Positions 1-64,000 of a stretch of 64,000 bases of DNA are shown one piece after another. The stretch is from NCBI GenBank assembly GCA_008933635.1, contig WBUQ01000010.1, forward strand, positions 1 through 64,000, written 5' to 3'. This DNA is from Desulfobulbaceae bacterium. Lineage in GTDB: Bacteria > Desulfobacterota > Desulfobulbia > Desulfobulbales > Desulfocapsaceae. The notes under the pieces are model-generated. The model was given only the letters and a program-made list of their open reading frames with translations. It made no database searches and was not told where the DNA came from. The translations under genes and the position numbers were made by a program. Within the stretch, counting starts at the first letter, position 1, and each line of letters begins with the position of its first letter.

Positions 1-153
1 CCATGGTACTACATTGTGACATGCCACATCGTATTACTCGCTTTGCATTGTTCCACCGGACCAAGGGGACAATCCCTGCTGCTATTCCCGGTGCATGCCT
101 TGCGGGGACGGGGTCCTGTGGGCTCAACAAACCATTGCACAAGAGAGACGAAC

Positions 154-1113
154 ATGAATGAAGCGTTGATTCTCGAAAGGCTGGACAGACTCTCCGCTGA
201 AGTGCAGCTGATGCGTTCGGAGGTGCTCCGTGAAGTGCGGCAGGAGCTGGAACCATTCCGGCAGAAGGCGGAGCAGCCGCCCCTCGCCTCGCTGCTGGAG
301 GCGTCCGACGACCCTGCCGCCAGGGAAGACCTGGACCAGTTGGTCAGGGCCCTCTCCGGCAGCCTGGCGGAACTGACCGAGGCGGTGGAGATCATCAAGG
401 CCGGCGTCCAGCTCAGGCAGGACATGGCCCCCGTCCTCCGTCAGACCTACCCGCGGACCCTCGAATTCTTCGCCGAACTCGATGGCGATTTCTACTTCGA
501 CGAGCTGGTCATCCTGCTGCGCAAGGCCATCACCAATCTCGACACCATCGGCGAGGGCATCGACCTGCTGCGGGCCGGGGTGGAACTGCGCGACGACCTG
601 GTGCCGATCCTGCAGCTCCTCTACCCACGCCTGATCCGTTTCCTCAACGCGCTGCACGAGGGCGAGTTCCAGGCGGAAAAGCTCGGGGACCTGCTGCACA
701 CCATCCTGATCAACATCCATACCTTGAGCGACCTGCTCAACATGATCCAGCCGATGACCGAATTCGTCAAGGAATTCGGCGTTGTCCTGAAGGAAACGGA
801 TGTCATGAAAGGCGTCAACATCTGGCTCGACGGGCTGCAGCAGAGCAGTGGCCTGGTCAAGCTCGCCGGCACCATGTTCACCTTCATGAGGCGCATCGAC
901 TGCAACGAGAACCAGATCGATCAGATCTGCCAGACCATCAACACGCTGGATTTCACCCGCATCCAGCCTGTCGGGCCGCTGGACATGATTCGGCAGCTCA
1001 GGGACCCCAAGGTACAGGAGGCGCTCGGCTTCTTCTTCACGATGCTGCGGATGGTGGGCGGGTTCCTCCAGGGCTACCAGGCGGACAAGAAGGAACAGCA
1101 GGCGGTCTCCTGA
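154..1113 (+). CDS. DUF1641 family protein, probable SQR partner
   Basis: This 319-residue acidic, largely helical protein has no signal peptide or clear membrane span. I chose ATG 154 (MNEALILERLDRL) because the open frame upstream to position 16 reads as low-quality sequence and the purine-rich stretch 'agagagacga' precedes 154. Paired segments of the form 'F..L..DF..DELV.LLRKAITNL' and 'FLNALHEGEF..EKLGDLLHTI' recur, as expected for DUF1641. Genes of this family commonly sit beside type III sulfide:quinone oxidoreductases, and one follows here 67 bp downstream on the same strand. An accessory role for that enzyme is inferred; its biochemical function is unknown. Confidence 0.85.
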   Translation: MNEALILERLDRLSAEVQLMRSEVLREVRQELEPFRQKAEQPPLASLLEASDDPAAREDLDQLVRALSGSLAELTEAVEIIKAGVQLRQDMAPVLRQTYPRTLEFFAELDGDFYFDELVILLRKAITNLDTIGEGIDLLRAGVELRDDLVPILQLLYPRLIRFLNALHEGEFQAEKLGDLLHTILINIHTLSDLLNMIQPMTEFVKEFGVVLKETDVMKGVNIWLDGLQQSSGLVKLAGTMFTFMRRIDCNENQIDQICQTINTLDFTRIQPVGPLDMIRQLRDPKVQEALGFFFTMLRMVGGFLQGYQADKKEQQAVS

Positions 1114-1180
1114 GAGGTCAAAGACTGCCCTGCGTCAAGCTATCATATCAACCCCTACACGAAAGGAGAGATCAGGCACC

Positions 1181-2407
1181 ATGAAAAAGTTAGTCATACT
1201 CGGCGCCGGAAGCGGTGGCACCATGATGGCGAACAAGATGCGCAAGGACCTGGATGACGACTGGTCGATCACCCTGATCGACAAGGACAATGTCCACTAC
1301 TATCAGCCGGGTTTCCTGTTCGTTCCGTTCGGCATCAACAAACCAAGGGAAATCAGGCGCAGCCGGCGCGAGTTCATCAAACCGGGCATCGATTTCGTGA
1401 TCTCGGAACTGGTCAATGTCGACTGGGACAAACAGCAGGTGACAACTGCTACCGAAGGAATCTTTAAATATGACATCCTGATCATGTCCACCGGCTGCGA
1501 CATCCGGCCGGAAGAGGTCGAGGGGCTGCAGGAGGGCTGGGGAAAGGATATCTACGGCTATTACCGTTTCCACGACTGCCAGGAGCTGGGCAAGGCCCTG
1601 AAGAAGTTCAAGGGCGGGAAAATGGTGGTGAACATCGCCGAGATGCCGATCAAGTGCCCGGTGGCCCCGCTGGAGTTCGCCTTCCTGGCCGACTGGTATT
1701 TCCACGAGCGCGGCATCCGCGAAAACGTCGAGATCGAGTTCGTCACCCCGCTGGCCGGGGCCTTCACCAAGCCGGTGGCGACCAGGGTGCTCACCGAGGC
1801 CTGCCAGGACAAGAACATCAAGATCACCCCCAACTTTGCCCTCGGCGGGGTCGATCACCGGCGCAAGGTGATCAGCTCCTATGACGGCACCGAGGTCGAA
1901 TACGATATGCTCGTCTCCATCCCGCCCAACTTCGGGGCTCAGGTGATGATCGATTCCGGCATCTCCGACCCGATGGGCTATATCCCGGTGGACAAGCACA
2001 CCCTGCAGCCGAAAGGGCGCGACAACGTCTGGGTGCTGGGCGACGGCACCGACGTGCCGACCTCCAAGGCCGGGGCGGTCGCCCATTTCCAGGGCGACGT
2101 CCTCCATGAGAACATCATGGCCTATATCTCGGGAGGTGAACAGCATGCGCGCTCGGATGGCCACGCGGTCTGATTCATCGAATCGGGCTTCGGGAAAGCC
2201 TATATCATCGACTTCAACTACACCACCGAACCACTCACCGGCAAATATCCGTTTCCGGCCGTCGGTCCGCTCAACCTGCTGAAGGACACCGAGATGAACC
2301 ACATGGCCAAGCTGATGTTCAAGTGGGCCTACTTCAACCTGCTGCTCAAGGGGGTATGGCTGGGACCGCCTACCATGATGATGGAGGGGAAATACCGCGA
2401 CGACTGA
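1181..2407 (+). CDS. sqr: Sulfide:quinone oxidoreductase, probable selenoprotein (UGA at codon 331)
   Basis: This is an FAD-dependent, membrane-associated enzyme that oxidises sulfide and passes electrons to quinone. The N-terminal dinucleotide-binding motif GAGSGG is followed by Cys106 (MSTGCD) and Cys159 (IKCPVAP). At codon 331 (2171-2173) an in-frame TGA sits in GHAV-TGA-FIESG, where homologues read G-H-A-N-C-F-I-E. That Cys is the C-terminal member of the redox pair that carries polysulfur. After the TGA the same frame continues with conserved sequence (FGKAYIIDFNYTTEPLTG, then LMFKWAYFNLLLKG) to TGA 2405-2407, giving 408 residues. A hairpin at 2178-2211 could be the SECIS. Alternatives are a recent nonsense mutation or a base error, but the intact tail argues against decay. 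RBS AAAGGAGAG lies at 1160-1168. A standard pipeline would stop at 2173. Confidence 0.85.
2178..2211 (+). promoter_or_regulatory. Candidate bacterial SECIS hairpin in the sqr mRNA
   Basis: Starting 5 nt after the in-frame TGA, an outer TCGA/TCGA helix (2178-2181 with 2208-2211) and an internal loop lead to a perfect 5-bp stem GGCTT/AAGCC (2186-2190 with 2196-2200). The apical loop is CGGGA (2191-2195). The loop begins 18 nt after the TGA and has a G at its second position. Known bacterial SECIS elements are local hairpins at this kind of distance with an exposed G in the loop. SelB binding is inferred. Confidence 0.6.
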
Positions 2408-2413
2408 GCACGC

Positions 2414-2457
2414 GCAGGTGCCGGGGCCGGCAGTTCCTGGTCGGCCCCGGCACCTGC
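2414..2457. terminator. Strong hairpin between convergent genes
   Basis: A perfect 16-bp inverted repeat (2414-2429 with 2442-2457, GC-rich, 12-nt loop) lies between the end of sqr and the end of the minus-strand regulator gene. No U-tract follows on either strand. It may be a bidirectional terminator or an mRNA-stabilising structure. Confidence 0.55.
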
Positions 2458-2463
2458 AGCATG

Positions 2464-3870
2464 TCATTCCCCGCCCGCCCTGAATGCGCTCAGGTCGATG
2501 GCGTGCCGGCCGACCTTGTCGTAGAGGCTTTTCCGCGATATCCCGAGCTGGCTGCAGGTCGGCGCCACCTGGCCGCTGTTCTTTCTGAGGGCCGCCTCGA
2601 TATAGCTCTTCTCCATCCGGTCCATATAGCCCTTCAGCGGCAGCTGTTCCGGGGTGCCGGAGACCTCCCCCTTCTTTTTCTGGCATTCGGACACGCCGTG
2701 TTCGATGGAGCCGAGGATGCACAGCCGGCGCACGTGGTTGCGCAGCTCGCGGACGTTGCCGGGCCATGGGGCCGCGCAGATCTCCCGGATGGTTTCCGGC
2801 GGGAAGGGCGGCGGTGCCTGCATCTTGCCGTAGCCGTATTCCTGGCGAAAGAACTCGACCAGCAGCGGGATGTCTTCCCGGCGCTCGCGCAGCGGTTGAA
2901 TCCGCACCGGCAGGACGCTGAGCCGGAAGTAGAGGTCCTGGCGGAAGTTCTCCCTGGCGATCTCCTGCTCGAGGTCCTTGTTGGTGGCGGCGATGATCCT
3001 GGCCTTCACCGGGACCTGGGTGTTGGAGCCCAGCGGGGTGATCGCCTTTTCCTCGAGGACCCGCAGCAGCTTCGACTGCAGGGCGATCGGCAGGCTGCAG
3101 ATCTCGTCGAGGAAGAGGGTGCCCTCGCCGGCGAACTCGAATTTGCCGACCTTGCGCTGGTGGGCGCCGGTGAAGGCCCCCTTGAGGTGGCCGAACAGTT
3201 CGGATTCCATCATCTCCGAGGGGATCGCCCCCATGTTGACGGCGACGAAGGGCTGGCCGGCGCGGCTGCCGATCTCGTGGATGGCGCGGGCCACCAGTTC
3301 CTTGCCGGTGCCGGTCTCGCCGTAAATCATCACCGGGTCGCTCTCCGCCGCCACCGCCTTGATGATGTCGTAGAGCCGGTGCATCGCCGGATGGTTGCCG
3401 ATCAGGCCGTAGAAGCGGGTCAGGTCCTGGCGCTGTTCGGCGAGGCTGTAGCTGAGCCGGCGGTTCTCGAGGACCAGCTGGCGTTTCTCCATCGCCCGCA
3501 CCAGGCAGGCCAGCAGCACGTCCTCATCCACCGGTTTCTGCAGGAAATCATAGGCGCCGCCTTGGATGGCGGTAACGGCCAGGGCGATGTCGCCGTGACC
3601 GGTGATCATGATCACCGGCAGCTCCCTGTCGGCTGCCTTGACGTGGGTCAGGAACTGCAGGCCGTCCATCACCGGCATCTTGATGTCGGTGACGACGGCG
3701 GCGTACTCCTCCCTGCCCAGCTGCTCCAGGGCCTCGACCGGCGAGGCGAAGGTGTCGACGGTGTAGCCGTTCAGCTGCAGGGTCTGTTCGATGGCCATCA
3801 GCAGGTAACGGTCGTCGTCGACCACCATGATCCGCTGTGTCCGGGGGCCGGTATCGTTGTTGTCATGCAT
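2464..3870 (-). CDS. Sigma-54-dependent response regulator, NtrC family
   Basis: This 468-residue transcription activator has three parts. An N-terminal receiver domain has the acidic pocket VVDDD and phospho-acceptor Asp in VVTDIKMPVMDG, with Lys in LQKPVD. A sigma-54 AAA+ domain follows, with Walker A GETGTGKE, the sigma-54 contact loop GAFTGA and Walker B GTLFLDEI. A C-terminal Fis-type helix-turn-helix ends the protein (QLGISRKSLYDKV). It probably activates RpoN promoters in response to the kinase encoded 35 bp upstream in the same operon. Its targets are unknown. It converges on the sulfide oxidoreductase gene, so sulfur-related control is possible but not shown. Confidence 0.93.
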   Translation of the reverse strand: MHDNNDTGPRTQRIMVVDDDRYLLMAIEQTLQLNGYTVDTFASPVEALEQLGREEYAAVVTDIKMPVMDGLQFLTHVKAADRELPVIMITGHGDIALAVTAIQGGAYDFLQKPVDEDVLLACLVRAMEKRQLVLENRRLSYSLAEQRQDLTRFYGLIGNHPAMHRLYDIIKAVAAESDPVMIYGETGTGKELVARAIHEIGSRAGQPFVAVNMGAIPSEMMESELFGHLKGAFTGAHQRKVGKFEFAGEGTLFLDEICSLPIALQSKLLRVLEEKAITPLGSNTQVPVKARIIAATNKDLEQEIARENFRQDLYFRLSVLPVRIQPLRERREDIPLLVEFFRQEYGYGKMQAPPPFPPETIREICAAPWPGNVRELRNHVRRLCILGSIEHGVSECQKKKGEVSGTPEQLPLKGYMDRMEKSYIEAALRKNSGQVAPTCSQLGISRKSLYDKVGRHAIDLSAFRAGGE

Positions 3871-3905
3871 GGCGAAATCCTTCAGATTGCTATCTTGTGT
3901 GCCGG

Positions 3906-5144
3906 TCAGGGCGTGATGTCTTCGCCGTGGTGGGCCGGCAGGAAGACGATGAAGCGGGCTCCCATGTTCGGCGAGCTTTCCAGCCTGATGAAGCCGTTGA
4001 AGCCGCGGACGATCCGGTCGACGATGGACAGGCCGAGTCCCATGCCGGAACCGGCGGCCCGGGTGGTGAAGAAGGGGTCGAAGATCTTTTCCTGGATGTC
4101 GCGGGGGATCCCCTCGCCGTTGTCCTGGACGGCAATCCGCACGTAGACCTCCTCCTTGAGGGTTGACGGGTCGATCGATTCCTCGATGCCGGTGCTGATG
4201 GTCAGTTTCGGCTGCTGGGTCTTGCCCATCGACAGGATGGCGTTCTGGATCAGGTTGAAGAAGACCTGCTCGAGTTTGACCTCCTGGCCCATCACCTCGA
4301 TGGTGCGCTGGCTGTCGAGGCTGAGGTCGAGGGCGATGTCGGAAAGGGTAAGCTGTGATTCGAAGAATTTGAGGATATCGAGCAGGATGGCGTTGACATT
4401 GACCGGTACCATGGTGTCGCGGGCCTTGGTGGCGAAGCTCTTCAGGCTGTTGATGATGCTCGAGGCCTTGTTGACCCGGTCGATGATGACGCTGAGATTT
4501 TCCTCGATCATCTTCTGGTTCTGGACCGGGGTCTGCATCGCCTTGAGGCAGTTGCGCGACAGCAGCAGGATCGCGTTCAACGGCTGGCTCAACTCATGGC
4601 CGATGCCGGCGGCCATCTCGCCGAGGCTGGCCAGGCGGGCGGAGTGGGTCAGCTGGTCCTGCACTTCCCGCATCCTGGCCATCATCTTGTAGAAATCGCT
4701 CTTGTCCGAGGCGATGAACATGTGCAGCACCCGTCCCGACTCGGTGACATAGGTCGAACCCTTCAGCGTCACCGGGATCTCACGGCCGTTTTCGGTGCGG
4801 AGGAATATCTCGGTGATATTGCACTCGCCGCCGGCGATGGCCTCGACCACCATGTCGTAGTGCTCCTCCCCGACCAGTTGCCGCAGGTGCAGCGGGTTGT
4901 TCCTGTCCGGCATGTAGCCGAGGCAGCTGTTGAACTCCTTGTTGCTCTGGACCACCATGAAATCCTTGTCCAGCAGGAAGAAGATTTCCGACAGGCTGGT
5001 GAGGATCTTGTTGGTGAACTCCTTGCCGGCCTGCAGTTCCTCGTGTTTCTTCAGGACCCGGATGACCAGTTCCTTCTTCTGCTTCTCGAGGAGTTCGACC
5101 AGGCCCCTGCCGGTGTCCTCGCCATGCTGTTCCCGACTCTCCAT
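3906..5144 (-). CDS. PAS-domain sensor histidine kinase
   Basis: This 412-residue protein has no membrane segment, so it is probably a cytoplasmic sensor. A short coiled coil leads into a PAS-like domain (about residues 45-165), then a HisKA dimerisation helix with the phospho-acceptor His in ASLGEMAAGIGHELSQPLN. The HATPase domain has an N-box (NLIQNAILSM), DNGEGIP and GSGMGLGLSIV. ATG 5144 is preceded by GGGGAGA. The gene shares an operon with the sigma-54 regulator downstream, forming one two-component system. The signal is not evident from the sequence. Confidence 0.92.
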   Translation of the reverse strand: MESREQHGEDTGRGLVELLEKQKKELVIRVLKKHEELQAGKEFTNKILTSLSEIFFLLDKDFMVVQSNKEFNSCLGYMPDRNNPLHLRQLVGEEHYDMVVEAIAGGECNITEIFLRTENGREIPVTLKGSTYVTESGRVLHMFIASDKSDFYKMMARMREVQDQLTHSARLASLGEMAAGIGHELSQPLNAILLLSRNCLKAMQTPVQNQKMIEENLSVIIDRVNKASSIINSLKSFATKARDTMVPVNVNAILLDILKFFESQLTLSDIALDLSLDSQRTIEVMGQEVKLEQVFFNLIQNAILSMGKTQQPKLTISTGIEESIDPSTLKEEVYVRIAVQDNGEGIPRDIQEKIFDPFFTTRAAGSGMGLGLSIVDRIVRGFNGFIRLESSPNMGARFIVFLPAHHGEDITP

Positions 5145-5479
5145 ACATCTCCCCTGTCACCATTCGTATACGGCGGCCGTTTCAGGCCCGGTGATTGTCA
5201 CAATTTCTATACATACCCTGTTTGTTTTGTAATTACAAGAATATGGGTGTAGATCCGGCCGCGCCTGCGATGTGTTGCGGTGACAGCGCCTGTTTCCGGT
5301 CCGTTCCTGGGGTGGCCAGAGGGGTCCCGTTCTGTTTTTAATCGACTGGAATCACAGCAATTAAATTTTTCTCAACCTGTTTTTCGATCTGGTCCCGAAG
5401 TTGCTCTAGAGAGGGCAGGCGATGCATTGAACAGGTAACAAGCAGTTTGAGGGACGGGCAACCAGATTCGGACAGGACG
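5145..5479. other. Divergent intergenic region
   Basis: This 335-bp gap separates the minus-strand kinase operon from the plus-strand signalling cluster and must hold promoters for both directions. Around 5195-5245 it is AT-rich (repeated 'tatac', 'tttgttttgtaattac'), but I see no confident -35/-10 pair or sigma-54 (GG-N10-GC) site. Confidence 0.35.
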
Positions 5480-6112
5480 ATGGTCGGGATGATGACGACA
5501 CGGGGCAGAAAAGAACAGGGACCGGCATTGCGGATCGAACAGGTGGCGGTGATCTGCGGCGTCTCGGTTTCCCGTGTCGACAGCTGGATCGAGAAGAACG
5601 GCCTGAAGGTGATCGGAATGAAAGAGGCGAGGAAGGTGCGGCAGGACGACCTGGTGGATTTTCTCATGCACTACAATATGCCGATCCCCAAGGGGATACT
5701 GCCGGTCCATGCAAGAAAGCTGCTGCTCGTTTATTCGCCGGGCCGGGGCCGGGGGGCGGTCTTCAGCTTCCTGCGGACGCTGACCGGGAAGATCGGCGGC
5801 GCCTCCCGCTGCATCACCGACTTCATCACCTACGGCAAGAGCGCCGAGTACAAGATCCTCAACTTCGTCCCGGATCTGGTGCTGGCCGATGCGGTGCACG
5901 ACGATGCCGAGGCCCTCGGCGTGGTGCGGTTCGTCCGCAGCATCGGCGGGATGCGCAGCATCGTCCTGGTCCGGCGGAACATGGCCATGGCACGGAGGGC
6001 GGAGATGATGAAAAACGGCGCCCATGCGGTGATCGAGCGCAACAGCGGCTGGAAGGAACTGGTGCACTGCGTCGACAGGGTGCTGAACTCCCTCGGGGAT
6101 TCCTCCAAATAG
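5480..6112 (+). CDS. HTH protein with degenerate receiver-like domain
   Basis: About 210 residues. The N-terminal helix-turn-helix resembles MerR/excisionase folds (IEQVAVICGVSVSRVDSWIE). A receiver-like alpha/beta domain follows, with beta strands LLLVYSP, PDLVLAD and SIVLVRR. It lacks the paired acidic residues after strand 1 and the usual conserved Lys, so it may not be phosphorylated. The frame is open from TTG 5447; ATG 5480 is preferred because GGACAGGA precedes it, but ATG 5489 is also possible. It is the first gene of the kinase-receiver-permease cluster, with 14 bp to the next gene. I do not recognise a named family. Confidence 0.75.
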   Translation: MVGMMTTRGRKEQGPALRIEQVAVICGVSVSRVDSWIEKNGLKVIGMKEARKVRQDDLVDFLMHYNMPIPKGILPVHARKLLLVYSPGRGRGAVFSFLRTLTGKIGGASRCITDFITYGKSAEYKILNFVPDLVLADAVHDDAEALGVVRFVRSIGGMRSIVLVRRNMAMARRAEMMKNGAHAVIERNSGWKELVHCVDRVLNSLGDSSK

Positions 6113-6126
6113 AGCAGGGGACGGCG

Positions 6127-7770
6127 ATGGAGACGAAGAACTACTACTCGGTGATCTGGCTGCGGCTGACCGGGGTGTTCTGTTTCCTGATCATCGTGCC
6201 GATGGTGATCCTGGCCCTGGTGACGATCAGCAATCTCCGGGATTCGGCGGTCAACAAGATCGAGCTGTCCCTCGGCAGGCTCATCGACCACAAGAAAGAG
6301 GTGGTCGACCTGTTCCTCAGCGGAAAAGAAGATCTGCTGACGATGTTGGTCGGCATGTACCCCATCGACTACCTCGGTCGCCAGGAAAACCTCAACGCCC
6401 TGTTCCGGTCGGTCAACCAGCAGGGCAGCATCGTCGACCTCCACGTCATCGACTCCTCCGGCCGGCAGCTGGCGTACGTCGGGCCCTACGCGTCGAGCAT
6501 CACCGGCAAGAGCTACCATGATGCACAGTGGTTCCAGGAAGTGCTGATCAAGGGCCGTCACGTCAGCGACGTCTTCCTCGGTTTCCGCAACGTGCCACAC
6601 TTCGTCGTGGCGGTGACCGATCCGCTGAAGACCTATGTGCTGCGCGCGACGATCAACTCCGAGACGTTCAACAACCTGCTGCTCAGCTCACTGATCGGGC
6701 AGAACGGCGACTCCTTCATCGTCAATCGCGCCGGCGAGTTCCAGACGCCGAGCCGCCAGGGATTCAAGCAGCTGGGCGTCAGAGACCGGCAGTATCTCGT
6801 CCATCACGAGGGGACGGCAATTGAGAAGGACATCGAGAACATCACCGCAACCCGCTGGGTCAAGGACGGCCAGTGGTGCATCTACGTCAAGACCAGGATC
6901 GAGGACTCCCTCGGCCCTTACTACATGACCCGCAACAAGGTCCTCACCACCATCGCCGCCACGACGCTGGTCTTCATCGTGCTGACTGTCCTGATGGCCA
7001 GCTATTTCCTGCGACGCCTCGAGAGCTACGACCGCCGCCGTGCCGAACTCGGCCACCAGATGGGGCAGATGGAGAAAATGGCCACTGTCGGCCGGCTGGC
7101 CGCCGGCATCGCCCATGAGATCAACAACCCGCTGCAGATGATCACCAACCAGGCGGGCTGGATCGGCGAACTGCTGCCGGACGAGGACCCGGCCCTGGTC
7201 AGGAATCTCGACGAGTACCAGAAATCGATCGAGCAGATCAAGCACCACGTGCGGCGGGCCGGCACCATCACCCACCGGCTGCTCGGCTTTTCCCGCAAGA
7301 TCTCGGCCGAGAAGCAGAGCGTCCAGCTCAACGACCTGATCGAGGAGGCTCTCTCCTTCGTCGAGCGGGAAGCCAGCTACAACAATATCATAATCGTCAG
7401 GAATTTCCGTGAGGACCTGCCCACGACGATGACCGACGGGCCGCAGCTGCAGCAGGTCTTCCTGAACCTGATCAACAACGCCATCGATGCGGTCGGCCAG
7501 GGCGGCAGCCTCGAGATCAGCACCGCCGTCGACAGCCAGGGCCGCCTGGTGGTCGAGTTCGCCGACAACGGACCCGGCATCAAGCCGGAGAACATCAAGC
7601 AGATCTTCGATCCGTTCTTCACCACCAAGGAACCTGGCAAGGGCACCGGACTGGGGCTGTACATCAGTTACGACATCGTCCAGAAACTTGGCGGCACGAT
7701 ACAGGTAACAAACAGGCAAAGCGGAGGCGCCGTCTTCACCATCGTCCTGCCCGTCATTGCGATGGGCTAG
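6127..7770 (+). CDS. Membrane sensor histidine kinase with Cache-type periplasmic domain
   Basis: This 547-residue protein has a transmembrane helix near residues 10-35, a periplasmic dCache-like domain (roughly 36-270, including WFQEVLIKG and VSDVFLGF) and a second helix around 280-300. A coiled linker leads to HisKA ([19 protein letters not shown]) and the ATPase domain ([27 protein letters not shown]). Small organic acids or amino acids are typical Cache ligands; the ligand here is unknown. Its likely partner is the stand-alone receiver encoded 60 bp downstream, followed by a TauE/SafE-type permease, so a transport-linked signal is plausible. Confidence 0.92.
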
Positions 7771-7830
7771 ACGGGCGAGGGGAAGACGCGCCGCTGTGAG
7801 AAATTTCATTCCAACACAAGGAGAAGAGTC

Positions 7831-8259
7831 ATGAGGGAATTCAACGTACTGGTTGTCGATGATGAGGATGAGTTCCGGGAACTCACCGTGAAGAGGCTGG
7901 AGAAGCGTGGTCTGAAGACCCTGGGGGCGGCAAGTGGCAAGGAGGCCCTGGAGATCCTCGAGCACAGCCATACCGACGTGGTGCTGCTCGATGTCAAGAT
8001 GCCGGGAATGGACGGCATCGAGACCCTGCGCCAGATCCGCATCATGAAGCCGCTGGTCGAGGTGGTCCTGTTGACCGGCCACGCCTCTGTCGACTCAGGC
8101 ATCGAAGGCATGAAGCTCGGCGCCTTCGATTACCTGATGAAGCCGATCGAACTCGAGCCGCTGCTCGACAAGCTGTCTGATGCCTACGAAAAGAAACGCC
8201 TGCACCAGGAGAAGATCGAACAGGCCCAGATGAAACGACACATGGCCATGCCGGGTTGA
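7831..8259 (+). CDS. Single-domain response regulator
   Basis: This 142-residue receiver has no output domain. The acidic pair is in VVDDEDE, the phospho-acceptor Asp in VVLLDVKMPGMDG, the Thr in LLTGHAS and the Lys in YLMKPIE. A short charged tail follows. An AAGGAG ribosome site precedes ATG 7831. It is clearly paralogous to the receiver at 12959 (shared TGHAS and GAFDY blocks). It probably takes phosphate from the kinase just upstream and acts by protein-protein contact. Confidence 0.92.
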   Translation: MREFNVLVVDDEDEFRELTVKRLEKRGLKTLGAASGKEALEILEHSHTDVVLLDVKMPGMDGIETLRQIRIMKPLVEVVLLTGHASVDSGIEGMKLGAFDYLMKPIELEPLLDKLSDAYEKKRLHQEKIEQAQMKRHMAMPG

Positions 8260-8327
8260 TGCCCTTTGACTGGCAACGGCTGACTGTGTGTTCAGAATAT
8301 GAAAAATCTATAGAAAGGAACATCACA

Positions 8328-9602
8328 ATGAGGAGCTATTTCAGAGAGTTTTACCAGTTGCTGTACAAGGGCTCCCAGGCCCACGCCCGCTGGGAACTGG
8401 AGATGTCGACCAACATCATGAAGAGCCGAAAACGCCAGGGCGTGCTCTTCCTGATGCTGCTGCCGGTCCTGCTGGGCGGTATCGCCATCGCCGCCGGCGA
8501 TGGCAACGGCCTGCCGAGCGTGCTTGGCGGCAAGTCGGCCTACATGCCGTCCCATTACACCAACCTGATCTTCTTCGCCTCGATCTTCGTCGGCCTCTGC
8601 GCCGGCCTGATCACCGGCTGCATCGGCGCCGGCGGCGGCTTCATCATCGCCCCCGCCCTGATGAGCGCCGGCGTCAAGGGCATCCTGGCGGTCGGTACCG
8701 ACCTCTTCCACATCTTTGCCAAGGCGATCATGGGCAGCGTCCTCCACCGCAAGCTGGGCAACATCTCGATCTCGCTGGCGGTGGCCTTCCTGGTCGGTTC
8801 GATCATCGGTTCGACCCTGGGCGGCTGGGGCAACCGGGCGCTGTATGATTACAACCCGGTCCTCAGCGACCTGTTCATCACCTCGGTCTATGTCTTTATC
8901 CTCGGCTTCCTGTCCTTCTATGCCCTGACCGATTATTTCAAGGCACGCCGCGGCGAGGCGGTTGGCAAAAGCAAGGATGTCGGAGAGGAGATCCCGCCGC
9001 TGGGCAAGAAGATCCAGTCCGTGCATCTTCCGCCGATGCTGACCTTCGACGAGGGCGTGACCCCCGGCGGGCGCAAGATCTCGGCGGTCTTTCTGGTGAT
9101 CAGCGGCCTGATCGTCGGCCTGGCTGCCGCAGTCATGGGCGTCGGAGGCGGCTTCCTGACCTTCCCGATGTTCGTCTACGGCCTGGGCGTCTCGTCGATG
9201 ACCACGGTCGGCACCGACATCTTCCAGATCGTCTTCACCGCCGGTTATGGTTCCCTCAGCCAGTACGCCATCTACGGCTTCGTCTTCTACACCCTGGCGA
9301 TGGGCATGCTGCTTGGTTCGCTGATCGGCGTGCAGGTCGGATCGCTGGTCACCAAGGTCGTTCCCGGCATCATGATCCGCGGTTTCTTCGCCGTCGCGGT
9401 CACCGCCGGCTTCGTCAACCGTTTCGCGGCATTGCCTGAAAAACTGCAGAGCCTGGGCTACATCAAGATCACCAAAGAGACCGGAGCGCTGATCGGCACG
9501 GTGGGCAACAGCCTGTTCTTCCTCGCCATCGGCATCTTCGCCATATGGGTATTCTATTCATTTTTCAGCAACATAAAGCTCTTGAAGACGGAGGGTCATT
9601 GA
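8328..9602 (+). CDS. TauE/SafE-type (TSUP) sulfite/anion exporter
   Basis: This 424-residue integral membrane protein shows the TSUP duplication: two repeats, each starting with a glycine-rich helix (GCIGAGGGFIIAPALM and MGVGGGFLTFPMFVYG) and containing VGTDLFHIF or VGTDIFQIV. A cytoplasmic loop of about 70 residues separates the halves. A soluble stretch of about 40 residues precedes the first helix. ATG 8328 is chosen because GAAAGGA precedes it. Family members export or import sulfite, sulfonates, thiosulfate or other anions; the substrate here cannot be read from the sequence. A receiver gene lies upstream and a small membrane protein immediately downstream (1 bp gap). Confidence 0.9.
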   Translation: MRSYFREFYQLLYKGSQAHARWELEMSTNIMKSRKRQGVLFLMLLPVLLGGIAIAAGDGNGLPSVLGGKSAYMPSHYTNLIFFASIFVGLCAGLITGCIGAGGGFIIAPALMSAGVKGILAVGTDLFHIFAKAIMGSVLHRKLGNISISLAVAFLVGSIIGSTLGGWGNRALYDYNPVLSDLFITSVYVFILGFLSFYALTDYFKARRGEAVGKSKDVGEEIPPLGKKIQSVHLPPMLTFDEGVTPGGRKISAVFLVISGLIVGLAAAVMGVGGGFLTFPMFVYGLGVSSMTTVGTDIFQIVFTAGYGSLSQYAIYGFVFYTLAMGMLLGSLIGVQVGSLVTKVVPGIMIRGFFAVAVTAGFVNRFAALPEKLQSLGYIKITKETGALIGTVGNSLFFLAIGIFAIWVFYSFFSNIKLLKTEGH

Positions 9603-9603
9603 T

Positions 9604-10293
9604 ATGAGCATGCAAAGCAAATTGAAAACCAGGGGAATCCTGATGCTGGCGGCCTTCACGGCCCTGCTGGTGGTGATCTTCATGCCGATCTTTCCCGGCA
9701 AGGTCAACGGTCTCGACTATGCCGACAACCTGTTCAACATGGTGTCGAAGGGCTCGTCCTACTTCATTCCGAAAGAGGTCAAGGGCAGTGAGAAATTTGC
9801 AGGGAAGATGATAGATGTTAAGGTGTCGATGAAGGACGAGAAGCAGGCTGGCGAGACGGCCAAGATGCTCGGGACGGTTGGGCTCCAGGCTGCAGCCAGC
9901 GGCAAGGACCTGACAATCAGCGGCGACATGAGCCTGCTGCTGAAGGCCGGGCTTGAAGACGCAGACCATATGTTTAATAATGATGGGGCGCCGGTTGCCG
10001 ATAAATACGGCCTGCCAGAGAAGGCGGCCATGTACAACTGGCATACCCTCTATGGTGTGATCGGCAAGGATCTGACCAAGCAGGAGAAGTTCGACGAGGC
10101 CAAGCCCTTTGCCAGCGCCCAGAAAAAGGCCCTGGAGCCGTCCTACAACTACTACGGCGTCAAGGCGATGAACTGGAAGGACAATATCGGCCTGATCCTG
10201 GCCGCCCTCGGGTTCTACGTCTTCTACACCCTGTGGTACGGTTTCGGCCTGATGTACCTGTTCGAAGGAGTAGGTCTGAAGATAGGGCATTAA
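9604..10293 (+). CDS. Small membrane protein of unknown function, permease-linked
   Basis: This 229-residue protein has one N-terminal transmembrane helix (about 12-32), a soluble domain of about 150 residues probably outside the cytoplasm, and a C-terminal helix (about 196-220, aromatic-rich GFYVFYTLWYGFGLMYLF). The start ATG follows the permease stop by one base, so translation is probably coupled. It ends the transcription unit, before a strong terminator. I do not recognise the family; its position suggests a subunit or accessory factor of the TSUP permease. Confidence 0.8.
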   Translation: MSMQSKLKTRGILMLAAFTALLVVIFMPIFPGKVNGLDYADNLFNMVSKGSSYFIPKEVKGSEKFAGKMIDVKVSMKDEKQAGETAKMLGTVGLQAAASGKDLTISGDMSLLLKAGLEDADHMFNNDGAPVADKYGLPEKAAMYNWHTLYGVIGKDLTKQEKFDEAKPFASAQKKALEPSYNYYGVKAMNWKDNIGLILAALGFYVFYTLWYGFGLMYLFEGVGLKIGH

Positions 10294-10323
10294 GCAGGCT
10301 GGTCAGAAGTAGTCACGCAAGCG

Positions 10324-10368
10324 GCGGACTGCAGTTGGGAATGTCTCCCGTCTGCAGTCCGCTTTTTT
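10324..10368 (+). terminator. Rho-independent terminator
   Basis: A perfect 11-bp stem GCGGACTGCAG/CTGCAGTCCGC (10324-10334 with 10352-10362) is followed by six T. It separates the permease unit from the PEP-synthase-like gene starting 12 bp further on, so that gene may be expressed partly by read-through. Confidence 0.9.
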
Positions 10369-10380
10369 GTTGGAGATATC

Positions 10381-12993
10381 ATGCAGCGGATCATCTCGTG
10401 GTTGAGAAGTCTCTTTTTTCCGGCACACGTTGCCGAACCGCTGAGCCTGGAAGAGCTGCAGGCGGCCTTCCGCAAGCGGTACGCCAATTTCCGCGGTCTG
10501 CTGACCGCCAACAACAACGCCCTGCAGGCGATGGCGGAGCTGGAGAAGATCTACTACGGCGGCGAAAGCTACCGTATGGCGGTGGTCCGTTCGAAGGTCA
10601 CCACCATTCTGGTCAACGTCTTCAAGATGATCAGGAACCTGCTCGAGATGTCCGACGGCAGGTACAGGGACCTGGAAACCATTTTCGAGCGGATCGGCAA
10701 CGATATCGACGCGATCATCGAGCGGAAGCCGCTGATCAGCCAGGGACCGTTCATCCTCGGGCTCGACGAAGTCAACCGCGGGGTCAGGGACCAGGTCGGG
10801 GAGAAGATGGCCAACCTCGGCGAGGCCGGCGCCATCGCCGGCCTGTCGGTGCCGAAGGGATTTGTCGTCACCGCCTCGGCCACCCGTCATTTTCTCACCG
10901 ACAGCCATCTTGCGGAAATCAACCGCCGCCTGCAGGTACTCGATCCCGACGATCTCGAGGACCTGTACCAGACCTGCGGCGAGATCCAGCAGATGATCCG
11001 GGAGACGCCGCTGCCGGCCGACCTCGAGGAGCTGCTCTTTGTCCATTATGCCCGACTGGAGCGGGCGACAGTCCCGCACTGCCGGGTGGCCCTGCGTTCC
11101 AGCGCGCTCGGCGAGGACAGCGCCGGCATCTCCTTTGCCGGGCTGTACCGGACCGTGCTCAATGTCGAGCGGGACGGGCTGGTTGCCGCCTACAAGGAGA
11201 TCATCGCCAGCAAATACGGGGCGCGGGCGATCTCCTACCGGCGCAAGCGGGGCTACCGGCACGAGGATATCGAGATGTGCGTCGGCTGCCTGGTAATGAT
11301 CGACGCGATGGTCAGCGGCGTCATCTATACCCGCGACCCCGGCGAGGAGGAGAGCGAGGTCCTGCGGATCAACGCCACTTCCGGTATCGCCAAGGGGGTG
11401 GTGGATGGCACCACGGTCACCGACCTCTACCTGGTCAGCCGGGACAAACCGCACGCGGTGGTCGACCGGGAGATGCGGCAGGACCAGGCGGTACCGGCCC
11501 TGACCTACGGCCAGATCAAAAAGCTGGCGGAGACAGCGCTGCTGCTCGAGCAGCATTTCGGTCAGCCCCAGGACATCGAGTGGACCTTCGACCATCAGGG
11601 CAACCTCTATGTCCTGCAGAGCCGGCCGATGCTGACCCTGAGCGTGACGGTGGACCTGGAGGAGGGCGAGAGGCAAGCGATACCGCAGATCGAGGGCAAC
11701 GACCCGCCCCTGCTCCACGGCGGCATCTGCGCCAGCACCGGCGTTGCCAGCGGTGCGGCCTTTCTCGTCAACAGCGAGGAGACCATGCGCCGCTTCCCGC
11801 AGGGGGCGGTGCTGATCCTCGAGCATCCACTGCCGGAGTGGGCGCCGCTGTTGAGCCGGGCGGCGGCGGTCGTCGCCGAGCACGGCAGCGAGGCCGGCCA
11901 TCTGGCAACGGTATCGCGCGAATTCGGCATTCCGGCCCTGTTCAGCCTGCCCGGGGCGATGACCGCCCTGGGCAACGAAGAGGTGGTCACCGTCCATGCC
12001 GGCGCCAGGGCGGTCTACCGGGGACGGCGGGAGGACCTGCTGCGCCTGCGCGGCGTGCGCAAGGACATCATGGCCGGCAGTCCGGTGCAGCGGATCCTGA
12101 CCGACATCATGCAGCATGTCACTCCCCTCAACCTCAACGACCCCGCCTCACCGCAGTTCAAATCATCCTGGTGCGAGACCCTCCATGACATCACCCGCTT
12201 CTGCCACGAGAAGTCGGTGTCGGAGATGTTCAACTTCGGCCAGCGGCATCATTTCAACCAGGCGGCCGCGAAACGGCTGGTGGGGAAGGTGCCGATGGAG
12301 TGGTATGCCATCGATCTGGCAGACGGTTTCCGCGAAGGCGTCAATCTCGAGGACAAGAGCGTCCGCATCGAGGATATCGTCTCAGTGCCGATGCTGGCGA
12401 TCTGGAAAGGACTGTCGGCGTTTCCCTGGGCCGGACCGCCGCCGGTCAGCGTCAGGGGGTTCGGTTCGATCATCTTCCAGTCGACCATGCGTCCGGAACT
12501 CGATCCGGCGGTCGCCTCCGCCCTGACGGTGAAAAACTACTTTCTGATTTCGCAGCATTTCTGTAATCTCAGTGTGCGCCTGGGGTATCACTATGCGATG
12601 ATCGAGGCGTACCTCAGCGACCTGCTGACGGAGAGTTACGTGACCTTCCGTTTCAAGGGTGGCGCCGCCGACCTGCAGCGCAAGGCGGAGCGGGCCAGGT
12701 TGCTGGCCTATGTCCTGGAACGCTACGACTTCCGGGTCGAACAGCGCTCGGACACGCTCCTGGCCCGGCTGAAGAAGAAGCCGACCGGCTACCTCGAGCA
12801 GCGTCTGCAGGTCCTCGGCTATCTGACGCTGCACACCCGCCAGATCGACATGGTGATGAACAGTGCCGGCGCAGTCGAACAGTACAAGAGAAAATTCATC
12901 GATGATATTGAAATGATGCTGGCCGGGAAGGCGGCATCGAACCTCGGGGAGCCTGGCCATGCCGGAGAAGGGGAAGCTGCTGCTGGTCGATGA
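10381..12993 (+). CDS. PEP synthase-like phosphotransferase (PPDK N-domain plus mobile His domain)
   Basis: This 870-residue protein has a helical N-terminal segment (1-120), then a pyruvate-phosphate-dikinase ATP-binding domain (about 135-420; LRSSALGEDSAGISFAGLY, IEWTFDHQGNLYVLQSRPM). The swivelling phosphohistidine domain follows (about 440-545) with His507 in GHLATVSREFGIPAL. The last 300 residues do not look like the TIM-barrel PEP/pyruvate domain of true PEP synthase (FFQSTMRPELDP and helical sequence instead). The His-domain motif is divergent (family usual: G-G-x-T-S-H). It probably phosphorylates an unknown acceptor rather than making PEP. It overlaps the next receiver gene by 35 bp. 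Confidence 0.8.
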   Translation: MQRIISWLRSLFFPAHVAEPLSLEELQAAFRKRYANFRGLLTANNNALQAMAELEKIYYGGESYRMAVVRSKVTTILVNVFKMIRNLLEMSDGRYRDLETIFERIGNDIDAIIERKPLISQGPFILGLDEVNRGVRDQVGEKMANLGEAGAIAGLSVPKGFVVTASATRHFLTDSHLAEINRRLQVLDPDDLEDLYQTCGEIQQMIRETPLPADLEELLFVHYARLERATVPHCRVALRSSALGEDSAGISFAGLYRTVLNVERDGLVAAYKEIIASKYGARAISYRRKRGYRHEDIEMCVGCLVMIDAMVSGVIYTRDPGEEESEVLRINATSGIAKGVVDGTTVTDLYLVSRDKPHAVVDREMRQDQAVPALTYGQIKKLAETALLLEQHFGQPQDIEWTFDHQGNLYVLQSRPMLTLSVTVDLEEGERQAIPQIEGNDPPLLHGGICASTGVASGAAFLVNSEETMRRFPQGAVLILEHPLPEWAPLLSRAAAVVAEHGSEAGHLATVSREFGIPALFSLPGAMTALGNEEVVTVHAGARAVYRGRREDLLRLRGVRKDIMAGSPVQRILTDIMQHVTPLNLNDPASPQFKSSWCETLHDITRFCHEKSVSEMFNFGQRHHFNQAAAKRLVGKVPMEWYAIDLADGFREGVNLEDKSVRIEDIVSVPMLAIWKGLSAFPWAGPPPVSVRGFGSIIFQSTMRPELDPAVASALTVKNYFLISQHFCNLSVRLGYHYAMIEAYLSDLLTESYVTFRFKGGAADLQRKAERARLLAYVLERYDFRVEQRSDTLLARLKKKPTGYLEQRLQVLGYLTLHTRQIDMVMNSAGAVEQYKRKFIDDIEMMLAGKAASNLGEPGHAGEGEAAAGR

Positions 12994-13345
12994 TGAGGCC
13001 GATTTCCGCAACATCATGAGCAAATATTTCGTCCGCCGTCAGATCGCCTACGAACTGGCCGGCGGCTGCATGGAGGCCCTGGACTGGCTTGGCCGCGATG
13101 ACTTTGACGTGGTGATCATGGATGTCAGCATGCCGGGACTGGACGGCCTGGAGTGCATGGCCGAGATGAAGAAGGTCAGGCCGGAAATCGAGGTGATCAT
13201 CCTCACCGGCCATGCCTCGATCAATGCCGGTCTGCTCGGGATGAAGAAGGGTGCCTTCGACTATTGCCTCAAACCGGTCGATTTCGACGAGCTGTTCGAG
13301 AAAATTGTCCTGGCCAGGGAAAAGGCCTCCGGCAACAACAGATAG
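12959..13345 (+). CDS. Single-domain response regulator
   Basis: This 128-residue receiver has no output domain: LLVDDEADF, phospho-acceptor in VVIMDVSMPGLDG, ILTGHAS, CLKPVD. It starts inside the 3' end of the PEP-synthase-like gene (35 bp overlap), so the two are translationally coupled and probably work together. It is paralogous to the receiver at 7831, suggesting duplication within the cluster. Confidence 0.9.
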   Translation: MPEKGKLLLVDDEADFRNIMSKYFVRRQIAYELAGGCMEALDWLGRDDFDVVIMDVSMPGLDGLECMAEMKKVRPEIEVIILTGHASINAGLLGMKKGAFDYCLKPVDFDELFEKIVLAREKASGNNR

Positions 13346-13384
13346 TTCCGATCGGGAACCGAGGACCGGGTGATGCCGGCGGCG

Positions 13385-14422
13385 TCAGCGGACGCAATCC
13401 CGATCGGCAGCCATGTCGTTCGGCGGCGGTTGATCGCAGTTGGTCCGGCAGCAGTTGCGGCCGCTCTCCTTGGCCTGGTACAGGGCCTTGTCGGCGGCGT
13501 CCAGCAGGTTGGCGGCGGGCTGCCCGGGCCGGGGGACCATCGTGCTGACGCCGGCGCTGATGGTGACGAAATTGCCCGTCGACGACGAGGAGTGCGGGAT
13601 GGCCATCGCGAGGACGATGTCCCTCATCCTGTCGGCCAGCATCTCCGCACCATGGATGTCGGTATCGGGCAGGATGACGGTGAACTCTTCACCGCCGTAA
13701 CGGGAGACCATGTCGACCGGCCGGTGCAGGGCCGAGACCAGGCCCTTGGCAACTCTCTGCAGGCAGGTGTCGCCGGCGATATGGCCATAGGTGTCGTTGA
13801 AGGCCTTGAAGTGGTCGATGTCGATGATGATCAGCGAGATGGGCGACTTCCGCCGGGCGGCGCTCTTCCACTCCATCAGGAAGGTATCGTCGAAATGACG
13901 GCGGTTGAACAGCCCGGTCAGGCCGTCGACTGACGACAGGTGCTGGAGCTTGCGGTTCGACTCCTCCAGCTTTCTCTTCAGCTCCTCGAGCTCGAGGATC
14001 TTGGCGTCGAGTTCCCTGGTCTTCTCCTCGAGCAGCTGCCGCTGCCGGTACATTTCCAGGAAGATCCCGACCTTGCTCTTCAAAATCGACGGTTCCAGCG
14101 GCTTGAGCAGGTAGTCGACGGCGCCGGCGTCATACCCCTTGAACATGTGCTCCTGCTCCCTGCGGGCGGCGGTGACGAAGATGATCGGGATGTTCCGGGT
14201 CTTGCTGTTGCCGCGGAGGAGTTCGGCGGTCTCGTAGCCGTCCATGACCGGCATCTGCACATCCATCAGGACCAGGGCGAACTGGTGGTCGAGGGTCTTT
14301 TCCAGGGCCTCCATACCGCTCTCCGCCCGGACAAGAAGCAATTCGGGCGCTTCCAGCAGGCGTTCCAGGGTCAGCAGGTTTTCTCTGCGGTCATCGACCA
14401 GCAGTATGGGAGCCTTCTCCAT
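13385..14422 (-). CDS. Receiver-GGDEF diguanylate cyclase response regulator
   Basis: 345 residues. The receiver domain (LLVDDRRENL, phosphorylated Asp in LVLMDVQMPVMDG, LLKPLE) is joined by a coiled coil of about 45 residues to a GGDEF domain with active-site GGEEF in SRYGGEEF. RPVD lies five residues before it, matching the RxxD product-inhibition site. It makes c-di-GMP when phosphorylated. ATG 14422 is chosen over TTG 14425 because GGGGAGA lies upstream. It overlaps the end of cheB by 32 bp and is the last gene of a four-gene overlapping unit. Confidence 0.93.
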   Translation of the reverse strand: MEKAPILLVDDRRENLLTLERLLEAPELLLVRAESGMEALEKTLDHQFALVLMDVQMPVMDGYETAELLRGNSKTRNIPIIFVTAARREQEHMFKGYDAGAVDYLLKPLEPSILKSKVGIFLEMYRQRQLLEEKTRELDAKILELEELKRKLEESNRKLQHLSSVDGLTGLFNRRHFDDTFLMEWKSAARRKSPISLIIIDIDHFKAFNDTYGHIAGDTCLQRVAKGLVSALHRPVDMVSRYGGEEFTVILPDTDIHGAEMLADRMRDIVLAMAIPHSSSSTGNFVTISAGVSTMVPRPGQPAANLLDAADKALYQAKESGRNCCRTNCDQPPPNDMAADRDCVR

Positions 14423-15011
14423 CAATCTCCCCAGGGGCTAAGGTGTTCAGTAGTCCGGCAATCCCGTCGAGCGGAACGATCCGGTCGACGTCGACGGCAT
14501 CGATCGCCGAACGGGGCATTATATCATACTCGGCGCTCTCGGGCGACTGAACTACGGTCATGCCGCCAAAATATTTGATCCTGGCCAGGCCGCGGCTGCC
14601 GTCGTTGTTGGCGCCGGTCAGCACGATGCCGATGAGCTGATCCTGGAAGGCCTCGGCGGCGGTCTCGAAGGTCACGTCGATGGAGGGCCGGGAGAAGTTG
14701 ACCCTCTCCTCTGCCGACAGGCTGAGGCTGCGGTCGCTCTCGACCAGCAGGTGATAGTCGGGCGGGGCGATGTAGACCGTGCCCGGTTCGACCGCCTCCT
14801 TGTCCTCGGCCTCTTTTACCCTGATCGTACTCAGGCGGGCGAGATGGTGGACGAGGTAGCTGTCCGAGTCCGGACGGAGGTGCTGGACGACGAGTACGGA
14901 CAGCGCCAGATGGCGATGAAGCAGCGGCAGAATCCGGGAGAGGGCGTTGAGGCCACCGGCCGAGACACCGATGACCGCCGCGGCGAACCGTCGTCTGGAT
15001 CGATTCTTCAT
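14391..15011 (-). CDS. cheB: Stand-alone CheB-type methylesterase
   Basis: This 206-residue catalytic domain has no receiver. The catalytic triad is recognisable: Ser in GVSAGG, His in VVQHLRPDSDS and Asp in IVLTGANNDGSRGL. It hydrolyses glutamyl methyl esters, normally on chemoreceptors. ATG 15011 overlaps the TGA of cheR by one base. Because no receiver is attached, activity is probably set by expression or by contact with the large hybrid kinase of the same operon. The substrate is unknown; no chemoreceptor gene is in the window. Confidence 0.9.
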   Translation of the reverse strand: MKNRSRRRFAAAVIGVSAGGLNALSRILPLLHRHLALSVLVVQHLRPDSDSYLVHHLARLSTIRVKEAEDKEAVEPGTVYIAPPDYHLLVESDRSLSLSAEERVNFSRPSIDVTFETAAEAFQDQLIGIVLTGANNDGSRGLARIKYFGGMTVVQSPESAEYDIMPRSAIDAVDVDRIVPLDGIAGLLNTLAPGEIDGEGSHTAGR

Positions 15012-15853
15012 CAGCTCCGGCGTTTCTTGCGGAAGATTTTCTCCTTCTCGGCGATGCACTCGAAATCGCCGGCGACCTCGGTGAACTTCAGGCTCTCCTT
15101 GGAGCCGAGGCAGAGGAACCCCCCCGGGCAGAGGGTGTCGTAGAACAGCCTGAGCACCCGGTTCTGCAGGCTTTTGTTGAAATAAATCAGAACATTGCGG
15201 CAGAAGATGATATGCATCTCGCCGAACACCCCGTCGGTCACCAGGTTGTGGGAGGAGAACAGTACCCGTTCCTTCAGTTCCTGGTTGATGATGGCGTGCT
15301 CGTACTGGGCCGAGTAGTAGTCGGAAAACGACTTCCTGCCGCCGGCCTGGTGGTAGTTGGCGGTATAGTTGCGGACCAGCTCGATCGGGTAGATGCCGGC
15401 CCGGGCTTTGTCGAGGATCAGCTCGTTGAAATCGGTGGCGTAGATCTGGGTCCGCTCTTTCATCCCCTCTTCCGCCAGGACGATGCACATCGAATAGACC
15501 TCCTGGCCTGCCGAACAGCCGGCGTGCCAGGAGCGGATGAAGGGGTAGGTCTTCAGGTGCGGGACCACGGTCTCGCGGACCGCCCGGTAAAACCAGGGGT
15601 CCCGGAACATCTCGGTGACGTTGATCGAGAGGTCGAGCAGCAGCTCGTTGAAGAACCCTTCGTCATGGATCAACCGGTGCTGCATCTCGCCGAAACTGGC
15701 CATTCCGCTCAGGTGCAGGCGGTTCTCCAGTCTCCGCTTGGTGTGCGCGCCGGAGTAATCCCGGAAATCGAACCCGTATCTGAGGTAGATGGCCTCGAGC
15801 AGCAGCCTGATCTCCAGGCGTTCCTTTTCCAGGGTGGTGGAGGTGTCGTTCAT
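15011..15853 (-). CDS. cheR: CheR-type protein-glutamate methyltransferase
   Basis: 280 residues with the usual two-part build: an N-terminal helical domain (about 1-75) and an SAM-binding Rossmann domain. The latter has the motif RSWHAGCSAGQEVYSMC, IYATDFNE and FCRNVLIYF. It methylates glutamates on signalling proteins. ATG 15853 overlaps the hybrid kinase stop (ATGA), showing tight coupling. The CheR/CheB/hybrid-kinase set resembles non-chemotactic stress-response modules. Confidence 0.93.
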   Translation of the reverse strand: MNDTSTTLEKERLEIRLLLEAIYLRYGFDFRDYSGAHTKRRLENRLHLSGMASFGEMQHRLIHDEGFFNELLLDLSINVTEMFRDPWFYRAVRETVVPHLKTYPFIRSWHAGCSAGQEVYSMCIVLAEEGMKERTQIYATDFNELILDKARAGIYPIELVRNYTANYHQAGGRKSFSDYYSAQYEHAIINQELKERVLFSSHNLVTDGVFGEMHIIFCRNVLIYFNKSLQNRVLRLFYDTLCPGGFLCLGSKESLKFTEVAGDFECIAEKEKIFRKKRRS

Positions 15854-18800
15854 GTGTAGAGCCAGACCCGCAGCATCGACAGCAGTTTGTCGGTATCGAT
15901 CGGCTTGGCCAGATAATCGTTGGCCCCGGCTTCGATGCATTTCGCCCGGTCGCCGACCATCGCCTTGGCAGTCAGGGCGATGATCGGCAGCTTCTTCAGC
16001 CGCTCGTCGCGCCTGATCTCCCGCATCGCCTCGTACCCGTCCATCTTCGGCATCATGATGTCCATCAGTACCAGCGATATTTCCTTGTGCTCCTTCAGTT
16101 TTTCAAGGCTCTCGATGCCGTTGCGGGCGACGACGATATTCAGCCCTTTCGCTTCGAGAACGCTGGAGAGGGCGAAGACGTTGCGCATGTCGTCGTCGAC
16201 CAGCAGGACGGTCTTGCCCTCGAGCACCGCCTCCTTGCCGTGGACCATCTTCATCATCCGCTGCTTGTCGGCGGGCATGTTGGCCTCGACGCGGTGGAGG
16301 AAGAGGGCCGATTCGTCGAGGAGGCGTTCGGGGGATTTGACGCCCTTGATGATGATGCTCTCGGTGTATTCCCGCAGTTCGCTCTCTTCCCTGGCGGTCA
16401 GGTCCTGCCCGGTATAGACGATGACCGGTACCTTGGCGCAGTCGCGGTCCTTGCGGATCTTCTCCAGGAGTTCGAAGCCGGACATGTCGGACAGGCCGAG
16501 ATCGAGGATCATGCAGTCGCACTCGCCCCGGCGAAGTTCCTCCAGGGCCTCGCGGCCGGTGGCGACCGAGGTGATCTCGATATCGTTGCCGCCGATCAGC
16601 TGACCGATGCTCTCGCGCTGGATCGAGTCGTCCTCGACGATCAGGAGCTTGCGGACGGCCTTGGTGAGGATGTTCTCGATCCTGGCAAAGGCCTCTTCGA
16701 TCTTCTCGATGCTGACCGGCTTGGTGAGGAAGCCGATGGCGCCGCGCCGCATCGCATCCAGCGATTTGTCGGCGGCCGACATGAAGTGGACCGGGATATG
16801 GCGCAGGTCGGGGTTCTCCTTGAGGCGTTCCATCACCGCCCAGCCGTCGATGCCGGGCAGGCCGATATCGAGGATGATGGCGCTCGGCCGGTAGAAGTCG
16901 GCGAAGTGCAGGCCCGTCTCGCCATTTTCGGCGATGATGCACTTGAATCCCCGTTCGCGGGCGAAGTCGCGGAGGATGGTGGCGAACTTGCGGTCGTCTT
17001 CGATGATCAGCAGCGAACGGTCGTCGGCCGTAACGGATTTCCGGTCGTCGATGACATGACGCTCCTCCGGTCCGCTCTCCGGCGGAATTTCGCCATCCCC
17101 GCCGGCAGCCCCCCGGAGGGCCGGGTCAAGGCCGGCATCAGCTCTTGCGGCAGGCGGGGGCGGCGTGTCGTCCCCGTCTTCCGCCTTCCCGGTATCCACC
17201 GCGTATTCCGCCGGCAGCCCGGGAGCGGTGTAGCGCTCCGGCAGGACGACGGTAAAGGTGCTGCCAACCCCTTCGGTGCTCTCGAGGAAGATCCTGCCGC
17301 CGAGCAGCCGGGTGAGCTCCTTGGAGATCGACAGGCCGAGGCCGGTGCCGCCGTATGTGCGGCTGGTGCTGCCGTCGACCTGCTGGAAGGCCTCGAAGAT
17401 CTCCTGCTGCCGCCCCTTGGGGATCCCAATGCCCTGGTCCCTGACGGCAAAGGCGATCATCCCCGCCTGGTCGAAGCCGCCCTGCTGAAGATGTTCGGGC
17501 AGCGGCCGGGAGATGACGAGGCTGACCTTCCCCTCATGGGTGAACTTGAAGGCGTTGCTGAGCAGGTTGCGCAGTACCTGCTGCAGCCGCTGGGCGTCGG
17601 TCCGCATCGTCTTCGGCACATCTTCGGCGATGGTGATTTCGAGCGGGATCCTCTTTTCGGCGGCGATGTCCCGGAAGACCCGCTGCAGGTCGTCGACCAG
17701 GGAAGAGATGCCGGTGTCCTCGATGACGAGTTCGACCTTGCCGGCCTCGACCTTCGACAGGTCGAGGATTTCGTTGATCAGGTTCAGCAGTTCGCTGCCG
17801 GAGCTGTGGATCGCCCTTGCCGATTCGATCTGCTTGTCGGTGAGGTTGCCTTCCCGGTTCTTGCTGAAGAGCTGGGAGAGGATCAGGATGCTGTTGAGCG
17901 GAGTCCGCAGCTCATGCGACATGTTGGCAAGGAACTCCGATTTGTAGCGGCTTGAGATCTCGAGGTCCTCCGCCTTCTTTTTAACTTCCTTCTGGGCCTT
18001 GACGAGCTCCAGCGTCTTGCCGCGCAGCGCCTCCTTCTGCCTGGCCAGGGCGCCGGTCCGATCCTCAAGTTCGGCATTGGTCCGCTGCAGTTCCTCCTGC
18101 TTGGTCCTGAGAGCGGCCTCGGACTCCTTCAGGGTCTTGGTCTGCTCGGCCAGTTCCTCGTTGGTGACCCGCAGTTCTTCCTGCTGGGCCTGCAGTTCCG
18201 CTTCCGACTGCCGCAGTTCCTCGGTCTGCGCCGCCAGCGCCCTGTTCTTCATCTCCAGGACTTCCTGCTGCTGCTGGGTATGATCGAGCAGGTCCCTGAT
18301 CACCTGGCGGGATCTGGCCATGTTGAAGAGGATTGCCGAGTTTTCGAGATTTTCCGCGATGAACTGGCGCTTGAGCCGTGAGAAGGGGAGGACGGAGCCG
18401 ATGAGGAAGGCGCCGATCAGGTTGTCTTCGACGAGGAGCGGGGCAATCAGGAAATGGGCGGGAGCTTCTTCGGCCACGCCGTAATTGAGCGAGGGGACAT
18501 CGCCCTCGACCTTGGAAAAGTAGATGATCTCCTTCTCCAGCGCCGCCTGGCCGACCAGACCCTCGCCGACCCGGATGCGGTTGTGGTTGCCGCTGCGGTC
18601 GGTAAAGGCGTAGCTGGCGATCAGTTCCAGCGCCTTGGTGTCGGCATCGTGGAGGTAGAAGGCGCCGATCTGGGCCTCGAGGTGCTTGACCAGGCAGGCC
18701 AGGAAGTCGCGGGCGAGGTTGTCCAGGTCGTGGTCGCCGCGGGTGATGTCGTGCAGGCGTTCCTTGCCGGTCTTGATCCAGTCGGCCTCGCGCAGGCTGC

Positions 18801-19998
18801 CGGCCATCCTGTTCAATGCCCTGGCCAGCAGGCCGAATTCATCCCTCTGGTCCAGTGTCAGGGACTGGTCGAGCTGCCCCTGGGAGATCGCCAGGGCGAA
18901 GCGGACATCCTCGGAAAGCGGCCGGATGAATTGCCGGCCGTACAGCCATGAGCACATGGCTATGCCGCAGGCGAGGACCAGTGACGCGGCCAGGCCGTAG
19001 CGGATGATCGACCACAGGGCGGCCAGGACCTCGCCGCGGTCTATCTTCGAGATCAGGAACCATTCGACCCCCTGCAGCCGGACCTTGTCGTAGGTGACGA
19101 GCACCTCCTTGCCGAGGCTGTCGATATAGGTGCCGTGGCCGCCGCCGTTGCCGGCCTTGACTGCATCGTGCCAGTACTCGAGGCGTTTGTCGAGGGAGTA
19201 GCCGACCGTGTATCTGCCATCGCCCATGGTGCGCATGTCGCTGCGGAAGGAAAACCGCCCCGTCTCCGCCGACCAGCTGATCAGGTAGGACTCGCCGGTC
19301 TTGCCCATGCCCTTGCGGGAATCCATGATCTGGTTGATGAAGGCGGGATGGATCTGCAGGATGACGACGGCCAGCAGGTCGCGGTCGGGGCCGAACACAG
19401 GGTGGGCAATAAAGGCCGATTCCAGGTTCCCGCTCGGCTGGTAGGGGGCGAAATCGACGATGGCTGCGGCTCCCGTCCCGCTCGCCCGGCGCCAGGCTTC
19501 GGCCTTGCCGTTGTCGGCGTAGAGGGCGGAAGCGAAGCCGGCCCCCAGGTCGCTCTGGCCTGCGGTGCTGAACAGCAGGTGGCCTGACTCGGCGGCGACG
19601 ATGGAGAGGTCGGAGAAACCGTAGGACTCGATGAAGGTGCGGCAGAATTGTTGATACTTCTCCGTAATCGCAGCGTATTGTGTCGATTTGACGGGCAAGG
19701 GGGCAGTCGGTTGGAGGGCGAGATCCTGCTCGTAGGCGACCAGCTCTCCGGCCAGGGTCTGGATGCGGAGATCGCCGGCGAGCCCTTTGACGTCTCTGAT
19801 CCGCTCGTCGAAGGCGCTCTCCACCTGGCTTTTTCTCAGATTCTGCACGATCTGCAGCTGTTCGAAGGATTTCTGCAGCAGGGACCGGGAGGTGAGGTAG
19901 GTGCCGATGCCACCGACAATGGCCAGCGGGACAATGCCGGTCATGATGAAAAAGAAGGTGAGCTTCGGGCGGATTGGGATGTCTGACAGTCTGATCAT
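15850..19998 (-). CDS. Giant hybrid histidine kinase with three receiver domains
   Basis: This 1382-residue membrane protein has, in order: an N-terminal helix (about 12-32); a large periplasmic sensor (about 33-335); a second helix (about 336-356); HAMP; GAF (about 425-570); a long coiled coil rich in Glu/Gln/Leu; HisKA with the phospho-His in LANMSHELRTPLN; the ATPase domain (NLLSNAFKF, DQGIGIP, GTGLGLSI); a Pro/Gly linker; and three receivers with Asp in IILDIGLPGIDG, MILDLGLSDMSG and LVLMDIMMPKMDG. It heads the operon with cheR, cheB and the diguanylate cyclase, and presumably controls them. Confidence 0.93.
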   Translation of the reverse strand: MIRLSDIPIRPKLTFFFIMTGIVPLAIVGGIGTYLTSRSLLQKSFEQLQIVQNLRKSQVESAFDERIRDVKGLAGDLRIQTLAGELVAYEQDLALQPTAPLPVKSTQYAAITEKYQQFCRTFIESYGFSDLSIVAAESGHLLFSTAGQSDLGAGFASALYADNGKAEAWRRASGTGAAAIVDFAPYQPSGNLESAFIAHPVFGPDRDLLAVVILQIHPAFINQIMDSRKGMGKTGESYLISWSAETGRFSFRSDMRTMGDGRYTVGYSLDKRLEYWHDAVKAGNGGGHGTYIDSLGKEVLVTYDKVRLQGVEWFLISKIDRGEVLAALWSIIRYGLAASLVLACGIAMCSWLYGRQFIRPLSEDVRFALAISQGQLDQSLTLDQRDEFGLLARALNRMAGSLREADWIKTGKERLHDITRGDHDLDNLARDFLACLVKHLEAQIGAFYLHDADTKALELIASYAFTDRSGNHNRIRVGEGLVGQAALEKEIIYFSKVEGDVPSLNYGVAEEAPAHFLIAPLLVEDNLIGAFLIGSVLPFSRLKRQFIAENLENSAILFNMARSRQVIRDLLDHTQQQQEVLEMKNRALAAQTEELRQSEAELQAQQEELRVTNEELAEQTKTLKESEAALRTKQEELQRTNAELEDRTGALARQKEALRGKTLELVKAQKEVKKKAEDLEISSRYKSEFLANMSHELRTPLNSILILSQLFSKNREGNLTDKQIESARAIHSSGSELLNLINEILDLSKVEAGKVELVIEDTGISSLVDDLQRVFRDIAAEKRIPLEITIAEDVPKTMRTDAQRLQQVLRNLLSNAFKFTHEGKVSLVISRPLPEHLQQGGFDQAGMIAFAVRDQGIGIPKGRQQEIFEAFQQVDGSTSRTYGGTGLGLSISKELTRLLGGRIFLESTEGVGSTFTVVLPERYTAPGLPAEYAVDTGKAEDGDDTPPPPAARADAGLDPALRGAAGGDGEIPPESGPEERHVIDDRKSVTADDRSLLIIEDDRKFATILRDFARERGFKCIIAENGETGLHFADFYRPSAIILDIGLPGIDGWAVMERLKENPDLRHIPVHFMSAADKSLDAMRRGAIGFLTKPVSIEKIEEAFARIENILTKAVRKLLIVEDDSIQRESIGQLIGGNDIEITSVATGREALEELRRGECDCMILDLGLSDMSGFELLEKIRKDRDCAKVPVIVYTGQDLTAREESELREYTESIIIKGVKSPERLLDESALFLHRVEANMPADKQRMMKMVHGKEAVLEGKTVLLVDDDMRNVFALSSVLEAKGLNIVVARNGIESLEKLKEHKEISLVLMDIMMPKMDGYEAMREIRRDERLKKLPIIALTAKAMVGDRAKCIEAGANDYLAKPIDTDKLLSMLRVWLYT

Positions 19999-20294
19999 GG
20001 TGTTTCCTGGTACAGTGCGGCGGTGATGGTGGTTGGCGGTGATGATCCGTGATCATTGAAGGTTTTTGGCTATCGTGTCAAGAATATCCTTTCGGATGGC
20101 GCCTGTCAGGTTTTTTTCTCGGTGATACCGGCAGGGGCAGGTGTTTATTGTTCTTTCCCTCGTGCTTATATATTGCCTTATCCGGACCGCAGCTGTCGCG
20201 GTCATTTGCTTTCCCAGGCGTATCCCTGTACAATATCCGATACATACATCGATACGCGGCAGGAGGGTGGAACATTCTCCGGGGTGGGGGGTCT

Positions 20295-21614
20295 ATGTTG
20301 CACAACTATCCGAAAGATCTCGTTGAAAGACTCGTTCCGCTCTGGCAGAAGCCACTGTCCGCCAAGCTGCACAGGGTGGACAGCGTCCGCGAGCTGCCGG
20401 ATCTGGCGATCCTGGAGGACCTGGTGTCCACCTGTTACCAGGTGAGCCTGATGAAGGAGGAGGCGCGCAGCCTCCGTTTCCGGGTGATGCTCTGTGAACC
20501 GGCAGTTTTCGAGAACGACGGGTTCGGGATATACCGCGATCTCTTTATCCTGCCCTTTTCAGAACAACGGCCGTACAACGTGTATGAAATCATGAAGCTC
20601 GGCCCGGCCACCGATTTCAACAACTCGATCATCGGTATCCGTCTGGACGAGGAGGAGGGCCTGCAGATATGGGGTTTCATCCATTCCGGTTCGCGCTGGA
20701 CCCATGCCATCCATGGCGGCAGCAAACTGCCGACGCCTCTGCCTCCGGCTCTCGCCCTCCACGTCACCGGCCCCGGCCGCCTGACCATCTGCCGGGGTCT
20801 TGAGATCCTTGCCCAGCTGGCGGGAGGCAATATCATTTCCCCGTCGGCCAACGTCTTCAAGTCCCACTGGATGAATGAGCGTTTTTCCAAAGTCCAGATG
20901 CAGCTTGCCGCGATGCACGGCAGCAACCCGCTCTACGACCGGGATCGCTGGGCGAGGATCGATCCTGCGTTTGTCACGACGCTGTACCTGGAATTCTTCA
21001 AGCATGTGATCAGCACTGTGCGACGCTCAGGCCATGGCGGGACCATCATCTCCCTGCCCGCCGGCATGGCGGAGATGATCTTCCACAACAACCCGTACAT
21101 TTCGCTGAAATACCGGTTCGCCGCCGATGGGCCGCGAAGCCAACTCAAGAATCTGGTGCTCGAGATCATGCAGATCCTGGCCGTCAGTTGCGGCAAGCGG
21201 CACGGACCGAAATACGTTGCGGGCTGGAAGGACTATGTCCAGCTGCAGCAGGACGAGCTGACCCAGCTCGATGAACTGATCTTCAAATTTGCCCGTTTCG
21301 TCGCCCGGCTGACAGGGGTCGACGGGGCGGTCGTCACCACCGAAGAGCCGGAATTGCTCGGTTTCGGCGGGATCATCCAGGGGAATTTCGAGATGGGCGG
21401 CGAGGTGACGCGGGCCCTTGATCCCGAGGGGAAGAGAAAAAGGATCGACAAGATCGAGGGTGTCGGCACCCGGCACCGGTCGCTCTATGCGCTCTGCGAC
21501 AGGCTGCATAACGCCCTGGGCATCGTCGTTTCCCAGGATGCCGAGGTGCAGGTGGTCACCTGGAAAGGCGACATGGTGACCTGCTGGGATGTCATTCCGA
21601 TCGATTTCTCCTGA
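20295..21614 (+). CDS. Predicted diadenylate cyclase with N-terminal sensor-like domain
   Basis: 439 residues. The C-terminal third carries the two hallmark motifs of DisA_N diadenylate cyclases: DGA (343-345, in TGVDGAVV) and RHR (393-395, in GVGTRHRSLYAL). IVVSQDAEVQVVTW then forms the terminal strands. The first 300 residues resemble the sensor domain called DACNV that precedes such cyclases. The family makes the second messenger c-di-AMP from two ATP. ATG 20295 was chosen; the open frame back to 20049 lacks family-like sequence. It is transcribed divergently from the hybrid-kinase operon. The residues flanking both motifs are atypical, so activity is predicted, not certain. Confidence 0.75.
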   Translation: MLHNYPKDLVERLVPLWQKPLSAKLHRVDSVRELPDLAILEDLVSTCYQVSLMKEEARSLRFRVMLCEPAVFENDGFGIYRDLFILPFSEQRPYNVYEIMKLGPATDFNNSIIGIRLDEEEGLQIWGFIHSGSRWTHAIHGGSKLPTPLPPALALHVTGPGRLTICRGLEILAQLAGGNIISPSANVFKSHWMNERFSKVQMQLAAMHGSNPLYDRDRWARIDPAFVTTLYLEFFKHVISTVRRSGHGGTIISLPAGMAEMIFHNNPYISLKYRFAADGPRSQLKNLVLEIMQILAVSCGKRHGPKYVAGWKDYVQLQQDELTQLDELIFKFARFVARLTGVDGAVVTTEEPELLGFGGIIQGNFEMGGEVTRALDPEGKRKRIDKIEGVGTRHRSLYALCDRLHNALGIVVSQDAEVQVVTWKGDMVTCWDVIPIDFS

Positions 21615-21803
21615 TCAGCACGGAACATACCGCCTTCGCCCGGCGATCGCCGCAGTGGGTTCGACGGCACAAGAAAATTGACAGGAGTTGTCCTGCTGCT
21701 CTACACTGTCTCCAGCAGGGGCGGACATGCTCCCGGCCGGGGAGAGCAACGGATCGGCGTATCTGCCGGTCGCCCGGAGGAACTACCGGAACCTCGAAAC
21801 ACT

Positions 21804-23333
21804 ATGCCGCTGAACGATATACGGATCATTGCCAGAATCGGCGTTGTTGTCGGCGCCATCTTCCTGATGATGCTGCTGCTGATGTTTGTCGAGATGAAGA
21901 CACTCAGCAGGATCAAGAACAACCTCGAGGAGATAGTCTCCGTCAACAACGAAAAGCTGATCCTGGCACAGGATATGCGCTTTCTGGCCAGAAACAGCGC
22001 CGTCCTACTGCGAAACGTCCTGCTGGTCGGCGATGCCGGCACCAAGGCGAGCGAACTGGCAAGGCTGGCGGAGGACGAAAGGCTGTACAGGGCGGCTGAG
22101 GAGAAGCTCGAATCGCTGGAAGCCGATCCCCGGGGACTGGAAATTCTGGCGTCCCTCGGCAGGGAAGAACGTCGCACCCGCGAGCTCTGGCAGCAGGTTG
22201 TCGACCTCGAAGGTGCCGGCGAACCTGAAAAGGCCCTGGCCCTGCTGACGGATTCGGTGCGCACGCCTCAGCGCGGATGGCTGGACAGGCTGGCGGGACT
22301 GGTGAATTTCCAGAAGGACGCCGCCGTTGCCGCAGCCAGGCAGGCCAGGCAGGTCTACGACAGGACGATGTTCATCGTCCTGGTCGGCGACGGCGTGATC
22401 CTGCTGGTCAGCGTTTTTCTCGTGCTGTTCCTGGCGTCCGGCATTGTTCGTCCGCTGCGGGAATTTGCCCGCTCAGTCGACAGCATTGCCAGCGGCGACC
22501 TGACGACCAGGATCCCCCTCGACCGCCAGGACGAGATCGGTACGCTCGGCGCCCGCATCAACAACATGGCGGAGCAGCTGCAGGCGACGGAGAAGGAGCT
22601 CGACCAGTACCGGTTCCATCTCGAGGAGCTCATCGAAGAGCGGACCGGAGCCCTGAACGAGCAGCGGAAAAAATTCACCTCCGTTCTCATCCATGACCTC
22701 AAGGGACCGCTCGTCCCGATCATCGGCTTTTCCCAGAAACTGTACAGCGGCAGTCAGATCCCCAGGGACAAGGTCGTCGAGTATGCGAGGGCGATTTACC
22801 ACGCCTCGATGAAGCTGGCGGCAACGATCGACCATGTTTCGACCGAGCTCCGCGGCAACCGGCTGCAGCACTGTTACGACAGTGAAATCTTCGATATCCG
22901 GCAGCTGCTGGAGTCCGTGGCTGCCAGCTATGCGCCGAAGGCGGAACTCGACCATATCGAGTTGTCCATGCGATGCAGTGGCGGTGACGACAGGATCCTC
23001 TTTTCCGGGGATTCCGCCAAGCTCCAGTCCCTCTTTGAGAACCTGATCGGCAATGCCGTCAAATATGCCCGGAGCAGGGTCGGAGTTGAACTGGCCAGGG
23101 AGGGGGGCAGGCTGGTTCTGACCATCGAGGACGATGGCTGCGGAATCGAGCAGGAATACCACGAGAAGATCTTCGATGAATACTTCCAGGCCCCGAACAG
23201 CAAGGAAGGCAGCGGGGTGGGGCTGTACAGCGTCCGCAAGATCGTCGAGCACTACCACGGCGCGATCCATGTCGGCGAATCACCGGACGGGGGAGCCCGT
23301 TTCACCGTCGAGCTGCCGACCGTCATCAGCTGA
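21804..23333 (+). CDS. Membrane sensor histidine kinase with HAMP domain
   Basis: 509 residues. A transmembrane helix (about 10-30) is followed by a helical periplasmic domain like the four-helix-bundle sensors of chemoreceptors (about 31-185). A second helix (about 190-212), HAMP and a coiled coil follow. HisKA has the His in VLIHDLKGPLVPIIG; the ATPase domain has NLIGNAVKYA, DDGCGI and GSGVGLYSVRKI. ATG 21804 fits the first hydrophobic helix; the frame is open from 21678. No cognate regulator is adjacent. Confidence 0.9.
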   Translation: MPLNDIRIIARIGVVVGAIFLMMLLLMFVEMKTLSRIKNNLEEIVSVNNEKLILAQDMRFLARNSAVLLRNVLLVGDAGTKASELARLAEDERLYRAAEEKLESLEADPRGLEILASLGREERRTRELWQQVVDLEGAGEPEKALALLTDSVRTPQRGWLDRLAGLVNFQKDAAVAAARQARQVYDRTMFIVLVGDGVILLVSVFLVLFLASGIVRPLREFARSVDSIASGDLTTRIPLDRQDEIGTLGARINNMAEQLQATEKELDQYRFHLEELIEERTGALNEQRKKFTSVLIHDLKGPLVPIIGFSQKLYSGSQIPRDKVVEYARAIYHASMKLAATIDHVSTELRGNRLQHCYDSEIFDIRQLLESVAASYAPKAELDHIELSMRCSGGDDRILFSGDSAKLQSLFENLIGNAVKYARSRVGVELAREGGRLVLTIEDDGCGIEQEYHEKIFDEYFQAPNSKEGSGVGLYSVRKIVEHYHGAIHVGESPDGGARFTVELPTVIS

Positions 23334-23353
23334 AGGAGCGCGGCCGGCGCTGC

Positions 23354-24460
23354 TCAGACCCGCTCGAGGTGTTGTTCGTATTTGTCCAGGTATATCTCCG
23401 ACAGGGTCAGGAAGGCCGTGACGATGATCGGCCCGTAGATGATGCCGAGGATGCCGTAGACCGCCAGGCCTCCGAGAATGGCAAGCAATACCAGAAGGGT
23501 GTGCATCCTGACCTGCTTGCCGACCAGTTTCGGTTTGAGGAAGTATTCGACGGACATCGACAGGGCGAAGTAATAGCAGAACAGGAATATCCCCTCACCG
23601 ACCCGGCCGTTGATCGCCAGGATGATCGCCGTCGGGATCATCACCAGGCCGATGCCGAAGATCGGCAGGAAGGCCAGCACCGCCATCACGCACCCCCAGA
23701 GGATCGGGGAGTTGAGTCCCATGATCGAATAGATCCCGCCGCCGAGGATCCCCTGGATAACGCCGCAGACACCGTTCCCCTTCAGGATGGCGTTGGCGAT
23801 TTCCTCGAACTTGTTGAGCAGCAGCCGGTCTTCGTCATCCGGCAGGGGAGAGAGGCGGATAAGGTACTCCCGCAGTTTCGGCAGGTCGATCAGCAAAAAG
23901 AAGATCACCAGGATCATCATGAAGAACATGCCGAGGAAATTCAGGATATTGGCAGCCCAGCCGGTGGCCTCTTTATAGAGGAAGAGACCGGCCTCTTTGG
24001 CCAGATAGGTGAGGGTGTCGGTGACCATGGTGGGCTTGAACTCGACCCCGAACTCGAGCAGTTGCTGCTGGAAACGGACGACGATGGGACTTTCCTGGAG
24101 GAAGGTCTGCAGTTTGAGGCCGACCTGGCTGTCGCGTCCCCAGTTGTAGAGACTCAGGGCCTCGCCGGCCAGCGAACCGGTGAAGAAGATCAGCGGCACG
24201 AAGACCAGGGCGACGATCACCAGGCAGGTCGCAATCGAGGCCGCATAGTCCGGCAGGCGACGGTTGAGAAAGGTGTAAACCGGCCGGAACAGACTGGTGA
24301 GCAGGAAGGAGAGGACGAGGATCGACCAGAAGGGCCAGAGGATCCGGCCAAGAAAAAAGGCCGAGATGAGGAAGACGACGAGGAAGTACCTGACCGGCCG
24401 GAGGTCGGCCGTTTCCTTTTGCGGAGCTGGGGTTGCGGGCTGTTGTTGTCTGGTGGTCAT
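23354..24460 (-). CDS. AI-2E family (PerM/UPF0118) transporter
   Basis: About 368 residues with roughly eight hydrophobic segments and the family's central soluble stretch. Recognisable blocks are PFWSILVLSFLLTSLFRPVY near the start, and GVCGVIQGILGGGIYSI and KLVGKQVRMHTLLVLLAILG near the end. Members are exporters proposed for AI-2, sodium/proton antiport or other small molecules; the substrate here is unknown. ATG 24460 (MTTRQQQ) is preferred to 24502 because the extra 14 residues are not family-like. It converges on the kinase gene, 20 bp apart. Confidence 0.87.
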   Translation of the reverse strand: MTTRQQQPATPAPQKETADLRPVRYFLVVFLISAFFLGRILWPFWSILVLSFLLTSLFRPVYTFLNRRLPDYAASIATCLVIVALVFVPLIFFTGSLAGEALSLYNWGRDSQVGLKLQTFLQESPIVVRFQQQLLEFGVEFKPTMVTDTLTYLAKEAGLFLYKEATGWAANILNFLGMFFMMILVIFFLLIDLPKLREYLIRLSPLPDDEDRLLLNKFEEIANAILKGNGVCGVIQGILGGGIYSIMGLNSPILWGCVMAVLAFLPIFGIGLVMIPTAIILAINGRVGEGIFLFCYYFALSMSVEYFLKPKLVGKQVRMHTLLVLLAILGGLAVYGILGIIYGPIIVTAFLTLSEIYLDKYEQHLERV

Positions 24461-24535
24461 TTGCGGATGGCCGACGTGGGTGGGTAGCGAATACCGTTGC
24501 ACTGAGCGAGACAGCTGGGGTATCGTAGCAGCCTG

Positions 24536-24565
24536 TTGATACTGGGATTCCGCTCGAAGTATATA
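24536..24565 (+). promoter_or_regulatory. Putative sigma-70 promoter of ilvE
   Basis: TTGATA (24536-24541) and TATATA (24560-24565) are separated by 18 bp, about 50 bp upstream of the ilvE start. No leader or attenuator hairpin is obvious between them and the gene. Confidence 0.5.
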
Positions 24566-24618
24566 GGGTCCGACGGATTAATCAAAGAGAAACAGCAGGA
24601 AGCGAGGAGAATCATAGG

Positions 24619-25701
24619 ATGTGGGAAAATCTTGAAGTTGCGTTGGAAAAGGTGCCCAGGGAGAAGATGAAGGCCAAGCCGGACCAGGACAAGCTCGGTT
24701 TCGGCCTCCATTTCACCGACCATATGCTGCTGATGAAGTGGGACCGGGTGAACGGCTGGCACGACTCGAAGATCTGTCCTCATCAGGATTTCCATCTCGA
24801 CCCGGCCTCGATGGTCTTCCATTACGGCCAGGCGATTTTCGAGGGAATGAAGGCGTATCGGGGCAAGGATGACCAGATCCTCCTGTTCCGGCCGAAAGAC
24901 AATTTCGAGAGGATGAACGCCTCGGCCCTCAGGATGTGCATGCCCCGTCTGCCCGTCGACAACGTCCTGAAAATGCTGAGGGCATTGCTGTACCTGGAGC
25001 GGGAATGGATTCCCGCCGCAGAGGGGGCGAGCCTGTATATCCGGCCGACGATGATCGCCGTCGATCCCTATCTCGGAGTGCGGCCGTCGGAGACCTACTG
25101 GTTCTATGTCATCCTGTCGCCGGTCGGCGCCTATTATGCCGAGGGTTTCAGCCCGACCAGGATCTATGTCAGTGACGAGCATGTCCGGGCGGTCAGGGGT
25201 GGGGTCGGCAATGTCAAGACCGCCGGCAATTACGCCGCCTCGCTGTTCACCTCGCAGGTTGCGAAGAAGGCCGGCTACACCCAGGTGCTCTGGCTGGATG
25301 CCTGCGAGCACCGCTATGTGGAGGAGGTGGGGACCAGCAATATCTTCTTCCTGCTGGAGAACGAATTGATCACCCCGCCGCTCGGGGGATCGATCCTGCC
25401 CGGTATCACCCGCGACTCGGTCCTGAAACTGGCCGAGAGCTGGGGGGTGAAGACCGCCGAGCGCCAGATCGCAATCGACGAGGTCCTGGCCGCCAGCCAG
25501 GACGGCCGGCTGCAGGAGGCCTTCGGCACCGGCACGGCGGCGGTCATTTCGCCGGTTGGCGAGTTGATGTACAGGGACAGGATCTACCAGATCAACAACG
25601 GTCAGACGGGCCCCCTGGCACAGCGCCTGTTTACCGGCCTGCAAGCCATCCAGCACGGGTACGACGCAGATCCGTTCAAGTGGACGATGCGGGTCTTCTG
25701 A
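24619..25701 (+). CDS. ilvE: Branched-chain amino acid aminotransferase
   Basis: This 360-residue PLP-dependent class IV aminotransferase catalyses the last step of leucine, isoleucine and valine synthesis and the first step of their breakdown. FHYGQAIFEGMKAYRG is the substrate-binding loop, the PLP-linked Lys is in GNVKTAGNYAAS, and EEVGTSNIFF and GSILPGITRDSVL bind cofactor phosphate. Its length fits the longer, mitochondrial-like BCAT subgroup. ATG 24619 follows GCGAGGAGA. It stands alone, so it is not in an ilv operon here. Confidence 0.95.
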   Translation: MWENLEVALEKVPREKMKAKPDQDKLGFGLHFTDHMLLMKWDRVNGWHDSKICPHQDFHLDPASMVFHYGQAIFEGMKAYRGKDDQILLFRPKDNFERMNASALRMCMPRLPVDNVLKMLRALLYLEREWIPAAEGASLYIRPTMIAVDPYLGVRPSETYWFYVILSPVGAYYAEGFSPTRIYVSDEHVRAVRGGVGNVKTAGNYAASLFTSQVAKKAGYTQVLWLDACEHRYVEEVGTSNIFFLLENELITPPLGGSILPGITRDSVLKLAESWGVKTAERQIAIDEVLAASQDGRLQEAFGTGTAAVISPVGELMYRDRIYQINNGQTGPLAQRLFTGLQAIQHGYDADPFKWTMRVF

Positions 25702-25782
25702 TGCCCGGGAGTGGGGGTTGTTCCGCCTTAATCACTTGATATCTTATGAAATCTCGGAGCCTGATTTTTTTCCGGCCCTTCC

Positions 25783-25810
25783 CTTGATTTTTGCGTTTTC
25801 AACCCTATAG
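25783..25810 (+). promoter_or_regulatory. Sigma-32-like heat-shock promoter of groESL
   Basis: CTTGATT (25783-25789), a 13-bp spacer and CCCTATAG (25803-25810) resemble the RpoH consensus CTTGAAA / CCCCATNT. No CIRCE inverted repeat (TTAGCACTC-N9-GAGTGCTAA) is visible upstream of groES, so RpoH rather than HrcA control is inferred. Confidence 0.6.
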
Positions 25811-25925
25811 TTTGCCGAGTCTCAGGTAGCTGCCCGAAAACCGGGCAAAAATCGAATAGGGAAACCACACATTCTTGCATGATGGGCCCGTTCGGAAATC
25901 AATATATGTCATGTAGGAGGCAGTA

Positions 25926-26213
25926 ATGAAAATTCGTCCATTGAATGATCGTCTTCTGGTGAAACGTCTGGAAGAGGAAGCAAAAACCGCAGGCGGCATC
26001 ATCATTCCCGACAGTGCCAAAGAGAAACCGGCAGAGGGAAAGGTTATCGCCGTCGGTCCCGGCAAGCTCAATGACAAGGGCGAGCGTGTCGCCCTGCAGG
26101 TCAAAGAGGGCGACAGGGTCCTCTTCTCCAAATACGGCGGAACCGATGTGAAGCTTGACGGTGAGGATTACCTCATCATGCGTGAAGATGATATCCTTGG
26201 CGTAATCGAATAA
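25926..26213 (+). CDS. groES: Co-chaperonin GroES
   Basis: The complete 95-residue GroES forms the heptameric lid of the GroEL folding chamber. [12 protein letters not shown] is the classic N-terminus, the mobile loop is [20 protein letters not shown], and the C-terminal strand DDILGVIE is intact. ATG 25926 has a strong GTAGGAGG site. groEL follows after 72 bp. Confidence 0.98.
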
Positions 26214-27932
<1,719 letters not shown>

Positions 27933-27979
27933 TTCCAGCAACCTGACGGATATTCCGGCAGGTAGATCCGTTGTGCAAA

Positions 27980-28009
27980 GCAAAAGGCCTCTCTCGGGAG
28001 GCCTTTTGC
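27980..28009 (+). terminator. Terminator of groESL
   Basis: A perfect 12-bp stem GCAAAAGGCCTC/GAGGCCTTTTGC with a 6-nt loop lies 47 bp after groEL. The T-rich part is within the 3' arm of the stem. Confidence 0.8.
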
Positions 28010-28096
28010 CGTTTCGGAGATAGCCCCGTATTCAGTGTCTTACGCCCAACCGGCTGGAAAGCGGCTCCCGGTGCGAGCCTTTCTTGGAAAAAGATG

Positions 28097-28126
28097 TTGA
28101 CACGGGTTGACCGAATGATGTATTTA
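28097..28126 (+). promoter_or_regulatory. Putative sigma-70 promoter of tRNA-Met
   Basis: Perfect TTGACA (28097-28102), an 18-bp spacer and TATTTA (28121-28126) place the transcription start about 10 bp before the mature tRNA. Confidence 0.65.
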
Positions 28127-28143
28127 GATGGACCTTGCCTTGA

Positions 28144-28220
28144 GGCGATGTAGCTCAGCTGGTCAGAGCATGCGGCTCATATCCGCAGTGTCCGGGGTTC
28201 AAGTCCCTGCATCGCCACCA
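28144..28220 (+). tRNA. tRNA-Met (anticodon CAU)
   Basis: This 77-nt tRNA has acceptor stem GGCGATG/CATCGCC, encoded CCA, D-arm with AGCTCAGCTGG, anticodon CAT at 28178-28180 in the loop CTCATAT, and T-loop GTTCAAG. An elongator Met tRNA fits best; a lysidine-modified Ile tRNA with CAU is less likely. Its 3' 51 bp are repeated exactly at 57244-57294, so it is the attachment site of the downstream island. The crossover leaves the tRNA intact. Confidence 0.95.
28170..28220 (+). repeat. attL: left 51-bp direct repeat of the genomic island
   Basis: From the 3' side of the tRNA-Met D-arm (28170) to CCA (28220), the sequence is identical to 57244-57294. The bases just outside differ (C versus T before, TTC versus AAA after), which fixes the repeat at 51 bp. 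Integration into a tRNA 3' half is characteristic of P4-like tyrosine integrases, one of which lies at the other end. Confidence 0.93.
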
Positions 28221-28255
28221 TTCATAAATAGCCGAATATGTAGGCATTTCAGATA

Positions 28256-28292
28256 AAAGCCCGTTGCAGAAAATGCAACGGGCTTTCTCTTT
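28256..28292 (+). terminator. Terminator downstream of tRNA-Met
   Basis: A perfect 13-bp stem AAAGCCCGTTGCA/TGCAACGGGCTTT with loop GAAAA is followed by CTCTTTTTC. It lies inside the island, so it replaces the presumed original tRNA terminator now at 57328-57362. Confidence 0.85.
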
Positions 28293-28302
28293 TTCTGGTC
28301 TG

Positions 28303-28327
28303 TGTAAGCGCTATGTAAGCAAATTTG
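28303..28327 (+). repeat. Arm-site-like repeat near attL
   Basis: The 25-nt sequence contains two TGTAAGC words in direct orientation and matches 57110-57134 at 24 of 25 positions. Paired repeats just inside both element ends suggest integrase or excisionase arm-binding sites. Confidence 0.6.
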
Positions 28328-28714
28328 AAAGAATCGTTTACCTGAGGGATTGATTTGAGAGATTCTCCCTTAATCCTTAGTTCTAGGCCTCGCCATGAAG
28401 CTATTGACTCTCTTGGATGCCAGGTGTAGGGTTGTGTCGCATGATCCCTCTTGTTAGGAAAGACTGAGGGCTGCGTGAAGCACCCGGTTGGGCCTTTCAA
28501 TGCAGACTGTAACTTGATTTACAAATTTTCTAAAAAAAATGTCAACGGCCTATCATGTAAATAGCTTGACATCTCGATTTTCGCACAATAATTTTTTCAA
28601 TGGTATCCACAGCTTTTATCAGAGCCATATTCATATTTTAAAAAGGATTCATGGATTGTCCGGATCACACTATGCCTTAGTTAAATGAAGATGCATTTAG
28701 GACGAGGTGACTAG

Positions 28715-29272
28715 ATGGACGGAGAAGCAATAGGATTTATTCTATTTGTATTGTTAATGTTTTTCTTATGGGGAAAATTGCCAATGCAAATGTTCATTTT
28801 CTCCTTTTTCATCGCGGGATTATCATTGTTGTTTCAAGGAGGTATCGGTGTCATATTTGGGCTAATTTTATTAGCCATTGGAATATTTTTTATATATACG
28901 GCAATGGGGAAAGAGCCACACTTTTTGCGGAAGTTGAACTCTGAGACGATATCGTCGAGATATTTAGATGAAGAAGATGAAGGACATCAGGTTCTTAATA
29001 AGGGTCTTGCGGAATCAGCTAACAATGATAAAGAGCAAATAAGCTCGCAAAATTTACACAGAGTTATTCCAGAATCAATATCACCTGAGAAGTTAAAGAC
29101 CTTGCGGGAGACCCTGGGCAGGACACAAGAAGGCATGGCGTCAACGCTTAATGTAACTGCTTTCACATGGAAGAAATGGGAGACAGGGGTTGAAGCGCCC
29201 GACAGCGTTTACTTAGAGAAAATTTTGCGACTCATTGAATTTGCTGAACGAACTGAAGCGCGGGAAGAATAA
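28715..29272 (+). CDS. Membrane protein with C-terminal Xre-like HTH
   Basis: 185 residues. Three closely spaced hydrophobic segments (about 6-24, 27-43 and 45-64) are followed by a charged linker and a C-terminal helix-turn-helix (LKTLRETLGRTQEGMASTLN, then AFTWKKWETG). The domain order suggests a membrane-tethered DNA-binding regulator. Its AT-rich codon use contrasts with the chromosome. It is the first gene inside the left end of the island; its role is unknown. Confidence 0.75.
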   Translation: MDGEAIGFILFVLLMFFLWGKLPMQMFIFSFFIAGLSLLFQGGIGVIFGLILLAIGIFFIYTAMGKEPHFLRKLNSETISSRYLDEEDEGHQVLNKGLAESANNDKEQISSQNLHRVIPESISPEKLKTLRETLGRTQEGMASTLNVTAFTWKKWETGVEAPDSVYLEKILRLIEFAERTEAREE

Positions 29273-29474
29273 TCTGATACCTCACTTTTTCATCCAATAC
29301 CTCGCAGTAGGAGAATATTAGGGGACAGACCCCAATTAAATGCTCTCTCAATCTTGCGGCTGTCTCATTCAAATCCTGATCGGCAGCCTTGCTAAATTTC
29401 TAATTTTACCTGAAAAAGTTTCTGTGTTTGCGTGCAAGCTTACAGGGAGCAATAGACGACTTGATCTGGATCGT

Positions 29475-29765
29475 TCATGTCGCGTTACTCACCTGGCCAG
29501 TTTGATTTGTTTTGTTCGAAAATGAGTATTCAATTGCCTGCCTGATAAATTCATACCTGTGCATCATCATCATCAAATCTAGAGCTGTCATTCCGGTGTT
29601 CCGATAAAACCAGTTGCGTGCCCGCTCGGTTGGTATGTTTAGATCTCTAGCTATCTGTTTTGTCGAAATTCTCTCGTCTCGTATCATTTTCACCAGAATT
29701 TCTGAAAATTCCCGATTGTCAACTTCAGTTTTGTGGCAGATTTGCCACAGAATTTCTCTGGACAT
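29475..29765 (-). CDS. Small HTH protein, possible regulator of the recombinase
   Basis: 96 residues with a helix-turn-helix near residues 33-56 (STKQIARDLNIPTERARNWFY) and a helical C-terminus (MMHRYEFIRQAIEYS). It is encoded divergently from the serine recombinase, with 65 bp between the starts, so it may repress the recombinase operon or serve as a directionality factor. That role is inferred from position only. Confidence 0.6.
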   Translation of the reverse strand: MSREILWQICHKTEVDNREFSEILVKMIRDERISTKQIARDLNIPTERARNWFYRNTGMTALDLMMMMHRYEFIRQAIEYSFSNKTNQTGQVSNAT

Positions 29766-29830
29766 CTGTTTTCCCTTGGTTGACTATTGATCTGGAGTAT
29801 TTTCTGGAAAAATTAAGGGATAATCGGCAG

Positions 29831-31399
29831 ATGCGACAGGTGGATAGGATATATACAGCAGATGACATTAAAAAACTGCATCTCAAAGGCGCCATATATA
29901 TTCGCATGTCAACAGAACTTCAGGTGGAGTCACCGGAAAATCAAGAACGTCAAATACGTGATTATGCCGAGAGATATGGGATCGAAATAGTAAAAGTGTA
30001 TGCGGATTTGGGGGTCAGTGGGATAACTGCTGAACAACGAGAGCAATTTCAGGCAATGCTTGAAGATGTTGAGCAAGGTCGGAATCTTTATAACATTGTG
30101 CTGTATTTGGATGAAAGCCGCTGGGGGCGATTTGTTGATAGTCGCGAGGCTGAATACCACCGAATGTGTCTAGAGCGAAAAAATGTAGTATGCCAATCTT
30201 GTGATAAGCCTCTCACATTATCCAGCAATATCGCTGATCGCATTATCACGTTGCTGCGAGATGAAAGTGCCAGCGATTATAGCCGTCAGCTCTCTCAAAA
30301 GGTATTCCTCGGACAATGCAACTTGATTCAAAAAGGGTATCGCCAAGGTGGCCCAAGAGGGTTCGGTCTTCGCAGATTATTAATTGATGAATTGGGAAAA
30401 CCAAAACAAGAGTTGGCTATTGGGCAACGAAAGAGCTTGCAAACCGATCGAGTGATTCTAATTCCCGGTCCTCAGTCAGAGCAAGAAACCGTACGTTGGA
30501 TTTACGATCAATTTATTGCCGGAACCCGAGAAAATGAGATCGCTAATAAGCTTAATATCGATGGCTATAAAACTGATTTCGGTAGACCTTGGACACGTGG
30601 CACAGTGCGTGAATTGCTGACAAATGAAAAGTATATCGGCAACAATCTGTTCAATCGTCGCTCTGGAAAACTAAAGAGCAAGACTAAAAATAATCCGCAA
30701 AGTGATTGGGTTAGGAAAGAAGGTGCTTTCAAGCCAGTTGTAGATATTGAACGATTCCTCAAAGTTCAAAACCTAATTAAGGAACGGCATCAAAAGCTAT
30801 CGAATGCTGAATTGCTCGAACGTCTAAAAATTCTTCAAACAAGGGTGGGGCGATTGTCTGCCTTGATCATTGATGAATCGGAGGGGATGCCCCCAAGCAG
30901 TTTGTACACTCAAAGATTTGGCGGGCTCTTGAGAGCATACAAACTGATCGAATACCTTCCAGAGCGAGACTACCGGTATGTTGAGATAAACAGAAAACTA
31001 CGTGTTTTTCATAGCCAAGTAATGGAAGACACTGTGGCAACTATTGAAAAGCTTAGTGGAAGGCGAGTTGTTATAGATTCAGAAACAGATTTGCTAGAGC
31101 TTAATTTTAATTTGTTCATTTCAATAGTAATAAGTCGTTGCTTCCGGACGCCCTCTGGAAGTTTCCTTTGGAAAATCCGTCTTGACACAGGATTGCGTCC
31201 AGATATCACGGTCGCTGTACGCATGGATTCCAGCAACGAAAAAGCATACGATTACTACATGTTACCATCGCTAGAGTTCGGAGCTGGTGATTTGAAATTG
31301 TTAGAAGAAAATGCGGATTTACTCGATAGTTTTCGCTCAAACAATCTGGAATATCTGTTCAATATGAGTGTCAATGTAAGTCTTGATGAGGCGGTCTAG
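29831..31399 (+). CDS. Large serine recombinase
   Basis: 522 residues. The N-terminal resolvase domain has the catalytic Ser in IYIRMSTELQVESPENQERQ, followed by YADLGVSG and LYLDESRWGRFVD. A recombinase domain follows (GPQSEQETVRWIYDQFIAG, then WTRGTVRELLTNEKYIGNNL). The cysteine-rich zinc-ribbon common in phage integrases of this class is not obvious. ATG 29831 was chosen because the upstream open frame overlaps the divergent HTH gene. It is followed after 1 bp by two ParB-like genes, so it may serve resolution or stability of the island rather than the tRNA integration. Confidence 0.88.
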   Translation: MRQVDRIYTADDIKKLHLKGAIYIRMSTELQVESPENQERQIRDYAERYGIEIVKVYADLGVSGITAEQREQFQAMLEDVEQGRNLYNIVLYLDESRWGRFVDSREAEYHRMCLERKNVVCQSCDKPLTLSSNIADRIITLLRDESASDYSRQLSQKVFLGQCNLIQKGYRQGGPRGFGLRRLLIDELGKPKQELAIGQRKSLQTDRVILIPGPQSEQETVRWIYDQFIAGTRENEIANKLNIDGYKTDFGRPWTRGTVRELLTNEKYIGNNLFNRRSGKLKSKTKNNPQSDWVRKEGAFKPVVDIERFLKVQNLIKERHQKLSNAELLERLKILQTRVGRLSALIIDESEGMPPSSLYTQRFGGLLRAYKLIEYLPERDYRYVEINRKLRVFHSQVMEDTVATIEKLSGRRVVIDSETDLLELNFNLFISIVISRCFRTPSGSFLWKIRLDTGLRPDITVAVRMDSSNEKAYDYYMLPSLEFGAGDLKLLEENADLLDSFRSNNLEYLFNMSVNVSLDEAV

Positions 31400-31400
31400 A

Positions 31401-32279
31401 ATGGTACAGAAAGCAGTGCAAATGATCTCGGTTGAAGAAATATATATTTTAAATCATCGATCACGCAATCAGCTAATTGCTGAAGAAATTCGCCAGAATA
31501 TTAGGACTATTGGTCTAAAACGTCCTATTACCGTCACGCCGCGAAATGAGCTGAAAAACGGCAAAAGGTATAACCTTGTGTGCGGACAAGGGAGGCTCGA
31601 GGCATATATAGAGGCTGGTGAAAAAGAAATCCCTGCACTGGTCGTTAACGTTAGTTCCGAAGATGCTCATATCATGAGTCTTGTTGAAAATATTGCTCGT
31701 CGAAACAACAGTTCCATAGAATTGTTACAAAGCATAAAATATCTCAAAGAATTGGGGTATGAGGAAAGCCAAATTGCTGAAAAAACAACCTTAAGCCGAG
31801 AATATATCCGCGGGATTATCAATCTGTTAGAAAAAGGAGAGGAACGGTTGGTGAATGCGTTAGAAAAGGGAAAAATCCCTCTGTATATTGCACTAAAAAT
31901 TGCTACTGAAGATGACGCGAGTGTTCGCAGAGCTCTTACTGACGCTCAGGAGACTGGACAGCTAAGTGGGTACAAGTTGATCTCTCTTCAAAAGTTGCTC
32001 GATAGACGCAAACTTTACGGCAAAGGTCTTTCGGGACCGCCTAAGCAAAAATCAAATATTTCAACAGAAGACCTGGTTGCTTTTTATAATAGCAATCTGA
32101 AGAGTAAAAAACGATTATTGGCCAAGGCTGAGTATGTAAAACAAGTCCTAATGTTCTCTACTGCAGCTCTAGGTAACCTTTTGAAAGATATCCATTTTTC
32201 CAATCAACTGAAAGCCGAAGGATTGAGCGATATACCTCAACAGTTGTCAGATCTACTTGGGGGAAATACTGCGACATGA
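31401..32279 (+). CDS. ParB/RepB-like partition protein 1
   Basis: 292 residues. The ParB N-terminal (CTP-fold) domain has IRTIGLKRPITVTPR, CGQGRLEAYIEAG in place of the usual GERR block, and SLVENIARRNNSS. A central helix-turn-helix follows (EESQIAEKTTLSREYIRGII). ATG 31401 comes one base after the recombinase stop. The altered GERR motif makes CTPase activity uncertain. No ParA ATPase is encoded nearby. Confidence 0.82.
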   Translation: MVQKAVQMISVEEIYILNHRSRNQLIAEEIRQNIRTIGLKRPITVTPRNELKNGKRYNLVCGQGRLEAYIEAGEKEIPALVVNVSSEDAHIMSLVENIARRNNSSIELLQSIKYLKELGYEESQIAEKTTLSREYIRGIINLLEKGEERLVNALEKGKIPLYIALKIATEDDASVRRALTDAQETGQLSGYKLISLQKLLDRRKLYGKGLSGPPKQKSNISTEDLVAFYNSNLKSKKRLLAKAEYVKQVLMFSTAALGNLLKDIHFSNQLKAEGLSDIPQQLSDLLGGNTAT

Positions 32280-33169
32280 GAGTCGGAATTAACCAGGGGT
32301 TTCAGAGCGAGCTTGTCGACCTATCTATTGATGAATTGCGAATGACAAAGCCCATATCTATTCAGTTCAAATATGGAAGAAAGTATTCCCAGATCCTTTC
32401 TTCAGTTCGCGAGGTGGGACTTATTGAGCATCCTGTTGTCGCATTCGTTCAGAAGAGCAAAGAGTACATTTTGTTGGATGGGCATCTGAGAATAATGGCG
32501 CTGAAAGAATTGGGTGCAGATCGGGTAACATGCTTGGTGTCGACAGATGATGAGGGATATACTTATAATAAATATATCAGTAGACTATCAGCAATCCAAG
32601 AACATAAAATGATAATGAAGGCTTTAAATGCTGGGGTTTCTGAAGAAAAGCTCGCCAAAGCCTTAAGTGTTGATGTCCGTTCATTGAGAAACAAAAAAGT
32701 AATGCTCGATGGTATTTGTCCTGAAGTTGTTGATTTGTTAAAGGACAAAATTATTTCAGGGAAAGTATTCCGAATATTAAAGAAAATGAAACCACCTCGT
32801 CAAGTAAGGGTTGCAATGCTCATGAATGACCAGAACCGTTTTAGCTTTTTGTATGCTAAGAGCTTGCTTGAGGGCACTCCGGTGGACCAGCTTGAGGAAA
32901 GTGTTGCGAAGAAAAGAATATCTCCCTCTGCATTAGAAAAACGTATTCGTTTAGAAGAGGAAAATATCTCCTTGGGTGAGGATGTCCGTTCTCTTAAAGA
33001 ATCATACGGAACAGATATGTTGAATCTCACACTGCTTCAAGCATATCTCAAAAGACTTCTGAAAAATGAGAAGGTTGCCAACTATCTAGAAAAATATCAC
33101 CCAGTCATCCATGACAAGTTCTCCGAAGTGGTGCAGTTGGATTTCCTGAAGATTAGTAGTACCGGTTAA
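32276..33169 (+). CDS. ParB/RepB-like partition protein 2 (RepB C-terminal type)
   Basis: 297 residues. A short ParB-like N-terminal domain (SVREVGLIEHPVVAF, LLDGHLRIMALKELGA) precedes an HTH (VSEEKLAKALSVDVRSLRNK) and a long helical C-terminus like plasmid RepB. ATG 32276 overlaps the end of the preceding gene (ATGA), so the two are co-translated. Two different ParB-like proteins with a recombinase and no ParA form an unusual module. Confidence 0.8.
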   Translation: MRVGINQGFQSELVDLSIDELRMTKPISIQFKYGRKYSQILSSVREVGLIEHPVVAFVQKSKEYILLDGHLRIMALKELGADRVTCLVSTDDEGYTYNKYISRLSAIQEHKMIMKALNAGVSEEKLAKALSVDVRSLRNKKVMLDGICPEVVDLLKDKIISGKVFRILKKMKPPRQVRVAMLMNDQNRFSFLYAKSLLEGTPVDQLEESVAKKRISPSALEKRIRLEEENISLGEDVRSLKESYGTDMLNLTLLQAYLKRLLKNEKVANYLEKYHPVIHDKFSEVVQLDFLKISSTG

Positions 33170-33282
33170 ATAGGTTTGTTTAAAATCTGATAGCTTCGGC
33201 GGGTCGCTCATCGGAGGATTTGTAAGCCATCCGTCAGTCCCGTCCGGTATCATCCTCTGATCAATTCATAGGAGGGCCGGCA

Positions 33283-33477
33283 ATGGAAGAAGACGAGCGG
33301 TTGATCAACGAGGCCCATGACCTGTTCGGCGACTACTCAATCTTTGAGGTGATCGACCTGGATCGGCCGGCGGCTATCGAGCGGATGAAGGAGATGTATG
33401 GAAATGAGGTGGAGTTGGCGAAGGTGGAAGAGTATTTGGATATTTTAGAAAAGCTGAAGAAATACACCAATAATTAA
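33283..33477 (+). CDS. Small hypothetical protein
   Basis: 64 residues, acidic and helical, ending in a probable coiled coil (VEEYLDILEKLKKYTNN). A perfect AGGAGGG site 7 bp before ATG 33283 supports expression. The codon use is more GC-rich than in the ParB genes upstream. Function unknown. Confidence 0.6.
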   Translation: MEEDERLINEAHDLFGDYSIFEVIDLDRPAAIERMKEMYGNEVELAKVEEYLDILEKLKKYTNN

Positions 33478-33499
33478 CAAAGACGGGAATAGGTGGTGG

Positions 33500-33952
33500 T
33501 TATCTCTTATTGTTAAATTTTGCTGCTAATGCCTGAATTCCTTGCGAAACAGGTGGTAAAATCATGTTTTTTATTATTGGGGAAAGATCATCTTCGTTAT
33601 GAAGCAAGAAGCAATCGACAATATTTTTAATTGTTTTTGGCTTGAGATTTCCTAGATGTTTAAAGACTTTAGCTGCATGTTGTTGTTGGAAAAGAAAATG
33701 ATCATCAAGTTGTATCCATGTATTTTTGCTTAAGATATCAGAACCAACTGGCATGTAGAATATTTTGTGATGCGAATCAATACAACCTGGTAGTTGTGGT
33801 TTGGAATGCTGTTGTGAGGTGGTTTTAACCAATATTAGGTGGTCGTCGCTCTTTGGCGTATTAATTAAGATGAGAATTTTTTCTCCGGTTTCTCCAGGGG
33901 TGTTAAGATAGCGGAAGTTGTCATCAAAAAAAACTGCCCCCCGGGAATACAC
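33500..33952 (-). CDS. Putative toxin of a Panacea system (MazF/PemK-like fold)
   Basis: 150 residues. The start is GTG 33952, overlapping the stop of the Panacea gene by one base. The N-terminal half reads as a beta-rich barrel (RGAVFF, KILILINTP, DHLILVKTTS, KIFYMPVG, NTWIQLDDHF), loosely like MazF/PemK endoribonucleases. The C-terminal half is helical. Toxin function is inferred mainly from its coupled antitoxin-like neighbour; known Panacea systems pair with many toxin folds. Confidence 0.6.
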   Translation of the reverse strand: MYSRGAVFFDDNFRYLNTPGETGEKILILINTPKSDDHLILVKTTSQQHSKPQLPGCIDSHHKIFYMPVGSDILSKNTWIQLDDHFLFQQQHAAKVFKHLGNLKPKTIKNIVDCFLLHNEDDLSPIIKNMILPPVSQGIQALAAKFNNKR

Positions 33953-34512
33953 TAAATAACCCCATAAGTTTTGTACATTTCTTGGCGCTCCTTCACCCGT
34001 TGTTGTATCAATTCGAGCGATAAACTTTCTGCGCCATCATCAACAGCGAGGAGATAATCGATCTTTTCAGACTCTCCTTTTTCTTTAATAGTCCTGTCCC
34101 AGGGGTGGTTTCTCAAGTGCGATATTTCAGATATTTCTTCTGCTTTAACATCTCGAAATATTACACATATATTCTCTAATATTCGTTGTTCTCGAGGTGA
34201 AAAATATTGAAGATTGGGTTTAATCTTCGCGCATACTTGCTCAAACTTTTCGCTTTGCTTGGTAACAGCTACTGCCTTACGTAAATCATCTCCCATGTTA
34301 CCTGAAAGCTCATAAAAAAAATCTCTCGGAACAGGGCCGAAATCCCAAGCATAATAATCAAGCTCAGTTACGGCCTTCCCTGTCTGCTGAAAGTGAGTAA
34401 AATCCAAGAAATAAAGAAGCTTCATCAGTTTCGTCTTGCCGCAAAACTTTGTGTTCCTGGCAAAATACAAAACCGCGTTGATGAGCTTTTCCCTGCGAAA
34501 GGTGACTATCAT
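33952..34512 (-). CDS. Panacea (DUF4065) antitoxin-like protein
   Basis: 186 residues. The Panacea/SocA-like signature is clear near the N-terminus (KTKLMKLLYFLDFTHFQQTG, then YYAWDFGPVPRDFFYEL), followed by helices typical of the domain. Panacea proteins are promiscuous antitoxins that neutralise diverse partner toxins. ATG 34512 was chosen over TTG 34521. It is translationally coupled to the downstream putative toxin. Confidence 0.85.
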   Translation of the reverse strand: MIVTFRREKLINAVLYFARNTKFCGKTKLMKLLYFLDFTHFQQTGKAVTELDYYAWDFGPVPRDFFYELSGNMGDDLRKAVAVTKQSEKFEQVCAKIKPNLQYFSPREQRILENICVIFRDVKAEEISEISHLRNHPWDRTIKEKGESEKIDYLLAVDDGAESLSLELIQQRVKERQEMYKTYGVI

Positions 34513-34623
34513 GAAGTGCAACGCTTGAGGTGGAATTGAAATCGTAAGCTACTTCCTACTCTTTTTCGGACGAAACTGTCAATTCCTTTATCTCATAATA
34601 GGTACTGTCCCTTTTATTGTCCA

Positions 34624-34815
34624 TTATTTGACCAGAAGTATATGACAAGGAGGGCAATACCGCCCCCCCTGTCTATCCGCGTTATTCGATGACTGAAATG
34701 ACGGCTCTACCTTTTCCCTCAGCAAATCTGACAATCCGCTACACACATCGTTTGCCAGAAAGGCCAGCCCTGGCTTGCCTAAGAGACTGATTGCGCTGAC
34801 TACTACGTCGTGCAC
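34624..34815 (-). CDS. Small ORF downstream of the nuclease-STAND gene
   Basis: About 63 residues from GTG 34815, overlapping the 3' end of the large STAND gene. The first half looks protein-like (VSAISLLGKPGLAFLANDV); the rest is cysteine-containing with no recognised motif. It could be a coupled accessory peptide or chance. No ribosome site is evident. Confidence 0.25.
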   Translation of the reverse strand: MHDVVVSAISLLGKPGLAFLANDVCSGLSDLLREKVEPSFQSSNNADRQGGRYCPPCHILLVK

Positions 34816-37800
34816 CAAGCCTCTCTACCAAGATGAGAAATGGCCTCCTCAAGACGCTTAATGTCGCAGGTGAGATTGAGTGAGTCAGCGGTCCATAGGA
34901 TCTCTGCGACCCCAATAATTCCCAGCGCCTCAGTCAATTTGCCGTGCCAAGCTGCCAGCTCTTGGAGGCCAACATTCTCGCATCCGCTCCATTCGCAGCG
35001 AGGGATAAGTCTGCTTTCAAGTTCGGTCAAGAGAGAGAAGCACCCTGCCAACATAGGACGGTTTCGCATTTCTTCCTCAGAGAAATTTGCGAAGTCTCCG
35101 CAGATTTGTCCACGCCGTTCAAGCACGTTTTGAAGCACCGCGCTCAAGTCATCTTGGACTTGACGGATATAGCTCTGTGCGATGTCCCTTCCGAGGTCAT
35201 CTATATTGTCTTCTAAACGCACGAAGTCAGCTAAGTGTCCGCACTGTTCCCAGAGTCTTGCTAGCCCATCAACGAGCTCACGGAGCTTCTGCAAACGAGG
35301 GGTCACCCACTGCTCTAATTCGAGTTGCCGCCAAGCTACGTCAGGGATGGGAAGTGGGAAATGTCGGTATGTACTCTGGCCCACGTCATCGTTTAAGTGC
35401 ACAGCACCCCAAAAGTAGGGATAGGCGAGTTTTCGAGGGCTCTTGCCCACAACCAGAGGAACGGCGACGATCTGTCGCCAATACAAGTTGGCGACTAGCC
35501 TGTGACCGTCGTTGGAGCGGCAGCTCGCGAGCGCCTTTCTGAGACATTTATCAAGAGTGTAGGAAACATCAACCAGCCTTCCTGGATCAAGAGTATCGCA
35601 AGTGATCCAGAGCGTGGAATTGTTCTCCCAGCTCGCTTTTGTGTCAAGTACACTGAATTTGGCGCCGTCCCGACTTATTCCTGAGAGGTGTTTGTTCAGT
35701 TGTCGTCGAAGGGACGCAAGCGTCTTCTGTGTGTCGAGTTCTGCCAAGTGCTGCGTCCGGTATCGTCGCGCTACCGCGTTGTTCGTAAAATTCGGACGTT
35801 CCAAGAATTCGTGCCACAGCAGGCAAAGATTGGGGATGTTGGACGATTCCTTTAATGCTAGGGCATGGTGTTCCTGCGTTTCAGTCCTCTCCCTGAGGAT
35901 TCTCTCGATCTCGCGCTGGAAGGGAGAAAGTGCTTTGCAGAAGTCGGCGAGATTCACCATTGTGAGGTATTGTCCGTTGCCGCTGAAGCCCATCTCTTTC
36001 AGTATTACTTTGAGCCGTTTGCGTTCATTCCGGTGAGTGGCCTTTCCAAGCATTGGGTTCCGCAGGAGAACAGCTTGGGCCTGTGTCAGAAAGTTCCCCA
36101 GCGTACGCGAATACTCCTGAGCCGCTTTCCCGAAACCTCCAGTGCTCTTTTCTCTGGCATGCCTCGCGTCTCCATCTCCTTCCGTCTGTTGTGTTTTTTT
36201 GCCACTTCCCGGATCAAGGCCCCATTCATCAACCGCGCATTTCGGGAAGAAATTAATGCGGTAACTGCTTGCCTTCAGACGGTCCCACCGATCAGTGGAG
36301 ATGTGAGCGGAGAGCAGATTGATGGCTTCCTTGCTTCGGTAATGTGCGAGGATTCCGGATCTCAGCTCGGCGCACATCTCAAGCACCTCTCGCCTGAAAT
36401 TCAGCACATCCCTTGAGAATTCCGCCCATGTCGGCACCCGGAAAGCAAAAGAGCCGAGCTGGATGAACAGATGATTAAGCTCCGGCCCCCACCGAGGCAG
36501 CAGATAGCGCTTGAGGACTCCTTTCTCAGATTCATCGTTCTTCGGATCTAGCAAGCCGGTTCGGTGCCCGATGCCTTTGCTCCTGTATCGCACCTTAAAA
36601 GGTAGAATATTGTGAACAACTTGTAGCTTCGAAACGATCAGATCATTCAGCGATACAGTTGTGCTCCCGTTGTCTCCATCGGCCAGAAGCCCACGCTCTT
36701 CACGGGAAAGGAGGAATCCGCTTGATGCCTCCTCATCACTTTCCGAAAACTGCACGATCCGAAGGTCATTTCTGAGTTTTTTGATCACCCTTTCACGGTT
36801 TGCAGCAAACCAGAGCTGATACCGGTCCCCCCAAAGCGTGGCAACACCAACACACACTTCGCCGAGGGCGTCAATTTCCGGGACTGCTAAAGCTTCCGTC
36901 AGAAGGTCTTCGTTAATCCATTCTTTCGCAGCGCTCTTGATGCCCAAATGTCCTATCCAGAAGCATACTTCACCAAGCGAACGCCAATCACGGTTCGTCT
37001 CAGGCTTTGACGGTGTTAGTGCCCGACACTGCATTAGATTTTCAAGGCGGATCAAGGCGCGCTTCGTATCGGTTTGTCGCGCAGCGAAACCGCGTGCTGC
37101 TTCAGCAGCATTAGCTCCGATTTCACCCAGACCTTCGAACATATCGGACGTGTTGATATCCGAGACTCCGGCGATGTCGAAGTTGAGCATGAGATGCCAA
37201 CCTTCATTGCACCGGGCAAAGGCGTCCTTGATCACAGCACGGTTCTCTTCCACGTACTCGGCCACACCAAGCCACAGCAGCGCCCGCATGCATCCGCATA
37301 GACCAGTCCAATGCCTGGGCTGAAACGCATTGATGGCTTCCACCATGGCGCCTCTCGACTCCGGTTCATAGAGAAAGACGCAAAGCAAGAAGTGTTCAAG
37401 ATCTCGTTCATCAATAATATGTAGGACGCGCTTCGCTGCGGACGCCCATGGCAGAACAACGTCATCTGTCAGGAATGCTGCCAAGAACTGAGAACGAATG
37501 GGATGGAGGGCAATGATATGCCTCTTGTCCTTAGTCAGGCGCAGGAAGAATTCCTTTTCGAACGATTCAAGAACTCTAAGGGGTTCCCTTACGTTCGCCT
37601 TCTCTGCAAGTTTCTCTACGTCAACCCTTGCCTCGTATGCAGTGGCGACTGAAGCGAGGCGAAGCAGATCCAACTCTTGATCCTGTATCCTGCCGCTGCG
37701 TGCTGCATCCTGAAGGTTGGTGACCTGCGACCTCAAACGACATTCAAGCGTATTGTTGCTGTGAAGGAAATGAACGAATTCCAATAGCGGGCCCTGCCCA

Positions 37801-39062
37801 CCAAAGCGCGCCCAAGCATCCGAGAAGTCGATCACATGGGGAATGTCCTGTGCAGTGCGCAAACTGGTGTATATGTGCTCTGCTTCCCTCTCATCAAGAC
37901 TGAGTTCAATTTCACGGTGGTCGAGGTCAGGGAGTTTTGCGAATCCGCGTCGCCAATCCTCCTCGCGGAGTGTTACCAACACTCGAACATTAGTGCACGG
38001 CGCGAGGAACTTGGCCAACTCGATCCATGAGCTGTCACCCGGTCGAACGTCGATGCTCACCAACACCTGCATCGCGGAAGCTTCTGCATGCCCAGCTAGG
38101 GCCAGCGCGATGCTGCGCGCGTGAGCCTCTCCCTCTATGAGGTCCACTCGATAGCGCCATTCATCTGGGTAGTAGTCATAGCAGTAACGATAGGCCAAGG
38201 CGGTCTTCCCTTGTCCCGATGCACCGTGAACTATCGCTAATTGCGATTCGTTGAATACCGCGTGAATCCGTGACAAGAGTTGATCACGCTTCACATCTAG
38301 TCCTATAACTATGTGCTCTGGTCGAACCGACACACCAGAAGCGAACTCAACGGCAAGTGCATGTCGTTTCTCGTTCGACACATGGATGTCCTTGATCGGT
38401 ACTACTGTAGTGTGCCATTCTCGGTGAAATGCTGCACGTTTCGCCAAAAACTCGCCGATGGATGTCACTCTGTCAACGATTTGGCGGCGATCGAGTAATG
38501 CTCGGTGCTCTGCGGCCGAGTAGATCCACCACCATAACGCCTCAAGCGCTCGCTCAGGTGCAATTCCGGTACACAGCACCGCGAGCGCATCTGTAACATC
38601 ACGGGTGACAGTACTCTCTGACACCTGCTCAAGGCGAAGGGCATCTGCAATGCTAGTCGCCGTGCCTTGATTATCAACTAAGCGCGCGATGTAGTTGATT
38701 AGGTTCTGCCTCTCTCGCGAACTACGCTCATCCAGTGCGGCTGTCAGCTCTGGTCCTACGGGACCATAGGAAACAAGCGTGACAGGAACACCTTTGTTTC
38801 TCTTCACAAGCTCCTGCATGCGCAGAAAAAACGATTTGCCGAGGGACGAGGGTGTGAGCGCAGCACTGTGAGCTTTGACTTGAATCGCCTCAAGCAACTC
38901 TCCGTCCGACGCGTAAATGGCCAGATCCTCTATCCCTTCCGGTTGAAAGTTGGAACCTGTGTTGGATTCGAGGATTCTCTTGAGTGCGTAAAGTGACTGA
39001 AGCCGGAACCCGCGATATGTGGGGCCGGGATCATCTATCAGTTGCTTGGGGTTGATATACAT
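34803..39062 (-). CDS. Giant nuclease-STAND NTPase, candidate phage-defence effector
   Basis: 1419 residues. The N-terminus (about 10-95) looks like a PD-(D/E)xK nuclease of the DUF4297/Cap4 type: GIEDLAIYASDG (acidic Asp46) followed by EAIQVKAH (Gln61-Val-Lys63). A STAND-type P-loop NTPase follows, with Walker A GASGQGKT at 280-287 and LVTLREEDW further on. About 900 mostly helical residues complete the protein, probably the sensor. In known antiviral STANDs (Avs and relatives), ligand recognition triggers oligomerisation and DNA cutting. ATG 39062 is the natural start. It lies on the island next to a second giant NTPase of the same strand. Confidence 0.75.
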   Translation of the reverse strand: MYINPKQLIDDPGPTYRGFRLQSLYALKRILESNTGSNFQPEGIEDLAIYASDGELLEAIQVKAHSAALTPSSLGKSFFLRMQELVKRNKGVPVTLVSYGPVGPELTAALDERSSRERQNLINYIARLVDNQGTATSIADALRLEQVSESTVTRDVTDALAVLCTGIAPERALEALWWWIYSAAEHRALLDRRQIVDRVTSIGEFLAKRAAFHREWHTTVVPIKDIHVSNEKRHALAVEFASGVSVRPEHIVIGLDVKRDQLLSRIHAVFNESQLAIVHGASGQGKTALAYRYCYDYYPDEWRYRVDLIEGEAHARSIALALAGHAEASAMQVLVSIDVRPGDSSWIELAKFLAPCTNVRVLVTLREEDWRRGFAKLPDLDHREIELSLDEREAEHIYTSLRTAQDIPHVIDFSDAWARFGGQGPLLEFVHFLHSNNTLECRLRSQVTNLQDAARSGRIQDQELDLLRLASVATAYEARVDVEKLAEKANVREPLRVLESFEKEFFLRLTKDKRHIIALHPIRSQFLAAFLTDDVVLPWASAAKRVLHIIDERDLEHFLLCVFLYEPESRGAMVEAINAFQPRHWTGLCGCMRALLWLGVAEYVEENRAVIKDAFARCNEGWHLMLNFDIAGVSDINTSDMFEGLGEIGANAAEAARGFAARQTDTKRALIRLENLMQCRALTPSKPETNRDWRSLGEVCFWIGHLGIKSAAKEWINEDLLTEALAVPEIDALGEVCVGVATLWGDRYQLWFAANRERVIKKLRNDLRIVQFSESDEEASSGFLLSREERGLLADGDNGSTTVSLNDLIVSKLQVVHNILPFKVRYRSKGIGHRTGLLDPKNDESEKGVLKRYLLPRWGPELNHLFIQLGSFAFRVPTWAEFSRDVLNFRREVLEMCAELRSGILAHYRSKEAINLLSAHISTDRWDRLKASSYRINFFPKCAVDEWGLDPGSGKKTQQTEGDGDARHAREKSTGGFGKAAQEYSRTLGNFLTQAQAVLLRNPMLGKATHRNERKRLKVILKEMGFSGNGQYLTMVNLADFCKALSPFQREIERILRERTETQEHHALALKESSNIPNLCLLWHEFLERPNFTNNAVARRYRTQHLAELDTQKTLASLRRQLNKHLSGISRDGAKFSVLDTKASWENNSTLWITCDTLDPGRLVDVSYTLDKCLRKALASCRSNDGHRLVANLYWRQIVAVPLVVGKSPRKLAYPYFWGAVHLNDDVGQSTYRHFPLPIPDVAWRQLELEQWVTPRLQKLRELVDGLARLWEQCGHLADFVRLEDNIDDLGRDIAQSYIRQVQDDLSAVLQNVLERRGQICGDFANFSEEEMRNRPMLAGCFSLLTELESRLIPRCEWSGCENVGLQELAAWHGKLTEALGIIGVAEILWTADSLNLTCDIKRLEEAISHLGREAWCTT

Positions 39063-39317
39063 AAGTATGTATTGATTTCAGGCTTGAGCACAAAGCAATC
39101 TTGCAGAAATTTCCTAACGAATCCGCAGGGGAAAGTCGTCAGCTTCTAAGATATTGACCTGTCGCAAATATCAACTCTTAACATGAAAATGCTGGACATG
39201 AAGGTTTGTTGTATACGTTGGGTTGGTATTTCAGAAATTTGAGAGTTCAATTTCCAGGGGCTGCTCCGTTTTTTCCCTCTAAGATATTATCAACATGACA
39301 GCTGTTTTTTCGATCCA

Positions 39318-42300
39318 TTAGGAAAGGTCAGGCTCATCGAGCGGCCAAGATTGGCCTGAGGTAAAATCAGGGTGACGCGGTTCACCCGGCGGCCTGCCAT
39401 ACTCCAGACGCCATTCCTCGATTTGACCAAGAAGAATGAAGGCCGACTTCCGACGTTTTGCGTCCTCTATCGCCATTCTGAAAAGTCGGACGCGCATTTC
39501 GTTTGATGCGCGCGCGTGCAGCGTAAAAGAGTTGGGAGTCTGCCCGTAGGATTGTCGGTCTATGAAAGCACTTTCGAATTGATCCCAGATACCTCGCGGA
39601 ACAGACGAGGGTCTAGAGTCATCTAGCAGGCTAAGGTTGGCAACCATGGTTTCGGGTGTCCCGAGACAGTTCATGACTTTTGAGAGAATTTGTCTATTGA
39701 ACTCAGGCAAGTCGCGTTCGCATAATTCCAGCAACCGAGCGGCCGCCCCTGGGCTGCGCTGGGCGAGTTCAACGAGTCGCGAAACCAGTGCGTCATATTG
39801 GTGATGGTGGCCAGTCGGCGATAAGGTTTGAATATCCGGATCGACAAAACCAAGGAGCAGTTCCCATGTGCGTGGCTTATTGAGTGCGGCGAATGCGTTG
39901 ATAAAGTCGTCCTTGCATTTCTTAAACGTTTGGGTATCAGCGGCGAATTCAACCAGAAGGTCAATGGCGATATCCAATCGGCTCTCTCCAAGAGCTCTGA
40001 CGAGCGTACATAGGTTGTGTCCCCAGAGCAGACGTTTGCCGAGTACGTCGCGTATCTTGGTGATCACTGCAGCTGGGTCGTCGACGAAGGGGCATAGCGC
40101 GAGGATTCTGCACAGAAAATTCGCGTCTGAATCATCCATCCACTTCTCTGTCCGTTCGAGGACAGAATTAACGTGGGAAAACATGGTGGTTGCGGGCAAT
40201 ACGACACCTGCTTTCAACAAGTGATTAACTGCGGCGAGAAAAATGTGCTGATCCCATTGCCCGGGCATGGCAATCACGTCGAGTACTGTTGCCGCAGAAC
40301 CGCGACCATCAATTGCGGCAAGCACCATTGCAAGCACTTTCAGACGGGTTGTGAGGTCCCCGCCTTGGTTCTCCTCTCTCAAACGGCTGATTTCAGTAGT
40401 GAGTGCGGCGGAGAAGCGTGTGCGTCGCTGTTCGTCGCCCAACAGTGGAGTGCGGCCTTCGCGCGCTGCCCACACCATGTCATGCTGGGACGTCCGATTG
40501 AAGGGATGTTCCGACTTTGGCAGGAAATCGCGCATCATCGCGACTGAGGCCTCGTGGGAGTATTCTGGCTCGGGCAGCAAGTCAATGAGCACTTGGTCAG
40601 CGCCGGCTGAATCAAGGTCCATGACGGCGGCGATGTGCCATCTGGCATAGCTCATAATGCTGCCATTGCCGAGTGGGCCTCGGTCTCCAGCCGCGCGCGC
40701 GGCCCGGCCGCGGCGCATCCTATCGATGTCGGCACGGATGAGCGTCACCAAGTCCGACATATCTTCGGGAGCTCCAACCTGTGCAATCGATGAAGCTAGG
40801 TCGGCTTTCATTTCGCCGTTGAAGTCGTCTTGGAGAAGCACGAGATCGATGTTTCCTTTGAGGTATTCGCGGAGACGCGCTTTCAAGTCGTCATCGGCGA
40901 TACGGAGCGGTTCCATGTCCGATCTGGCGACTCGGCTGAGGAGGCCCGCCGCGGCTTTGATGTCGAGGGGATCAGCGCTCGTGACGGATGAAAGGATGCT
41001 AGCCGCTGCGACGTCGCAGGGAAGGCGTCGGAACACGGTTTCAAGCTGTTTCATCACCTGCCTCTCGAATTCGTGCCGCTGGCTGGGTTCCGCATCCACC
41101 TTGCGCCGCAGTTCGCGTATCCCCACAAATACGCGCGCCCCAAGGCTTTCATCCGCGCTGGCGGCGATCACAGCATTCATACCCTCAAGGCGCGTTTGCT
41201 TTAAATTTTCGGTCTCGAGGCGCTGCAGGTATTTCTCAACTAGACGCTCTGGAATGTCGGCCGCGAATGGTAACCAAGATTCGTACCAGTAGAGGTTGTT
41301 ATCAGTAATCTGAGTTGCCACCCACTCGCTCACCCAGGTCGGGTCGGTTTTGTGCAAATACGCAAGCGCCGGTTTGATATAGTGATTAGTCTGCTTGTAC
41401 ATGTCGCTGCTGGGCAGCGTCGCTATCGCATCCTTGACAATGCCGTTCAGGTCAACTTCACCTAACTCAATCAAATCAATTGCGGTTCGCAGACGCGCTC
41501 GAGGGTCAGATGTATGCTCGATGAATTTCCGCATCGCGGCGACAACTTTGGGTTTGAGCACGGTGCGCAGCAAGTCGGCGTTGTTGAGCACAACATCATC
41601 GAATGTCTGTGTATCCAGTGATTCGAGGAAGGAGATCAAAGCGTCGTCAGAAGCGGTCCACTTCAAGCCGGATGCGGCGGCTTTCTTCACAGCCAAAGAG
41701 TCATCCTCCGCAGCGAAGGCTGCAATCTCACCATCGACACGATTATGAAGTAGTTCGGAGACGAAATCCACTCGAGCCTCTTCGCTCCAGCCGCGCACCT
41801 GCGCGCGCCAGTTCGATCCGAGCGAAGAGACCTGCATCTCCGACCAGAGCCGGTATGTTTTAAGCCGTATTTGCTGATCTTGTCCTGATAGAAGGGGCAC
41901 GATAATGTCGCTAAAGTCATCCGAGCCGGTGGCGAGCATAGCGGCGATGGCATACTGCCTAAAGTTGCCGGTGCGGGTCGCGTAGACGGTGCGGAACCGC
42001 TCGCCGACCACTGCGCCGACTTCATTCCAGACAGCTGCGCCACAAAGCTGTGCAAGCTCGCCAGCGAATACGAGGTCGACGGTAAGCGTCATCGCTACCA
42101 GCTTCCCGCCGGCGCTGATGTTTCTCCTGTCGGTCTCGCCGTCGACAGTCTGCTCGGCAACCGTTTCGGCAATCATTCGCAAAGGTTCGGCCCAAGCCGG
42201 ATAGTTTACGTAGTCGGCCGTGAAACGGCTGGTCGCGCCGTTGTCATCATCCGGCAAATCGAAAAGCCGCGCACGCAAGTCGACCGCCGAATAGTACTCC

Positions 42301-43835
42301 TGAATTTGCTGGTGCTCGAATTGAAATGCCCCTTGTGGGTAGTCGGTGCGCTCAAGAACATGGTGCGCCGTGAGTGTCGCGAGGACTGCCGGCGCTCCCA
42401 CCGCCTCGATCTGGCCACGGATAGCAAGCTCGCGTGCCACAGTGGCAACGACAGAGCGGGCGTCAACCTCGGACAATTCCACCGCACCCCGGCGGGTCAT
42501 CTCAATTGCGAGGGCCTTCAGGTAGTCTGGTTGTTGGCCGAAAATCGGTGTTGTTTGCAACGCGTTTCTGTGTTCGTCGCGCTGTTCTTGTAGGCGGACG
42601 ACTTGGTCTAGGATTCCGATTTTCGTGGAAGGAATTTCGGCTCCCGCTTCAAACAGCGTAGCGACTTCCGATAAGATGAATGGTGTAAGGGTCAGCTCGT
42701 CTAGTGACGGGTCCGTATCTATGCGGGTGCATAGTTCAGAACCTTTAGCGCCAAGGCGGGCCGCCAGATAGGTATCCCGCTGCGCACGACGAAGGGGTAA
42801 CAATCGCAGCCGTAAGGCACCGGGCAGCGGCGGCGTCAAGTGGTGCGTGCGGGTTGCGACTATGATGCCTACGCTCTGAAAATCCCGTTCGAGCTCCCGG
42901 AGTGCGTCGTTCGCCTGAACGGAATTCGACTCCGCAATTTCATTCCAGCCGTTCAGCAACAACAGGAAAGGTTCCGTCTGCTGTACCCGCGCGAGGTCGA
43001 CGGCCGTGAGTCCTTCGGCCTGGAACGCAGGCATGCCGGCAATGTATTCCAGAATTCTCCGGCGCGACGACGTCCACGATGGAAGGTCGACTATGAAGGC
43101 TGTGCCAGCTGTGCGCGCGCGTTGCGCGAGCTGTATTAGGGTCGTGGTCTTTCCGCGGCCGGCTGGCCCTTCGAGAACGATACGACGGCCCTGCGACAGT
43201 GCCTGGTCGATCTGCTCAAGCGACAGCATGTCGGCAGACTCTGCACCATTCGGGTCAAGCCGTACCGATGTGAGTTCGATAAGCGGACACCCCTTTGTCT
43301 TGCCAGCCCAAGCCCGAATGACAGTGTTAGCCGCCCGTCTTATTCTCTCAATGAGGTCTGCGATCTGCGGCTCAGTGTCGCTAATGATATTGAGGAAACT
43401 GGCACAGAGCGAGGCGTTTTCCGGCATCATCATCAGTGTGATAATTTCTTCGCGCTCGAGGATGTTTAGTTCGATGCCATGGTCTCTTCCAATTTTCTGT
43501 TCCCACTGTTTTCGGTCGGCATTGCCCACTTTCGCGGAGGTCACAAAGAGGAGCATCTTTAGATCAGGAAAGTTCTCCTTGGCCCTCTCGGCGTCGCCAG
43601 AAATCTTTTTCAACGTTGGCGTGATCGAGGCGGCGAGCCCTTTACCGACTCTCTCTGTTGTCAAGCTTGAGGACGCATATGCATCGAGGCCGAAATCCTT
43701 CTTACGCTGGTGGGCGATGAGCTCGGGCCATCGCTTCTTTCCGAGTACTACCGCCAGCCCCTGAAAGCGCATCCCTTCTTCTTGGCAAGTGAGCTCATCG
43801 AGGGCTCTTTCAATATCAGTTCTCAGAACAGCCAT
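39318..43835 (-). CDS. Giant Mrr-like nuclease-NACHT NTPase with helical repeats, candidate defence protein
   Basis: About 1505 residues. The N-terminus (about 1-160) resembles a restriction-endonuclease fold, with Glu38, DFGLDA (47-52) and FVTSAK. A NACHT/STAND NTPase follows: Walker A GPAGRGKTT (223-231) and a Walker B-like strand FLLLLNGWNEI (290-300), where the usual D-G-x-D-E is N-G-W-N-E. The remaining 1000 residues look like alpha-helical repeats, likely target-sensing. ATG 43835 is preferred to GTG 43841. G+C is higher than in the neighbouring small genes, indicating a separate origin. A role in phage sensing and abortive defence is inferred from architecture and location. Confidence 0.75.
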   Translation of the reverse strand: MAVLRTDIERALDELTCQEEGMRFQGLAVVLGKKRWPELIAHQRKKDFGLDAYASSSLTTERVGKGLAASITPTLKKISGDAERAKENFPDLKMLLFVTSAKVGNADRKQWEQKIGRDHGIELNILEREEIITLMMMPENASLCASFLNIISDTEPQIADLIERIRRAANTVIRAWAGKTKGCPLIELTSVRLDPNGAESADMLSLEQIDQALSQGRRIVLEGPAGRGKTTTLIQLAQRARTAGTAFIVDLPSWTSSRRRILEYIAGMPAFQAEGLTAVDLARVQQTEPFLLLLNGWNEIAESNSVQANDALRELERDFQSVGIIVATRTHHLTPPLPGALRLRLLPLRRAQRDTYLAARLGAKGSELCTRIDTDPSLDELTLTPFILSEVATLFEAGAEIPSTKIGILDQVVRLQEQRDEHRNALQTTPIFGQQPDYLKALAIEMTRRGAVELSEVDARSVVATVARELAIRGQIEAVGAPAVLATLTAHHVLERTDYPQGAFQFEHQQIQEYYSAVDLRARLFDLPDDDNGATSRFTADYVNYPAWAEPLRMIAETVAEQTVDGETDRRNISAGGKLVAMTLTVDLVFAGELAQLCGAAVWNEVGAVVGERFRTVYATRTGNFRQYAIAAMLATGSDDFSDIIVPLLSGQDQQIRLKTYRLWSEMQVSSLGSNWRAQVRGWSEEARVDFVSELLHNRVDGEIAAFAAEDDSLAVKKAAASGLKWTASDDALISFLESLDTQTFDDVVLNNADLLRTVLKPKVVAAMRKFIEHTSDPRARLRTAIDLIELGEVDLNGIVKDAIATLPSSDMYKQTNHYIKPALAYLHKTDPTWVSEWVATQITDNNLYWYESWLPFAADIPERLVEKYLQRLETENLKQTRLEGMNAVIAASADESLGARVFVGIRELRRKVDAEPSQRHEFERQVMKQLETVFRRLPCDVAAASILSSVTSADPLDIKAAAGLLSRVARSDMEPLRIADDDLKARLREYLKGNIDLVLLQDDFNGEMKADLASSIAQVGAPEDMSDLVTLIRADIDRMRRGRAARAAGDRGPLGNGSIMSYARWHIAAVMDLDSAGADQVLIDLLPEPEYSHEASVAMMRDFLPKSEHPFNRTSQHDMVWAAREGRTPLLGDEQRRTRFSAALTTEISRLREENQGGDLTTRLKVLAMVLAAIDGRGSAATVLDVIAMPGQWDQHIFLAAVNHLLKAGVVLPATTMFSHVNSVLERTEKWMDDSDANFLCRILALCPFVDDPAAVITKIRDVLGKRLLWGHNLCTLVRALGESRLDIAIDLLVEFAADTQTFKKCKDDFINAFAALNKPRTWELLLGFVDPDIQTLSPTGHHHQYDALVSRLVELAQRSPGAAARLLELCERDLPEFNRQILSKVMNCLGTPETMVANLSLLDDSRPSSVPRGIWDQFESAFIDRQSYGQTPNSFTLHARASNEMRVRLFRMAIEDAKRRKSAFILLGQIEEWRLEYGRPPGEPRHPDFTSGQSWPLDEPDLS

Positions 43836-44101
43836 TTTCACCCACGCGCAATACCGAGATAGGCACGATACACCTCCAGACCATCAGAATTAGTTTCGCT
43901 CTCTTTTCAAATTATCCAGTCCTTGCTTGAGAAGGTCCTGATATCAAGAGTGTTGAGCCTCTTCGTTCACATAACTCCTCTCTAGATTTAATCCTGCATG
44001 CAAAGGTTAGCCTAGTCATTTCTTCGTCAGGACTGCAATTAAAAAGCCGGCCAGGTTTGCCCAGCCGGCTCGATGATGTCCCGAACAGTCAGGCTATCAG
44101 A
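43836..44101. other. Intergenic region with terminator
   Basis: No gene is seen. On the minus strand, AGCCGGC and its complement (44045-44051 with 44064-44070) followed by TTTTT form a terminator for the small gene pair ending at 44102. Confidence 0.6.
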
Positions 44102-44353
44102 TTAATTCTCGGCCTTAGCCCATTTTTTCTCGAAACCTTGGGATAAGTTGATGATGTCTTCTATAGTTTCACAGACCTGAGAAACAAGGGCTTGTGCCAA
44201 CCCAAGATCATCAGTAGCTTCATTATCCTCGGCGTCAATTTTTCCAATCTTGTATTCATGGAGTATTATCTCCAATTTATTCGCAAGAGGTTTCGCCAGA
44301 ATTGCTCTGTGACAAATCTCGTTCAACATCCGTTCGTTTCTTGCTGTATACAT
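44102..44353 (-). CDS. Small hypothetical protein
   Basis: 83 residues, helical, no recognised motif. ATG 44353 has a strong GGAGGAGAG site; the open frame upstream to 44413 runs through the preceding gene. It follows the 86-residue gene by 10 bp, forming a two-gene unit. The pair's role is unknown; similar pairs of small acidic proteins occur as regulators on mobile elements. Confidence 0.6.
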   Translation of the reverse strand: MYTARNERMLNEICHRAILAKPLANKLEIILHEYKIGKIDAEDNEATDDLGLAQALVSQVCETIEDIINLSQGFEKKWAKAEN

Positions 44354-44363
44354 ATCTCTCCTC

Positions 44364-44624
44364 CTATCCGATGAATCTTTCGGCTTCGCGCTTCTTAGCC
44401 TTCCGCTCTGCAATACCTGACCTGACAGCGTTCATCAGTTCGAAGTTGTCGCAAGCTGCCCAGAGGAGATCCGAAACAACTTTATCTTCGATCAAGCAGA
44501 ATTCTTTTTTCTGCTCAAACCGTGCAAGCATCTCCTCGTTGACGGTCATGACAACCGCCTCTGTCTGAGCCATGAGGCTGTCAAACTTATCCCAATTCAT
44601 CAATTCGTCTTTCATTCCTTGCAT
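44364..44624 (-). CDS. Small hypothetical protein
   Basis: 86 residues, acidic and helical (MKDELMNWDKFDSL at the start), ending in a basic tail (RKAKKREAERFIG). ATG 44624 follows GGAGGG. First gene of a two-gene unit with the 83-residue gene. No family recognised. Confidence 0.6.
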   Translation of the reverse strand: MQGMKDELMNWDKFDSLMAQTEAVVMTVNEEMLARFEQKKEFCLIEDKVVSDLLWAACDNFELMNAVRSGIAERKAKKREAERFIG

Positions 44625-44756
44625 GGTGTTCCCTCCAGTGAAATTATTGATGGAAACTGGGATGCATGCTCGCGTTGAAGCTCGAACTCTAGATGAGTGT
44701 CTGTAAAAGGGGTTGCTGGCAAGACATCCAGTCAAATATTCACTCCAGCCTAACAT

Positions 44757-45205
44757 GAGAAAATTCGGATGTCAATGTTAATAATCAATAATATAAGATA
44801 GTTATATACACCTTTTTACACCTTTTTACACCCATGAATTTCCGAAATGAAGAAAGGGGATAACCTGATATTCCGCTGCGAATTGACCACCGAGTCAATC
44901 CAAAATACGCCATCTCCGATGGCCGTTTTGGTGAATACCTGAGTGGACACCACTTTTTAGTAACCGGATCGGGATGGGTATCATGGAGGAAATTTTCGAA
45001 AGTTTCCACTTCTGAAGGGGCTGTTTTGGTGGAAACTATGGTGGAAACTATCGATTTGAGGACTTCTGCAAAAGGAATTTCTGCAGCTTTGATTCAGCAA
45101 TGGAATGGAGCGTGCGAATGTCTTCCTTGTCATCGTCAATCGGCTGCTATATGCTGCCAGGAGGTGATCAAAAGGTTTTTGGGAAGATTGAAAGATGGAG
45201 ATGGA
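44757..45205. other. Non-coding region with short repeats
   Basis: About 450 bp between divergent genes. It holds three TACACC words spaced by TTTT(T) at 44807-44833, and AGTTTCCAC (45001-45009) with two inverted copies GTGGAAACT (45029-45037, 45041-45049). These look like operator sites. The open frame from 45026 into the next gene is not family-like before 45206. Confidence 0.45.
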
Positions 45206-45763
45206 ATGGGAATTGAACACGGAGAAGTTCCACACGATTGGAACTATTTTTTTTGCATTGAAGATGACGTAACAAAATTATCTCGCTGGATTGAATTTGC
45301 TGAGGATAATGAGACAGTCTATTCCATCGAGTTGGCAAGGTTATTGATGACTGCAAGTGCGGAGGCAGATGTTGTCGCTAAAGACCTATGCAAAATTATC
45401 AAACCAGGAACACGCGCATCTCGAATTAATGAATATCGACCGGTACTGTTAGAAAAATACCCTGATCTGCATGGGGCGGAAGTGGCGATACCACGTTTTG
45501 GGAAAATCCTTCATCCTTGGTCAAATTGGCGAGACGCGGTAGATCCCCCTTTGTGGTGGACAGCAAATAACAAAATTAAGCACCACCGTAAAGATCATTT
45601 CAAAGAAGCAAACCTGAAAAATGTATTGAATGCTGTGGCGGGGCTATTGATATTGCTTGTACTGCGCACATCTAAAGATAGGCCTAGTTTGTACCCTGGT
45701 CCAACAGTTTTTGAGCCGCGTACATTCGCATATCGTGATGGATCGGGCGTAGTCTTCCGATAA
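45206..45763 (+). CDS. Hypothetical protein
   Basis: About 185 residues from ATG 45206 (GGAGATGG upstream); an upstream start at 45026 is possible. The middle is helical, WTANNKIKHHR precedes a C-terminal hydrophobic helix (NVLNAVAGLLILLVL) and a Pro-rich tail. The pattern recalls HEPN-type proteins, but I cannot assign it. It precedes another HEPN-like gene on the same strand. Confidence 0.55.
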   Translation: MGIEHGEVPHDWNYFFCIEDDVTKLSRWIEFAEDNETVYSIELARLLMTASAEADVVAKDLCKIIKPGTRASRINEYRPVLLEKYPDLHGAEVAIPRFGKILHPWSNWRDAVDPPLWWTANNKIKHHRKDHFKEANLKNVLNAVAGLLILLVLRTSKDRPSLYPGPTVFEPRTFAYRDGSGVVFR

Positions 45764-45858
45764 AATACGGTTTTTTTCTTGTAGATAGAATGGTCACTCC
45801 TAGCTTGCTATCTCGATAGATGGGTTGTTTTGGATCTTCATGTTTAACGGTGAACAAG

Positions 45859-46653
45859 ATGCTAGAAACCTATTTAGATCAAGCAGAGAAGCTTATAAAA
45901 TCAGGCGATACTAGGCAGCTTTACTACGCAGCGTTCGAGTTGCGCCTTGCTATTGAAAAACACGTTTACGAAAAACTGACTTTCTTTTCCAAGCGTTATG
46001 GCGAAAAGCTATTGTATGAAAATTGGCAACCCAACAAGGCCCTAAAAGTGCTCTGTCAGCTTGAACCTTATGCAGACCAATCGTACACACTGTCAGTAGC
46101 ACACGAGAAGGAAATTGGAGTACCTGGAAATAACTTTATCGAATTAGGACACCATAAAGCTCTCAGTATCTCATGGATTTCTAAGCATTATAACAAAATT
46201 GGATCGTATCTTCACTTGCAAGCAAAATCCCAAATCCAGTTAGAAATTCCCTTACAATACCTCCAAGAGATTCTTTTCGAATTGCGTAATATCGATGAAA
46301 GTGACTTAATTATGTCTTTCCCAGATACTGTTTCATTTAATTGCCCCCTCTGCAAAACCCAAATAACTTGTTCAACATTAGCCCTCCCGCATCTGGAAAA
46401 GGTTATCTGCATCTCGATGAATTGCAATGCAACTTTCATCCCCAAAAAAACCGAAGAACGATGGTCTTTTAAGTTGAATGCCGTTGATTTTGAATGTCCA
46501 GAATGCAGCAATATCCAACCCATACTTATAGACGAGATACAGATTGGATCTCGGATTACTTGCACCATATGTAAGAAGCGATCAATCGTTGTAGGGAATA
46601 CTTGGAGAACTGTGAAGGAATCGATCAACAAAGAGTTAAACATGATGAGATAA
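45859..46653 (+). CDS. Hypothetical protein with two zinc-ribbon-like motifs
   Basis: About 264 residues from ATG 45859 (45820 also possible). The N-terminal 100 residues are helical and HEPN-like (YYAAFELRLAIEKHVYEKL). The C-terminal half has Cys pairs arranged as zinc ribbons: CPLC...CNAT-type and CPEC...CTIC. Zinc binding and nucleic-acid contact are plausible. Function unknown. Confidence 0.6.
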   Translation: MLETYLDQAEKLIKSGDTRQLYYAAFELRLAIEKHVYEKLTFFSKRYGEKLLYENWQPNKALKVLCQLEPYADQSYTLSVAHEKEIGVPGNNFIELGHHKALSISWISKHYNKIGSYLHLQAKSQIQLEIPLQYLQEILFELRNIDESDLIMSFPDTVSFNCPLCKTQITCSTLALPHLEKVICISMNCNATFIPKKTEERWSFKLNAVDFECPECSNIQPILIDEIQIGSRITCTICKKRSIVVGNTWRTVKESINKELNMMR

Positions 46654-46748
46654 ATGTTTCTTAGGCGGCCACTCTCGCTTGGATTTTAGAGAACAAGCCA
46701 AAATTATTTCTCAATTCCCCCGCACCCCAATGCGTTTATTGTCCTAAC

Positions 46749-47615
46749 ATGGACACCCATTCAAATATCCGCATCGGCACCTGCAGCTGGAAATACACCT
46801 CCTGGGAAGGGCTGGTTTATTCCCGGGAGAAGGAGCGAAACTTCCTGACACAGTATAGCCGCCGCTATTCCACTGTTGAAGTCGACCAATGGTTTTGGTC
46901 GCTATTCGACAAGAATGTGCCAGCATTGCCCCGGGCCGAGACCGTACGGGAATATGCCGAGGCGGTACCGGCAGATTTCATCTTCAGCATCAAGGTGCCG
47001 AACAGTATCACCTTGACCCATCACTACCTCAAGCCCAAGGGCGCAGCCCTAGTCGCTAATCCGCACTTCCTCTCAACCGGCTTGATGGAGCATTTTCTGA
47101 TGGCCATAGAGCCGCTTGGTGATCATATCGGGCCATTGATGTTCCAGTTCGAATACCTCAACAAACAGAAGATGGGCAGCCTGCACCGCTTCCTCGAGAT
47201 GTTCGAGGTGTTCCGTCAGGGATTACCAGAGGGGTATCGGTACTGCATTGAAATCAGGAACTCGAATTGGTTGCGAAGTGAGTATTTCGATTTCCTCGCC
47301 GAACACAAGCTGGGCCACGTCTTCCTGCAAGGCTACTACATGCCGCCGATCTTCGGCACATACTGGAAGTTCAAGGACAAGCTGGTTGATCCGGTGGTGA
47401 TTCGGATGCACGGCGGTGACCGGAAGGATATCGAAGAGAGAACCGGTAATCACTGGGACCAGATCGTCGATCCAAGAGACAGCGAACTGGCAGAACTGGC
47501 GAAGATGGTGCGTGATCTGCGCCAGCACAACCACGACATCTTCATCAACGTCAATAACCATTACGAGGGCTCGGCGCCCAAAACCATCGAGCGAATCGAG
47601 GCTCTGCTCTCATAA
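46749..47615 (+). CDS. DUF72 (YecE-like) protein
   Basis: 288 residues with a TIM-barrel-like fold known for DUF72: RIGTCSWKYTSWEG at the start, then YSTVEVDQWFWSLF, FSIKVPNSITLTHHYLK, MFQFEYLNKQKM, EIRNSNWL and VRMHGGDR. The biochemical role of this widespread family is not established. Its codon use is more GC-rich than that of its neighbours. It is an uncommon cargo gene for an island. Confidence 0.88.
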   Translation: MDTHSNIRIGTCSWKYTSWEGLVYSREKERNFLTQYSRRYSTVEVDQWFWSLFDKNVPALPRAETVREYAEAVPADFIFSIKVPNSITLTHHYLKPKGAALVANPHFLSTGLMEHFLMAIEPLGDHIGPLMFQFEYLNKQKMGSLHRFLEMFEVFRQGLPEGYRYCIEIRNSNWLRSEYFDFLAEHKLGHVFLQGYYMPPIFGTYWKFKDKLVDPVVIRMHGGDRKDIEERTGNHWDQIVDPRDSELAELAKMVRDLRQHNHDIFINVNNHYEGSAPKTIERIEALLS

Positions 47616-47672
47616 GGTCCATTGAGTTGAGCAGTTTGCATCCGGAGACTGGTCCTTTCCAGGATCTCTATC

Positions 47673-47904
47673 TCACGCTCTCTTTGCCGACCGCCGAGGC
47701 CGACCGCTGGCAGTTTTCGGCTTCTGCATAGTGGACAAGAACCAGGCATCCGCGCTCTTAAGGTCGATCAGGACTGTGCGCCCAGGCTTGTAGGCAATCA
47801 CTGTCAATCACCTTGCCGGCGAGAACGGCCTCCCTGATTGGCTATCTGTCGCATTTGTACCGTTCTTTTGCTTCTTCGTAGGTGATAGTCTCCGGAATAC
47901 CCAT
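47673..47904 (-). pseudogene. Broken excisionase/MerR-type HTH gene
   Basis: ATG 47904 follows GGAGG and opens MGIPETITYEEAKERYKCDR, then a TAG interrupts it. The same frame continues PIREAVLAGKVI, where a 10-bp tandem duplication (GTGATTGACA GTGATTG) shifts the frame. The next frame then gives AYKPGRTVLIDLKSADAWF and a basic tail ending at TGA 47673-47675. Repaired, this is a typical DNA-binding protein of about 75 residues from the excisionase family. Two lesions indicate decay. Confidence 0.75.
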
Positions 47905-48510
47905 GGTGGCTTCCTCCAAGGTAGATTCTGTTCAATGTGTCCGCACTGAGTATTGGAGAATAAGAGAACTGCAGGGGGATGTGAAGCTGTTTCCGTGTGC
48001 GCACAACTGCTGACCAGGGGGGAAAAGGATGACGTGCCAGTGAATAGCAACTAGAACAACGGCAAAACAGTAAGATAAGATCGATGTATCAAAATTGCTG
48101 ATGGGAAATGGTACGCAGGTCCGCACTTAGTACGCACCCCAGGAGGGGGGGCTTGAGAATGCGAACTCGAATTGTGCGCGGTGTTGTGCGCACCCCTATG
48201 GGGGAGGTCCGCAATAAACTTGTCCGCACAAGTGTCCGCACCCCTGAAGGGGGGTGTCGAAAGCAAGCCGAGGCGCATACCCCCCTCTGGCCGCGTTGTG
48301 TTGCGTTGCACTGTCGTTGCGTAAAAAGGTGTAAAAAATTGTTTTTCGGTGTTTTTTTCGATGGTGAAAAGGAGAGATGTGCAACGGGAAAGAGCTCGGA
48401 ACCGTGGTTAGCGGTGAGTGGTTAGTGAAGTAGTTAGTGCGGAATTGATGGTTTTATTTGCTTACCAGTGAAGTCGTTCTGGATAATATGTAGGAATTAA
48501 CGATACCATG
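47905..48510. other. Iteron-like repeat field, possible origin
   Basis: This 600-bp stretch has no credible gene but is dense in GTNCGCAC words: about 47937, 47997, 48119, 48130, 48186, 48207, 48222 and 48234. Three form longer units, GTNCGCACCCC-N3/4-GGGG (48130-48151, 48186-48207, 48234-48254). An AT-rich run with GGTGTAAAAAA follows (48328-48338). Iterons beside an AT-rich tract are typical of replication origins or of a regulator's binding array. The open frame across it only reflects the repeats. Confidence 0.55.
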
Positions 48511-49350
48511 CTAAATGAAAAGCATTGGTTGCTCCTCCTCAGAACGGAGGCTAAGGTGGTCAATATTCCACTTTTTAAGACTTTGGGACTCAGCATAGGT
48601 CATTGTCGTATCTGCGATTGGGTGGCAGTCTAAGAGCTCGATATAATGCCAAGTACTGTTCTCAGTGTCATAACAACATCTTTCAAATATTTCGAGAATC
48701 GATTGTGCTGCCTCTTGAGCTACACGTTCTGCCACTAAAGGATCACTCGCTGTGTCGTACAAGAGATATATCGTAAGTGTGTAAAGGTCTTCGATCTTTC
48801 TTCCAACGTTTTCCTCATTTTCGATATCGAAGAGGGCTGCAATAATATGGTGCCCAAGAGGTTTGAGTGTTTTGATTAGAGCCTTCTGCAACCCAGTTTG
48901 ATTAAAGCGGCGATCGAATTCATCCGGAAATGCTGTGCGATAATATCTTGCTGCCAACCAGCGTTGGAGAGTCAGGAGTTCTTTAGTAGGAAGGGTTAAC
49001 TCGTTACTCGGTTTAAATGCAAGGAGTTCTAATTTTGATATTGCACGCTTATCCGTCGCCCATAATTCAAGACAAACGTCGGCGTCTCCTTGTTTTGCCA
49101 ATAGGTGAAGTTTTCGAGGGTTCTTAGAGTGCGTACAATTCCCGTCAACAGCCTCGATTCTGGTTCCAACAATAATTTCAATATTAGGCTCACAATCTGG
49201 ACTATTGGAAATATCACAGTCATGGGAGATGACAATTGGAAATTTTAAGCCAGTATCACCCGACGCTACGAGCTCAAAACTTTCAGTAGCTTTTTCAGTC
49301 AGGAATTGGCCTTGACGCCAGAGTATTCCTCCGCGCTCCCAGTCCACCAT
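48511..49350 (-). CDS. Hypothetical protein with SHDCD motif
   Basis: 279 residues. The N-terminal WRQGQFLTEKATESFELV and VISHDCDISNSPDCEPN resemble a group of uncharacterised proteins with a His-Asp-Cys-Asp motif that could bind metal or be catalytic. The remainder is helical. It is the last of three tightly packed genes (start overlaps the previous stop by one base). Function unknown. Confidence 0.65.
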   Translation of the reverse strand: MVDWERGGILWRQGQFLTEKATESFELVASGDTGLKFPIVISHDCDISNSPDCEPNIEIIVGTRIEAVDGNCTHSKNPRKLHLLAKQGDADVCLELWATDKRAISKLELLAFKPSNELTLPTKELLTLQRWLAARYYRTAFPDEFDRRFNQTGLQKALIKTLKPLGHHIIAALFDIENEENVGRKIEDLYTLTIYLLYDTASDPLVAERVAQEAAQSILEIFERCCYDTENSTWHYIELLDCHPIADTTMTYAESQSLKKWNIDHLSLRSEEEQPMLFI

Positions 49351-49979
49351 TATGCATCAACCTGATCGTCAAATACTTGTATGCCAATATCGGAAAAGCT
49401 GTCGCGGGAAAGGCGTGGTTTACTTCCGAGCTTTGCTTGCAAAACTTTGCGTTGGCTTGCTTCGTGACGGAGGATCTCAATCAGGGTACGAACTGCCGTT
49501 TGAGCAGATCCGCCATCTCGAACGATCTCGAAAAGGTTTTTTCCTTCAGCAATGCGCCTCTTGAGCACCTGGGCAGTGGCAGTAATCCCCTCTCTTGCAA
49601 AAATATCTGCCGCTTGAGCAATGTCCGACAATCGAGCAGCATTCTCTGGCGCAATTGCATTCCCTGCTTGCCAAGCATAGACTGCCTGCCGAGAAACCCC
49701 TAACGCGTTAGCAATATCTGTTACCGTTGGATGCAGGACATTCCGAATTTGAGCTAGGTCTTCCGCAGGGCTGCGTGTTCCAGCTAATTCACTTGATGGC
49801 ATGAATGAGTTGTAGTTCGCGAACGCATAGCCCTTAGAACCTCTCTCTTTCATATAATTGAGAGTGGCCGTACCCCCAGTTCCGACACTAAGGCCAAATA
49901 CTAGCACGCCAGCGATAAATACCTTTTGTCCAGGCCATTGCATCTTCCTGCTGTTTTGATCGGACCCTGTTGAATACAT
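49350..49979 (-). CDS. Membrane-anchored Xre-like HTH protein
   Basis: 209 residues. A hydrophobic segment (about 18-38, VFIAGVLVFGLSVGTGGTAT) precedes a linker and a helix-turn-helix (about 86-106, VTDIANALGVSRQAVYAWQ) followed by helices (LFEIVRDGGSAQTAVRTLIE). It is the middle gene of a three-gene operon, 4 bp after the TIGR04255-like gene. It may regulate the operon; palindromic and repeated sites lie upstream of the first gene. Confidence 0.7.
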   Translation of the reverse strand: MYSTGSDQNSRKMQWPGQKVFIAGVLVFGLSVGTGGTATLNYMKERGSKGYAFANYNSFMPSSELAGTRSPAEDLAQIRNVLHPTVTDIANALGVSRQAVYAWQAGNAIAPENAARLSDIAQAADIFAREGITATAQVLKRRIAEGKNLFEIVRDGGSAQTAVRTLIEILRHEASQRKVLQAKLGSKPRLSRDSFSDIGIQVFDDQVDA

Positions 49980-49983
49980 TGAA

Positions 49984-50775
49984 TTACTCCCAGGTTTTCA
50001 GGGCTTTTTCTGTGATGGTTGCATAAAATGCTTTTCTGATTTCTTCGTGTATAGTGTAAAGCTGCGTGTGCACTTTTTCCAAACTGAAAGGTTCACGTCG
50101 ATCGGTAAAGCCATCCGTGTCGAGGATAGCATGTAAACCTTGTAGATTTTTGAACCGATCTTTAATATTTAACATATCTGAATGTACATCTGGAGGAAAA
50201 CCCAATTTTCCGTTCTGAATAATCGCTCTCGCAAGAAGATTAACGTCATCCCTTCTTGCGAGAGTTTCAGAAAACGAGTGCACTATGTTTCCATTTAATT
50301 TCTCAGCAATTCCTTGAACAGATTCAGCTAGGTATTCAGATAAGTTCTCGCCCTCTTTGGGAAAAACAGCATCAAGATAACGAATACCGATTCGATCAGT
50401 ATAGGACAGCTCCACTACTTCGTGAACTACCTTCAGCCCATTTAAAAAATCATCAGAAAATTTCTCAAATGTTTCATAATTTGTAGTTTGAAACGTCAGA
50501 GCGCCTTCGTCAAGAATAAACCCCGAAGTACGTTCCATGTCAGAGAACATATACCGACGCGATCTGTTTAATGGTATGTGAGGGTTGCTATCCTCTTCGG
50601 CCAATGAAGAAGCCATATTAAAGGTGTTGATTACTCCTTTTTTTACATCTGGGTAATTCTGTTTCCGCAGACTTTCTTGGATCTTGGGTGCATAGGATTC
50701 CAGTGTGAGGATGGAATTAAATCGCACCTGCACTATTGTAAAATACACCGGCGCGTTCCGCATCTTTTTGCCCAT
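49984..50775 (-). CDS. TIGR04255-like protein
   Basis: 263 residues with the family's N-terminal pattern (PVYFTIVQVRFNSI), the central LTFQTTNYETFEKFSDDF, and VVELSYTDRIGIRYLD. Proteins of this family have no known biochemical role and often occur with small partner genes. First gene of a three-gene unit with an Xre-like and an SHDCD protein. Direct TTGACA-C-like repeats lie 20-70 bp upstream. Confidence 0.75.
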   Translation of the reverse strand: MGKKMRNAPVYFTIVQVRFNSILTLESYAPKIQESLRKQNYPDVKKGVINTFNMASSLAEEDSNPHIPLNRSRRYMFSDMERTSGFILDEGALTFQTTNYETFEKFSDDFLNGLKVVHEVVELSYTDRIGIRYLDAVFPKEGENLSEYLAESVQGIAEKLNGNIVHSFSETLARRDDVNLLARAIIQNGKLGFPPDVHSDMLNIKDRFKNLQGLHAILDTDGFTDRREPFSLEKVHTQLYTIHEEIRKAFYATITEKALKTWE

Positions 50776-50795
50776 ATTCGCCTCCCATTCTTGAT

Positions 50796-50843
50796 TGACA
50801 CCTTACTTGACACTTTACACCTTGCTTGACAATGTGTAAAGGG
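50796..50843 (-). promoter_or_regulatory. Operator-like repeats upstream of the TIGR04255 operon
   Basis: TTGACACCTTACTTGACACTTTACACCTTGCTTGACAATGTGTAAA contains three TTGACA-like words (about 11 and 15 bp apart) and inverted TTTACAC/GTGTAAA. The TTTACACC word also occurs at 44807-44833 and, inverted, at 48328-48338. Binding by an island-encoded HTH protein is inferred. Confidence 0.45.
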
Positions 50844-50933
50844 GTGGGCAATCTTTCATTTTGGTGTCGAGCATATTCTTGGAGCTCTACAACTCTTACC
50901 GAAACCTTTGCATTCCGCGATTGCTCAGTCCTC

Positions 50934-50974
50934 CAAAAAATAAGCCCAGCCAACCATTGCGGTCAACTGGGCTT
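50934..50974 (-). terminator. Terminator of the replication operon
   Basis: On the minus strand, AAGCCCAG/CTGGGCTT (50967-50974 with 50942-50949) is followed by ATTTTTT. It closes the operon running from the helicase gene through the ruvC remnant. Confidence 0.75.
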
Positions 50975-50996
50975 GTGAGTCGTCTGGCTGGCATTA

Positions 50997-51350
50997 TCAC
51001 CCGTACATCGTTTTTCCGTATTCAAGCAACCAGCGGGCATCACATTCATTGTCATCTATTGGCGGGTGCCCCCATCGCTCACGATATGCGGCCATCATCT
51101 CAGGCTTGCCGGCATTACCTTTTCCTATCGCGTGTTTTTTGATCGTTGCCGTATGGACAGCAGCGAACTCAACACCAACTGCCGCACACGTCGATTGAAG
51201 GTGTGTAGCGAACCCTGCAGCAACTTCCGTTGCAGCACCACCACGATGATGGGCTTGCTCGTAAACGATAATCTGCGGCCTGATCTGCTCGATTTTTTCA
51301 TTGAGCCAGGATACAAACCTCAGATACCGCGTGCCGGGAGAGGAACAGTA
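50997..51350 (-). pseudogene. N-terminally truncated RuvC-like resolvase
   Basis: The frame from 51350 to TGA 50997-50999 encodes SPGTRYLRFVSWLNEKIEQI, then VYEQAHHRGGAATEVAAGFA, HTATIKKHAIGKGNAGKPEM and DDNECDARWLLEYG. This matches phage-type RuvC Holliday-junction resolvases, with the catalytic Glu in YEQA and the terminal DDNExDA. The first strand with its catalytic Asp is missing, and the frame has no ATG, GTG or TTG before the domain, so the gene appears to be a remnant. It overlaps the end of the zinc-finger gene. Confidence 0.7.
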
Positions 51351-51670
51351 TCAAGATCCTCGGTGACGTTGATGATCAACATTCCCAGCCCCAAGTCTGT
51401 GTAACTTTTCTCAAAGCTTCTTGGCCTCTGTGACATCATGCACTCGACTTCAACTGGAGTCAGCGTTTCAGCCAATTCCAGTATCAGATGAAGCCGATCA
51501 ACTTCTTCCAAAACCATGCAGCCGCAGCTTATAAGCCTGCCACCACAATCTGGGCAACTCTCCAATGGGCAACCAGGATGGTGGAGATATCCTTTTTGCT
51601 GGTTGCACCATGGACAGGATGTGCCGAAGATTCTCAGCTTCGGTTCGAGACCGACTAAAACGCGATTCAT
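51320..51670 (-). CDS. Small zinc-finger protein
   Basis: 116 residues from ATG 51670 (GGTAGGA upstream). Cys/His clusters CPWC...HHPGC...CPDCGG...CGC suggest one or two zinc-binding modules. The rest is helical. Similar proteins are found in phage replication operons; here it lies 13 bp after ssb. Function unknown. Confidence 0.6.
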   Translation of the reverse strand: MNRVLVGLEPKLRIFGTSCPWCNQQKGYLHHPGCPLESCPDCGGRLISCGCMVLEEVDRLHLILELAETLTPVEVECMMSQRPRSFEKSYTDLGLGMLIINVTEDLDTVPLPARGI

Positions 51671-51683
51671 TTTCCTACCTCCA

Positions 51684-52106
51684 CTAAAAGGGGCCACCTT
51701 GATAAGCAAATTGCTCACTTGCATTAGGTCGTCGTCCTGGGAAAAGATCGGGCTGCTGTGGCTCTTGTTTTGTTTGACTCCGCAATTTTGCGGAATGGTC
51801 CGCAGCCTCGGTCTGTGGCTGATCGTCGTCAATGACAGTGATGGTCTCGGCAACTACCTGCCAGCCGTACCGCTGTTGGCCATCTTGGTCCGTCCAGGAG
51901 TTTGACTGAACCCTGCCAGTAACTTCGATATATTCGCCCTTGGATAGCTCGGCTTGCCCGGCGGTTCGGCCAAAAGCGATTGCGCGAATGGTCTCTTTTC
52001 CGCATCGAGCAGAAAAGGAAATCATCGGACTACCAGCCCGAGTTGTGATCCTGCGGAATTGCTCGACGCTGCCGGTGAATCGAAATTCGTTGATGTCGCG
52101 TGTCAT
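51684..52106 (-). CDS. ssb: Single-stranded DNA-binding protein
   Basis: 140 residues with an OB fold (FRFTGSVEQFRRITTRAG, ISFSARC, YIEVTGRVQSNSW, YGWQVVAETITVI), a flexible Gln/Pro-rich linker and a short acidic-poor tail lacking the usual DDDIPF end. That tail difference may reduce contacts with host repair proteins. ATG 52106 overlaps the preceding stop (ATGA). It serves the island's own replication operon. Confidence 0.85.
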   Translation of the reverse strand: MTRDINEFRFTGSVEQFRRITTRAGSPMISFSARCGKETIRAIAFGRTAGQAELSKGEYIEVTGRVQSNSWTDQDGQQRYGWQVVAETITVIDDDQPQTEAADHSAKLRSQTKQEPQQPDLFPGRRPNASEQFAYQGGPF

Positions 52107-52447
52107 CGCCTTGCCTCCCTGGCAGAATTGATCCATAAGCATTGCTTCATCCCTTCCGGCAGTCGTCGCCACCCTTCCGAAAATTCGCCCGTTGCCGGGT
52201 ACAGGCAGCCAGGAGTGTTCAGGTTCATGACGGTGATGATTTCCAGACGTTTGCAATTCTGACAGCAAGCCGGTGCCGATTCCCGTTCTATAATGGTGGC
52301 TATCAGTCCGACCTTGTTCTCCCGGATTATCGGTGTCAGATTTTCGATTACTGCTTTTCCGCCGATGACTTTTAGCTCACCGTTTTCCGTGAGGGAAAGG
52401 ATCACCCCTTTTGCAGATGCCATGTTCAAAATTTCGAAAGGGGTCAT
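52103..52447 (-). CDS. TubC-docking-domain-like protein
   Basis: 114 residues. The N-terminal MTPFEILNMASAKGVILSLT and ENLTPIIRENKVGLIATI resemble the TubC docking-like domain found next to plasmid replication helicases. The C-terminal part has CCQNCKRLE, a possible metal site. It overlaps both neighbours by 4 bp, so it is translated with the helicase and SSB. Probably a loader or adaptor, by inference. Confidence 0.65.
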   Translation of the reverse strand: MTPFEILNMASAKGVILSLTENGELKVIGGKAVIENLTPIIRENKVGLIATIIERESAPACCQNCKRLEIITVMNLNTPGCLYPATGEFSEGWRRLPEGMKQCLWINSAREARR

Positions 52448-54279
52448 ATCAGCACCTCAACCTGTTCTTTCGGGACCGGGGGACACGGGGACATACCTTT
52501 AGGTATATGTCCCCCAATGTCCCCCTCTAGGTCGGGACATATGGAGACAATGTCCCCCTTTGTCCCCCTTGTCCCTCCATCGTGAATCCAATAGAAATCA
52601 GAGTCGGTTTTGATTATTCCACTATCAAGAAGTGAAGTCCTTGCTCTGGAAAACGCCTTCTTTTTTGCATCAGAATTTTCAGCTATCCCTGCCCTATAAG
52701 CTGCTTGCCGCCAGTCCTCGATGTATCCTTTGCCGGTCTCGGCGGATACCTTCGCCAGTGCGTCAAGCGCAATCCGCTGTGAAGGTGTCACCTTCTGGCG
52801 CGGCTCTATGATCGGGCTGCCGACATGCTCAAGTACCAGAGATGTGATAGGATGCCCATCGTCATCCCTCCTTCCCAGGTCGATAACTTTTGATTTGAAG
52901 GCGATTGGCTCGGGCCGTTGATGATCTTTGCATTTCGAGCAGGTCAGCACGATGGAATCATTGTCAGAGCGCTTGACAGTATATTGAAAATCAACGGCAC
53001 CATGCAGCGAGGAATTGCCGCGTCCGCGGTTCTGATCTGCTAGGCCGGTGTGATGGAGCACCAGGATGGCACATTCGTAATGGTCTTTGAGGCGATCGAG
53101 AGCAGATACAAATCTAGTCATGTCACCAGTGCTGTTTTCATCGCCAGGGCCAAAATTACGATTCAAGGTATCTATGATAATGAGCGCCGGCGGTCCGTCT
53201 GGAATCTCTTTTATGGCCATATCAACCTCTGCCAGGCTGGTAGGATCGAGTAGAGCAGCAGGCCCGGATGAGACATAGAAGGGGGCTCCTGGAAATCCGT
53301 TTTCCTGCAACCATGCGCTGCCTCGTTGAGCAATTGCCCGTCTTCCTTCACCGCAGAGATAGAGGACAGGGCCTTGATGCTTGACCGAGTACCCGAACCA
53401 GTCGCAACCTGTCGCAACCGAAAAGCCCATTGAAAGAGCGATAAAGGTTTTGAGGGTTTCCGGTGGCCCGAACAGGCTTATCAGTGTACTTTTCTCCATA
53501 AATCTGAATATCAACCATGTCGCCGGAGTTTGTTCTGCAAGCAAGCTTGAGAGTGGGGAAAATGTGAACCTTCTGCCGCCGGCGCCCGTAGTCCTAGCCC
53601 TGGCAGTCTCGATGGTGTTTAGAATTGCGCCTGTAAGGGATTCATGGTCTTGCCCTGCCTTCAGGCCCTCCTGAATCATCGTCGCAACAGAGAGTAGTTT
53701 CCTCCGCTCTGATGCCTTCAGGATTATACCGACGTAAGACTCGACATTCCGAACTGAGAAAGGTATCGATGTCAAGGATGACAGATAGGCGGCCCCGCCG
53801 ATCTCTTCAAGCGCTTGACCAAGCTCTGCCATGACAGTGATAATGTCAACCGCCTCGCTCCGAAGGTGAAGCGACTGGATTGCAGAAAAAATTTTTCGGT
53901 TAGGTAGATTGCCGAAATCCGATGCAGTTATCCTCTCGAGAACCGCTGGAAGGACATCTTTCTTGATGAGGATGCCGGCGAGAACCGCCTGTTCTGCTTC
54001 TAATGTCGGTGAAATCTCACCTCCTGAAGCTTCGGTTGTTGCCTGGGTTTGGCTGCCTGCTTCATTAACTAAGGAATCAAGATATCCGGCATCAGGAGTA
54101 GGTGCATTCATCGGATTGGCCTTTTTCCGAGCCTGCAACTCTCGCACTCTAATTTTCCATGTTTCAAGCTCTATTTCTTGCGATAATGGCGGAGAAACGG
54201 TATTATAAGTCTGTATCGCATAAGCGGTTTGCCCTGTTGCTTGCAGGCTGTGGCTGACCGCTTTTTTATTTTCGGTCAT
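52444..54279 (-). CDS. DnaB N-domain/RepA-type replicative helicase fusion
   Basis: 611 residues. A disordered N-terminus (1-90) is followed by a DnaB N-terminal domain (about 93-200; TLEAEQAVLAGILIKKDV, YLSSLTSIPFSVRN). A RecA-like hexameric ATPase of the RepA/AAA_25 type comes next, with P-loop GPPETLKT (about 271-278), Walker B PALIIIDTLNRNFGPGDENS and LHHTG. The C-terminal winged-helix-like part contains AYRAGIAENSDAKKKAF. ATG 54279 is chosen over TTG 54291. It is the likely replicative helicase of the island and heads a coupled operon with a TubC-like protein and SSB. Confidence 0.82.
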   Translation of the reverse strand: MTENKKAVSHSLQATGQTAYAIQTYNTVSPPLSQEIELETWKIRVRELQARKKANPMNAPTPDAGYLDSLVNEAGSQTQATTEASGGEISPTLEAEQAVLAGILIKKDVLPAVLERITASDFGNLPNRKIFSAIQSLHLRSEAVDIITVMAELGQALEEIGGAAYLSSLTSIPFSVRNVESYVGIILKASERRKLLSVATMIQEGLKAGQDHESLTGAILNTIETARARTTGAGGRRFTFSPLSSLLAEQTPATWLIFRFMEKSTLISLFGPPETLKTFIALSMGFSVATGCDWFGYSVKHQGPVLYLCGEGRRAIAQRGSAWLQENGFPGAPFYVSSGPAALLDPTSLAEVDMAIKEIPDGPPALIIIDTLNRNFGPGDENSTGDMTRFVSALDRLKDHYECAILVLHHTGLADQNRGRGNSSLHGAVDFQYTVKRSDNDSIVLTCSKCKDHQRPEPIAFKSKVIDLGRRDDDGHPITSLVLEHVGSPIIEPRQKVTPSQRIALDALAKVSAETGKGYIEDWRQAAYRAGIAENSDAKKKAFSRARTSLLDSGIIKTDSDFYWIHDGGTRGTKGDIVSICPDLEGDIGGHIPKGMSPCPPVPKEQVEVLI

Positions 54280-54411
54280 GGGCTTGCCCAATCAGTTGAG
54301 GAAGATCTTCTTCAGTGATAGGGCAAAGGAAAAATTGCCCTGGATCTTGGAACCAAATTTCAGCCCACAGTTGTTTGAGGTGGCCTTCAGGATGCTGCAA
54401 TCTCTGGTCAT

Positions 54412-54630
54412 TTATGCCACCTTGCGGTCGATTGCTAAATCTTCAGGGGTTGTTGCTGGCCAGAGCAATCGACCATTTCCAAGTTTCAACGGCTTCAGAC
54501 CGAGGAAATGCCCTTTGACGCAAAGGTTTCGACGGACGGTATCGCCCTTGACTCCAAAGCGAGCTGCAAACTCGTGTGTCGGGATGTACTGCTTGGGGGG
54601 ATGTCCTGCTTGGGGAGAGTGATCTGCCAT
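54412..54630 (-). CDS. AlpA/excisionase-like HTH protein
   Basis: 72 residues with a winged-helix/MerR-like core (YIPTHEFAARFGVKGDTVRRN, then RLLWPATTPEDLA). Such proteins are excisionases or activators of P4-like integrases. It sits 120 bp before the helicase gene and about 1.2 kb from the integrase. ATG 54630 is the only in-frame start near the domain. Confidence 0.7.
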   Translation of the reverse strand: MADHSPQAGHPPKQYIPTHEFAARFGVKGDTVRRNLCVKGHFLGLKPLKLGNGRLLWPATTPEDLAIDRKVA

Positions 54631-54716
54631 GGTAGTCCTCGTCGAAATTTTGGCGCAACGGAAATTCGTTGATTGCCTTTGCCGAGGATGTTTCCATAAA
54701 GATTTCGGAAACTGAG

Positions 54717-54736
54717 GGTTTCGGGATTCCGAAACC
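54717..54736. repeat. Palindrome upstream of the AlpA-like gene
   Basis: GGTTTCGG-GATT-CCGAAACC is a perfect 8-bp inverted repeat. It is preceded by a related TTTCGGAAAC (about 54702-54711) and followed by the end of the 54758 gene. No T-run flanks it, so an operator is more likely than a terminator. Confidence 0.4.
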
Positions 54737-54757
54737 GGGGGTTTTGGGACGAGAAAA

Positions 54758-55678
54758 TTAATCGATAGTTTTTTTGATAGGTTTTTTTCTTCTAAGCTCG
54801 TTCAAAATCTTTGAAACTGAGTGCTGGGCGTATTTCTTGCTCTTCAATGTCTCCAGACTTCTGCTATCCTCTTTTGCTGTTATCTCCTGTGTTTTTATTA
54901 TCCATTTCCCACCACTGTGTGAGATCTTTTCCACGCGTTCGCTCAAGTATTCATCTTTCCCGATCAGAGATCTGAATTTTTGAATGAACAATTGGATTTT
55001 ACCAGGGGACAAACATTCAAAGTCGTCATTGTCGTATAGTTTTCCAAAGAGATATTCGACGGCTTCTCTTAGAGGAGAAAGAGGTCGGCCCCCTTCACGG
55101 TGATTATTCGATTTGACCGTTTTGTGTATTAATTGGGCGACATTCTTATTTTGATTTTCATTTGAAGTAGTCAAGCTTATTTGTCTTGGGATAGTAGCTA
55201 ACTCTTTCGTGCTTTGCTGGGAGATAACATCAGGGTTCTCATTCTCGAATCTTTCAACTTCATCGGCCATGATGAGAATCATGGCCCTGTTGAACCTGTG
55301 GACTACAGTATGTCCGGTTGGGTGTCTAACCACGGCATACTTATTTTCTTCTGGGTTGCGAAGAACAGTAAAATTGGAATATTCATTATTAGGAAGGAAA
55401 CCTGCAATTTCTTTTGGCAGCAAAAGATTCCAAAAACCTTTTAGAGGTAGAGGTGGGAGCCAAGCTCTAATTTTCTCCCCATCAAAATAAGCTGGATGAT
55501 AAGGGGGTAGACACATATCTACTTCAATGCCTTCTATCTCTCGATAACTAGGTGGGGTATCCAAATTTACAGTTAGCCATAGCTTTCCAAGAGCAGCTAT
55601 ATTCAAAATTTCGTTTTCAGTTTTCCCCCATTTTTGAGCCAGTTCCGAAAGAGTATAGCAATATTTTAAATCATCCAT
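54758..55678 (-). CDS. Hypothetical mobile-element protein
   Basis: 306 residues, lysine- and asparagine-rich towards the C-terminus. An N-terminal HTH-like segment (YTLSELAQKWGKTENEILNI) suggests DNA binding. No catalytic motif is visible. It lies between the integrase and the AlpA-like gene, the usual place for uncharacterised regulatory genes of P4-type islands. Confidence 0.65.
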   Translation of the reverse strand: MDDLKYCYTLSELAQKWGKTENEILNIAALGKLWLTVNLDTPPSYREIEGIEVDMCLPPYHPAYFDGEKIRAWLPPLPLKGFWNLLLPKEIAGFLPNNEYSNFTVLRNPEENKYAVVRHPTGHTVVHRFNRAMILIMADEVERFENENPDVISQQSTKELATIPRQISLTTSNENQNKNVAQLIHKTVKSNNHREGGRPLSPLREAVEYLFGKLYDNDDFECLSPGKIQLFIQKFRSLIGKDEYLSERVEKISHSGGKWIIKTQEITAKEDSRSLETLKSKKYAQHSVSKILNELRRKKPIKKTID

Positions 55679-55785
55679 GTCTACCCCTACATAGACCCCT
55701 GGAAGAACCCCGGGCAGGCCGCCAGGGAGGCGGCTTTTCGGCTACGATGATCAGTCGCAACCTATCCCGGTGAATTCTGCAATTA

Positions 55786-57084
55786 TTACTTGCCCATTAC
55801 CAACTTCAGCGGTGTAGTATCACTTTGTTCTGCAGGTTGCTCGAGCCCAGCTTGTTCAAGTATCCACTTCTCGATGCGAGTGTGCCACATTCTCAGAAGA
55901 TCGAGTGGGCGTTTTTTGTAGTGTTTCTCAGCTATAGCGGACGGCTGGTGTCCTTGGATTTGAGCAATAATTCCGGCCGGAGCCTCCAGCCATTCCGCCA
56001 AGGTTGAAAACGATCGCCGGAGTCCGTGCAGTGTTAATCCTTCGATCTCAGCCCTATCCATCATCTTCTGGAAGGCCTTTGTAGGGCTTTGCAGTCTGCC
56101 TGTGGCGCCAGTCTTTGCAGAAAAAACCCACTGGTTCACTCGGGGAAGTGGATAGAGGAGGGTGGCAACATAAGGGGTGAGGGGGATGTCTCGTGGAATC
56201 CCACCTTTTCCCATTATGGAGATCCGGTTCCATCGAAAATCAACATCTGACCACTGGAGTGACATAATCTCCTCCCTCCGTGCGCCGGTCAGTAGCAGCG
56301 TCTGAATGTAGGCCGACATGACCCGGCTTTCATAGCGCCTAACAGATTCAAACCATATCTTGAGTTGACCTTTTTCGAGACAATCATCACGCTTTGATTT
56401 GCGGAGATTATCCCGTTTGATCTTAGCTGAACATGCATCTGGAGAAGTCAGCCCTTTATACCGTTCGTCACTTTCACACCAGTTGAAGAATGTTCTCAAT
56501 GCTTCAAAAGCTATTCTCGTTTGTGTGGGTCGGGTTGTCTTCTCTTTCCCGAGCCAATGTTTAACAGTATCGGCTGTAATAGACGAAATCGGTATGGTAG
56601 CAAGGCTGGCAAGCGGACCTGGGATGGTCTTGCCTTTTGCTCTGGTTCGCTGTTGTCCGCCGGCAGTAATCAGGCGAGCATGGAGGTTGTAATAATTTTC
56701 ACTCCAGGAAGGACGTCGCTCTTCCACATAGATAGGCCATACTTCACCCAAGGTTGTCTCTTTACGGACACTCTCCTGCCTTTCTGCAGCCTCTTGACTG
56801 GTTGCCCGTTCGCGTTCCTGTCGTGGGTCGATGCCTTGAGCCACCAAGGCGGCAAATTGTCGGGAAATACTGCGTGCATCTTCCAGGAGAACAGAATCGC
56901 AGTTGCCGATTTTGATCCTGAATTCATGGTCGGCTAATCGGGACTGATAGATAAAAGCTTTTGCAGATTTGGTTACACGGATGCCCAACCCTTTTACGTC
57001 AGCATCCCAAAAAAATGCCTGCTGTTTATTGTCAGGGCATTTGGCGTCTCTGATTCGTTGTGGTGTCAGTCTTTGTCTGGCCAA
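55786..57084 (-). CDS. int: P4-type tyrosine integrase of the island
   Basis: 432 residues: an N-terminal arm-binding domain (DUF4102-like, MARQRLTPQRIRDAKCPDN), core-binding domain and catalytic domain. The active-site residues are visible: Arg in LLLTGARREEI (about 269), Lys293 in MGKGG, HGLR (353-356), His379 in IQGHQPSA and Tyr389 in EKHYKK. The start is TTG 57084, supported by GGAGGG 7 bp upstream; no ATG fits. It ends 160 bp inside the right attachment repeat and is the likely catalyst of insertion into tRNA-Met. Confidence 0.93.
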   Translation of the reverse strand: MARQRLTPQRIRDAKCPDNKQQAFFWDADVKGLGIRVTKSAKAFIYQSRLADHEFRIKIGNCDSVLLEDARSISRQFAALVAQGIDPRQERERATSQEAAERQESVRKETTLGEVWPIYVEERRPSWSENYYNLHARLITAGGQQRTRAKGKTIPGPLASLATIPISSITADTVKHWLGKEKTTRPTQTRIAFEALRTFFNWCESDERYKGLTSPDACSAKIKRDNLRKSKRDDCLEKGQLKIWFESVRRYESRVMSAYIQTLLLTGARREEIMSLQWSDVDFRWNRISIMGKGGIPRDIPLTPYVATLLYPLPRVNQWVFSAKTGATGRLQSPTKAFQKMMDRAEIEGLTLHGLRRSFSTLAEWLEAPAGIIAQIQGHQPSAIAEKHYKKRPLDLLRMWHTRIEKWILEQAGLEQPAEQSDTTPLKLVMGK

Positions 57085-57109
57085 TTAAAGTCCCTCCGCA
57101 GTGTCTCCG

Positions 57110-57134
57110 TGTAAGCACTATGTAAGCAAATTTG
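57110..57134 (+). repeat. Arm-site-like repeat near attR
   Basis: This 25-nt sequence with two TGTAAGC words matches 28303-28327 at 24 of 25 positions, in the same orientation. It lies between the integrase start and attR. Confidence 0.6.
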
Positions 57135-57243
57135 GTCAATATTGGACAATTGAACAGCATTGATTTATTTCCTCTCATGTCTTTTTATACTTGAAATTCC
57201 GTAATAAAACAATATTAATCAATGTATATCAAACATGCATACT

Positions 57244-57294
57244 ATGCGGCTCATATCCGCAGTGTCCGGGGTTCAAGTCCCTGCATCGCCACCA
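57244..57294 (+). repeat. attR: right 51-bp direct repeat of the genomic island
   Basis: Identical to the 3' 51 bp of tRNA-Met at 28170-28220, including CCA. It lacks the acceptor 5' strand and D-arm, so it is not a functional tRNA. It marks the right boundary of a 29-kb insertion. Confidence 0.93.
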
Positions 57295-57327
57295 AAAGAT
57301 AGTCCGGAGTGATCCGGTAAGATACAT

Positions 57328-57362
57328 AAACCCGCTTTCTTAAAAGGAAAGCGGGTTTTTTT
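57328..57362 (+). terminator. Terminator, probably the original one of tRNA-Met
   Basis: A perfect 12-bp stem AAACCCGCTTTC/GAAAGCGGGTTT is followed by a run of T. It lies 34 bp after attR, where the tRNA-Met terminator would have been before insertion of the island. Confidence 0.8.
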
Positions 57363-57413
57363 ATTGTCCAGAGGAATCTCAGGGTACGATGAAATCCTAC
57401 CGTTTTGGGGGTA

Positions 57414-57460
57414 TTTTTGGGGGTATCCGGCGACAGGCGCTGGCGAGATACCCCCAAAAA
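57414..57460. repeat. Inverted repeat before the integrase remnant
   Basis: A perfect 14-bp inverted repeat, TTTTTGGGGGTATC/GATACCCCCAAAAA, lies 17 bp before the start of the second integrase remnant. GGGGGTAT recurs at about 57408 and inside the remnant (about 57622). Possible arm-binding sites of the older element. Confidence 0.5.
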
Positions 57461-57476
57461 AAGCTCTGGAGGCCTT

Positions 57477-57899
57477 ATGACTAAAAGGATTGTGCCATTA
57501 ACTGACACCAGGATTCGGACTATCAAGGCTACCCCGAAAGCACAGAAGCTTTTTGATGGCGGTGGCTTGTTTCTTCTCGTCAGCCCGACCGGAGGCAAAC
57601 TCTGGCGACTCAAATACCGTTTTGGGGGTATCGAGAAGCTCCTCGCAATAGGTGCATACCCCCAAATTTCACTTGCTGATGCCAGGCAGCGCCGGGAACA
57701 GATTCTGGCAATGGAAAAGAGCAGGTGTCTGGAGATGAGGGAAATGTTTAATACTGTTCGTCGAATATTGCCTTGGCCAGGCATGACCCTGCAAGAAGCT
57801 GCAGCAATAAATCCTTCATTATCAATTACCAATCGAGATAGTGCTTGCTTTCTCTGTAGTTGGCCTATTATTTTAGCAAGAAGCATTATCTTAAAATAA
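57477..57899 (+). pseudogene. N-terminal remnant of a second tyrosine integrase
   Basis: ATG 57477 follows CTGGAGG and opens a DUF4102-type arm-binding domain (LTDTRIRTIKATPKAQKLFD, GGGLFLLVSPTGGKLWRLKY, AIGAYPQISLADARQRREQIL). After about 80 residues the similarity ends, and the frame closes without core-binding or catalytic domains. Oriented away from the tRNA repeat, it marks an older island at the same site whose left end was split off by the newer insertion. Confidence 0.8.
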
Positions 57900-57933
57900 C
57901 GCTATTTCTTATTTTACGTTCCCCGGTGGTTCC

Positions 57934-59109
57934 ATGCAGCGAGACCTCCAAGGAAAGTATGTAACCATATCGACGGTTGGCGAAAATGTTCAGGCTTTTG
58001 TGCCAGCGCCGCTGCCACCGTCCCCACCCATCGACTGGACTCCTCAGCTACGCGGAAAGTTCGATGAGGCCCTGTTGGCACTAGGGCGGCTCGACAGCGT
58101 GTCGACCTTGCTGCCGGACACATCCTTGTTTTTGTACATGTATGTACGTAAGGAGGCGGTTCTTTCCTCGATGATCGAGGGGACGCAGTCGTCACTCTCG
58201 GATCTGTTGCTGTATGAGTTGGAGCTTGATCCTGGTGTTCCGCTGGATGATGTGCGGGAAGTCAGCAACTACGTTGCAGCCCTTCATCATGGCCTCAGCC
58301 GTTTGTCAGAGGGGATGCCATTGTCGTTGCGGCTGGTCAGGGAGATCCACGGTGTGCTATTGGCTAAGGGGCGGGGGAACAATCTGACGCCGGGCGAGTT
58401 CAGGCGGACTCAGAACTGGATCGGTGGCAGTCGTCCTGGCAATGCCGCCTTTGTACCTCCACCACCCGACGAGATGATGGAATGCCTGGGCAAACTCGAA
58501 CTCTTCCTGCACGATCTGCCGGAGGTGACTCCGGTCTTGCTGAAAGCGGCACTGGCTCACGTCCAGTTCGAAACAATCCATCCTTTTCTGGATGGAAACG
58601 GTCGTCTCGGTCGTCTTCTGATCACTCTGCTGTTATGTGAACAGAAGGTGCTACAAGAGCCAATGCTCTACTTGAGCCTGTATTTCAAGACACATCGTCA
58701 ATATTACTATGAGCTGCTCAACTCTGTCAGAACCACCGGCGATTGGGAGGCCTGGTTGGATTTCTTCGCCGAGGCAGTAATTGTGACCGCTTCCCAAGCG
58801 GTGGAGACCGCGCAACAGCTCCTTGCCCAGGCTCATCGTGATCATGATCGCATCGGTTCACTTGGGCGGGCAGCGGCATCGGTTCTTCAGGTGCATCGGG
58901 TATTGATGGAACGTCCTCTCGTTACCTCCAACTGGTTGGTAGAGAAAACCGGGCTCACTCCGGCTACCGTCAACAAAGCGCTGGGTCATCTCGAGAGACT
59001 TGGCATTGTCAAGGAACTGACCGCCAAGAAACGCAACCGTCTGTTCAGTTATGTCCAATACATCAAAACGTTGGATCGTGGAACTGAATTGTCCGAAGTT
59101 CAGGTTTGA
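57934..59109 (+). CDS. Fic family protein (class II, self-inhibited) with wHTH
   Basis: 391 residues. An N-terminal DUF4172-like helix carries the inhibitory motif SSMIEG (78-83, S-x-x-x-E). The Fic core has HPFLDGNGRLGR (216-227), the AMP-transfer site. A C-terminal winged helix (WLVEKTGLTPATVNKALGHL) follows. It AMPylates (or otherwise modifies) an unknown protein target using ATP, with self-inhibition by Glu82. It lies beyond attR and may be cargo of the older element. Confidence 0.92.
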   Translation: MQRDLQGKYVTISTVGENVQAFVPAPLPPSPPIDWTPQLRGKFDEALLALGRLDSVSTLLPDTSLFLYMYVRKEAVLSSMIEGTQSSLSDLLLYELELDPGVPLDDVREVSNYVAALHHGLSRLSEGMPLSLRLVREIHGVLLAKGRGNNLTPGEFRRTQNWIGGSRPGNAAFVPPPPDEMMECLGKLELFLHDLPEVTPVLLKAALAHVQFETIHPFLDGNGRLGRLLITLLLCEQKVLQEPMLYLSLYFKTHRQYYYELLNSVRTTGDWEAWLDFFAEAVIVTASQAVETAQQLLAQAHRDHDRIGSLGRAAASVLQVHRVLMERPLVTSNWLVEKTGLTPATVNKALGHLERLGIVKELTAKKRNRLFSYVQYIKTLDRGTELSEVQV

Positions 59110-59371
59110 GGTTCCAGCTATGCTGAAGCTCGCAAAGAGGATTGTATGGAAAAAAACATGCAGTTCGAGAAGCGGCTACACAATATTCCGGCGATTGCCG
59201 CAAAGCAGTCAACGTGTATGCATCACTGATTGTTTTTGAGGGGGGTTACAACTTGAAATAGGAAGGAATGAATTAACAGAAAACCTTGGCCCCTGGAAGT
59301 CTCGTTTGTTCATCTTTCTGGTTACCTGCTTTCGAAGGAATTGCAGAAATCTGATTGTTCAAGGTCGCCTC

Positions 59372-60352
59372 ATGACCGCGATTGAGACATATATCAAACA
59401 TTTCGTAAAATTGAACCGCTCGCCCGGAGCGGTCTGGAGTGAATTAACAAAGCGCAAGGCTCCACACAAGCCGATTCTTTTGCTGGCAGTGATTGATCTG
59501 ATCCATCGTGGTGTCATCACTTCTCCGTTCATTGCCGTCACTGGGGACCTCATTGAACTCAACGAGCTGTTCAATCTCTACTGGCGCCGAATAATCCCCC
59601 ACGGCCAGGCAAGCAGCATCGCTTTTCCGTTTTCCCGCCTGGATCGGGAACCGTTTTGGAAATTGGTCTCAAAACCTGGATCGACCACCACGCAGGCTGT
59701 GATAAACAGCACCTCATCAGTTACATATCTTCGCAGGTATGCCTTGGGTGCAAAAATAGACGAGGAGCTGTTTCATATACTGCAGAACGAGAATGGGCGG
59801 GATGTTCTCAGGGAGACGCTATTGCAGTCGTGCTTCTCTCAGGAGGCGGCAATGTCGTTGCGAGAGCAATCGGTGATCAACCGGGAGGCATTTGCCTACA
59901 GCAGAATTCTTGAAGAAAGTTCGCATCTCCCGCTGACAATGGAGATCCCGGGAAAGGATAATTTCCGTCCTGTTGCGCGCGATCAGGGATTCCGGAGAAT
60001 TGTCATCAAGGCCTATGACCACCGCTGTGCCTTGTGCGGTGTGCGGATAATCACACCGGAACAGCGCACAGTTGTGGATGCCGCCCACATTGTGCCTTGG
60101 AGCACAAGCCACAACGACGACATCCGCAATGGCATGGCGCTGTGCAAACTCTGCCACTGGGCCTTTGATTACGGCATGTTGGGGGTTACGGATAACTACA
60201 AAGTCGTTACTTCACGGCAGATCGGAGCTGACTCCAATGCCCCTGGATTCCTCCAGACCCTCGTCGGTCGGGGCATCATCGCTCCGGCGGATCAGGATCT
60301 CTGGCCGGCGCCGCAGTACTTGGCGGAACATCGAAAAGAATGGCGGTTGTAG
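59372..60352 (+). CDS. HNH endonuclease family protein
   Basis: 326 residues. The N-terminal domain (HKPILLLAVIDLIHRG, ELFNLYW) is the one that precedes HNH nucleases in this family. The C-terminal HNH domain has CALCGVRI, DAAHIVPWSTSHNDDIRNG and LCKLCHWAFD, giving a zinc site and the catalytic His. Likely a restriction-like DNA endonuclease of genome defence, substrate unknown. ATG 59372 was chosen; 59306 lacks family-like sequence. Confidence 0.88.
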   Translation: MTAIETYIKHFVKLNRSPGAVWSELTKRKAPHKPILLLAVIDLIHRGVITSPFIAVTGDLIELNELFNLYWRRIIPHGQASSIAFPFSRLDREPFWKLVSKPGSTTTQAVINSTSSVTYLRRYALGAKIDEELFHILQNENGRDVLRETLLQSCFSQEAAMSLREQSVINREAFAYSRILEESSHLPLTMEIPGKDNFRPVARDQGFRRIVIKAYDHRCALCGVRIITPEQRTVVDAAHIVPWSTSHNDDIRNGMALCKLCHWAFDYGMLGVTDNYKVVTSRQIGADSNAPGFLQTLVGRGIIAPADQDLWPAPQYLAEHRKEWRL

Positions 60353-60510
60353 TGTATGTAGACGATACCCTTGTCGGCTAGACTGTCTGCATGAGACGAA
60401 GTGCAGGTTGCGTGCGTCTCGCTCTGCAATGTGTTCCAGTAGGTTATTGCCATGAAGGGCAACCAGCGGCCGAGGCCTTGATGAACCGGGCTGTGTTCGT
60501 AAGGTACTGC

Positions 60511-60535
60511 GGGGCAGGATGCCCCATCTTTTATT
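60511..60535 (+). terminator. Possible terminator
   Basis: GGGGCA/TGCCCC (60511-60516 with 60520-60525) has a 3-nt loop and is followed by ATCTTTTATTT. It is a short stem, placed between the HNH gene and the convergent WYL gene. Confidence 0.5.
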
Positions 60536-60538
60536 TCC

Positions 60539-61513
60539 CTAATCTTTCCTATAGAGTTTTGCCATTCCTGCCGCGCTCGCCGCGATGTCGCGGGCGAGTT
60601 CGGGTGGCGACAGCACCTTTGCCATCTCCCCCCAGGACAGGATCCAGCGCTTCAGCTCCAGCAGGTGGTTGACGGTCAGCGCCAGGATCAGCGACCCGTC
60701 GGGCTGCTCGTCGATCCGCTGGGTCGGGTGCCAGCGCCGCTCGCGGACATAGCCCGCCACTTCCCGTCGGAAGCGGATGCTGACCTGATACTCGCTATCG
60801 CTCCAGTGGACGCCGAAGTGGCTGCCGGTGAGTCTGGTGAAGTCGAAGGTTGCCGGTATCCTGAATTCTTCCCGCAGCATCTCGACCTTCTCCATCCTCG
60901 CCAGGCTGAAGGTGCGGATGGCGTTGCGCAGATGGCAGTGGCCGACCACATACCAGTCCCCCTCGTACCGGACGCCGTGGTAGGGGTCGAGTTCCCGCGG
61001 CGCCGACGCACTTCCCGGGGTGCGGTATACCACCCTGAGCCGGCAGGAGAGGCGGATCGCCTCGGCCACCTTCTCCCAGATGCCGGGCAGGATCAGCGTG
61101 TTGGATGGGGGAAAGACCGTGAAACGGGCCTGGTCCTTGCCGAGGTCGACGGTGGTCTTCTCCGGCAGGGAGTCCTCGATCTTCCGGAACACCGAGCGGA
61201 GGCTGTCGTAGAGCGGCGTCCCCTCGTACTGTGCCAGCAGTTTCTCGGCCAGGTAGATCGCGAACAGGTCGCTCTCCCTGACCGAGATCGCAGGCAGCTT
61301 GTAGTTTGCCTCGGTGTAGAAATATCCCCGGTGCCTAGCCGAATACTCCACCGGGGCGTCGAGCTGGTAGCGCATGTAGTCGATGTCTCGTTGGATGGTC
61401 TTGACGCTGACCTCGTACCCTTTGGCCAGCTGGGAGTAATTCGGATAGCCGCCCCTGCCGATCTCCCGGTCGATATAGAGCAGCCGGGCATGCTGCGGTT
61501 TGTATTTTTTCAT
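60539..61513 (-). CDS. WYL-domain transcriptional regulator
   Basis: 324 residues. An N-terminal winged helix (HARLLYIDREIG, YSQLAKGYEVSVKTIQRDID) is followed by a WYL domain (LRVVYRT, LDPYHGVRYEGDWYVVGHCH, RTFSLARMEKVE) and a C-terminal WCX-like domain. WYL proteins sense nucleotides or single-stranded nucleic acid and repress stress, repair or defence genes. It is divergent from the small gene at 61647, a plausible target. GC-rich like the chromosome. Confidence 0.9.
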   Translation of the reverse strand: MKKYKPQHARLLYIDREIGRGGYPNYSQLAKGYEVSVKTIQRDIDYMRYQLDAPVEYSARHRGYFYTEANYKLPAISVRESDLFAIYLAEKLLAQYEGTPLYDSLRSVFRKIEDSLPEKTTVDLGKDQARFTVFPPSNTLILPGIWEKVAEAIRLSCRLRVVYRTPGSASAPRELDPYHGVRYEGDWYVVGHCHLRNAIRTFSLARMEKVEMLREEFRIPATFDFTRLTGSHFGVHWSDSEYQVSIRFRREVAGYVRERRWHPTQRIDEQPDGSLILALTVNHLLELKRWILSWGEMAKVLSPPELARDIAASAAGMAKLYRKD

Positions 61514-61646
61514 GAAAACGCACCTCCTGATTTTGGTTGGACAGCATTTGACTTACCACATGCGGTATATGGAGTCAAAAGGAAGCGGTGGCGGCCCGAC
61601 AGCCACCCGCTGATATCTGTCACAGTTCATGTTCAGGAGACAAACC

Positions 61647-62129
61647 ATGCGATTTGCGACACTCAGGAATCCGTTGAAGAGAAAGCAGTGGGAGGAATTC
61701 ATCGAAGCGGCCCACGGCAAGCTGCGCGAAGAGCGCATCGACCTCCGGTTCAACACCGTGAAGGTCGACGGCTCCGCCGCCAGGGCGACTACGGTGTTGC
61801 CGGCAGTCTACTTCTCCTTCGCCCAGGACTGCGCCAGGAAATGGGTAGAACTGGAACTCAGGCCGCGCACCGTGAACGGCCAGCGGCAGCCGCAGCGGGA
61901 ACTCTACGCCTACCTCAGGGCGAACCTGCTCGGCCGGCTGCCGGCGCTGCCCCATCGCCTGGCCTGGGATGATGAACAGGAAGCCGCCGCAACCGAACCT
62001 GCTGCAGAGGATATGCGCATCAAGGTCTACCTGGATGGATCCGACGAGCACCAGTGGATCGAGGCGATGGTCCGCCTGGCGAGCCGGGCCTTGCCCTTTC
62101 TTGACAGGTTTGCGTCATCGGCGCATTGA
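61647..62129 (+). CDS. Hypothetical protein, divergent from the WYL regulator
   Basis: 160 residues from ATG 61647 (TTCAGGAGA upstream). No recognised domain. The first part is mixed alpha/beta (RFATLRNPLKRKQWEEFIEA, VYFSFAQDCARKW), the last a short helical tail. Control by the adjacent WYL protein is inferred from the 134-bp divergent gap. Confidence 0.65.
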   Translation: MRFATLRNPLKRKQWEEFIEAAHGKLREERIDLRFNTVKVDGSAARATTVLPAVYFSFAQDCARKWVELELRPRTVNGQRQPQRELYAYLRANLLGRLPALPHRLAWDDEQEAAATEPAAEDMRIKVYLDGSDEHQWIEAMVRLASRALPFLDRFASSAH

Positions 62130-62725
62130 TGGCAGGCTGATACCTGTTGCCCCAGGATTGTCGGTTTCTTTGACAATGCAGGCTGGATGCCTGATAACGA
62201 AAAAACGGTTGCTGTCGAGCCGGATTTGACGATAAGAAGATGGAGGATGCAGCAGATCATCCCCGGCTTTTTAATAATTATTTGTGCCTACGAATGGACC
62301 TCAGCTGGAATCCAGGTGCTTGCGGCAACACGCAGTCTCATGGCTGAGTTTTCTATAGAGTCACGTTATTGTTGAAGTACAATCATGTTTCAGCCAGTGA
62401 GCATGGCGTCGCACGTCAGCAGCCAGCGCAACTTGCCCGATCATGCGCATTCAGGACGATGACGCAGCCCCTATGCGGCATTCAGAATGGTTGTGGACTC
62501 TCGCGCAGGCGGCAGCCCACAGGCAAGGCGCACGGATGCCCGCCTGCGCGGGCATGACGGTATGCTGCCGTGTTCGCGGTCATTTCGATGCCCGTACTCT
62601 GCTGTAACGCTGCCGTTCGTCCGGGTTGTTCACAGGCTGAGGTTCGATGGCGATCAGCATGTGAGGTGTGCCGGAGGTCGCGACGGCCCTGCAAACTCTC
62701 TGTATAACCCTGGGGGACTGGTTCC
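62130..62725. other. Intergenic region with REP-like palindrome
   Basis: About 600 bp without a convincing gene. At 62532-62560 it contains ATGCCCGC-CTGC-GCGGGCAT within 'cacgg...gacgg', the form of widespread REP-type repeats. The open frames across it have no conserved features. Confidence 0.5.
62536..62555. repeat. REP-like palindrome
   Basis: A perfect 8-bp inverted repeat ATGCCCGC/GCGGGCAT with a CTGC loop. The flanking GG...GACGG pattern resembles repetitive extragenic palindromes seen in many proteobacteria. Only one copy was noticed in the window. Confidence 0.5.
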
Positions 62726-63634
62726 ATGCATCTCATCTATTCCGACAGCTATGAGATCTCTCTCGACCTGCATCCATGGTACACCTCGAAATACCGTCTC
62801 ACCCTCGATCAGGTGCGGAAACACGGACTGATCGACGAGTCGCAAATTCTCGAGGCTCCGCTGGCCGACGACAGCGACATCGCCACCGTCCACAGCATCG
62901 ACTACTACCGGAAGCTGATCGATCTCGATTTTTCCGACGACGAAGCGAAAGACGCCGAAATCCCGCTCACCTCTGAAACGGTCAATCTCGCCTGGAGAAT
63001 GACCGGAGGTACCATCCTTGCCAGCCGGAAAGCCCTCGAGGATGGTCTGTGCGTGCACCTCGGCGGCGGCTTCCACCATGCTTTCCCGAATCGGGCAACC
63101 GGTTTCTGCCTGCTCAACGATATCGCCATCAGCCTGCGCGTTCTGCTCAGGAGCCAGGTGATCGAATCGGCCGCGGTCATCGACTGCGATCTCCATCAGG
63201 GAGACGGCACGGCGCACATCTTTCGCAGCGACCCGCAGGTCTTCACCCTTTCGATGCACCAGCAGGACGCCTTCCCCTTCTGCAAACAGCGCAGCGACCT
63301 TGACGTCGAACTGCCATCCGGCACCGGGGATGAACTCTATCTGCCGGCCCTGGACTCCGCTCTTGCCAGGCTCTTTACCGAAATGCCCCGCCCCGGACTG
63401 ATACACTACCAGGCTGGCGTCGACGCCTATGCGGGCGATCTCCTCGGGCGTCTGAAACTAACGGAAAACGGCCTGCGGGAACGGGATCGCAGGGTCATCG
63501 ACGCCGCGGTTTCAAGAAAGATCCCGCTGGTGATCACCCTCGGCGGAGGTTACACCGCCGGGCCCTATGAAGTCGCGCGGCTCCACGCCAACACGGTCCT
63601 GGAGGCGCTCGCCGCAGCGCGGGGGGATGGATGA
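62726..63634 (+). CDS. Histone deacetylase-family (AcuC-like) hydrolase
   Basis: 302 residues. Metal and catalytic motifs of the arginase/deacetylase fold: GGGFHHAFPNRATGFCLLND (catalytic His pair), IDCDLHQGDGTA (zinc ligands), YQAGVDAYAGD (zinc Asp) and TLGGGYTAGP. Bacterial members deacetylate acetyl-lysine proteins or acetylpolyamines; the substrate is unknown. ATG 62726 fits the family start. Confidence 0.92.
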   Translation: MHLIYSDSYEISLDLHPWYTSKYRLTLDQVRKHGLIDESQILEAPLADDSDIATVHSIDYYRKLIDLDFSDDEAKDAEIPLTSETVNLAWRMTGGTILASRKALEDGLCVHLGGGFHHAFPNRATGFCLLNDIAISLRVLLRSQVIESAAVIDCDLHQGDGTAHIFRSDPQVFTLSMHQQDAFPFCKQRSDLDVELPSGTGDELYLPALDSALARLFTEMPRPGLIHYQAGVDAYAGDLLGRLKLTENGLRERDRRVIDAAVSRKIPLVITLGGGYTAGPYEVARLHANTVLEALAAARGDG

Positions 63635-63784
63635 GACCCTGTATGAGGGAATGCGCCGGCCTGAAGAACTGCACACCGAGGCAGAGAGTTCAGAACCGGA
63701 TCGAACACACTGCGCAGACATGCGTGGCCGCGCCTGTGAGGCCCTTGCATGCCAGAAAAACACAGGTCTCAAGGGAGGATGACA

Positions 63785-64000
63785 ATGAACGTGCTGGCGA
63801 TCGACGGAAGCCCGCGGAAGGACGGAAATACCGAAAAACTGGTTCGACAGGTACTGGATGGGGCGGCCGCAGCCGGCGCCGCCACCGGCTTCGTCAAACT
63901 GGCCGAGAGGAAGATCGACTATTGCCGGGGCTGCGGTACCTGCCGCGCCAACGGCGAATGCGTGATGAAAGACGACATGGAGTTCGTCATGGACAGCATC
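63785..64000 (+). CDS. Flavodoxin-fold NAD(P)H reductase/iron-sulfur flavoprotein (partial)
   Basis: 72 residues before the window ends. MNVLAIDGSPRKDGNTEKLV is the FMN-phosphate loop (GSPRKDGNT). YCRGCGTCRANGECVMKDDM matches the cysteine-rich segment of iron-sulfur flavoproteins. Probable FMN-dependent electron carrier or quinone reductase. The rest lies outside the window. Confidence 0.88.
   Translation, partial: MNVLAIDGSPRKDGNTEKLVRQVLDGAAAAGAATGFVKLAERKIDYCRGCGTCRANGECVMKDDMEFVMDSI

Follow-up and report, generated by a model that had tools for sequence, protein, structure and literature searches.

Evidence for selenocysteine at the C-terminal redox position of a sulfide:quinone oxidoreductase homologue from a Desulfobulbaceae bacterium

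Close to the start of contig WBUQ01000010.1 of a sulfate-reducer-type Desulfobulbaceae bacterium (assembly GCA_008933635.1), a gene resembling sulfide:quinone oxidoreductase (SQR) is interrupted by an in-frame TGA. The question is whether this TGA is a stop codon, an error in the sequence, or a codon for selenocysteine (Sec), as a first-pass annotation made from the sequence had claimed. In the last case, an enzyme central to sulfide oxidation would carry Sec at its catalytic centre, in organisms generally seen as producers of sulfide, and its reaction would be tied to selenium supply. The window analysed here is positions 1 to 64,000 of the contig (64,000 nucleotides).

The reading frame and its relation to SQR

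The frame opens with an ATG at 1181 on the forward strand and has a single in-frame TGA, at codon 331, which is followed by 77 residues and then by the final TGA (Table 1). Re-translation agrees with the coordinates and counts of the first-pass annotation. The context it quoted for codon 331, GHANCFIE, is not that of the window gene, which reads DGHAV-U-FIESGF; it is close to the FDGHANCYIETG of Cys homologues. An HxxU motif with an in-frame UGA is present as HAVU at residues 328-331. An antisense ORF of 525 residues at 1190-2767 was set aside as a by-product of codon composition. A codon-usage scan for other read-through TGAs in the window gave no further convincing candidate, and the remaining matches look like antisense or out-of-frame ORFs.

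Table 1. Positions of the features discussed in the text, numbered from the first nucleotide of the window.
Feature	Position	Strand	Remarks
DUF1641-family gene upstream of the SQR gene	151..1113	+	PF07849 match; start codon inferred; 67 bp gap to the SQR gene
Putative Sec-containing type III SQR	1181..2407	+	408 aa when read through; ends with TGA at codon 409; translated with TGA = U; NCBIfam NF049943; resembles human SQOR
Cys159 codon	1655..1657	+	PIKCPVAP; N-terminal redox Cys, predicted partner of Sec331; invariant in Sec and Cys sets
UGA codon 331, read as Sec	2171..2173	+	Matches the C-terminal redox Cys position of SQR; TGC/TGT in Cys homologues
Predicted SECIS hairpin	2185..2201	+	6-bp stem, 5-nt apical loop CGGGA (2191-2195); from fold and synonymous-site conservation

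The closest solved structure is human SQOR by sequence, by profile and by predicted fold, with a sequence match of 169 bits, compared to at most 68 bits for any other family. The product also matches PF07992 (Pyr_redox_2), the FAD-binding pyridine nucleotide-disulfide oxidoreductase fold, and the NCBIfam model NF049943, 'type III sulfide quinone reductase, selenoprotein subtype', with 667.1 bits over residues 2-404 (cut-off 525). The assignment to type III is the one implied by the name of this model. The AlphaFold2 model has a mean pLDDT of 79.8, with low confidence after residue 340. Its top fold match is human SQOR (TM 0.86 over about 408 columns), and the predicted fold is also similar to NDH-2 and FCSD. 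A helix is predicted at residues 371-389, within the low-confidence C-terminus, and may correspond to the membrane-binding amphipathic helices of SQR.

The alignment with human SQOR places Cys159 (MPIKCPVAP) on TPVKCAGAP, and codon 331 (DGHAV-U-FIESG) on DGYTSCPLVTG. The aligned redox pair of the human enzyme is presumably Cys201 and Cys379. Codon 331 does fall on the C-terminal redox Cys, as the first-pass annotation had claimed, and the two redox positions, C159 and C/U331, are invariant among the aligned homologues. Human SQOR (6OI5, 6OI6, 8DHK), a type II SQR, thus has both the fold and the two redox positions in common with the window gene, but is only about 27% identical and has Cys rather than Sec at the C-terminal position.

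Evidence that the TGA is recoded

If the TGA at codon 331 were a true stop, the gene would be either a pseudogene or the source of a functional protein of 330 residues, with the downstream frame left over. In other genes of this genome TGA does act as a stop, and a conventional gene caller reports an ORF of 330 residues. However, in the aligned homologues the codon 331 column contains TGA in 39 genes and TGC or TGT in 30 Cys homologues, and no other codon. If this were termination, one would hardly expect at least 30 aligned genes to share TGA here, none of them with TAA or TAG, at a position where the homologues have Cys codons. All of the aligned Desulfobulbales Sec genes (clade 1 below) have the TGA, and a search of the whole order found a match with an internal TGA in about 40 genomes. 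The 408-residue product is 84–91% identical over its full length to those of more than 10 independent genomes, all with TGA at codon 331, and the interrupted frame is therefore not due to chance. Purifying selection is similar on the two sides of the TGA, with pN/pS of 0.183 downstream and 0.155 upstream, which argues against a pseudogene.

Evidence for a recoding signal comes from the synonymous sites that follow the TGA. Leaving aside Met and Trp, we compared the codons whose amino acid is identical in all 30 distinct clade-1 Sec genes: codons 334 and 336-340 are synonymously invariant (6/6), compared to 0/160 elsewhere (Fisher p ~4e-11). The same codons (334-340) are variable in the set of Cys homologues. 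They coincide with a predicted hairpin, spaced 17 nt after the UGA; the segment that begins at the UGA has a folding energy of -9.5 kcal/mol. The bacterial SECIS model has a loop of 3-9 nt with a G in its first two positions, a stem of 4-16 bp, a spacing of 16-37 nt and an MFE of -7.5 or below (PMC13188914), and the hairpin agrees with it throughout (5 nt, CG, 6 bp, 17 nt, -9.5 kcal/mol). The folding energy of the hairpin alone is unexceptional (z between about -0.7 and -1.0 in the window sequence, not significant); the SECIS question was decided by synonymous-site conservation. Base-pair covariation is nearly absent, because the hairpin is almost invariant.

The genome also has the machinery to decode such a signal. 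Searches found tRNA-Sec (69 bits), selA (624 bits), selB (360 bits) and selD (370 bits), all over cut-off, and tRNA-Sec is likewise over cut-off in 19/20 related genomes tested. The selD gene of this genome (L126, G000:C131:142000-144000) has one in-frame TGA of its own, and its product, selenophosphate synthetase, is thus probably itself a selenoprotein.

With the frozen hairpin and the Sec machinery added to the codon column and the downstream selection, a genuine stop at codon 331 appears very improbable. An error that converted TGC or TGT into TGA is less probable still: the assembly is in 240 contigs, but the identical TGA occurs in many independent assemblies, among them those of the isolates Desulforhopalus singaporensis DSM 12130, Desulfopila aestuarii DSM 18488 and Desulfosediminicola flagellatus IMCC35005, and this refutes it. 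The reading of TGA 331 as Sec is therefore strongly supported on comparative grounds. Each of the lines that the first-pass annotation had looked to, namely Cys/UGA alternation at exactly this column, the presence of selA, selB, selC and selD, and conservation of the full-length product, has borne it out.

Predicted function and genomic setting

On this evidence the gene very probably encodes a membrane-associated flavoprotein of the SQR family whose C-terminal redox Cys is Sec, UGA 331 being read by way of SelB and the SECIS hairpin. SelB and Sec-tRNA would decode the UGA under the direction of this hairpin. The sequence shows the family, the residue correspondence, the recoding signals and the recoding machinery; what the enzyme acts on, where its electrons go and how selenium affects its kinetics we infer from SQR biochemistry. 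Cys159 and Sec331 would lie on either side of the FAD isoalloxazine and hold a bridging sulfur. Sulfide would attack this bridge, Sec331 would carry off the sulfane sulfur in the form of a selenopersulfide or polysulfide, and FAD would pass two electrons on to the quinone pool. Compared to Cys, Sec331 might be expected to have a lower pKa, to be ionised at neutral pH, and to form and release the Se-S bond, and exchange sulfur, faster.

It is also conceivable that this selenoprotein belongs to the flavin oxidoreductases of the wider SQR/NDH-2/FCSD superfamily but acts on something other than sulfide, for example on persulfide, polysulfide or selenide, or in a reaction of the thiol reductase type. 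The similarity of the predicted fold to NDH-2 and FCSD would fit this, as would a neighbouring DUF1641 partner, a family of unknown function. Nevertheless the closest match by a clear margin, in sequence as in fold, is human SQOR, and the two redox positions of SQR are retained, which makes a different substrate unlikely. The designation 'type III SQR' for NF049943 proteins derives from homology; the literature searched contains no experiment on sulfide oxidation by any of them.

Returning to the Sec-SQR, a DUF1641 homologue is found immediately 5' of the gene in nearly all Desulfobulbales loci with enough flanking sequence. In the window the two genes are probably co-transcribed, and the DUF1641-family protein is a candidate partner or membrane adaptor. 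On the 3' side, on the opposite strand, there is a two-component system (a sigma-54 response regulator and a histidine kinase). No second type III SQR was seen in this 96%-complete assembly, and SQR function, if used, would therefore be selenium-dependent. The distribution of Sec-SQR is patchy, both among 58 relatives and across the order as a whole, and two congeners have tRNA-Sec and no Sec-SQR. In two genomes the Sec-SQR gene is split into two frames near codons 170-210 (G043:C53:21350-22524 and G068:C11:965-2145), which reflects either assembly frameshifts or decay.

The family as such has been described before. A selenoprotein SQR family was predicted by deep-Sep in 2025, with Desulfosediminicola flagellatus among the source organisms (PMC12013277), and Table 1 of a 2026 review lists a selenoprotein SQR, equated with NF049943, with the motif HxxU (PMC13188914). 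The homologue from D. flagellatus IMCC35005 is in our set and shares 78% identity with the window gene. The selenoprotein had thus been catalogued already. Since the window gene comes from the same order, matches NF049943 over its full length and has the HxxU motif, there is no essential difference: it adds a member to a known selenoprotein family rather than a new kind, and its novelty is limited because the family had been predicted and modelled before. The claim that automated annotation would truncate the protein to 330 residues has been overtaken by the dedicated NCBIfam model. The further claim that no selenoprotein SQR has been characterised holds as far as biochemical characterisation in the literature searched is concerned, but the family itself had been predicted. 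A match to NF049943 is not on its own proof of Sec, because Cys members also exceed the cut-off. The Cys-only SQR at G053:C12:2954-4165, which has no TGA, scores 680 bits, other Cys genes likewise score far above the cut-off, and some genes named from this model may be mislabelled as Sec-containing.

A Cys form from the same order is available for comparison. The class III SQR of cable bacteria, Desulfolithobacter and Desulfopila is reported to have Cys159 and Cys339 as the canonical type III pair, together with an extra Cys11 and Cys226, and the paper is silent on selenocysteine (PMC13047784). Cys159/Cys339 apparently correspond to Cys159/Sec331 of the window gene.

Exchange of selenocysteine and cysteine

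More interesting than the gene itself is the history of Sec/Cys exchange in the family. The tree of 69 rows has two separate Sec clades, one in the Desulfobulbales (clade 1) and one in another family of the phylum, from a different order. The second is found in five genomes (G485, G525, G505, G392 and G300), at loci L128, L129, L131, L132, L133 and L134; G485 has two paralogous Sec copies. The hairpin of the second clade is different, CGAGAAGG-GGUC-CCUUCUCG, with 8 bp and the loop GGUC, and this unrelated hairpin suggests that Sec was gained independently at the same residue.

At least three Cys lineages are nested within the Sec clades of this tree. One, L071c/L125b, lies in tandem about 290 bp upstream of a Sec copy; another, L140a/L141a, is from two genomes (G176 and G178) that also have a Sec copy; and the third, L137a/L138a, sits inside the second Sec clade. 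In L137a (L137:2533-3708) the codon is TGC, yet the hairpin of the second clade still folds (GAGAAGGGGUCUCUUCUC), and this is a probable SECIS fossil left by reversion from Sec to Cys. When the alignment is stripped of the Sec region, a single clade of the clade-1 Sec genes is rejected (AU p = 0.0017), in a test framed after the first tree had been seen. The nested Cys lineages look like Sec-to-Cys reversions, a term that rests on shared SECIS sequence and on nesting because the rooting of the tree was not inferred, and that would also cover conversion by a Cys paralogue over a short stretch of the gene.

The presence of two Sec clades with different hairpins, together with nested Cys lineages, goes beyond published accounts in the literature searched. 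The 2026 review calls Sec-to-Cys exchange rare and gives FdhA and SelD as the main documented cases of reversion (PMC13188914), and beside these the type III SQRs offer what looks like a well-documented bacterial reversion. On balance, we lean towards a history in which one catalytic position of type III SQR acquired Sec at least twice, with SECIS hairpins that are unrelated, and lost it to Cys at least three times. In the Desulfobulbales lineages Cys and Sec copies would now coexist, in one case in tandem, maybe as isoenzymes of sulfide oxidation that are switched by selenium. The natural paralogues that occur together in a genome would permit a direct comparison of Sec and Cys in SQR chemistry. 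The tandem is a possible pair of this switchable kind; its Cys and Sec genes are at 2484-3707 and 4001-5224 in L071, and at 3242-4465 and 4759-5982 in L125, and in both loci a DUF1641 homologue again lies on the 5' side.
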